Part shown: positions 1-35,560 of the stretch, one piece after another | Layout: the number at the start of each line of letters is the position of its first letter | Position numbering within the stretch: position 1 is the first letter of the stretch | Source of the DNA: Gammaproteobacteria bacterium | Lineage (GTDB): Bacteria > Pseudomonadota > Gammaproteobacteria > Arenicellales > JAANXG01 | Assembly (NCBI GenBank): GCA_024639325.1 | Contig: JAHEIO010000031.1 | Coordinates: forward strand, 1 to 35,560 | Length of the DNA stretch: 35,560 nucleotides | Reading direction: 5' to 3' | Translations under genes and position numbers: made by a program | Notes under the pieces: generated by a model | Told to the model about the DNA's origin: nothing | The model's database searches: none | Seen by the model: only the letters and a program-made list of their open reading frames with translations

Positions 1-485
1 GGTCCGACGCCCTGAATGCAATTGTCAAAGTATTCGGCACCGGGATCCTGACCAAAAGCGGGAAGCTCGACCGTAAACGTCTCAGTCAAATCGTGTTTTC
101 GGACACGGACGATAAAGCCAGGCTGGAAGCCATTCTTCACCCCCAGATTCGAAGGCAAACGCTGCTTCGGACCCAAAGGGTGAGTGCACCATACTGTATT
201 ATCGTGGTGCCACTTCTGATTGAAACCGATTTCGTGAAGTTCGTGGACAAGATCCTGGTCGTTGATGCACCGGATCACGACAGACTCAAGTGGATCAAAA
301 AAAGGAGCGGCCTGTCGGAAGCCGAGATACGCAACATCTTTGCCGCGCAGACCGACCGTGAGGAGCGACTGGCGGCTGCGGACTATGTAATCACTAACGA
401 CGGTACGCTGGAGGAACTAAGTTCAAAGGTCACTGATATCCATGCGCGGATCCTCACCGCGTGCGGAGACGCTGAGATCCCATGA
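1..485 (+). CDS. coaE: Dephospho-CoA kinase, C-terminal part (5' end outside window)
   Basis: CoaE phosphorylates dephospho-CoA with ATP, the last step of coenzyme A synthesis in the cytoplasm. The reading frame is open from base 3, giving about 160 residues, and stops with TGA at 483-485. The N-terminal P-loop lies outside the window. Visible family features are the LDRKRLSQIVF and LEAILHPQIR blocks, the VVPLLIET strand, the ILVVDAP strand, a lid helix with GLSEAEIRNIFAAQ, and the ADYVITNDGTLEEL segment near the end. A full CoaE is about 200 residues, so roughly 40 are missing. In related genomes coaE lies near mutT, argJ and secA. Here it is on the opposite strand from them, with two foreign-looking genes between. 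The stop codon overlaps the ATG of the decayed gene that follows (ATGA), which suggests a former operon. Confidence 0.9.
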   Translation, partial: SDALNAIVKVFGTGILTKSGKLDRKRLSQIVFSDTDDKARLEAILHPQIRRQTLLRTQRVSAPYCIIVVPLLIETDFVKFVDKILVVDAPDHDRLKWIKKRSGLSEAEIRNIFAAQTDREERLAAADYVITNDGTLEELSSKVTDIHARILTACGDAEIP

Positions 486-913
486 AGTAAGAGTGGCTGC
501 TCCTGATCGCCGTTTCCGCCGTGACCGTGGGCGTCGCGCTGGCGGGCATTCGCTACTTCTCGCCCCAGCTGCCGGGCATCCCGATCGACCTTCAGTCCGT
601 TCAGGTCAGCGAGGAAATTCCCCCGTTTTTTAAAATGTTTTCCGTTCCGAAGACCACAATACGGGTGAGTTAATACTCAAGGACCCTGTCTCTCGCGTCA
701 GGGCACGGCCCCTGATGAGAAGATCACTGGTAATTGCGCTTCACGACCTGCTGGGATTTCGTATATGGAAATGATCGCCGGTAGTATGGTCCGAATCCGC
801 TCTACCCAGAAAATTCCAACGGCCACCCCTGGGCATACGGGTATCAGGTCATAGGAAATCTGATTGCCGGGACGATAAATCTCATCGATTCAGAGCGGTT
901 CGGGCCACAATAG
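482..913 (+). pseudogene. Decayed membrane-anchored SGNH-hydrolase-like gene
   Basis: This is a broken gene in pieces. ATG at 482 is followed by AAG and an in-frame TAA at 488. The same frame then continues with a hydrophobic membrane anchor (WLLLIAVSAVTVGVALAGI) and a periplasmic-looking stretch ending EEIPPFF near 631. At the A-run 632-635 one base seems to have been lost: the continuation (KNVFRSEDHNTGELILKDP, then HDLLGFR) is in the next frame and stops at 772-774. A third block at 785-913 reads NPLYPENSNGHPWAYGYQVIG and ends in TAG. NGHP-x-GY-x-VIG resembles the C-terminal His block of SGNH/GDSL hydrolases. The middle, perhaps 200-300 codons, is missing. The SGNH assignment rests mainly on that last block and is tentative. 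That the region is a degraded coding sequence is better supported. Confidence 0.5.
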
Positions 914-1048
914 ATTCAATCCAATTACATTGGAAATATCGCGGGAACTTCAGACGAAGCATTTACTGTACGAGGAAAGCCGTGAAAATCCTCTGAAGCC
1001 GGCTCGACAGGCAATCGGGGCTCCCCTCTATCCTGTTTTCGTCACACC

Positions 1049-2614
1049 TTACTGGTCGCGACGATCGACCTTGAGACCGCGTACGATTGAGTCCGCCCGT
1101 TTCTTGCCGAAATTGTTTGTGATGTCGGCGAGCAGAGCCTTCAGTTCTGCGGTCTTTCCAAGTTCAAATAGAAGCTGCGCATAATTTTGCATCAGTATGA
1201 CGTTTCCTTTGTAGTTGGGCACGGCATACAATTCTTTGTAATTTTTATACGCAAGATCCGACTGGCCTGTTACGTGATATGCGGTGGCCAGGTTATAGGT
1301 GGCGGTGCTCTTTTCGTTTCTGGTTCGGTGGCTTTCAACGGCTTTCTCTAGATATTTCAACGCTTGTTGATGTCTCCCCCGTCTGGCGTATTCGACACCG
1401 AGGCTGTTCAAAATCACATAGTTGTTGGGGTAATCGTTATACGCCTGGTTCCAGACCGTGAATGAATCCCGCCAAAATAGATTGTGAGAATAGGTAAAAA
1501 ACATGAAAAAGGAGGCGCATATCCCAGTAAGCAAGTAGGTGTAAACTTTTCGCAATCGTCCCGCGACAAGGATTGCGTAAGACAGATACAAGCAAAGCAC
1601 TATATTGCTTTGGTACAGGCGGTACTCCGCAAACGGGTTGTACATCTGCAGAATCGAATTGCTGGGGAGCAGAGAAATCATGAAAAAAGTCAGAAAGAAC
1701 GGATGGATCGATGTCCTCGGACCGCTTACCAAACAACGTAGTACAAAGGAGATCGCGCAGACGTACGAGAGAAATCCCATTGTTGAAGTGACGTAGATCA
1801 AACCGGTTGGTTCTAGATAGGCATGATAGATGCTCTGACTGGCCGGATTGACAAACAGGTACAGGTAAAACAAAAGGAAATGGGCCTGGACGATCGCGTA
1901 CTCAAAAAATGGATATAGATTGAAGCCAACGGCCCCTTGGTGTGTGCCCAGCACGTCCATACCGAGGTGGAATAGCAAAGCAACAAGGATGTGTGAAAAA
2001 TACAAAGCGTGTTCTTTCACATTGATGTTTCCAAAGCGCCTTCCATTAACGAATAGGTCATATGCCAAGATCAGAACAGGGATAAGCACGCCGGTTTCCT
2101 TGACGGTCGCGGACAGACAAAGCAGCGAAAAGATCAGCAATGGTTTCCTGGTTTTCTGATTCGCGAAAGCGAGCAGTACAAGCAGTGTAATGAGCGTCAG
2201 AAGCAGACTGGTCCTGCCGCTGATGTAGGTTACAGATTGAATCTGAAGCGGGTGTACAAGGAAGAAAAAAGATGTCAGGTACGGGAGATACCTGACCCGA
2301 ATGAATGTTGACAGGAATAGAAACAGCAGTATCGAGTTCAGGATGTGCAGCAGGTTATTGAAAATGTGAAAGCTGACCGGTGAATTGGGCGTCATTGCCC
2401 AGTTCATCGAGAATGTGAGGTGTGCAAGGACCCGGTTGTGCCAGTGATCGGTGAACAAGGCGTCTGCGATGCTGGTAGGATTCTTCAGCTTTTCGTTGTT
2501 CACAATCTGCAGCATATCGTCGTAAATGAAAGGGACCTGGACATTGTTGGAATAGAGCCCAAGACCAAACATCGCCAGAACCACAATGAACCAGAGCTTG
2601 GGTCTAGCCGGCAT
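1049..2614 (-). CDS. TMTC-like membrane glycosyltransferase with C-terminal TPR repeats
   Basis: A 521-residue polytopic membrane protein. Residues 1-25 form the first membrane segment. The first outer loop carries the paired acidic residues D32-D33 (PFIYDDMLQIVNN), as in GT-C fold, polyprenyl-phosphate-sugar-dependent transferases. The blocks NRVLAHLTFSMNWA, FHIFNNLLHILN and HPLQIQSVTYISGR are characteristic of the TMTC/DUF1736 O-mannosyltransferase-like family. About ten hydrophobic segments follow. From about residue 400 the protein is soluble, with TPR-like helices (LNSLGVEYARRGRHQQALKYLEKAVE, then ATYNLATAYHVTGQSDLAYKNYKELY). It probably transfers a sugar from a lipid carrier to an extracytoplasmic protein or glycan; donor and acceptor are unknown. 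It interrupts the usual coaE-to-mutT neighbourhood, next to a gene remnant, which hints at an exchangeable locus. No clear Shine-Dalgarno precedes ATG 2614. Confidence 0.75.
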   Translation of the reverse strand: MPARPKLWFIVVLAMFGLGLYSNNVQVPFIYDDMLQIVNNEKLKNPTSIADALFTDHWHNRVLAHLTFSMNWAMTPNSPVSFHIFNNLLHILNSILLFLFLSTFIRVRYLPYLTSFFFLVHPLQIQSVTYISGRTSLLLTLITLLVLLAFANQKTRKPLLIFSLLCLSATVKETGVLIPVLILAYDLFVNGRRFGNINVKEHALYFSHILVALLFHLGMDVLGTHQGAVGFNLYPFFEYAIVQAHFLLFYLYLFVNPASQSIYHAYLEPTGLIYVTSTMGFLSYVCAISFVLRCLVSGPRTSIHPFFLTFFMISLLPSNSILQMYNPFAEYRLYQSNIVLCLYLSYAILVAGRLRKVYTYLLTGICASFFMFFTYSHNLFWRDSFTVWNQAYNDYPNNYVILNSLGVEYARRGRHQQALKYLEKAVESHRTRNEKSTATYNLATAYHVTGQSDLAYKNYKELYAVPNYKGNVILMQNYAQLLFELGKTAELKALLADITNNFGKKRADSIVRGLKVDRRDQ

Positions 2615-2948
2615 GTTGCATCAAGATTTCGGAGTGTCGCCGGACTCGGACTAGGCTGGAGCAGTCAGCACACGAATGAACCAACCTGCTCGATGGATCC
2701 CACCTGCCATACGAATATTCGAGAGGGTGTTCAGAATGCTGTGTGGCTGTTTGCGATATATAAGATCGAATCACAGATCAATTGTGGAATCATGCCGACC
2801 TTCAATAGTGTAGTTCATACGCAAATGGTTGTGGCTACCCCTTGGACTCGGTCTTCGTCTACAAGCCGCAACGCCTTAAGGCGCACATCGTCGTGAGTAT
2901 AATTCGGGGGTTTCTTCGAGATTACAGGTATTGAGTGACGACTCCAGC
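2615..2948. other. Intergenic region, 334 nt, no gene seen
   Basis: This gap separates the start of the minus-strand TMTC-like gene from the end of the minus-strand Nudix gene, so it should carry the promoter of the former and the end of the latter's transcript. I see no convincing -35/-10 pair and no supported reading frame. The only structured element is a perfect 12-bp palindrome, CGCCTTAAGGCG, at 2872-2883. It has no T-run on either side, so it is not a canonical terminator. Confidence 0.5.
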
Positions 2949-3356
2949 CTAGCGGCCTCGCATCCGGACCGCGTCGATGATCGGTCCATTAGCCTCGAGG
3001 AAATTGACCTCGTGGAGGTCATCGGGTCGCACCCACCGGATCGCCTGTCCTTCGGCGCCGATTGGTGTGCCGCTGTACTCGGCGATGTTGCGGACGTTCA
3101 GCTCCACTGTTGCGTGAGGATAGTCGTGCGTGATGGCGATGAGGGGGGTGCTTGCGAGCACCGCTATACCCAGTTCCTCTTTCAGTTCACGCACCAGCGC
3201 CTGGTGCAGCGTCTCACCGTGTTCGATCTTACCGCCGGGGAACTCCCACTGGCCGGCGAAACGGGCGGGTCGGGTGCGCTGGTTGATGAGGACCTCGCCG
3301 CTGGAGTTGGTCAGGACGCCGGCGACGACTTTGAGAGTTTGGCGCGGAGTGTTCAT
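2949..3356 (-). CDS. MutT-like Nudix hydrolase
   Basis: A 135-residue single-domain Nudix hydrolase. The complete Nudix box G-x5-E-x7-REL-x-EE-x-G-I spans residues 42-64, including the metal-binding REx2EE glutamates. Length and N-terminal sequence (VVAGVLTNSSGEVLINQR) match the MutT/8-oxo-dGTP diphosphatase class, which removes oxidised nucleotides from the pool. The neighbourhood (secA-argJ-mutT, same strand) supports this over other Nudix substrates. ATG 3356 was chosen because family similarity begins there and a GAGGG ribosome-binding-like sequence lies upstream; the frame is open further upstream but overlaps argJ. It lies 88 nt after the argJ stop, with an imperfect hairpin between, so it may be read from the secA-argJ transcript. 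Confidence 0.85.
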   Translation of the reverse strand: MNTPRQTLKVVAGVLTNSSGEVLINQRTRPARFAGQWEFPGGKIEHGETLHQALVRELKEELGIAVLASTPLIAITHDYPHATVELNVRNIAEYSGTPIGAEGQAIRWVRPDDLHEVNFLEANGPIIDAVRMRGR

Positions 3357-3378
3357 GGTTTTCTTACCCTCTTCACGA

Positions 3379-3401
3379 CCTTTTCCCTGTAAGGGAGAAG
3401 G
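3379..3401. repeat. Imperfect hairpin between argJ and the Nudix gene
   Basis: CCTTTTCCC at 3379-3387 is complementary to GGGAGAAGG at 3393-3401 with one mismatch and a 5-nt loop. The A/G-rich flank (AAGGGGAAAAA) makes it look like the short intergenic palindromes dispersed in many proteobacteria. It could reduce read-through or stabilise the argJ message. No other copy was noticed in this window. Confidence 0.4.
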
Positions 3402-3444
3402 GGAAAAACCGAGATTTGACCTGGTCGTTCCAAAAGACGGGGGT

Positions 3445-4665
3445 TTAGCTGCGGTATTCGGCGTTGATCCTGACGTAGTCGTAGGAGAGATCGCTGGTCC
3501 AGACGGTGAACTTGCCCGTCCCGGACCCGAGGTTGATTCGTATCCGGATCTCCGCCGGCGCCATCGCCTCCTGCCCCGCTTGTTCGGTGTAGGTTGGGCT
3601 GGGCTCGCCATTTTCCAGGACGCGGGTGCCGTTGATGGTCAGGCTGACCTGGTTCGTGTCCACCTGCGCTACCCTGGCCCGGCCCACCGCCGCCAGGATC
3701 CGACCCCAGTTGGGATCACTGGCGTATAGCGCCGTTTTCACCAGGGGGGAATGGGCGACGGTGAACGCGATCTCTCCGGCATTCCGCTCGTTATCCGCGC
3801 CGGTGACGTCAATAGTAACGAATTTCGTGGCGCCCTCCCCGTCCCGTATGAGGCTCTGTGCAAGCCGGCTCATCAGTTCATTGAGAACCGAGGAGAACAC
3901 GGCGCAGTGGGGATCGTCGGGATCATCGATGATTGGGGTCTCGGTTCTGCCGGTGGCCATCAACACGCAGGCGTCGTTGGTCGAGGTGTCCCCGTCTACG
4001 GTCACCCGATTGAAGCTGGTCTCAACGGATTGCCGCAGCATCTGGTCCAGCACGGCCTGCCCGACCACCGCATCCGTAGCGACGAAACCGAGCATGGTGG
4101 CCATATCCGGCCGGATCATGCCCGAACCCTTGACGATTCCGGTCAGGGTGACCGTGGCACCGTCCAGTTCGAACCGCCTGGACAGGCCCTTGGGAACGAG
4201 GTCGGTCGTCATGATGGCACGCGCTGCGGCCAGCCAGTTGTCGTTTGACATCGATTCGATGCAGCGGGGCAGCGATTGCTCGAATCCGGCAACCGGGAGC
4301 TGCTCCCCGATTACTCCGGTGGAAAACGGCAGGACACTGTCTGCCGGGATCCCGAGGCCGGCCGCGGCCAGCTCACAGATAGTCTCCGCGGCGAGGATAC
4401 CCGCCTTGCCCGTCCCCGCATTGGCGTTGCCGCTGTTGACCACCAGGGCCTGCGTGGAGGCCCTCCGGAGGTGTTCCCTGGCCACGGTGACCGGCGCGGC
4501 ACAGAATCGATTGCGGGTGAATACCGCGCTTGTGATGGTCCCGGGCGCGCACCGGATCAGCGCAATGTCGTCCTTTTCGGCTTTGCTGATGTTGCCGTTG
4601 GCCGAGCCAAGCTCGATTCCCGAAACCGGCATCAGTTCAGGTACCGCTGGCAGACCAATTGGCAT
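3445..4665 (-). CDS. argJ: Glutamate N-acetyltransferase / amino-acid acetyltransferase (ArgJ)
   Basis: ArgJ transfers acetyl from N-acetylornithine to glutamate and so recycles the acetyl group in arginine synthesis; bifunctional members also use acetyl-CoA. The 406-residue product has the expected length. The self-cleavage site is visible in MIRPDMATMLGF, between A189 and the nucleophile T190, producing alpha and beta chains. Other family blocks are VVNSGNANAGTG, PFSTGVIGE, TVDGDTSTNDACVLMATG, IRDGEGATKFV, ASDPNWGRILAAVGRA and the C-terminal DLSYDYVRINAEYRS. It starts 40 nt after secA, so co-transcription is likely. Whether it is mono- or bifunctional cannot be decided here. The presence of the acetyl-cycling enzyme implies an arginine pathway, relevant to the unusual transcarbamylase at 27913. 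Confidence 0.95.
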   Translation of the reverse strand: MPIGLPAVPELMPVSGIELGSANGNISKAEKDDIALIRCAPGTITSAVFTRNRFCAAPVTVAREHLRRASTQALVVNSGNANAGTGKAGILAAETICELAAAGLGIPADSVLPFSTGVIGEQLPVAGFEQSLPRCIESMSNDNWLAAARAIMTTDLVPKGLSRRFELDGATVTLTGIVKGSGMIRPDMATMLGFVATDAVVGQAVLDQMLRQSVETSFNRVTVDGDTSTNDACVLMATGRTETPIIDDPDDPHCAVFSSVLNELMSRLAQSLIRDGEGATKFVTIDVTGADNERNAGEIAFTVAHSPLVKTALYASDPNWGRILAAVGRARVAQVDTNQVSLTINGTRVLENGEPSPTYTEQAGQEAMAPAEIRIRINLGSGTGKFTVWTSDLSYDYVRINAEYRS

Positions 4666-4705
4666 GGTAGCTCGTTATTTCAACGCGCGCGGGCTCAGCA
4701 CAGGG

Positions 4706-7441
4706 TCAGGCGCTGAGGCGTCCGTGGCACTGCTTGTATTTCTTTCCAGACCCGCATGGGCAAGGTTCATTACGGCCGATCTTGCGAGTCTGTCGCACGA
4801 ATGGCCGCGCCTGCGGCTTTTTAGGCGGCTGTTCCGCCTGATGGCCGCCCTCGCCGGCAGCCTCGGCGGCTCCAGGCTGCTCCATATCCGCATGCACAAA
4901 ATTCATCGACTGCGGTGCACGCTGCCGTCGCTCCGCTTCCATTCGTTCGATCTCACTCTCCGTGCGAACCTGCAGCTTGGACAACAGCGTGACGACCTCA
5001 TGTTTTACCCGCTGCAACAAGGCTTGGAACATCTCGAAAGCCTCGCGTTTGTACTCCTGCTTGGGATTTTTCTGTGCGTAGCCCCTGAGACCGATGCCCT
5101 GCCGCAGGTGGTCCATCGCAGCCAGGTGCTCCTTCCACTGCGAATCGAGCACCTGCAGCGTGACGGCCTTTTCCAAGTGCCGCATGACCGCTTCACCCAC
5201 GTCATTCACCTTGGATTCATATGCCTCGGTAATGGTGTCCGAGATTCGATCACGCAGGGTTTCCTCGTGCAGGTTCGAATCCTCGTCCAGCCACTGCTTC
5301 ACCGGGATGGTCATGCCGAAATCCGCTTCGAGCTCCTTCTCCAGGCCGTCGATATCCCACTGCTCCTCAAGACTCTGGGGTGGGATCGAGTGGTCTATGA
5401 TCTCGTTGATGACGTCCGCCCGCATGGCCTCAACGTTCTCATAAATGTCGTCCACATCCATCAGGCGGTTACGCTCCCGATAGACGATCGTGCGCTGGTC
5501 GTTGGCGACATCGTCGTACTCCAGCAGCTGCTTGCGTATGTCGAAATTCCGCCCCTCTACCTTGCGCTGCGCGTTCTCGATGGCCTTGGTGACCCAGGGG
5601 TGCTCGATGGCTTCCCCTTCCTCCATACCCAGTTTCTGCATCAGGCTGGAGACCCTGTCAGAACCGAAAATGCGCATCAAATTGTCTTCCAGGGCCAGGT
5701 AAAAACGGGACGAACCCGGATCACCCTGACGGCCCGAACGGCCCCGCAGCTGATTGTCGATGCGCCGCGACTCGTGCCGCTCCGTGCCGATCACGTGCAG
5801 CCCGCCGGCTTCAACGACCTGCTGGTGGCGGACCTGCCAGTCCGATCTGGCGGCCTCGCGCTTCGCCTCGTCGTCCCCGATCTGCTCCAGCTCTCTCTCC
5901 AGATTGCCCCCCAGCACGATGTCGGTGCCGCGGCCCGCCATGTTGGTGGCGATCGTGATCGCGCCGGGACGGCCTGCCTGGGCGATGATCTGGGCCTCGC
6001 GCTCGTGCTGTTTGGCGTTCAGCACCTCATGACTGAGGCCTGCCTTCTGCATCATTCCGGACAGGATCTCCGATGTTTCGATGGAGGTGGTACCCATCAG
6101 CACCGGCTGACCCTTTTGATTCGAATCATTTACGCCTTCTACGATGGCGGTAAATTTTTCACCTATCGTGCGATACACCAAGTCTGGCCGGTCGTCGCGG
6201 ATCATGTCCATGTGCGTCGGTATGACCACAACTTCCAAGCCGTAGATCTGCTGGAACTCGGGCGCTTCTGTGTCCGCCGTTCCCGTCATTCCGGCAAGCT
6301 TGCCGTACAGTCTGAAATAGTTTTGGAAAGTGATCGAGGCCAGAGTCTGGTTTTCCTGCTGCACCTTGACGCCTTCTTTGGCCTCGATCGCCTGGTGCAG
6401 ACCTTCAGACCAGCGCCGACCCGGCATCATGCGTCCCGTAAATTCGTCGACGATGATGATTTCGTCATTCTGCGCTATGTAATCTACGTCTCGCTGGAAA
6501 AGCGTGTGGGCGCGAAGACCGGCATTGAGGTGGTGCAGCAGGGTGATGTTGGCAACATCGTATAGACTGGATCCCGAGGGCAGCAGTCCGTGTTCCTCCA
6601 GCAGTCGTTCACAGGTTTCGTGCCCATTTTCCGTCAGAAATACCTGCTTCGCCTTTTCGTCCAGGCTGTAATCCCCAGGGCCTTCCTCCTCCTCTTGTTG
6701 TTTGAGGAAGGGAATGATCCCGTTGATCTTGTGATACAGATCCGTACTTTCTTCGGCAGGCCCCGAAATGATCAATGGCGTTCGGGCTTCGTCGATCAGG
6801 ATCGAATCGACCTCGTCGACGATGGCGTAGTTGAGTCCGCCCTGGGCGCGGTCCTCGCCCCTAAAGGCCATGTTGTCCCGCAGGTAGTCGAATCCGAACT
6901 CGTTATTGGTGCCGTACACGATGTCGCAGGAATAGGCCTCGCGTTTGGCCACTGGATCCTGACCTGAAGCGATGACACCCACGGTGAGGCCAAGAAACTT
7001 ATAAATTTTCCCCATCCACTCGGAGTCGCGCCGAGCCAGGTAGTCGTTGACCGTAACGATATGAACGGAACTACCGTCGAGGCTGTTGAGATAGGCCGAC
7101 AGCGTCGCCACCAGGGTTTTTCCCTCACCGGTGCGCATTTCGGCGATCTTTCCTCGATGCAGCACCATACCGCCGATCATCTGCACGTCGAAATGGCGCA
7201 TGTCCAGCGTGCGTTTGGCGGCTTCACGAACCACCGCGAACGTTTCAGGCAGAAGTTCGTCGAGCTTCTCTCCGCTTTTTGCCCGTTCACGAAACTCCCC
7301 GGTTTTCCCTGCTAAATCCTCATCACTCAATGCGCTGAATTCCGATTCCAGTGCGTTGATTTGGTTGACGTCCTTTTGCATCTGCTTCACCAGCCGCTGG
7401 TTGCGGCTGCCGAAGATCTTTGTCAGCGGATTTCCAAGCAT
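4706..7441 (-). CDS. secA: Preprotein translocase ATPase SecA
   Basis: SecA is the cytoplasmic and membrane-bound motor that drives unfolded preproteins through SecYEG. The 911-residue length is typical of gammaproteobacteria. Visible parts are the Walker A-like MRTGEGKTL (102-110), [11 protein letters not shown], the DEVD box in [33 protein letters not shown] and [17 protein letters not shown] of the second nucleotide-binding fold, the scaffold and wing regions, and a C-terminal zinc motif [13 protein letters not shown] used for SecB and lipid contact. It begins with ATG 7441, with no strong ribosome binding site. No secM-like arrest gene lies upstream; the 196-nt leader region 7442-7637 holds only a short GC hairpin (GCGGC/GCCGC, 7604-7619 approx.) and no clear promoter. 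argJ and the Nudix gene follow on the same strand. Confidence 0.97.
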
Positions 7442-7637
7442 ATTTTGTTAAGTTCTGGCGAAGCTGCGGGAAGAGTTGAAAACCTCATATGATAGCAGGG
7501 GACGGCGGATTCAACATCCTACAAACGGCGATGCATCAGGGTACGGTGGCTCTTATTGTGGGTTTGAGTGCGTCCGCTGCGTAGAATCGGACCAACGCGT
7601 GGGAGCGGCACCCCCGCCGCGATGATCTTGGTGGGGT

Positions 7638-8567
7638 TTAAAGCGAGGCGCGTAGGTATTTTCTGGGATTCACGGATTCGCCGTTACGGAGCACCTCGAA
7701 GTGCAGATGGGCCCCGGTGGAGCGTCCCGTGCTTCCTACCGTCGCGATCACGTCCCCCCTCTCCACGCGTTCGCCGGCCTTAACTTTGGACTCGAGCGCG
7801 TGCGCATAGCGGGTCGAGTAGCCCTTGCCGTGATTGACCTCCACGGTAACGCCGTATCCCGGCTCGACTTTGGAGGCTGTCACTACGCCCGCGGCCACAA
7901 CCTTGATCGGTACACCTGATTTCGCCGCAATATCCACCCCCGAATGGAATGCGCGTTTGCCGTTGAAGGGATCGTTCCGGTAGCCAAATCCTGAAGAAAT
8001 CCAGCCATCTTGCACCGGCCTGCCTTTAGGATATTGTTTACTGTGAAGTTCACGATCCATCAACAATGCCTCAAGTACCTCGAGTTCGTCTTTCTTTCTT
8101 CCGATTGTGTACTGCAGCGTATTCAGGGTTGTAATGAGTTCGGTCGCGTCTTGTTCACCGGTCACGGCACCTGCGGGTCCGCCCATACCGGGTTCAGAAT
8201 CAAAATTGAATTCATCGGTCTCGAGACTGGCCATCGAGGTCAGTCTCTTGCCCAGCGCGTCTAACCGCTGCATCCGCGCCTGAGCGTGACCAAGGCGCCT
8301 GCCCAGCAAATCCAGCTGCTGCTCCACGGCGCGTTCGGCTTCCTTCAAATCGAGCTGACTATTCTCTAGCGTCTTCTGAACATAAGCGAGGCGAAGCTGC
8401 TCGCGATCTGGCTGGTAAGAGATTTGTGACATGCCCAGTTGGTAAGCGCCAATTGCGCTCGCTACGGGGACAACAACGGAAAAAACGAGCGCAGCGAGGA
8501 CAATGTTTCTGTTTTTTAAACAGCGTGAATTCCGACTGGCGCTGTCCGGTACGAGAATAATCTTCAT
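7638..8567 (-). CDS. Membrane-anchored M23 (LytM-type) peptidoglycan endopeptidase
   Basis: A 309-residue protein with an N-terminal membrane anchor (about residues 21-41), a long helical, probably coiled-coil region (about 52-110 and 140-175) and a C-terminal M23 domain (about 185-305). The zinc ligands and catalytic histidines are present: H208 and D212 in HSGVD, H256, and H287-x-H289 in HLHFE. An intact site suggests real endopeptidase activity on peptide cross-links, rather than a degenerate EnvC/NlpD-type activator role. The position between dciA/lpxC and secA matches Pseudomonas-like genomes. It is divergent from dciA with 37 nt between starts. A purine-rich AAAGGGCGG precedes ATG 8567. 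The exact substrate bond and septal role are inference. Confidence 0.88.
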   Translation of the reverse strand: MKIILVPDSASRNSRCLKNRNIVLAALVFSVVVPVASAIGAYQLGMSQISYQPDREQLRLAYVQKTLENSQLDLKEAERAVEQQLDLLGRRLGHAQARMQRLDALGKRLTSMASLETDEFNFDSEPGMGGPAGAVTGEQDATELITTLNTLQYTIGRKKDELEVLEALLMDRELHSKQYPKGRPVQDGWISSGFGYRNDPFNGKRAFHSGVDIAAKSGVPIKVVAAGVVTASKVEPGYGVTVEVNHGKGYSTRYAHALESKVKAGERVERGDVIATVGSTGRSTGAHLHFEVLRNGESVNPRKYLRASL

Positions 8568-8604
8568 TTCAAACCGCCCTTTCTGTCGTTCTTACTTGTA
8601 AACT

Positions 8605-9063
8605 ATGTTCATGTCACGGCGAAACGAGCGCCCCGATCAAATTGCGAGCCTGTTCAGGGGCCGCAATCAAACCTTAAATCAGGTGGCGCAAAGCGCCGCT
8701 GATCTGAAGCCATTTCTCCGCGCATGGAACAATATCGTGCCGAAACCGGCTTGTAATTTTATTCATCCCGCTTACTTCAAGGATGGCAGGCTGACGGTTT
8801 GGGTCCACTCGCCGGTATGGGCAAACTGGTTGCGCCACCGCCAAGGCCTGATCATCGATTGCATCCGTGCGACAAAGCTGCCTGAAGTCCATTCACTGGC
8901 TGTGCAGCTTTTCCCGGAAAAACGCTCCAGTGCTTACTCCGAGCGGAAATTTCCATCTCCGGAAATCAGCCAAACGATCGAAAAATCCGTCCAAACCATT
9001 ACAGATCCTGAACTGCGCGAATCGCTTGAACGGCTGGTAAAGTCTTTAAAAAAACACAAGTAA
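8605..9063 (+). CDS. dciA: DUF721/DciA-like protein, candidate replicative helicase loader
   Basis: A 152-residue protein with the DUF721 signature in its first 105 residues: LKPFLRAWNNIVP, then DGRLTVWVHSPVWANWLRH and a hydrophobic helix. The DciA family has a KH-like fold and loads or operates the DnaB helicase in bacteria without a DnaC/DnaI loader. The lpxC/M23/secA neighbourhood fits the gammaproteobacterial dciA locus. The C-terminal third (from about 105) is Ser/Lys-rich and ends in a basic KSLKKHK, compatible with DNA binding or disorder. It is divergent from the M23 gene and convergent with lpxC. ATG 8605 and ATG 8611 are both possible; neither has a good ribosome binding site. Helicase loading is inferred from the family. 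Confidence 0.75.
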   Translation: MFMSRRNERPDQIASLFRGRNQTLNQVAQSAADLKPFLRAWNNIVPKPACNFIHPAYFKDGRLTVWVHSPVWANWLRHRQGLIIDCIRATKLPEVHSLAVQLFPEKRSSAYSERKFPSPEISQTIEKSVQTITDPELRESLERLVKSLKKHK

Positions 9064-9120
9064 TTAACGTGCCGCACATTGTCGGCTCGTAATCTTTTTT
9101 TGCCTGCTACGTAAATTTAC

Positions 9121-9165
9121 AAATACAAACTTTACTAATACAAACTTATTTGGTGCAAAGTTTGT
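9121..9165. repeat. Direct plus inverted 8-11 bp repeats between dciA and lpxC
   Basis: AATACAAACTT occurs twice (9122-9132 and 9137-9147), and the reverse complement of ACAAACTTT follows at 9157-9165 (AAAGTTTGT). Either copy could pair with the inverted one to form alternative AT-rich stems. They lie between two convergent genes. Upstream at about 9072-9102 a weak GCCG/CGGC stem is followed by a run of seven T, a possible poor terminator for dciA. The function of the repeats is not known; shared termination is the simplest guess. Confidence 0.45.
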
Positions 9166-9181
9166 CATGCGGTAATCTATC

Positions 9182-10096
9182 TCAGCTGGGTGCGGATGCC
9201 GGCTGCATAAATGCAACCGGGGCATCGCCGGCATCATCGAACGTCACGAGTTCCCACGCGTCCTTGTGCATGAGAAGCTTACGCAGCAACCGGTTGTTCA
9301 ATGCATGTCCTGACTTGTATGCGCTGAACGCGCCTATCAGCGGATGGCCTAGAAGATACAAATCTCCGATGGCATCCAGGATCTTGTGCTTCACGAATTC
9401 ATCTTCGTATCGCAGACCGTCGTCGTTGAGTATGTGGTACGAATCCATGACGATCGCATTGTCGAGACTGCCGCCACGAGCCAATCCGGCTTCCCTGAGT
9501 GCCTCGAGTTCCTGCATGAACCCAAAGGTGCGCGCACGGCTGATCTCTTTAACGAATGACGTTGCCGAAAAATCTACGCTCGCCTGTTGAGAAGAATCGT
9601 GAAATATCGGGTGTTCGAAATCGATGGCAAACGACACCTTGAAACCATTCAAGGGGTCGAAGCGCGCCCATTTGTCGCCGTCTTCCAGTTTGATCTTTTT
9701 CTTGATCCGGATGAACTGTTTGGGAGCAACCTGGTCTTCAATTCCCGCAGATTGAATTAGAAAAACGAATGGGCCGGCGCTGCCGTCCATTATGGGCACT
9801 TCCGGTGCCGTCAGATCCACATAAGCGTTATCCACTCCCAGACCTGCAAAAGCCGACATCAGGTGCTCTACGGTCGAAATTCGGACATTGCCGCGTTCAA
9901 GGGTGGTTGACAATCGCGTATCGCCGACATTGTCACAGCTTGCGGGAACATCTACGGCAGGTTCCAGATCGATTCGACGGAATACAATACCCGTATTCGC
10001 GGCAGCAGGTCGCAGCGTTAGGTATACCTTTTCACCTGTGTGTAGTCCGACGCCGGTAGCACGAATAACGTTCTTAAGCGTTCTTTGTTTAATCAT
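9182..10096 (-). CDS. lpxC: UDP-3-O-acyl-N-acetylglucosamine deacetylase
   Basis: LpxC removes the N-acetyl group from UDP-3-O-acyl-GlcNAc, the committed step of lipid A synthesis in the cytoplasm. The product is 304 residues, the usual length. The zinc ligands H78 (TVEHLMSA), H237 and D241 (HKILDAIGD) are present, as are E77 and the catalytic H264 (KSGHALNN). ATG 10096 was chosen because the family begins MIKQRTLKN; the frame extends upstream without similarity. A 146-nt gap separates it from ftsZ, and a 6-bp hairpin lies 25 nt before the start, so it may have its own promoter or processing site. The C-terminal residues are variable in the family, so I do not read degradation signals from them. 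Confidence 0.96.
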
Positions 10097-10120
10097 GGGT
10101 GCTCGGTCTTTATTTTCTTT

Positions 10121-10141
10121 CCACTCGTTGTAAATGAGTGG
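10121..10141 (-). promoter_or_regulatory. Hairpin in the lpxC leader
   Basis: On the minus strand CCACTC pairs with GAGTGG around a 9-nt loop, ending 25 nt before the lpxC ATG. There is no U-run after it, so it is not a canonical terminator. It could act as an mRNA-stability or processing element between ftsZ and lpxC. The stem is seen directly; any role is inference. Confidence 0.35.
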
Positions 10142-10242
10142 CCCCAGAGAGGATTGCCCTGAGTAGCCTCCCCTACGGCCCGGCATCGTACACGATTCCA
10201 TGCAGATTGTGTAGACAATGCGTCAAATTCACTTTCATGCGA

Positions 10243-11505
10243 TTAATCCGCCTGTTTTCGTAAAAAAGTGGGAATTTCGAGATGGTCGATGCCCTGCTCG
10301 TCGGTCAGACTCGGAAGATCGTGATTCCGCTCCCTTCTGTTTTGGATAACCACGGGTTCGTCGAAGAAGTCGTCGATATCACCGTTGGCCGCGCGTTTGG
10401 GCTGCAGCGGATTGGCTACCACCTTGGGATACTCCTGGACCGGCTGCACGGGCCGGACGGGAGAGGCTGAACCATCTATTCCCGTAGCGACCATGGTGAC
10501 TCTAAGGTCGCCTTTCATGTCCGGGTCCAACACGGTGCCGATAACCAGGGTGGCGTCATCGGAAGCAAATTCGCGCACCGCCGTGCCGACTTCCTCGAAC
10601 TCACCGATGGCCATATCCAAGCCGGCTGTAACGTTTATCAAAATACCTCTGGCGCCGGCGATATCCGTATCTTCCAGCAGCGGGCTGGATATTGCGGCCC
10701 TCGCGGCTTCGGTGGCGCGATCCGCCCCGCTTGCTGACGCCGAACCCATCATCGCCATGCCCATTTCCGCCATTACCGTGCGCACATCGGCGAAATCCAC
10801 GTTTATCAGGCCGGGGCGGGTGATGAGCTCGGAAATGCCCTGAACGGCGTTCAGGAGCACTTCGTTGGCTTTAGCGAATGCCTCCAGAAGCGTCGCCTGT
10901 TTACCCATGACCTCCAGTACGCGCGCATTGGGTATGGTAATCAGGGAATCGACGTATTCCGACAATTCAGCGATGCCCTCGTCGGCGATAGCCATGCGCT
11001 TGTTGCCCTCAAATGGGAACGGTTTTGTGATCACAGCCACGGTGAGCGCCCCTTTCTCCCGGGCGAGCTGGGCAACGATCGGCGCCGCGCCCGTGCCGGT
11101 GCCCCCACCCATACCAGCGGTGATGAACACCATGTCGGCGTTTTCGATCACTTCCGCGATGCGGTCACGATCCTCCATTGCCGCCTGGCGGCCGACGTCA
11201 GGATTAGCACCCGCACCGAGCCCCTTGGTCAGGTTGGTGCCCATCTGCAGCTTTGTCTGAGCGGCCGAGCCGTTGAGCGCCTGAGCGTCGGTGTTCGCAT
11301 TGACGAATTCCACACCGTCGATTTCACTTGCCACCATATGATCGACGGCGTTGCCACCCCCACCCCCTACCCCGATGACTTTGATTACCGCCTGCTGGGC
11401 GACGTTGTCGAGTAATTCAAACATGTTTTTGGTCCCGTGTTGATGTTCGTCTCGTTTGAACACCTGCCGCTGTTCAGCAGGTTTGAAAATCAGATCGTCA
11501 CTCAT
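10243..11505 (-). CDS. ftsZ: Cell division GTPase FtsZ with N-terminal extension
   Basis: FtsZ is the tubulin-like GTPase that forms the Z-ring. The 420-residue product has [12 protein letters not shown], the signature loop GGGTGTG (133-139), the T7-loop block [11 protein letters not shown] and the C-terminal conserved peptide [10 protein letters not shown], which binds FtsA and ZipA. Gammaproteobacterial FtsZ normally begins MFELxDN; that Met is here residue 28 (position 11424). The longer start at 11505 has a perfect AGGAGG 9 nt upstream, while the internal ATG has only a weak GGGA, so the long form is favoured. It adds 27 mostly charged residues ([10 protein letters not shown]). The variable linker (about 350-395) is short. 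It follows ftsA after 54 nt. Confidence 0.96.
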
Positions 11506-11514
11506 GGTTGTTGG

Positions 11515-11520
11515 CCTCCT
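11515..11520 (-). promoter_or_regulatory. Strong ribosome binding site of ftsZ
   Basis: The minus strand reads AGGAGG followed by nine bases and then ATG at 11505. It is among the best Shine-Dalgarno matches seen in the dcw cluster, and it decides the longer ftsZ start. High FtsZ translation relative to FtsA would fit the known excess of FtsZ in cells. Confidence 0.8.
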
Positions 11521-11559
11521 GAAATTGAGGTTTTGTGTTATCCAGCAAAGTTATTGGCA

Positions 11560-12804
11560 TCAGAACCCCCCCTGAAACCAGGTTTTCATTCTTGACATAA
11601 CGCTCCTGAAGTCCGGCTTTATCGTCCTATGGGGTTGTCCGGACTGTTTGGGAGCCCCGTTGAGGTGTCCGAATTGGATCAAACCCACCCCCGTCGAGTA
11701 GATTGGATTTCTCACCGCGTCGGTAAGGCCCTGAACCGTCCTCGGCATCCCGATCCTTACCGGCATATGAAACACTTCCTCGGCCAGTTCGACCATGCCA
11801 TTCATCTTCGAACTTCCTCCGGTAAGTACGATGCCCGAACCCATCAATTCCTCAAAGCCGCTGCGTCTCAATTCGTTGCGAACCAATTCGAAAAGCTCCT
11901 CAACCCGTGGTTCCACGACTTCAGCCAATGTCTGGCGGGCGAGCTTGCGTGGTGGCCGATCCCCGACGCTGGGCGTCTCGATGGTCTCGTCGCTATGTGC
12001 CAGCTGGATCAGCGCGCAACCGTATTTCTTCTTGATTTCCTCGGCGGCATGGGTGGGGGTACGCAGCGCTACCGCGATGTCGTTGGTAATCTGGTCGCCG
12101 GCGATCGGGATCACGGCGGTGTGCCGTATTGCGCCCTCGATGAACACGGCCACGTCAGTGGTGCCTCCGCCGATGTCCACCAGACACACACCAAGGTCTT
12201 TCTCGTCCTCGGCGAGCACCGCCTCGCTCGATGCGAGCTGCTCCAAGATGATGTCGTCGACTTCGAGTCCGCAACGCCGTATGCATTTTACGATGTTCTG
12301 TGCGGCGCTGACCGCTCCAGTGATGATATGAACCTTGGCTTCAAGGCGAACGCCGCTCATTCCGATGGGTTCACGGATCCCCTCCTGACCGTCGATGACG
12401 AATTCCTGGGGCAGGATGTGCAGCACTTTCTGATCGTTCGGGATGGCGAGAGCACGGGCCGCTTCGATCACACGTTCGATGTCGGACTCACATACTTCCT
12501 TGTCCCTGATTGCCACCACGCCGTGGGAATTGAAACTATTGATGTGGGCACCGGCAATACCCGCAAATACCGAATAGATTTGGCAGCCTGCCATCAGTTC
12601 AGCTTCTTCGATCGCCCGCTGTATCGATTGGACCGTCGATTCGATGTTCGACACCACCCCCTTGCGCATGCCGCGTGCGGGATGATGGCCAACACCGATT
12701 ATTTCGACCTCGCCGACCGGGTTGATCTCACCCACAATGGTCAACACCTTGGAGGTACCGATATCCAGTCCAACGACCAGCCGCTCATCGCTTTTTTTAT
12801 TCAT
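11560..12804 (-). CDS. ftsA: Cell division protein FtsA
   Basis: FtsA is the actin-like protein that tethers FtsZ to the membrane and recruits later divisome proteins. The 414-residue product shows the ATPase blocks VVGLDIGTSKV (phosphate 1), LVDIGGGTTDVAVF (phosphate 2) and GIVLTGGSSKMNGM (adenosine), with the 1C domain between about 85 and 165. The C-terminus (SVMSRMKTWFQGGF) is the amphipathic membrane-targeting helix. Its ATG overlaps the ftsQ stop codon (ATGA, 12801-12804), implying translational coupling, and ftsZ follows after 54 nt. Nothing is unusual in the sequence. Confidence 0.96.
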   Translation of the reverse strand: MNKKSDERLVVGLDIGTSKVLTIVGEINPVGEVEIIGVGHHPARGMRKGVVSNIESTVQSIQRAIEEAELMAGCQIYSVFAGIAGAHINSFNSHGVVAIRDKEVCESDIERVIEAARALAIPNDQKVLHILPQEFVIDGQEGIREPIGMSGVRLEAKVHIITGAVSAAQNIVKCIRRCGLEVDDIILEQLASSEAVLAEDEKDLGVCLVDIGGGTTDVAVFIEGAIRHTAVIPIAGDQITNDIAVALRTPTHAAEEIKKKYGCALIQLAHSDETIETPSVGDRPPRKLARQTLAEVVEPRVEELFELVRNELRRSGFEELMGSGIVLTGGSSKMNGMVELAEEVFHMPVRIGMPRTVQGLTDAVRNPIYSTGVGLIQFGHLNGAPKQSGQPHRTIKPDFRSVMSRMKTWFQGGF

Positions 12805-13628
12805 TGGTCAACCTCGTTAAGAGCCATTTCATTAGGTTCGTCAATATTGCCTTGAGTTATCGCCATTCCGTTCGGGTAGCGGAGATCCATGGTGAGTAAG
12901 GTATCCATCTGTTCCTCGAGCCTCGAATAGGAACCTATCAATCGCTTCACGCGGCGTTCATGATCGTTGCTTCCCAGCAGCACGTCGGTGGCATGGGATG
13001 CACCGGTTGGACTAATCTGCAGCGTCCAAGCGAACCGGTCGTCGACATCGATGGAGATCACGTCCAGACCTACTTTGCGCAGCATCGGGGCCCATTCGTT
13101 GTACCGGTGCCATACCTCTCTTGCGCTAGTGTTGGGACCGCTCAATGAAACCAGGCCGTCGATGACCACGTCGTCGCCGAGCCGCACGATCTGCGCGTTT
13201 TCATTGAGCCACTCGCCGTCGCCCCAGCGCGCTACCGGGTGCTGCTCTGCGATGGTTACGGTCAGACCGTTTGGCCAGGACCGGCGAACCCTGGCCTCAC
13301 GTGCCCAGGGAAGGGCTTCCACGACCTGCTCGATGTGTGCAAGGTCGAGCGAAAAGTAGTTGTCACCCATTTCACCGACGATGATCTGCTGCACCATGGC
13401 GGGGTCGAGGTTGACAAATTCACCCTTCAGCCGCAGTTCCTTGATCGGGAATGCGCCCGGTCGCAGCAGCCGGTCCATGCCCACCGCGACAACAGTAAGC
13501 GTGGTGATTCCGGCGGTAGCCAATCCGATGAGCGCCTGGCGTCGACGACGGCTTCGTGCGGACCGCCGCCTTCGAACGCTCTCCGCGAGCGCTCTGCGCG
13601 ATGTCGTTTGTTTTTCAATACGTATCAA
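12801..13628 (-). CDS. ftsQ: Cell division protein FtsQ
   Basis: A bitopic inner-membrane divisome protein linking FtsB/FtsL to the cytoplasmic ring. The 275-residue product has a very basic cytoplasmic tail (RRRRSARSRRRR, about residues 19-30), one membrane segment (about 32-52), a POTRA domain (about 60-130, FPIKELRLKG to RRSWPNGLTVTIAEQHP) and the FtsQ beta domain after it. The start appears to be TTG at 13628, overlapping the murB stop as TTGA, with GGAG ten bases upstream; no in-frame ATG lies near. It directly follows murB, so the ddl gene usually found here is missing. TTG would lower translation relative to its neighbours. Confidence 0.93.
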   Translation of the reverse strand: MIRIEKQTTSRRALAESVRRRRSARSRRRRQALIGLATAGITTLTVVAVGMDRLLRPGAFPIKELRLKGEFVNLDPAMVQQIIVGEMGDNYFSLDLAHIEQVVEALPWAREARVRRSWPNGLTVTIAEQHPVARWGDGEWLNENAQIVRLGDDVVIDGLVSLSGPNTSAREVWHRYNEWAPMLRKVGLDVISIDVDDRFAWTLQISPTGASHATDVLLGSNDHERRVKRLIGSYSRLEEQMDTLLTMDLRYPNGMAITQGNIDEPNEMALNEVDQ

Positions 13629-14530
13629 TGCTGAGCATCTCCGATAATGCGAACTTCACGCTCGAGTTCGATGCCATGGGTGTGGCGAACCGATCGGCGT
13701 ACCCGGTCGATCAGGGCCTCTATATCCGCGGCTGTTGCATTGCCGCTATTCACGATGAAGTTTGCGTGAAGTTCCGACACGGTCGCACCGCCCTGACGGG
13801 TTCCCTTCAAACCGGCGCTTTCGATCAGCCTTGCGGCGTGATCGCGCTCCGGATTTCTGAAAACCGATCCGGCATTCGGGACCTGAACGGGCTGCGTGCT
13901 TGCGCGTCTAGCAAGGAACTCCCTGATCTTTTGTCTTCCGCGCGAGCCGTCCCCTGATCTGAGGAGAATTTCGCCGGACAGAAACCATTCACCGGAAGAG
14001 ACGGACACCGAGCGATAACCGATCGAAAACTCCATGGGCGAACGCTTCTGTATCTTGCCGCTGTGATCGAGGGTCTCGACCTTGCAGACCACATCCCAGG
14101 TCTCAGCACCGAAAGCACCTGCATTCATCGCCAGCGCGCCTCCAAAGGTACCGGGTATACCCGCAAAGAACTCGGCCCCGGTCAGATTCCTCGAGGCGCC
14201 GAAGCGGGCAATCTTGGCGCCAGGTACACCGGATTCGATATAGATCCGATTGCTACCGACAGCATCGATCCGTTTGAGACACTTGTGCGTCGCAATCACC
14301 ACGCCGCGTATTCCGGCGTCACGAACCAGCAGATTGCTGCCAAGCCCGACCCAGGTAACCGGCGTGGCCGGCTCGAGTGCGCGGATAAATTCGATCAGGT
14401 CCTGCTTGTCCGCCGGCACGAAGAACTGGTCGGCCGGCCCGCCGACTCGCCAGCTGGTGTGCTTTGACATCGGCTCGTCGAAGCGTATTTCGCCGCGAGG
14501 AGTGAATTTTGTCCTGCGGGCCGCCATCAT
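13625..14530 (-). CDS. murB: UDP-N-acetylenolpyruvoylglucosamine reductase
   Basis: MurB is the FAD enzyme that reduces UDP-GlcNAc-enolpyruvate to UDP-MurNAc with NADPH in the cytoplasm. The product is 301 residues, the size of the shorter type II enzymes. Visible blocks are [11 protein letters not shown], the FAD-binding [32 protein letters not shown], the catalytic-serine motif [19 protein letters not shown] and [10 protein letters not shown]. The first ATG (14530) overlaps the murC stop as ATGA; a second ATG follows immediately. Its own stop overlaps the TTG start of ftsQ. Confidence 0.95.
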
Positions 14531-15927
14531 GGCTTTGCCTCCAACCCCGACGCAACCAAGGCCCGGGCGGCGCGGCCGATATCGCCCGCACCGAGGGTCA
14601 GCACCACGTCACCGTCCTGCACGATTGCGCAAAGGCTTTCGCCGAGCTGATCGAGCGTCGGCACGAATATGGGATCGGTCCTTCCGCGCGCCCGGATTGC
14701 CCGGCACAGCGCCCTTCCGTCCGCTCCGCTAATCGGCGTCTCACCCGCAGGGTAGACTTCAGTAATCAGCAGCGGATCCTGCGCCGACAGGATCTGGCTG
14801 AAATCGTCCATCAGATCCCGGGTCCTGGTAAAGCGGTGGGGTTGAAATACCACGACCAGTCTGCGATCTGGCCAGGCGCCCCGCGCGGCTTTGAGTGTTG
14901 CCAACAGCTCACGTGGATGGTGGCCATAGTCATCGACCATCAATGCCGAGCCGTTGTTCAGGTGCAGTTCGCCGCGCACGTCGAATCGGCGAGCAATGCC
15001 CGCGAATTCACTCAGGGCAATTCTGATATTTTCGTCACTCACGCCGAGCTCGGTACCGATCGCGATCGCGGCGAGCGCATTGCGCACATTGTGTTCGCCG
15101 GGCAGGGACAGGTCGACGGCAAGTGGCTGTTTACAGCCCTTGCGGAGCACGTCGAAGTGCATGCTCAATCCACTCTGTGCAATATTGTCGAAACGATAGT
15201 CCGCTTCAGGACGGCCGCCGTAGGTTAGTATCGGTTTTCGTACTCGAGGCATGATGCTTCGCACCGTCGGGTCGTCGATACACAGCACGGCCAGCCCATA
15301 GAAAGGCAGGTTCGCCAGGAACTCCAGGAAAGTCTGCGAGAGTTTTTCAAAGTCACCCCCATAGGTTTCCAAGTGATCGCTGTCGATGTTCGTTACCACC
15401 GCGATCTCGGGCTGCAGGTGTAGAAATGTGGCATCGCTCTCGTCGGCTTCCGCCACCAGGTAGTCGCCTTTCCCCAGCACCGCGCTGCGGCCGGCACTGT
15501 TAACCAGACCTCCGACCACAAACGTGGGATCCAGCCCGCCGGCGGCGAGCACGCTCGCTACCAGACTGGTAGTTGTGGTCTTGCCATGCGTACCGGCCAC
15601 GGCGATGCCCTTGCGAAAGCGCATGAGTTCGCCCAGCATTTCCGCCCTCGGTATCACCGGAATCTTCGCATCCCTGGCGGCTTTGACCTCCGGGTTATTG
15701 CCGTTGATTGCGGAGGACACCACCACAACATCGCAGTCGTGCACGAGTCCGGCGTCGTGCCCGATCGTCACGTCGACGCCATTGGATCTGAGATGATCGG
15801 TAGACGCGCTGCTGTTCAGGTCCGAACCAGACACTTCGTAACCGAGATTAGCCAGGACTTCCGCGATGCCGCTCATGCCGCTGCCGCCGACGCCGATAAA
15901 GTGTATGTGTCTGACATGGTCACGCAC
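14527..15927 (-). CDS. murC: UDP-N-acetylmuramate--L-alanine ligase
   Basis: MurC adds L-alanine to UDP-MurNAc, the first peptide-stem step. The 466-residue product has the N-terminal Rossmann motif [10 protein letters not shown], the ATP-binding [10 protein letters not shown] (111-120), [22 protein letters not shown] and the C-terminal DDYGHHPRE. The start is GTG at 15927, with GGAG seven bases upstream; it overlaps the end of murG by 8 nt. The stop overlaps murB as ATGA. It belongs to the same ligase superfamily as MurD, MurE and MurF in this cluster. No anomalies are seen. Confidence 0.96.
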
Positions 15928-16996
15928 TTAAGCTCTCCATGCAGATATCCGCAACGATGCCGGTCGCGTCAGGCTTTGCCAGAGCACGCGCTTTCTCGGC
16001 TATCGAGATAAGTTTCTCCCGATTGGCGCGGCAATCGAACAAGATATCGGGCAGGCGCTCACCGAGGCGGTTTTCCGGGACCATATACGCCGCGCCTCGC
16101 TTCGCCAGATAATTTGCGTTCGCCGTCTGATGGTCGCCTGCGGCGTGAGGAAATGGCACGAACACGGCCGTCAGACCCGCCGCACTCACTTCGGCAACGG
16201 TCATTGCGCCGGCGCGACACAAGACCAGGTCAGCCCATTCATAGGCCTGCGCCATATATTCTATAAACGGCTCGACACCGGCATGCAAGCCGAGGTCGTG
16301 GTAGCGCCTCTCCACCTCGTCCCGCTGAGTTGAACCGGCCTGGTGCCTGATTTCCAAATCACAGCCTCGTCGCGAGAGGTCCCCGAAGATCCGGGGTAAC
16401 TCGAGATTCAGGGCGCGCGCTCCCTGGCTGCCGCCCACCACCAGGACACGCAGCGGGCCGGATCGGCCCCGCAAGCGTTCCCTGGGTGGGGCCAATGCCG
16501 CTATTTCCTCACGTACCGGATTGCCGACGTGCTCCTCCTTGACGGATCTACCGAATGTGTCCGGAAATCCTGTCATCACCCGGGTTGCGATCCGCGCCAG
16601 CAGTTGATTGGTCAGACCTGCGAGCGCGTTGGCCTCGTGGATCAGCAACGGTCTGCGCAGCAGCCATGACACCACTCCGCCGGGCCCGGCTACGAAACCG
16701 CCCATGCCCAGCATCGCTCCCGGACGCCGACGGCGGACCACGCCCACGGTCTGGACCATCGCGGCCAGAACCAGGAATGGAGTGCGCACCCAACCCAGTA
16801 GACCTTTACCACGCGCGCCGCGAATGTTTATCCATTCAATATCGAAACCGGCGGCGGGAATGGTTCTCGCCTCGAGGCCAGAACGCGTACCCAGCCACAC
16901 CACCTCGACTCCACGGTCGCGTAGATTTTTTGCCACCGCCAGGGCCGGAAATACGTGACCGCCGGTACCACCCGCCATGACCAGCAACGTACTCAT
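15920..16996 (-). CDS. murG: UDP-GlcNAc:lipid I N-acetylglucosaminyltransferase
   Basis: MurG converts lipid I to lipid II on the inner face of the membrane. The 358-residue product starts with the glycine-rich loop [16 protein letters not shown], has the second glycine-rich [12 protein letters not shown] and the C-terminal donor-site block [16 protein letters not shown], a variant of the usual SGA-x-T-x-AE. ATG 16996 overlaps the ftsW stop (ATGA) and was preferred over a much longer open frame that runs into ftsW. A GGGGGCGAGG sequence serves as ribosome binding site. Its end overlaps the GTG start of murC by 8 nt. Confidence 0.95.
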
Positions 16997-18168
16997 CGCC
17001 TCGCCCCCTGTTGGAGTTGAGTGGAACGATCGACTGCGAACAGCAAACCCAGGGCGAAGCTGGTCGCCAGCATGCTGCTGCCGCCGTAGCTCATCAGCGG
17101 AAGCGTGAGCCCCTTGGTAGGCAACAATCCCATGTTCACGCCCATGTTGATCATGGCCTGCACGACGAGTAACAGGCCCAGCCCCTCTGCCAGCCGCGCG
17201 GCGTAGAACATGCCAAGTTTTTGCGCGCGGCGCGCGATAACGAATGTGCGCCACAGCAGAATCGCGAACAGGACCACCACCGAACCTACGCCAACGAGAC
17301 CCAGTTCCTCGGCCACCACCGCGAGCAGGAAATCGTTACTGGCATGCGGCAGGTAATATAGTTTCTGGATGCTGGCACCGAGGCCGACACCCAGCCATTC
17401 ACCGCGGCCAAACGCAATGAGCGCCTGTACCAGCTGGAATCCGCTATCGAATGGATCGGACCACGGATTCGTGAAGCTCATAACGCGTTGCATGCGATAG
17501 GGTTCGATCCATACCAGGGCGGCAAACAGCGCGCAGGCGGTAATAACACAGAGCAGAAAATGCCAGAAACGGACACCGCCAAGGAACAGCATGGACATCA
17601 CCACAACCGCGATCACGACGACGCTGCCAAAATCAGGCTGCAGTAAAAGCAGTGTTGAGAGTGCAGCCAGCACCAGGCTTACCATCATGATGCCCTGGCT
17701 GAATCGACCAAGTTCGTTCCGTTTACGGACCAGATAACCCGCGACATAGACCACCATCAAAACCTTGGTCAGTTCAGCGGGCTGCAGTCTCAGACCCCCG
17801 AAAGCGATCCAGCGAGTGCTCCCGTTTACGTTTGCACCAATGCCGGGTAGCAACACGATGGCCAGACTCAGCAGCGAGACCAGCAGCAGTGGTTTGCCTG
17901 CGTGTTCCCACCAGCGCGTGGGAGAATAGCGTAGCGCAACCATCAGAAGTATACCCATGAGGATATGCACGAGATGATTGGTCAAGGGAATGAAATTGAA
18001 CGCCAGTGTTTTATCTCCGCTGGCAACGGTCGCCGAATACACCATCACTAGCCCGAACGTCATCAACGCCAGCACGACGCCGATGAGCCAGACGTCGGCT
18101 CCCAGATTGTCGGGCAGGACGTCATCCTCGAGGGCTTGCGCTGGCACACTTTCAGCGATCGTATTCAT
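16993..18168 (-). CDS. ftsW: Septal peptidoglycan glycosyltransferase FtsW (SEDS family)
   Basis: FtsW polymerises lipid II into septal glycan with its partner FtsI (PBP3), encoded upstream in this cluster. The 391-residue protein has about ten membrane segments after a short acidic cytoplasmic tail. SEDS blocks are GSTRWI, LQPAELTK, LLQPDFGS, the catalytic-loop region PWSDPFDSGFQLVQALIAFG, YLPHASNDFLLAVVAEELG and the C-terminal LMSYGGSSM. The stop overlaps murG and the start overlaps murD, both as ATGA. FtsW rather than RodA is assigned by its position between murD and murG. Confidence 0.95.
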   Translation of the reverse strand: MNTIAESVPAQALEDDVLPDNLGADVWLIGVVLALMTFGLVMVYSATVASGDKTLAFNFIPLTNHLVHILMGILLMVALRYSPTRWWEHAGKPLLLVSLLSLAIVLLPGIGANVNGSTRWIAFGGLRLQPAELTKVLMVVYVAGYLVRKRNELGRFSQGIMMVSLVLAALSTLLLLQPDFGSVVVIAVVVMSMLFLGGVRFWHFLLCVITACALFAALVWIEPYRMQRVMSFTNPWSDPFDSGFQLVQALIAFGRGEWLGVGLGASIQKLYYLPHASNDFLLAVVAEELGLVGVGSVVVLFAILLWRTFVIARRAQKLGMFYAARLAEGLGLLLVVQAMINMGVNMGLLPTKGLTLPLMSYGGSSMLATSFALGLLFAVDRSTQLQQGARR

Positions 18169-19535
18169 ACCAGCTCATGCACCAGGGACTTGAAATCATC
18201 GCCGCGCTGTTCGAAGCTGGAATACATATCGAAGCTGGCGCACGCGGGTGAAAGCAGAACGTAGTCGCCGTTCACGGCCAGCGATCTGGCGCGATTTACT
18301 GCTTCCCCCATGTCTTTCGCCACGCACGTGGGAATACCGTCGGGAACTACGTGTGCGATCCTGTCGGCGTCCCGGCCGATTAGAATCACGGCGCGGGCGT
18401 GCCTGGCAATCGGAGTTTTCAACGCGGTGAAATCGGCGCCTTTACCGTCACCGCCGACGATCAGGATGACCGAACTGGAAAGCCCTTCCAGCGCGGCAAC
18501 CGCGGCACCGACATTCGTGGCCTTTGAATCATTGATCCAGGACACGCCATGCCGTTTCGCCACCAGTTCCATCCGGTGCGGCAGTCCCTGGAATTGCCTT
18601 GCCGCCGCAATGCAGACACTCTCTCCGACGCCGACATGCTCCGCCAAAGCCATCGCGGCAAGGACATTGAGCAGGTTGTGTCTTCCCGCCAGGGTAATAT
18701 CTTCAGCATTTAGCAGCTTTTGCTCTCCCCGCACCAGCCACGTTTCACCATCGCAGTCCAGCAACCCGAAATCTTTGGCCGTGGTCGGTACATCGCCGCC
18801 GAAGGATATGAATGGTTTGCCGGTCGGGAGCGCCCGCATCACGTGCTCGTCGCTGCGATTCACGATGGCAATCCCGTCGCCGGAAAAAATTTTGCTCTTG
18901 GCCTGGACATATTCGTCGAAGCCTGAGTAGCGATCCATGTGGTCTTCACTCAAATTGAGGATCGCCGCCGCCCGGGATCTCAGGCTGGTTACGGTCTCAA
19001 GTTGAAAACTGGACAACTCCAGAACAAAGCAGTCGGGATGCACTTCCTGGCCCCGCAGCACGTCCAGTACCGGAACCCCGATATTGCCGGCGACCACGGT
19101 ATTCAATCCCTGCTGCCGGCACATATCACCCACAAGCGCCGTAACCGTGCTCTTGCCGTTCGATCCGGTAATGGCCAGTATCGGGGCATCGATTTCCCTG
19201 AGAAAAAGCTCGATGTCACCGATCACTTCGATGCCCTGCTCCCGGGCGCGCTTTATCGCAGGTTCGTGTAGAGCCACGCCTGGGCTCACCACGATGAAAT
19301 CTGCGGAAAGGAACATCCTGTCGTCGAATCCGCCGGTATGAATTTTCACGTCCGGCAGCTCTTCGCACAAAACTCTGTACATTGGCGGCAAATCGCGTGA
19401 ATCGGTTACCGTAACCTCCACTCCCTTGTTGTACAGAAAACGCACACAGGAGAGCCCGGTGCGCCCGAGTCCAACGACCAGCGCCTTGCGCTTGTTCAGC
19501 CGCGGGTTGTCGTCCATTGAAGAATGCAAATTCAC
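18165..19535 (-). CDS. murD: UDP-N-acetylmuramoylalanine--D-glutamate ligase
   Basis: MurD adds D-glutamate to UDP-MurNAc-L-Ala. The 456-residue product has an N-terminal Rossmann block VVGLGRTGLSC, ATP loop ITGSNGKST (122-130), the lid-domain motif NLSEDHMDRY and WINDSKATNVGA near the start of the third domain. The GTG at 19535, two bases after the mraY stop, gives an extra leader (MNLHSS); ATG 19517 is an alternative. Neither has a good ribosome binding site, so translation probably depends on ribosomes arriving from mraY. It is followed by ftsW with an ATGA overlap. Confidence 0.95.
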   Translation of the reverse strand: MNLHSSMDDNPRLNKRKALVVGLGRTGLSCVRFLYNKGVEVTVTDSRDLPPMYRVLCEELPDVKIHTGGFDDRMFLSADFIVVSPGVALHEPAIKRAREQGIEVIGDIELFLREIDAPILAITGSNGKSTVTALVGDMCRQQGLNTVVAGNIGVPVLDVLRGQEVHPDCFVLELSSFQLETVTSLRSRAAAILNLSEDHMDRYSGFDEYVQAKSKIFSGDGIAIVNRSDEHVMRALPTGKPFISFGGDVPTTAKDFGLLDCDGETWLVRGEQKLLNAEDITLAGRHNLLNVLAAMALAEHVGVGESVCIAAARQFQGLPHRMELVAKRHGVSWINDSKATNVGAAVAALEGLSSSVILIVGGDGKGADFTALKTPIARHARAVILIGRDADRIAHVVPDGIPTCVAKDMGEAVNRARSLAVNGDYVLLSPACASFDMYSSFEQRGDDFKSLVHELV

Positions 19536-19537
19536 GA

Positions 19538-20619
<1,082 letters not shown>

Positions 20620-20620
<1 letters not shown>

Positions 20621-21966
20621 CAATGCCTCACACCTTCCTCGGTTATTGCGTTAACGATATCTTCCATGCGCATACCGCGCGAGCCCTTGACCAGCACGGT
20701 CATGTGGGCATCGAGATCCGCGATCAGCGCATCTATCAAACCGCTCTTGTCGTCGAAATGACATGCACCTTCTCCAAACGCCTCTGCAGCATGCCGGCTC
20801 AATGTTCCGTGGGTAAACAGCTGGTCGACGCCTGCCAGTCTTGCCTGTTCACCCACCTCGGCGTGCAACTCTTCCGTACCGCTGCCAAGTTCCTTCATGT
20901 CGCCGATGACGAGAATTTTCGTACCCGATGAGGCCGCCAGGACATCGAGCGCTGCTGCTACGGATCTGGGATTCGCATTGTAGGTATCATCGATGACCGT
21001 CGAACCCCTACGCCCATGGCGCGTCTGCAGCCGCCCGGACACCGGATCGATTGATTCTAGCCCCCGCTTGATCTGGTCCAGATCCGCGCCGACAGCGATG
21101 GCGGCGGCGGTGGCGGCGAGGGAGTTCAATACATTGTGCCGGCCTGGCAACGAAAGGCTAATCTCACGACTGCCCAGCGGCGTATATAGAATGAAACTGG
21201 CGGCAGTATCCGAGATGTCGAGGTGATCTATGGTGATTTCTGCCGGCTGCTCTATGCCAAAGGTGATGCAGTGGTAATCGCGCGCGCGGCGTCGCCACGA
21301 GGCGGCAAAAGCATCGTCCGCATTGATAACCGCGACACCATCCGCCTGCAAGCCGTTGAAGATTTCAGCCTTCGCCTCGGCGACCGCTTCGACGCTGCCC
21401 AGCCCCTCCAGATGTGCAGGAGCTGCATTGGTAATCACCGCCACCTTCGGCCGAGCAATCCGGGTGAGATAGTCGATTTCGCCGGCATGGTTCATCCCCA
21501 TCTCAAGAACCGCGACGCCGTGCTCCTCTCTCAACCGGCACAATACCAGGGGAAGACCAATATCGTTATTGAGGTTCCCGCTACTCACCAGCACCGGACC
21601 CTTGAGTTCGAGAATTGTCCCGATCATCTGCTTGACCGTGGTCTTACCATTGCTCCCGGTAACCGCCACGATGGGACAAGCAAACTTACCGCGCCAGTAG
21701 CCGGCCAATCTACCCAGTCCCAGGCGTGTATCATCGACCTTGACCCAAGGCAGTTCTGACGACACCGTCTGATGCACGAGCGCGGCCGCGGCCCGCTTTT
21801 CATGGGCTTGTTCGAGAAACGCATGGCCGTCGAAGTTCGGGCCTTCAATGGCAACGAACAAATCACCGTCCAGGATCATGCGGGTATCCGTGCTCACCCC
21901 GTTAAACACCGTTTCCGGCCCCAGGACCTGACCATCGAGCGCCTGCGCCATTTCTCTAAGATCCAT
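20620..21966 (-). CDS. murF: UDP-MurNAc-tripeptide--D-alanyl-D-alanine ligase
   Basis: MurF adds the D-Ala-D-Ala dipeptide, completing the pentapeptide precursor. The product has 448 residues from ATG 21966, or 449 from GTG 21969; a TTGGAG lies 10 or 7 bases upstream respectively. Blocks: an N-terminal uridine-binding region with GVSTDTR, ATP loop [52 protein letters not shown] and [11 protein letters not shown]. Its substrate D-Ala-D-Ala must come from a ddl gene elsewhere, as none is in this cluster. The start overlaps the murE stop and the stop overlaps mraY. Confidence 0.95.
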
Positions 21967-23429
21967 CACGCAGCTACTCCAAGGAAGTTGCTCACTATTG
22001 ATCGATCGTTCATGGGCAGGAACTCGTCACCCACCTGCTGGGTGTCTTCATGCCCCTTGCCCGCAATCAATATCCAGTCGCCGTCAGCGGCGCCCTCGAT
22101 GGCGCGCCGGATAGCCTCGACTCGATCATTGATGACCATGGGGACCTCACTCATCCCCCGAATGATCTCGTCCGTAATGGCGCCAGGCGATTCGTGCCGC
22201 GGGTTATCGTCGGTAACGATCACCTCGTCGGACAGTCGCTCGGCAATGGCGCCCATCATCGGCCGTTTTACACGGTCACGATCCCCACCGCAGCCAAACA
22301 CACACCATATCCTTCCCTTGCAGTGCTCTCGCACGGATGAAAGTGCCCGCTCCAGGGCATCGGGGGTGTGGGCATAGTCGACTACCACGGATGGTCCGAT
22401 GCCTGATGTCTTGGGGAACAGCTCCATGCGTCCGGGAACCGGAGCCAGCTGATCGATGGCTGCTGCCACCGACGCACCCGCGGCACCGTTTGCCAGAAGT
22501 ACGGCCGCCACTGCAAGAACGTTGCGCACATTGATCCTGCCTACCAGCCGGGCATGAGCCTTGATGCAAATTTCCGTGTATTTTATTTCCAGGCTCAATC
22601 CGGAAACGTCTATAGACACGCGGTCTAAGGTGACATCTCCCTTGGAAAATCCGTACACCCAGACGGGAACGGAAACGCGGTCGGCCAGGTCCCGCCCGAA
22701 GTCATCGTCGCCGTTGATTACCGCAAAACGCAGCGACGGGAATCGGAAGAGTATCTCCTTTGCTGCGGCGTAATCTTCAAGACCATCATGATAATCAAGA
22801 TGGTCGTGAGTCAGGTTAGTAAACAACGCGGCATCAAAAGACATACCGGAAACCCGGCCCTGGGCCAACGCGTGGGATGACACCTCCATGCAGACATGAG
22901 TCGCACCGAGTTCTCGAAGATCGCGGAGCATGCGGTGAAGCGTGACCGGATCAGGTGTGGTCAAAGCGCTGTTTTTCAGATCACTTATGAAACCCCAACC
23001 CAGGGTACCGATGAAAGCAGCATGAATTCCTTCGGTTAGCAGTGATTGAGCCAGTAGGTGCGCGCAACTCGTCTTTCCATTGGTTCCGGTCACACCCACG
23101 ACGAAAAGCTTACGGCAGGGATTGTCATAAAACCGTTCGGCAACAATGCCGACCTTCTCACGCAGTCTGTTGACGGGTATCAGCGGGACGTGTGCCGAAT
23201 AGCGTATTTCTTTTCCTTCGGATTCCGTCAGAACCGCCGATGCACCGCGCGCCAGCGCCTCGCCGATATAGTCTCTGCCATCGGCGGTAGCGCCGGGATA
23301 TGCAAAAAACAGATATCCCTCTGCGACCGATCGACTGTCTACGCTGAGACCGTTGATTTCAATGCCGGCCACGTCCGCATCGGATAGCAGATCACCGACT
23401 ACCTGACCAAGGTTTTTCGAAGGTGTCAT
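21966..23429 (-). CDS. murE: UDP-MurNAc-L-Ala-D-Glu--meso-diaminopimelate ligase
   Basis: MurE adds the third stem residue. The 487-residue product has SVDSRSVAEGYLFFA, ATP loop GVTGTNGKTSCAH (112-124), EVSSHAL, FTNLTHDHLDYH and, near the end, TDDNPRHESP. The DNPR motif is the recognised signature of meso-diaminopimelate specificity, as opposed to lysine enzymes, so the organism has Gram-negative-type peptidoglycan. Its ATG overlaps the ftsI stop (ATGA) and its stop overlaps the murF start region. Length and motifs are ordinary. Confidence 0.96.
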   Translation of the reverse strand: MTPSKNLGQVVGDLLSDADVAGIEINGLSVDSRSVAEGYLFFAYPGATADGRDYIGEALARGASAVLTESEGKEIRYSAHVPLIPVNRLREKVGIVAERFYDNPCRKLFVVGVTGTNGKTSCAHLLAQSLLTEGIHAAFIGTLGWGFISDLKNSALTTPDPVTLHRMLRDLRELGATHVCMEVSSHALAQGRVSGMSFDAALFTNLTHDHLDYHDGLEDYAAAKEILFRFPSLRFAVINGDDDFGRDLADRVSVPVWVYGFSKGDVTLDRVSIDVSGLSLEIKYTEICIKAHARLVGRINVRNVLAVAAVLLANGAAGASVAAAIDQLAPVPGRMELFPKTSGIGPSVVVDYAHTPDALERALSSVREHCKGRIWCVFGCGGDRDRVKRPMMGAIAERLSDEVIVTDDNPRHESPGAITDEIIRGMSEVPMVINDRVEAIRRAIEGAADGDWILIAGKGHEDTQQVGDEFLPMNDRSIVSNFLGVAA

Positions 23430-25135
23430 GCCTTGCCTTCTTTCAGCCTGCTGAGATCCCGGTCGGGGGGCGCGTTCAATAACCGCAGTGCACCGGACAT
23501 CACTTTTGAAAACACAGGGGCCGCAACCTTGCCGCCGTAATAGTGTTCACCGCGAGGATCGTCAATCACCACAACCATAACGAGACGTGGATGGGTTGCG
23601 GGTCCGTAGCCCACGAAAACTGAGCGGTATCTGTCCTTGGCATATTTTCCGTCGATGATTTTGTGGATGGTCCCGGTCTTGCCGGCAATTCGATAACGCG
23701 GAACCTGCGCCGAAAACCCCGTTCCCTCTTTGCTCACCGCCATTTCCAGCATGCCACTCAAATGCTTGACGACGCGCGGTCTGAATGATTCACGCGCGGC
23801 CACCGGCACGTGGTTTTTGATAAGACGCGGCGACAACAATCGCCCGTCATTGGCAAGTGCGGTATACGCGCGGGCGAGTTGCAACGCGGTAGTCGACAGA
23901 CCGTAGCCGAAGGAAAGGGTGGCGTGTTCGAACGGCTTGAGCTTTCGTGACGGCACCGTCCCAGCCACTTCGCCTGCGAAGCCAATGCCGGTTGCTGAAC
24001 CGAAACCCACCTTATTCAATACATCGATCAACGCATCCGGTTTGGTCATCATCGCAATTTTCGCGGCGCCCACGTTGCTCGACTTCATTATCACACTGGC
24101 TACCGTGAGCAAGCCGTAGTCGTGGTGATCCCGGACGCGACTCCTGCCGATCCGCATGACGCCGGGAGCGGTCTCGATAAGCGTATTCGGCCTCAGCAGC
24201 TTTGACTGCAGCGCCATGGCAACTGTGAACGGCTTGATTGTCGAACCCGGTTCGAACACATCGGTAATCGCCCTGTTCCTGAATTGCTCGGGTTTGCGGT
24301 CCAGCCGGTTGTTGGGATTGAATTTCGGCTGGTTGACCATGGCCAGCACATCGCCGTTAATCGCATCCAGCACCACGACCGACCCCCCCAAAGCACGGTG
24401 CTCTTTCACGGCGGCGCTGAGGTGGCGATAGGCGTGGTATTGAATACGCGAGTCGATTGTGATCACCAGATCCTGGCCATCTACGGCCGGATTGATCTGT
24501 TCCGTCAAATCGACGACGTGGCCGACACGGTCCCTCAGTACGCGGGCTCTCCCCGCCGCACCTGACAGCTGCCTGTTGTAGACTAGCTCGAGACCTTCCT
24601 GTCCGACGTCATCGATATCGGTAAATCCAAGAATCTGTCCGAAAACCGGACCTGCGGGATAGTACCGGCGGTACTCCCGGCGAAGCCCAATGCCAGGAAT
24701 ATCGAGGGCCACGAGTTCGTCGGTAATCGGCGGTGACAAGTGTCGCTTAAGGTAGACGAACTCCCGATCCTGATGAGATTCGAGCAGTGTTTTCAGGGAG
24801 GATTGGGAAGTATTCAACAACTCCGCTAGCCGCACCCAGGAATGGCCCTCGTGGAGCAGCGTCGGGGGATGAGCCCAGACGGAATCTACAGGTGTGCTGA
24901 CCGCCAGAACCTCGCCATGTCGATCGATAATCATTCCTCTGTTGGCCTTGGTCTCGATGATGCGTTCATAACGGGCATCACCCTGCGCCTGCAGGTAGTC
25001 CTTCATCACCACCTGCAGATAAGCCGCGCGGGTGATCAACGCGGCGAAACCCAGAAACAACAAAGCCAGCATGAAGTACTGGCGTATAAATGATCGGCAG
25101 GCAGGTTTTGCGTCGGATCTTTTTCTGCCGGTCAT
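23426..25135 (-). CDS. ftsI: Septal peptidoglycan transpeptidase FtsI (PBP3)
   Basis: FtsI cross-links septal peptidoglycan and is the partner of FtsW. The 569-residue product is a class B PBP: a short basic tail, one membrane anchor (about 19-41), the pedestal domain (RGMIIDRHGEVLAVS, GLELVYNRQLSG) and the transpeptidase domain. The active-site motifs are S298-T-I-K301, S352-S-N354 and K486-T-G488. ATG 25135 overlaps the ftsL stop (ATGA); the frame extends further upstream but only antisense-like sequence is there. The C-terminal tail is charged and short. Beta-lactams such as aztreonam target this protein family. Confidence 0.96.
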   Translation of the reverse strand: MTGRKRSDAKPACRSFIRQYFMLALLFLGFAALITRAAYLQVVMKDYLQAQGDARYERIIETKANRGMIIDRHGEVLAVSTPVDSVWAHPPTLLHEGHSWVRLAELLNTSQSSLKTLLESHQDREFVYLKRHLSPPITDELVALDIPGIGLRREYRRYYPAGPVFGQILGFTDIDDVGQEGLELVYNRQLSGAAGRARVLRDRVGHVVDLTEQINPAVDGQDLVITIDSRIQYHAYRHLSAAVKEHRALGGSVVVLDAINGDVLAMVNQPKFNPNNRLDRKPEQFRNRAITDVFEPGSTIKPFTVAMALQSKLLRPNTLIETAPGVMRIGRSRVRDHHDYGLLTVASVIMKSSNVGAAKIAMMTKPDALIDVLNKVGFGSATGIGFAGEVAGTVPSRKLKPFEHATLSFGYGLSTTALQLARAYTALANDGRLLSPRLIKNHVPVAARESFRPRVVKHLSGMLEMAVSKEGTGFSAQVPRYRIAGKTGTIHKIIDGKYAKDRYRSVFVGYGPATHPRLVMVVVIDDPRGEHYYGGKVAAPVFSKVMSGALRLLNAPPDRDLSRLKEGKA

Positions 25136-25398
25136 CGTCTTTCCCCTATCACAACGATCTGATCCGGGTTGGGTGTAACCATACCCAGCTTTCTGATCGC
25201 CTCGGCCTCCACCCGATGGTGCATCGCCCATGTGCTTTGCTCAAGTAGCAATTGCCCCCACTCGATATTGAGTTCGTCTCGCACCTGCTGTGCACGTTGG
25301 AGAGCGACATAGCTCAACCTGTGCTGGTGTCTCATATAAACCACGGCTATCGCGGAAGCGGCGACCGTAACGATGAGCACACCAACGAGACTACGCAT
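25132..25398 (-). CDS. ftsL: Cell division protein FtsL
   Basis: FtsL is a small bitopic protein that forms the FtsQLB complex and activates FtsWI. The 88-residue product has one membrane segment (about 4-22) and a periplasmic helix with heptad hydrophobic spacing (LSYVALQRAQQVRDELNIEWGQLLLE), followed by the typical HHRVEAEAIRKLGMVTP ending. ATG 25398 lies inside the end of rsmH (8-nt overlap), and the stop overlaps ftsI (ATGA). Identification rests on position, size and topology, as the family is poorly conserved in sequence. Confidence 0.93.
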   Translation of the reverse strand: MRSLVGVLIVTVAASAIAVVYMRHQHRLSYVALQRAQQVRDELNIEWGQLLLEQSTWAMHHRVEAEAIRKLGMVTPNPDQIVVIGERR

Positions 25399-26359
25399 AG
25401 TGATGCCCCGTCCGTTCAGCCACCCTGAGTACGGCGCTTCGCGCACGAGGGTTGGCCTCGATCTCGGACCTGTCAGGCCGGCGGGGCTTGCCAATGATTT
25501 TGAGTAAAGGCCTAAGCTGCCGGACGGTAACCGGGATATTTGGCGGATAGTTGTCACCCCTCGCTTGCTCACGCATGAACCGTTTGACCAACCGATCCTC
25601 GAGCGAATGAAAACTGATGATTGCCAGCCGCCCGCCTTTGGCAAGCACACGGACCGCTCTGGGCAGGAATGTGCTCAACTGCTCCATTTCGGAATTGATG
25701 TACATACGCACCGCCTGAAAAGTGCGCGTCGCCGGATGTTTGTTTTTTTCGCGCGTGGGAACGGCGTCAACAACGATGTCGACGAGTTGCCCGGTACGCT
25801 GCAACGGCCGTGTTTTCCTGTATTCAACTATAGCGCGGGCAATACGTCTGGCGTAGCGCTCCTCACCATATTCGCGCAGGACCTGCACCAGTTCGGATTC
25901 TTCCGCATGATTCAGCCAGGAGGAGGCATCGAGTTCCGCGCTCGTATCCATGCGCATGTCCAGCGGTCCGTCGGCCATGAAGCTGAAACCGCGTCCGGGT
26001 GCATCCAGTTGCACGGATGATACGCCCAGATCTGCGATGACGCCGTTAGCCTTCCGGCCCGGCACTATCGATTCGAGGTTTTTGTCGACATCCCTCATCG
26101 AACCGTGCGCAATTCGACAGCGCGGATCTTGTCCGAATCTCTCTCTGGCGTGTATGATCGCACGGTGATCGCGGTCCATCGCAACCAGACATCCTTCGCC
26201 ACCCAAATTTTCGAGTATTGCCTGGCTATGACCACCGCTGCCGAAGGTTACATCCACATACAAGCCATCGTTCTTTATGTTGAGCCCCAGAACGGCTTCC
26301 TCCAGCAGCACCGGGATATGCGAGGTCACGATAGTTTTAACGTTGCTTCGATTCGTCAC
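25391..26359 (-). CDS. rsmH: 16S rRNA m4C1402 methyltransferase RsmH (MraW)
   Basis: RsmH methylates N4 of C1402 in 16S rRNA with S-adenosylmethionine, tuning decoding at the P-site. The product is 322 residues from GTG 26359, which overlaps the mraZ stop as GTGA. An upstream extension would lie inside mraZ and lacks similarity. Blocks: HIPVLLEEAV, SAM-binding VDVTFGSGGHSQAIL, VIADLGVSSVQLD, GFSFMADGPLDMRMD, ERYARRIARAI, FQAVRMYINSE and IISFHSLEDRLVKRF. Standard second gene of the dcw cluster. Confidence 0.95.
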   Translation of the reverse strand: MTNRSNVKTIVTSHIPVLLEEAVLGLNIKNDGLYVDVTFGSGGHSQAILENLGGEGCLVAMDRDHRAIIHARERFGQDPRCRIAHGSMRDVDKNLESIVPGRKANGVIADLGVSSVQLDAPGRGFSFMADGPLDMRMDTSAELDASSWLNHAEESELVQVLREYGEERYARRIARAIVEYRKTRPLQRTGQLVDIVVDAVPTREKNKHPATRTFQAVRMYINSEMEQLSTFLPRAVRVLAKGGRLAIISFHSLEDRLVKRFMREQARGDNYPPNIPVTVRQLRPLLKIIGKPRRPDRSEIEANPRARSAVLRVAERTGHHYA

Positions 26360-26811
26360 AACGACAACGACTCCATTTCGACTGGAAGCGGACCGAGATC
26401 GCTGTCGTCGGCAAGCCACTGTTCACGACGATCGTTCCATAGTTGTTCGTTCCAGATCTCGAACTTATTGCCTTGTCCGATCATGACCACTCGCTTATCG
26501 AGATTTGCAAACTCACGCAACGGTGCCGGCAACAGTACACGGCCGGCCGCGTCAAGATCACAGTCGTTGGCGTGTCCAATGAGGATACGCTTCAATCGCT
26601 GCGCAGCGGGGTCGAGGCTCGGGAGGTTTACCAGTTTGCGCTCGATTTCTTCCCAATCGGCAAGAGGGTAGAGCCAGAGGCAACGCTCGGCGTTGTTGAT
26701 GGTCACGACCATCTTGCCGTCGCTTTGACGCAACAGTCCGTCGCGATAGCGCGTAGGTATCGCGAGGCGGCCTTTTGCATCCAGATTAAGACTGTTTACA
26801 CCGCGAAACAT
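26356..26811 (-). CDS. mraZ: Transcriptional regulator MraZ
   Basis: MraZ is a ring-forming DNA-binding protein with two AbrB/SpoVT-like half-domains. In E. coli it represses its own dcw promoter. The 151-residue product shows both DxxxR loops: D11AKGR15 (DAKGRLAIP) and D87AAGR91 (DAAGRVLLP). It is first in the cluster, and three TGGGA boxes matching its known operator lie 25-50 bp upstream, so autoregulation is well supported. Its stop overlaps the GTG of rsmH. Only a weak ribosome binding site is seen. Confidence 0.95.
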   Translation of the reverse strand: MFRGVNSLNLDAKGRLAIPTRYRDGLLRQSDGKMVVTINNAERCLWLYPLADWEEIERKLVNLPSLDPAAQRLKRILIGHANDCDLDAAGRVLLPAPLREFANLDKRVVMIGQGNKFEIWNEQLWNDRREQWLADDSDLGPLPVEMESLSL

Positions 26812-26836
26812 GTGCTGCCCGATGGTGTCATGCGCC

Positions 26837-26861
26837 TCCCATTTCCTCCCACTTTATCCCA
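26837..26861 (-). promoter_or_regulatory. MraZ operator: three TGGGA boxes
   Basis: On the minus strand TGGGA occurs three times, separated by exactly five bases each (plus-strand TCCCA at 26837-26841, 26847-26851 and 26857-26861). This matches the published MraZ site, TGGGN repeats with 5-nt spacers. The boxes begin just after the expected transcription start of the mraZ promoter, a good position for repression. The 10-bp period places all boxes on one helix face. Confidence 0.88.
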
Positions 26862-26863
26862 CA

Positions 26864-26913
26864 TTTTGACACTATAGATAGCACCTATGCACGGTGTCAA
26901 GTTTGTGTCAAAA
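26864..26913. repeat. 9-bp inverted repeat flanking the mraZ promoter
   Basis: TTTTGACAC (26864-26872) and GTGTCAAAA (26905-26913) are perfect reverse complements bracketing the -10 and -35 elements. A third partial copy, GTGTCAA, lies at 26894-26900. The arms overlap the core promoter, so they could be part of promoter duplication or a site for another regulator. The sequence match is direct; a regulatory role is inference. Confidence 0.5.
26871..26900 (-). promoter_or_regulatory. Sigma70-like promoter of the dcw cluster
   Basis: The minus strand carries a perfect -35 hexamer TTGACA (26900-26895), an 18-bp spacer and -10 TATAGT (26876-26871), five of six matches to consensus. Initiation would fall near 26864, directly before the MraZ boxes. 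A second TTGACA-like hexamer lies 11 bp further upstream. This is the only clear promoter seen for the 15-kb gap-free cluster. Confidence 0.75.
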
Positions 26914-27025
26914 AGAAATTCTGCCTTATCTGACAGACGGTTAGATGTCCATGAGCAGAAATAAGGTGACCGGGTTCAGCAACTTGGCGGAGGCTGAGAA
27001 TTCCCCACTATGATCCCACTTTGGC

Positions 27026-27064
27026 GTTTTGTTCAACAATTTGGTTGTATTTTTTCAACAAAAC
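27026..27064. repeat. 8-bp inverted repeat in the mraZ/HAD intergenic region
   Basis: GTTTTGTT (27026-27033) pairs with AACAAAAC (27057-27064), with a further short AACAA/TTGT pairing inside. It lies in the 330-nt divergent region between mraZ and the HAD gene, upstream of a palindromic ACTATATATAGT at 27099-27110 that may include a -10 for the HAD gene. No clear -35 is seen for that gene. The role is unknown. Confidence 0.35.
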
Positions 27065-27143
27065 CACAATCTCTGGTCCCATGTACGGGGCAAAGAGGAC
27101 TATATATAGTGATTATCGACTCCACCAGACAAAATATCCGGCT

Positions 27144-27815
27144 ATGAGAAAGCGCGCACCCGTGACGCATGCCCTGTTCGACATGGATGGCGTGCTGCTC
27201 GACACGGAAATCATTTACACCCGGGTCACACAACAAATCGTGGGCCGTTACGGCAAGACGTTCGACTGGTCTATCAAGTCCAACATGATCGGTCGCCGCG
27301 CCGAAGAGTCGTCACGTTACCTGGTCGACGCACTGGAACTGCCTATCAGCCCGGAAGACTATCTGCGCGAACGGGATGAGCTGATGAAGCGGGAGTTTCC
27401 ATCCTGCCTGGAACTGCCGGGCGCGCAAAGACTCGTAACGCACCTCGATCGACACGATATTCCCATTGCCGTGGCATCCAGTTCGAGCCGGGAGCTGTTT
27501 GAGATCAAGACCCGCAACCACCCGTGGTTCTCTATGTTCGATGCCGTTGTGACCGGTGACGACCCGGAAATCGAACGTGGCAAACCGGCACCTGACATCT
27601 TTCTACATGCCGCCAAGCTTATCGATGCGACTCCATCAACCACACTGGTATTCGAGGACGCGCCTTCAGGCCTTGCGGCCGCATTGGCCGCGGGCATGCG
27701 AACCGTGGTCGTGCCGGACCCGAATATGGACCTTTCGCGCTACGACGGCGCGGAGTTGATACTCGAAAGCCTGCTGAAATTCTCTCCTCGGGATTTCGGG
27801 CTACCTGCCATTTAA
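27144..27815 (+). CDS. HAD phosphatase similar to pseudouridine-5'-phosphatase
   Basis: A 223-residue HAD-IA phosphatase. Motif I is FDMDGVLLDTE (nucleophile D13, acid/base D15), motif II lies in VASSSS (112-115), motif III is the lysine of GKPAPDIF (K147) and motif IV is VFEDAPSG (E171, D172). The helical cap is inserted after motif I. As I recall the human PUDP/HDHD1 (GS1) protein, similarity runs end to end, including KSNMIGR..., GDDPEIERGKP, ALAAGM and the FGLP ending. Dephosphorylation of pseudouridine 5'-phosphate is therefore the best guess, but HAD substrates are hard to predict. ATG 27144 fits the family; no good ribosome binding site is visible. The transcarbamylase gene follows 97 nt downstream. 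Confidence 0.82.
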   Translation: MRKRAPVTHALFDMDGVLLDTEIIYTRVTQQIVGRYGKTFDWSIKSNMIGRRAEESSRYLVDALELPISPEDYLRERDELMKREFPSCLELPGAQRLVTHLDRHDIPIAVASSSSRELFEIKTRNHPWFSMFDAVVTGDDPEIERGKPAPDIFLHAAKLIDATPSTTLVFEDAPSGLAAALAAGMRTVVVPDPNMDLSRYDGAELILESLLKFSPRDFGLPAI

Positions 27816-27880
27816 CCGGCAAATTGCATCGAGCTGGCCGGGCGGGTCCCGCAGCACCATCGGATTACTCCGCGCAAACT

Positions 27881-27906
27881 TTGATGATCACGCTTCATGT
27901 TAAAAT
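27881..27906 (+). promoter_or_regulatory. Possible promoter giving a near-leaderless message
   Basis: TAAAAT (27901-27906) is five of six to the -10 consensus. TTGATG (27881-27886) is a partial -35, but only 14 bp away. If used, transcription would start at or next to the ATG at 27913, and there is no Shine-Dalgarno before that ATG. The promoter is weakly supported because of its short spacer. Confidence 0.3.
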
Positions 27907-27912
27907 CCGGCC

Positions 27913-28848
27913 ATGTCCGAACCACCTAAACATCTAATCGACTGGAAATTCTGGCGGGACGACGATATTCGACTTGTTCTCGAATTATCGCGCACGGTCA
28001 AACACAATCGTCGCGAGTATCAGGATCGCATGCTGGGGAACACGCTGGTCATGTTGTTCCAGAAGACTTCGACCCGTACCCGCGTATCATTCGAAGCCGG
28101 TATGACCGAACTTGGAGGACACGCGATCAATCTCGACTGGCGGGCCACGAATTTCACTCTGAGTAAAGTCGGATTCGAGACCCGATACTTATGCCGGAAT
28201 GCTGCGATTTTGATGGCGAGGCTCAAAAGCAACGCAGATCTGACCGAGATGGAAAAAGCGTCCTCGGTCCCACTTATCAATGGCTGCTGCAACCTTTATC
28301 ACCCATGCCAGGCACTGGCTGACATGTTGACCATCGCTGAAGACCGGAATGGCAAAGTTGCCGGATCCAAGCTCACCTACATCGGTGTTTACAACAACGT
28401 AGTCAACTCCCTGACATCCATCTCCGCGGCCCTCGGAGTGCACCTGACTCTGGTGTGCCCCATCAGGAACGATGATGCGATCGATCACGAATCACGCCGA
28501 AGACTGCTGGGCATGGGGCATTTGACGGAAACCCTGGATCTTGAAACAGCGGTTTCAGACGCCGACTATGTTTACACGGACACCTGGCTCGACATGGAAT
28601 TCTTCAATGATCCAAAGTATGCAAACGAGAAAGAACAGCGCTGCCGGATAATGATGCCCTACCAGATCAACGCTGAATTGATGAACAAAAGCCGGGCCAG
28701 AATTATGCACGATATGCCGATTCACCCCGGGTTCGAGATTGCCGAAGACATGGTGGAGTCAGAGCAATCGATCATTTACGACCAGGCGGAAAACCGCCTC
28801 GAGGCCCAGAAGGCCATCATATTGCATTTGCTGCAGCAGCGGCCCTGA
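27913..28848 (+). CDS. Divergent transcarbamylase, ornithine carbamoyltransferase family
   Basis: A 311-residue protein of the aspartate/ornithine carbamoyltransferase fold. The carbamoyl-phosphate site is intact: STRTR (53-57) in FQKTSTRTRVSFEAGM and HPCQ (130-133). NNVVNS (161-166) and D223 of the second-substrate side also fit ornithine enzymes. Two defining ornithine loops differ: the usual D-x-W-x-SMG is DTWLDME (223-229), and the HCLP motif with its substrate-binding Cys is HDMP (266-269). The tail DQAENRLEAQKAI is typical. It would usually be labelled ArgF, and arginine synthesis is supported by argJ in this window, but the changed loops make the second substrate uncertain. It stands alone with a terminator directly after it. 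Confidence 0.8.
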   Translation: MSEPPKHLIDWKFWRDDDIRLVLELSRTVKHNRREYQDRMLGNTLVMLFQKTSTRTRVSFEAGMTELGGHAINLDWRATNFTLSKVGFETRYLCRNAAILMARLKSNADLTEMEKASSVPLINGCCNLYHPCQALADMLTIAEDRNGKVAGSKLTYIGVYNNVVNSLTSISAALGVHLTLVCPIRNDDAIDHESRRRLLGMGHLTETLDLETAVSDADYVYTDTWLDMEFFNDPKYANEKEQRCRIMMPYQINAELMNKSRARIMHDMPIHPGFEIAEDMVESEQSIIYDQAENRLEAQKAIILHLLQQRP

Positions 28849-28850
28849 CC

Positions 28851-28906
28851 ATACCGCGGTCGAATCCTGCACCGTGCAGACAGGACCTGCCGGTATTTAC
28901 TTTTTT
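28851..28906 (+). terminator. Rho-independent terminator of the transcarbamylase gene
   Basis: ATACCG (28851-28856) pairs with CGGTAT (28891-28896), and GGTC (28858-28861) with GACC (28884-28887). An inner CTGC/GCAG stem is possible. TTTAC and six T (28901-28906) follow. The element begins 3 nt after the stop codon and overlaps the last codons of the convergent thioesterase gene. It has a U-run only in the plus direction. Confidence 0.7.
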
Positions 28907-29388
28907 ACGATGGCAATCGGCTCCCCGATGCCCTTCGGCAGTGTTAGGTCGGCCTGGGATTGTTTCATTTCTTCGAGCATTGCGATTGCTTTGCCCGGCA
29001 TCGGAGACGTTCGCCGTTTTTTCATATCCACATGGGCGACGAGTTGTTCCGTGAAACAAGACAGAACGCCTTTCTCAGCATGGTACATTTCCAGCAGGAC
29101 GTGCAGCAGCTTCGGGCTGTAATCCATGACACGATATGTGATCCTCAGCGGGTCTCCCGCACCGACTTCCTGTTGATAGGTGAAAACATTTTTGAGAGAG
29201 AACAGGCTGCAATTTTCTTCGTTCAGATAGGTTTCGCCGAGCCCCATCATTTCCTGTGCCTCGAAATTTGCGTTTTCGAACGCGAGCGAATAGTAAGCCA
29301 CATTCATGTGCCCGTTGATGTCACACCATTCCGTCAGGACTGTTTGAGGTGATGTCTCGATGGGTCTCGAAGTGTCTAGGGTATTCAT
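28897..29388 (-). CDS. Hotdog-fold acyl-CoA thioesterase-like protein
   Basis: A 163-residue single-hotdog protein. The active-site region reads EWCDINGHMNVAYYSLAFENA, where Asp followed by NGHMN is the 4HBT-type thioesterase pattern. The central helix and the strands DPLRITYRVMDYSPKLLHVLLEM and EQLVAHVDMKKRR match the family that includes betainyl-CoA and dehydrocarnitine thioesterases, but no carnitine genes are nearby, so the substrate is open. ATG 29388 has GGAG six bases upstream and is preferred over GTG 29415. It is convergent with the transcarbamylase and divergent from the DUF3617 gene. Between the two starts (29389-29619) I see only a TGTTCA-TT-TGAACA palindrome at about 29490-29503 and no clear promoter. 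Confidence 0.78.
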   Translation of the reverse strand: MNTLDTSRPIETSPQTVLTEWCDINGHMNVAYYSLAFENANFEAQEMMGLGETYLNEENCSLFSLKNVFTYQQEVGAGDPLRITYRVMDYSPKLLHVLLEMYHAEKGVLSCFTEQLVAHVDMKKRRTSPMPGKAIAMLEEMKQSQADLTLPKGIGEPIAIVKK

Positions 29389-29619
29389 TTGTAGCTCCAG
29401 TTTTCGAGATTGCACACTGAACCTTACTCAAAAGCGTCTCGATAGCCAATATCCGGGCTGTGAGCCGTGCCTATTATCCTTGCGCAGCAGCATGTTCATT
29501 TGAACAGGCTCTTGGTTTCGGAATTATCGCCGGCTATCGTGATATGATTTCGACCCTGCCTTTCCAGAAAACATTGCACATCCAGATATTCCACTTTCTA
29601 TCACTCAACAGGAAACAAA

Positions 29620-30036
29620 ATGAATCCGAAACGCCTTGTCGCCGTCGCCCTGATTTGTTTACCCGCGATTTCTGCCGGAGCGGCAGAAATCGAGTTCAAC
29701 CCCGGCCTCTGGGAAACCGTGATGACACGCACCAACCCCATGACGGGAGAGCCGATTACCGAGACCCGCACCGAGTGCGTGCAGGAGAGTAAGTTCGACC
29801 CGGCCAGCATGATGCAGGGCGCCCAGGGATGCAATCTCATCGAAGACAGTCTGCAAGGCGATACGCTGCAGTTCGTTATGGAATGTGACATGGAGGGCGG
29901 TCAGGCAACAATCGACGGTCAGTTCCAAACCGATGGTGAGACCGGTACGGGCAACATGGACATGTCGGTCAATGCCGGCGGTATGCAGATGGAAATGAAC
30001 ATGAACTGGACAGCGAAGCGCATCGGCGACTGCTGA
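29620..30036 (+). CDS. Secreted DUF3617 family protein
   Basis: A 138-residue protein with a Sec signal peptide (about 1-22, MNPKRLVAVALICLPAISAGAA, shortened here to its key parts: basic start, hydrophobic core, small residues at the cleavage site). The mature part has the DUF3617 pattern: PGLWE near the start, then four cysteines (C53, C71, C89, C138) that probably form two disulfides, and alternating beta strands. The last strands are unusually methionine-rich (NMDMSVNAGGMQMEMNMNW). DUF3617 has no established function. A good AGGA lies six bases before ATG 29620. It is convergent with the serine hydrolase gene 62 nt away. Confidence 0.8.
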   Translation: MNPKRLVAVALICLPAISAGAAEIEFNPGLWETVMTRTNPMTGEPITETRTECVQESKFDPASMMQGAQGCNLIEDSLQGDTLQFVMECDMEGGQATIDGQFQTDGETGTGNMDMSVNAGGMQMEMNMNWTAKRIGDC

Positions 30037-30098
30037 AATTGAGCGTCGGCGGCGCTGAGTGGAGAAACCTGGGCCGGAATCCTGTATAAAAACGCAGG

Positions 30099-31379
30099 CT
30101 AAGATCGAATGCCGTGATGTTGGCTAATTCCCTGATAAACCAAGTTTGATATCCTGCGAATCACGTTGCCTCGTGAATTGATCCACGACCCATAGTTACG
30201 CGCGCGCTTCTGCTTTTCTATGACGCCTACCAGAATATAGGGGTAGCGCCTGCCGTTTTTACCCCGCACCACGAGGATCCCCATATCACCGCAAACGTGA
30301 GCGGTGCTCCCGGTCTTGTTATAGACCTGCGTACCTTTGGGTATGGCCGAGGCTCCTGTGTAGAGCCGATCGGGTCCCGGCAATGCCATCAGACGTTTTA
30401 TTTCCGAAGCGCCGGGGATTCCCCCCTGCCAAAGTGCATATAAAAAACGGGAGTAATCGTGGACGGAAGCCTTGTTTCCGTAGGTTCGTCCACCCGCGGG
30501 GATGTATTCCACGATCCGGATATCCTTGAATATGCCGGAGTAATTCTGCTTGAGTATGCTCTGGATCGCGGCGGGTCCGCCAACCCTGCGCATGATCCAG
30601 TTGGTGGATGCATTGTTCGAATATTGAATCATCCGCCGCATATGGCGTCGGCTCTTCGGACCGTAGCTGATGCCGTCGACCTTTACCCTGTGAAAAAACG
30701 CCAGTGCGAAGAACGGTTTGATCAGGCTCGCCGCCTGGAACTGAATGTCTTCGTTGATGCCGACCAGTTTTGCTCCCGAAGTAAAATCATAAACAGACCA
30801 GGCGGTTCGCTCGTCCCGTGCAATCATTCCTTTCGATCGCATCCGCTTGATGTATTTTTCTACCGCCAGCTCCAGGTCCCGAATTTCCTGCGACGTGGCT
30901 GGTTTGGGCAAGTTTTTTGGCAGGGGTTTGGGCAGCGGTTTTGGAATCCTGACGGTTTGTTGTGGGTAGCTGGCGACCTGTAGGTGCCCTGAATTGCCGC
31001 CGGGCATCCCAACAAAAGTCCAGTTCCGCGAGCGAATGGGGGAAGCGGATTCCAGGCCGCGGGCGCGCAGCAGCCGAGTGTGGGCCCGCGCCACCCGGGT
31101 CGCCCCAACGCTGTCTCCTTTGCGGTGATATATCAATCCGTAAAGCCCGGGTTTCATTGCAATCCTGAGGTTTTTCGCTACCGCGGGACCGAGTACACTG
31201 GCCACCCGTTGCCGGTATTTGAAGACATTGTTCAGGCCACCATGCCACAAATAGGACACGTCATAGCGGGCAATGCTGGCGGATGCCGGTATCGCGCCCG
31301 GGATCATCATGCCGGCGAAAATTAGCATCGCAAGAGCGCCGCGGCACAGCGCGATGAGACTTGCTTTAGCGGTCAGCAC
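30099..31379 (-). CDS. Exported class-A beta-lactamase-like serine hydrolase
   Basis: A 426-residue exported protein. An N-terminal signal sequence ends near residue 34 (IPASA). Residues 36-140 form a domain I do not recognise. A proline/lysine linker (RIPKPLPKPLPKNLPKP, about 144-160) leads into a penicillin-binding-like domain with S218-L-I-K221, S254-N-N256 (in place of SDN) and K355-T-G357. These are the three active-site motifs of class A beta-lactamases and related DD-peptidases. The appended domain and SNN motif argue against a classical resistance enzyme; a periplasmic peptidoglycan-related hydrolase is equally likely. The start is GTG 31379, with a possible promoter 45 bp upstream; ATG 31328 inside the signal sequence is less likely. 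Confidence 0.8.
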   Translation of the reverse strand: MLTAKASLIALCRGALAMLIFAGMMIPGAIPASASIARYDVSYLWHGGLNNVFKYRQRVASVLGPAVAKNLRIAMKPGLYGLIYHRKGDSVGATRVARAHTRLLRARGLESASPIRSRNWTFVGMPGGNSGHLQVASYPQQTVRIPKPLPKPLPKNLPKPATSQEIRDLELAVEKYIKRMRSKGMIARDERTAWSVYDFTSGAKLVGINEDIQFQAASLIKPFFALAFFHRVKVDGISYGPKSRRHMRRMIQYSNNASTNWIMRRVGGPAAIQSILKQNYSGIFKDIRIVEYIPAGGRTYGNKASVHDYSRFLYALWQGGIPGASEIKRLMALPGPDRLYTGASAIPKGTQVYNKTGSTAHVCGDMGILVVRGKNGRRYPYILVGVIEKQKRARNYGSWINSRGNVIRRISNLVYQGISQHHGIRS

Positions 31380-31769
31380 GGATGTGATCGTGTATTGATT
31401 TGCAGATAGTGAGGGACGAATTTAATTATATTTCCCTTAATTCCCAATGATTAAGAATAAGTATGGCAAATCTCTAGAAAAAAAGTGGCAAATTTATGCG
31501 CTTTGGCTTGTTGTGTCGGATTTTCTGCTTCAAACAGTGAACGATGGTCAGGAAACCGTTTGTCAACTTGTCGGCCATCATCGAACGCATCGTCCGCGGG
31601 TCAAATCAGATTATTCTCGATCAGGGTTCACCAGCCCGGGGCAGATCGCGTGCGAAGCCCAGCGCCGGGATAGGTGTTGCCGATAGAGACTGTTTTTCAG
31701 TCAATAGCAAATTACTTGACATCGTCAGTCGACAACGGGAATTCAAAGCCGCCTGGAGAGAAATGCGGG
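31380..31769. other. Intergenic region between the serine hydrolase and CDF genes, 390 nt
   Basis: The first 120 bases are AT-rich and carry the probable serine hydrolase promoter. The rest holds the front part of one plus-strand reading frame described separately (31544-31867). No terminator for the CDF gene was found at its end near 31770. Confidence 0.4.
31425..31430 (-). promoter_or_regulatory. Possible -10 element of the serine hydrolase gene
   Basis: The minus strand reads a perfect TATAAT, about 45 nt before the GTG start, within an AT-rich tract. A TTAATC lies 18 bp further upstream but is a poor -35. The call rests mainly on the -10. Confidence 0.4.
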
Positions 31770-31867
31770 CTAGGACACCGCCAAACCGGACTCGGCCAGT
31801 TTGGAAGACGGTGCGATCCCTTCCACCTCAATGGTCAGATGGGATACCTGTGGGCACATGGCCTTGA
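31544..31867 (+). CDS. Possible small hypothetical protein
   Basis: An open frame of 107 codons (ATG 31544) that starts in the intergenic region and runs about 98 nt into the 3' end of the convergent CDF gene. The first 80 codons look plausible as protein (NLSAIIERIVRGSNQIILDQG, then KLLDIVSRQREFKAAWREMRA), with mixed charge and helical pattern. There is no ribosome binding site, no recognised domain, and the tail is antisense to another gene. It is listed as a low-confidence candidate only. Confidence 0.15.
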   Translation: MVRKPFVNLSAIIERIVRGSNQIILDQGSPARGRSRAKPSAGIGVADRDCFSVNSKLLDIVSRQREFKAAWREMRARTPPNRTRPVWKTVRSLPPQWSDGIPVGTWP

Positions 31868-32882
31868 GATCTGTCTCCAGCTTGTCGATGATTTCTTCCG
31901 TTCGCTCGAGCGTCGCCTGGATCACGGCGCGGGTTTCTGCATACTCGAGGACCTTCTCATTACGCCGGTCTTCAGCCACCCGCTGCAGAAAGGTCCGCTC
32001 ATGTGTATCTATGCGCTCCCTCATGGAAGCAATCATGACCTCCTCGCGCAGCTCCACCTCCGCCACGATCACGGTGTGGGCATCATCTATGATTACCGAA
32101 CGGAGATCGTGATACTTGTCGACTTCAGGGTGGGATTGAATAAGCCTCCTGAACGCCTGTTCGGCAGCGTGGTCGCGGATGTTGGTCAGGTAACGCATGT
32201 TGATCATTCCCAGGAAAAACGCGGTAATACCCAGCATGACGGCGATCACGATCGAGAACCCGATATCCCACATGTGATTGCCGGTGATCTGGGTCAAGCC
32301 GATTCCTGCCGCCGCCATAATGACCCCGGAGACCGCTATGGAATCCTCGAGCAGGACCGCAATCAGCGTGGGATCATCCGCTGTGATCAAGTACCTGAAA
32401 GGACTCCGTTCACCGTCAACACGCATCCGGGCAAAGAATTCACGTGCCGCGATCATCAACACGTATCCTTCAAGGATCAGCGCAATCAACAGCACGATCC
32501 CAGAGATCCAAATCGTATTGACTTCGATGCCCATGACTAACACCGAGGTCGGTCGATCGACGACGTCCAGCTGGTGGTAGGCATGCCAGGCATGAGCCAA
32601 CCCAAGACCACAGCCGATCGAGAACAGGCCAATCGCGCTCCAAAGGTTCCACAGATACTTTTTCTGACCGTGGCCGAATGCGTACTGCCGATCGGCGGGT
32701 CGGCCGCCGCGAACCAGACCTATCAGCAGGAAAAGCTGATTGAGCGTGTCCATCAGGCTGTGCACGGCTTCGTTCATCATCGCCGCCGAGTGCGTGGTGA
32801 ACGCGGCGCCAAATTTCAGCACCGTGACCGTTGCGTTCCCGAAAATCGCATACACAACAGCTTTTCTTGAACCCTGGGCCAT
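31770..32882 (-). CDS. Cation diffusion facilitator (ZnT9/SLC30A9-like branch)
   Basis: A 370-residue inner-membrane antiporter of the CDF family, which exports Zn2+ or other divalent metals in exchange for protons. The first half has about six membrane segments. The motif EAVHSLMDTLNQLFLL contains the His/Asp pair of membrane segment 2, YAFGHGQKKYLW follows, and LLEDSIAVSGVIMAAAGIGL marks segment 5 with its acidic metal-site residues. The C-terminal cytoplasmic part (from about 205) begins with the ferredoxin-like DLRSVIIDDAHTVIVAEVEL fold and adds a long helical stretch ending ECPQVSHLTIEVEG-like (CPQVSHLTIEVEG). ATG 32882 fits family length; ATG 32966 would add 28 unconserved residues. Metal specificity cannot be read. 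Confidence 0.85.
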   Translation of the reverse strand: MAQGSRKAVVYAIFGNATVTVLKFGAAFTTHSAAMMNEAVHSLMDTLNQLFLLIGLVRGGRPADRQYAFGHGQKKYLWNLWSAIGLFSIGCGLGLAHAWHAYHQLDVVDRPTSVLVMGIEVNTIWISGIVLLIALILEGYVLMIAAREFFARMRVDGERSPFRYLITADDPTLIAVLLEDSIAVSGVIMAAAGIGLTQITGNHMWDIGFSIVIAVMLGITAFFLGMINMRYLTNIRDHAAEQAFRRLIQSHPEVDKYHDLRSVIIDDAHTVIVAEVELREEVMIASMRERIDTHERTFLQRVAEDRRNEKVLEYAETRAVIQATLERTEEIIDKLETDLKAMCPQVSHLTIEVEGIAPSSKLAESGLAVS

Positions 32883-33076
32883 ATTTAACTTGATGGGGGT
32901 ATGGTGAAGTCTCTTTGCGGATTGTAACCGTAATATTGCACCAACGTGGCCTGAAATTTCAGCCATCTTGTTGACCGCGTCGAACTATGCGCCGGTTTGC
33001 ACGAATTCGATCGATGTGCTGTTTAGTCCGGACAGCGGCTGATACTGACGCAATATGCCGGACGATGTAACCATTT

Positions 33077-33105
33077 CGGACACCTGATCAAAATATTGTT
33101 ATGAT
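33077..33105 (+). promoter_or_regulatory. Probable sigma70 promoter of the small protein/PPK2 pair
   Basis: -10 TATGAT (33100-33105, five of six), a 17-bp spacer and -35 CGGACA (33077-33082, four of six). Transcription would start near 33112 and give a leader of about 75 nt that includes the inverted repeat at 33119-33161. Confidence 0.5.
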
Positions 33106-33118
33106 CGAATGACAGCAG

Positions 33119-33161
33119 AAAAATCAGGTTTAGATCGAATGCACGGGTCAAGCTGATTTTT
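33119..33161 (+). promoter_or_regulatory. 9-bp inverted repeat in the leader of the 33188 gene
   Basis: AAAAATCAG (33119-33127) and CTGATTTTT (33153-33161) are perfect reverse complements 25 nt apart. In RNA this would form a stem ending in a U-run 14 nt before the ribosome binding site. GATCGAATG also occurs twice as a direct repeat (33103-33111 and 33133-33141), the second copy in the loop. It may be an operator, an attenuator-like hairpin or chance; the pairing itself is seen directly. Confidence 0.5.
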
Positions 33162-33187
33162 CCACGACGCCAATGGAGGAAGAAGTC

Positions 33188-33529
33188 ATGTCGGTAGAAG
33201 GCATCTGGACGTCAGAAATATTGGGCCTGTTCGGCTGGGAAACCACGGGCATCCTGATATGCGAAAACGGTCGCGCAATAGACGGCGGCAATCACCACTA
33301 CTCCGTGGGCTCCTACGAAACGTCGGGCGATCAAATCCATATCGCCCTGTCGGTTGAGTACCACAGCACCCCTCGCACGATCTTTGGCGCGTCAGACAAG
33401 ACCTTGAAGGTCGAGATCAACGGTACGGTGGAAAACGATATCATCATGGGCAAGGCTCATCGTGCGGACCGACCGGACCAAAAAGTCACGTGTAAACTAA
33501 CTCGACGCATGGACCTTCCCGCAACCTGA
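33188..33529 (+). CDS. Small conserved-looking protein, possibly GrlR-like beta-barrel
   Basis: A 113-residue protein without signal peptide or membrane segment. It begins MSVEGIWTSEILGLFGWE and continues GILICENGRAIDGG, HHYSVGSYETSGDQI, then strand-rich sequence up to TCKLTRR. The pattern of G-x-W, a glycine-rich turn, and G-x-Y before alternating strands resembles the GrlR/lipocalin-like small barrel family, but I recall this only in outline and the assignment is weak. ATG 33188 has GGAGG eight bases upstream; ATG 33173 lies within that site and is unlikely. PPK2 follows after 37 nt on the same strand, so an operon is likely. Confidence 0.6.
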   Translation: MSVEGIWTSEILGLFGWETTGILICENGRAIDGGNHHYSVGSYETSGDQIHIALSVEYHSTPRTIFGASDKTLKVEINGTVENDIIMGKAHRADRPDQKVTCKLTRRMDLPAT

Positions 33530-33566
33530 GCGTAATTGACACGTTGACCAATCGAGGAGAACGATC

Positions 33567-34460
33567 ATGTCCCGGAAAAATTCAAAACCGAAAACCAGAA
33601 AAACCGACGCAAAAGACGCAGCTGGCAGCAGCGAGAAAGACCATGGAGGGGAGCATGCGCCTGCAAAGCAAGAAAAGCGAAAGGTGATGCCCAACAAACT
33701 TTACGAAAAGGAACTGTTCAGGCTTCAGCTCGAGTTGGTTAAGCTGCAGGAGTGGATCAAGTTCAAGGGGCTCAGGGTTGTCGTGCTGTTCGAAGGTCGC
33801 GACGCCGCCGGCAAGGGCGGCGTCATCAAACGGATCATGCAGCACCTGAATCCGCGAATCTGCCGTGTGGAAGCGCTGCCCGCGCCGACGGAGCGTGAAA
33901 AGACCCAATGGTATTTTCAGCGCTACGTGGCAAAACTTCCGGCGGCCGGCGAAATGGTCCTGTTTGACCGCAGCTGGTATAACCGTGCCGGCGTCGAGCG
34001 AGTGATGGGTTTTTGTACCGACGAAGAATACCGTGAGTTTCTGAGATCCTGTCCCGAGTTCGAGCGCATGCTGGTCCGCTCGGGCATCATGTTGATCAAA
34101 TACTGGTTCTCGGTATCGGATGACGAGCAGCAGCGCCGGTTCCAGGCGCGGCTGCGGATGCCCCACAAGCGCTGGAAGCTGAGCCCGATGGATCTGGAGT
34201 CCATAACAAGGTGGGTCGAGTATTCCCGCGCCAAGGACGACATGTTTGCCCATACAGACATCAAGCAGGCGCCGTGGTACGTGGTGGACTCCGACATCAA
34301 GAAACACGCGCGGCTGAACTGCATAAGACACCTGCTCGGACTTATTCCCTACGATGATCGTACTCCGGCGCCCATCGAACTTCCCAAGCGTCGCGATTCT
34401 GACAGCTATATTCGGCCGCCCATGTCTGACCAGACATTCGTCGAAAGCTACTATCCCTAG
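33567..34460 (+). CDS. ppk2: Polyphosphate kinase 2 (PPK2)
   Basis: PPK2 enzymes transfer phosphate between polyphosphate and nucleotides, mostly making NTP or NDP from polyphosphate. The 297-residue product has a Lys/Ser-rich, probably disordered N-terminus (1-40) and one PPK2 domain. The Walker A is FEGRDAAGKGG (75-85), the Walker B region VLFDRSWYNRAGVERVMGF (131 onward, D134, R135), and the lid RFQARLRMPHKRWKLSPMD carries basic residues for polyphosphate. A single domain of this length fits class I. Substrate (ADP or GDP) is not readable. ATG 33567 has AGGAG seven bases upstream. The preceding small gene may be co-transcribed. An 89-bp palindrome after the gene may end the transcript. Confidence 0.93.
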   Translation: MSRKNSKPKTRKTDAKDAAGSSEKDHGGEHAPAKQEKRKVMPNKLYEKELFRLQLELVKLQEWIKFKGLRVVVLFEGRDAAGKGGVIKRIMQHLNPRICRVEALPAPTEREKTQWYFQRYVAKLPAAGEMVLFDRSWYNRAGVERVMGFCTDEEYREFLRSCPEFERMLVRSGIMLIKYWFSVSDDEQQRRFQARLRMPHKRWKLSPMDLESITRWVEYSRAKDDMFAHTDIKQAPWYVVDSDIKKHARLNCIRHLLGLIPYDDRTPAPIELPKRRDSDSYIRPPMSDQTFVESYYP

Positions 34461-34528
34461 CAGGTCTGCCATCCGGACACCCTCTCCGGTGCAATGTGCT
34501 GGTTAGTTAGTTCCTGTCCAGAATACCG

Positions 34529-34617
34529 GTCATTGCGAGCTTAGCGAAGCAATCCAGTGAAACAAATTGTTAATATACGGCGCTGGATTGCCGCGTCGCT
34601 GCGCTCCTCGCAATGAC
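34529..34617. repeat. 89-bp imperfect palindromic repeat element
   Basis: The ends GTCATTGCGAG (34529-34539) and CTCGCAATGAC (34607-34617) are perfect reverse complements, and inner arms AATCCAG (34551-34557) and CTGGATT (34583-34589) pair too. Between them on each side are GCGAAGC-like and GTCGCTGCGCTC segments, and the centre is AT-rich. This GTCATTGCGAG...GCAATCC type of palindrome is a recognised dispersed intergenic element in many bacterial genomes. It sits 68 nt after ppk2 and may fold as a long mRNA-end hairpin. One copy is present in this window. Confidence 0.75.
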
Positions 34618-34647
34618 TCAAGCTTTTTCTGCACAGGTACTAGTTTG

Positions 34648-35560
34648 ATGCCGAGGGTGTTGATAACGGACTACATAAAAGATACGTCTCTCGAATCCTC
34701 TGTGCTGTTCGATCTCGTGTCGCTGCAGCCCGGGGACGACGTAGAGGTTCTGCTGGTCTGGCGCAAACAGATAGATGCAGAATTCATGGACAGATTTCCA
34801 AATCTCAAAGCGGTTATACGCTACGGTGTGGGTACCGAAAATGTCCAAATCGCTGAAGCAAAAAGACGCGGTATCGCAGTGTGCAACACACCGGATTACG
34901 GTGTTGACGAGGTGGCGTTGACTGCGATTTCCTTTGTGCTTTACTTCGATCGCGCGATACGGACTTACGATCAGAAAGCCAGACAATTTTCAGGCGGTAT
35001 CTGGCAGAATACTGAGAAACGAATCAGACGCAGTAACTGCTCAACCGTGGGATGTATAGGGGCGGGCCGAATCGGTTCTACTTTCTTGCTGAAAGCCCGC
35101 GCTCTGGGATTCAATACCGTCTTATACGATCCATATCGACCCACCGGCTATGAGAAAGTCCTGAGCTGCGGAAGAGCTGAGTCCCTGACAGAGATCCTCG
35201 AGATCTCGGACTTCGTCAGTATCCATGTCGTCCTTACCGAAGAAACTGCCAACATGGTCGACGACTCTTTCGTCAAACAAATGAAACAAGGATCGATCCT
35301 AATCAACACATCGAGGGGGCAGGTGTTCAGCGGCCTGGATTTTCTGGTCGAACCGCTGAAATCCGGCAGGATCGGTGGCGTCGCCCTGGACGTGTTACCT
35401 CAGGAACCGCCGGCCGGAGGTGCGTTGATCAATGCCTGGCGCAATGAGGACGAGTGGGCCCGGGAGCGGGTTCTGATCAATCCCCACACTGCCTACTACT
35501 CCCAGGAGGCCTTCCAGGAAATGCGCACCAAGGCTGCACGCAACGCGCTCAGGGTGCTCG
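34648..35560 (+). CDS. D-isomer-specific 2-hydroxyacid dehydrogenase, N-terminal 304 residues (3' end outside window)
   Basis: The frame is open from ATG 34648 to the window edge with no stop. It encodes an NAD-dependent D-2-hydroxyacid dehydrogenase, close in layout to C-terminal-binding-protein-like members. Visible features: RYGVGTENV and CNTPDYGVDEVA in the substrate domain, the Rossmann motif GCIGAGRIGS (about 129-138), YDPYRP after it, the catalytic Arg in INTSRGQVF, the Glu in LPQEPP and the catalytic His in NPHTAYYS. Only the last few residues should be missing. The reaction is reversible reduction of a 2-keto acid, but the substrate is not predictable. An AGGT nine bases upstream is a modest ribosome binding site. 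It follows the palindromic repeat and no other gene joins it in the window. Confidence 0.9.
   Translation, partial: MPRVLITDYIKDTSLESSVLFDLVSLQPGDDVEVLLVWRKQIDAEFMDRFPNLKAVIRYGVGTENVQIAEAKRRGIAVCNTPDYGVDEVALTAISFVLYFDRAIRTYDQKARQFSGGIWQNTEKRIRRSNCSTVGCIGAGRIGSTFLLKARALGFNTVLYDPYRPTGYEKVLSCGRAESLTEILEISDFVSIHVVLTEETANMVDDSFVKQMKQGSILINTSRGQVFSGLDFLVEPLKSGRIGGVALDVLPQEPPAGGALINAWRNEDEWARERVLINPHTAYYSQEAFQEMRTKAARNALRVL

Follow-up and report, generated by a model that had tools for sequence, protein, structure and literature searches.

The gene at positions 27,913 to 28,848 of the window (the whole stretch of DNA analysed, 35,560 nucleotides of contig JAHEIO010000031.1 from a Gammaproteobacteria bacterium) most probably encodes its organism's anabolic ornithine transcarbamylase (OTC), a member, to judge from its sequence, of an OTC clade in which the ornithine-binding pocket has been remodelled. 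The clade is named here after HDMP, the motif that replaces HCLP. The family is already catalogued by NCBIfam (NF011379, PRK14804) and named ‘ornithine carbamoyltransferase’, which is the label of a profile model and does not come from an assay; we know of no assay or other biochemistry of any member of the clade. Literature searches for OTCs with HDMP, or with altered SMG and HCLP motifs, found no paper on the clade's altered motifs, and among papers on ornithine carbamoyltransferase and Bathyarchaeota, judged by their titles, nothing on the HDMP clade was found.

The window gene, its motifs and its neighbourhood

The features of the gene are listed below, with equivalent positions numbered as in E. 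coli ArgI.

27,913 to 28,848, plus strand: HDMP-clade transcarbamylase gene (argF-like), 311 amino acids, a single open frame from ATG to TGA
28,069 to 28,083, plus strand: STRTR (residues 53-57), carbamoyl-phosphate site, conserved by sequence and alignment
28,150 to 28,152, plus strand: Asn80, at the position of Gln82 of E. coli ArgI (80's loop); Asn in 84 and Gln in 6 of 90 clade sequences
28,300 to 28,311, plus strand: HPCQ (residues 130-133), carbamoyl-phosphate motif, conserved by sequence and alignment
28,396 to 28,398, plus strand: Asn162, equivalent of Asn167 (ornithine site), conserved in 90 of 90
28,579 to 28,581, plus strand: Asp223, equivalent of Asp231, conserved in 90 of 90; role as given in the accessible part of PMC7004355
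28,588 to 28,599, plus strand: LDME (residues 226-229) in place of xSMG; Ser235 replaced by Asp in 88 of 90
28,597 to 28,614, plus strand: insertion of about six residues, EFFNDP (229-234), in the SMG loop, from the motif table; its placing depends on the alignment
28,708 to 28,719, plus strand: HDMP (residues 266-269) in place of HCLP; HDMP in 80 of 80 genome_contigs loci (best 80 of 251)

A first-pass annotation had described a transcarbamylase with intact carbamoyl-phosphate motifs, in which the SMG loop reads LDME and the HCLP motif reads HDMP, with Asp in place of both the Ser and the Cys. These readings were confirmed. STRTR and HPCQ are read in the 311-residue open frame, where FQKTSTRT and HPCQ satisfy the carbamoyl-phosphate patterns FxKxSxRT and HPxQ. 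Alignment with E. coli ArgI pairs Ser235 with D227, Cys273 with D267 and Leu274 with M268, and the two Asp replacements are fixed in the clade. The canonical DxxxSMG signature of the 240's loop is not satisfied by DTWLDME, in which D231 and M236 are retained and the Ser and Gly are lost, and the canonical HCLP is not satisfied by HDMP. The ATCase motifs RxQxER and HPxP are absent from the window protein.

Both Pfam domains, OTCace_N and OTCace, were found in the protein. It scores above the cut-off of NF011379 (443.1 bits; cut-off 373) and below that of the general OTC model TIGR00658 (243.9; cut-off 280.85), and it falls far below those of TIGR04384 (putrescine; 198.9 vs 500) and NF003384 (N-acetylornithine carbamoyltransferase; 130.7 vs 288).

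The surroundings of the gene were also inspected. A thioesterase-like gene (28,897-29,415) is convergent with it, and a HAD-family hydrolase-like ORF, assigned by eye, lies on the same strand at 27,021-27,815 and ends 97 bases before it; genes resembling ftsI, mraW and mraZ of the division cluster were recognised by eye on the minus strand at 23,426-26,811. When eight window proteins were compared with the sequence flanking the 80 genome_contigs loci, up to 5 kb on either side, only the thioesterase was matched, at 36-39% identity near L034 and L035, and the HAD-like ORF had no counterpart at these loci (best 80 of 251). The ARG box TGAAT-N4-ATTCA, allowing up to two mismatches, occurs 15 times in the window against 14.8 expected and not at the gene, the nearest matches lying at 26,776 and 30,618.

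Conservation, placement and spread of the HDMP clade

A scan of genome_contigs with six short peptides taken from the window protein yielded 251 stretches encoding relatives, and the best 80 were kept. The scan is biased towards the altered motifs, since two of the six peptides contain them. HDMP is present in all 80 of these loci, and the loop reads DM[E/Q] in 78 and NME in two (L053 and L064); the altered motifs are therefore not a product of chance or sequencing error. An alignment was made of 90 distinct sequences picked for HDMP (one pair being at least 99% identical) and 34 HCxP enzymes. Within this HDMP-selected set R57, D140, D231, H272, E299, R106, H133, N167, M236, R319 and K53 are retained in 90 of 90, and Tyr229 is Tyr in all 90. 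The Ser235 position is Asp in 88 and Asn in two, and the Gln82 position Asn in 84 and Gln in six; the clade also differs in having about six extra residues behind the SMG position and Met for Leu in HxLP. The window protein is 28-37% identical to the 34 HCxP sequences, one of which is of putrescine type.

Two trees were built, with 16 HDMP rows in the first, after removal of identical rows, and 39 in the second; characterised references in them are few (E. coli ArgI and PyrB in the second, and also YgeW in the first). With the motif columns (loop and HxLP) removed, the 39 HDMP rows form one clade, with support of 100/100, apart from 14 HCxP rows. The suggestion that the protein might belong to a distinct ArgF subfamily is thus supported. 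The clade could be one cluster of the ‘unknown carbamoyltransferases’ (UTC) of Naumoff et al. 2004, which the available portion of that paper (PMC514541) describes as annotated as OTC and lying outside the two main OTC families; the likeness is one of description.

The HDMP type is a rare, widely scattered OTC branch. Judged by record titles, it occurs in Gammaproteobacteria, Latescibacterota, Acidobacteriota, Bacillota and Bathyarchaeota; such a spread across phyla suggests horizontal transfer. In the window's phylum, NF011379 at E <= 1e-90 matched one of 398 genomes, the window's own; in the phylum of the Paenibacillus genome G100 it matched eight of 398, G100 included, all eight under the curated cut-off. 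In the class of the Bathyarchaeon G092, 50 of 151 genomes gave a match at E <= 1e-70, 28 above the cut-off and 22 below, these being profile matches and not motif reads. A partial second HDMP-type copy in G093 (L212) runs into masked bases. Among plasmid records 534 matched, all at less than 60% identity (best Priestia, 45.8%; next listed, 37.1%), and among phage records 27 matched, also all below 60% (36.3% the best among the ten listed); no relative was found in viral_contigs.

Arginine-pathway context and alternative roles

The window genome contains two PF00185 matches, the window gene and an ATCase (RLQLER, HPGP), and the second canonical argF for which the first-pass annotation had proposed to look was not among them. 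Genes for argG (461.9 bits), argH (611.7) and argC (425.1) are all above cut-off. As argC, argG and argH are present and no other OTC-type gene is, the window enzyme is the sole candidate for the citrulline step. The best carbamate kinase match in the profile search reaches 23.8 bits (cut-off 358.25), and for arginine deiminase (arcA) there are weak matches of 21-31 bits and none over cut-off; the absence of both over cut-off argues for an anabolic rather than a catabolic enzyme. Since the genome is 95.55% complete, an argF may have been missed; a canonical OTC was also not found in the relatives G002 (98% complete) and G041 (95%).

Among 60 related genomes of the window's order, its own included, the HDMP type occurs in four (G000, which is the window genome, G002, G003 and G041), none with a canonical-type OTC; a canonical-type match (E < 1e-20) is found in 52, and neither type in four. 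This distribution of the two types gives a Fisher p of 1.4e-4, uncorrected for kinship. The motif was read in 26 of the 52 canonical-type matches (L007-L032), and is HCLP in all 26.

A wider TIGR00658 search covered 46 entries representing 44 distinct genomes (G060 has the same places as G003, and G063 as G002). Searches for argG and argH covered 42 of the 44, leaving out G066 and G072, together with G001, a relative lacking the HDMP gene. Both genes are above cut-off in 35 of the 42 HDMP genomes. The HDMP enzyme is the only OTC candidate in 29 of these 35, and an HCxP OTC accompanies it in the other six (G062, G074, G077, G079, G086 and G100). Other carbamoyltransferases in these genomes were recognised as ATCases, as YgeW-like enzymes or as HSLP enzymes, the last of ureidoglycine type by motif; the paralogues left unclassified, a weak place in G079 (C4, 50 bits) and L219 in G088, belong to genomes outside the 29. 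Seven further Bacillota genomes have the HDMP type; it is the sole PF00185 match in one of them, and the other six contain one or two additional matches. Two kinds of paralogue were also observed: the HCxP-type OTC L118 of G079, which also has the HDMP type, has HCMP and, following SM, an unusual loop, and L214, L215 and L216 (G061, G064 and G041) carry HSLP and FFQPSTRTR and are of ureidoglycine type by motif, with a gene for carbamate kinase about 1.2 kb away.

The seven HDMP genomes of the 42 without argG and argH over cut-off are all archaeal by title (G088, G092, G093, G094, G097, G099 and G101), and citrulline formation is therefore not an obvious role in these carriers. In three of them, the Bathyarchaeota G092, G093 and G097, carbamate kinase scores 400-422 bits, arginine-deiminase-like matches are weak (18-33 bits), and none of argC, argG and argH passes its cut-off; the carbamate kinase and the deiminase-like matches make a catabolic role possible there. 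G088 has argC and a carbamate kinase match (342.2) just under cut-off, G101 has argC, and G094 and G099 have neither carbamate kinase nor argC over cut-off, with no role evident. The Bathyarchaeota HDMP genes sit, by eye, among translation-type genes, a setting that is uninformative on substrate.

Two Bacillota members have neighbours of another sort. On plasmid NZ_CP085446.1 of Priestia megaterium KF18 (L113, 6,729-18,686), the HDMP transcarbamylase lies inside a phosphonate-like gene cluster with PEP-mutase-like, two-subunit TPP-decarboxylase-like (sulfopyruvate/phosphonopyruvate-decarboxylase-like) and two ATP-grasp genes, as well as M20 peptidase, alkanesulfonate-monooxygenase-like and LysE genes, with IS6 elements nearby. 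By sequence it looks like a phosphonate natural-product cluster, with key matches under the NCBIfam cut-offs. In Paenibacillus qinlingensis (L111, 4,929-6,524) the HDMP gene is followed by a LysE-family-like exporter gene, identified by eye, and a canonical argF is grouped with argG and argH at another place of the genome, G100:C6. No paper was found on Priestia phosphonates and OTC, and the literature found on OTC self-resistance concerns mostly phaseolotoxin, with nothing on the altered motifs of the clade.

The first-pass annotation had also proposed carbamoylation of a different amine. Candidates considered here include 2,4-diaminobutyrate, 2,3-diaminopropionate, putrescine and lysine; the specificity would then be set by the additional acids in the pocket. 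The same place is Asp (HDLP) in diaminopropionate and diaminobutyrate transcarbamylases, according to the accessible text of a review (PMC4581275), as it is in the Streptomyces protein L227, the HDMP clade having Met for Leu beside it; the seven archaeal carriers without argG and argH over cut-off are also consistent with another substrate. The putrescine and diaminopropionate types were each represented in the trees by one row, identified by motif alone; the clade joins the former at a weak 54/65, and it stands apart from the latter in the best tree, although their joining is not rejected (p-AU 0.248). However, the marks of the diaminopropionate and diaminobutyrate enzymes, given in the same text (PMC4581275) as Thr or Ser at D231 and (T/S)RWQ in the loop, are absent from the clade, which keeps D231 (TDTW; 90 of 90) and has no RWQ. 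The YGL-type loop and Gln53 of putrescine carbamoyltransferase are likewise absent, the window protein having a DME loop and Lys51 where the Gln of FxQxSxRT would stand. The scores under TIGR04384 and NF003384 are far too low, and a different substrate would leave the host with argG and argH but without an OTC. For the window organism, whose sole OTC-type gene stands alongside argC, argG and argH, activity on another amine is unlikely; of the two alternatives first proposed, the distinct subfamily is upheld and the different amine is not. A catabolic OTC, converting citrulline to ornithine and carbamoyl phosphate, would suit the three Bathyarchaeota with carbamate kinase, but it is scarcely credible for the window genome, where neither carbamate kinase nor arginine deiminase reaches its cut-off and argC, argG and argH are present.

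The Priestia and Paenibacillus loci raise the alternative of an OTC variant selected for tolerance of natural inhibitors (phosphonate or phosphosulfamyl ornithine analogues), which would still use ornithine while its rebuilt loop and Cys-to-Asp change lowered inhibitor binding. The Priestia member could be a self-resistance OTC, and because these members and two more Bacillota genomes form a branch sister (92/83) to that of the window protein, a resistance or biosynthetic role in the Bacillota branch is not dismissible as remote. The scatter of the HDMP type across phyla fits this alternative, as does the phaseolotoxin-resistant OTC ArgK, for which substitutions around the SMG loop are reported in the part of PMC4530439 available; a similar part in self-resistance is suggested, for the Priestia relative alone, by its gene cluster. 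ArgK is nevertheless of another kind, since its HCLP and SMG are intact and SGRTS stands where other OTCs have STRTR (PMC10765591, in the portion available). ArgK-like resistance by sequence was set aside, the window protein keeping STRTR and altering HCLP and SMG, the opposite of ArgK. No such cluster was seen by eye beside eight other members whose neighbours were listed, and in the Priestia cluster the PEP-mutase match (318.3) is just below its cut-off of 319.55 and the decarboxylase matches are below theirs. Selection for inhibitor tolerance is accordingly considered very unlikely as the explanation of the window enzyme. Little more than a long shot is the extended version, in which the HDMP pocket would be an old, horizontally traded OTC pocket tolerant of bisubstrate-type inhibitors, the Priestia copy being the self-resistance gene of a plasmid cluster that makes an OTC-blocking phosphonate (e.g., phosphonoacetyl-ornithine-like), with argF displaced elsewhere.

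A predicted ornithine pocket

The preferred reading remains an anabolic OTC. The enzyme resembles ArgF/ArgI (TIGR00658, EC 2.1.3.3) in its fold, its carbamoyl-phosphate motifs and K53, N167, D231, M236, H272 and E299, and in its genomic role as sole OTC with argC, argG and argH; it differs by SMG to DME with about six extra residues, HCLP to HDMP and Q82 to N. That such loops set substrate choice in relatives, as stated in the first-pass annotation, agrees with what is available of the review (PMC4581275).

The predicted substrate is L-ornithine, which with carbamoyl phosphate would give L-citrulline and phosphate, feeding ArgG and ArgH. Carbamoyl phosphate would bind first, at STRTR, R103, H130 and Q133. 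The alpha-amino and carboxylate groups of ornithine would then be held by D223, N162 and the backbone of M228, and D267 may provide the anion facing the delta-amine in place of the Cys273 thiolate. The longer DME loop would close over the site, substituting for SMG.

The accessible part of a study of E. coli ArgI (PMC7004355) reports that D231 binds the alpha-amino group of ornithine, that the Cys273 thiolate faces the delta-amine, and that protonation of Tyr229 is coupled to Cys273. In that text D231A, H272L, E299Q and R57A lower kcat/KM by 44- to 580-fold and C273A by about 3-fold, an older figure of about 25-fold also being cited for C273A. The four residues critical in the E. coli enzyme (R57, D231, H272 and E299) are kept in 90 of 90 clade sequences, and the replaced Cys273 is, by these figures, nearly dispensable there. 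The sequence, the clade, the conserved residues and the genome context are observations; the substrate, the geometry of the pocket and the kinetics are deductions.

An AlphaFold2 model, made with 22 clade sequences, has a pLDDT of 89.5 and a pTM of 0.90, with low confidence at residues ~51-90 (block means 57-75) and at the last residue. Its best match in a PDB comparison is the OTC 2i6u_A (Z 37.2, rmsd 2.1 over 296 residues). OTCs rank first, and because putrescine enzymes score within 2 Z units of them, the fold does not decide the substrate.

The OTC signatures DxxxSMG and HCLP are used for annotation, and a clade spanning several phyla conforms to neither of them, although it appears to occupy the OTC step. 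Motif-based annotation would call such organisms argF-less or assign the wrong substrate. The clade is a natural test of the roles of the SMG and HCLP residues, and of whether Asp can stand in for the Cys thiolate opposite the delta-amine. Should any of its members prove to be inhibitor-tolerant, they would also be a pointer to undiscovered natural OTC inhibitors.
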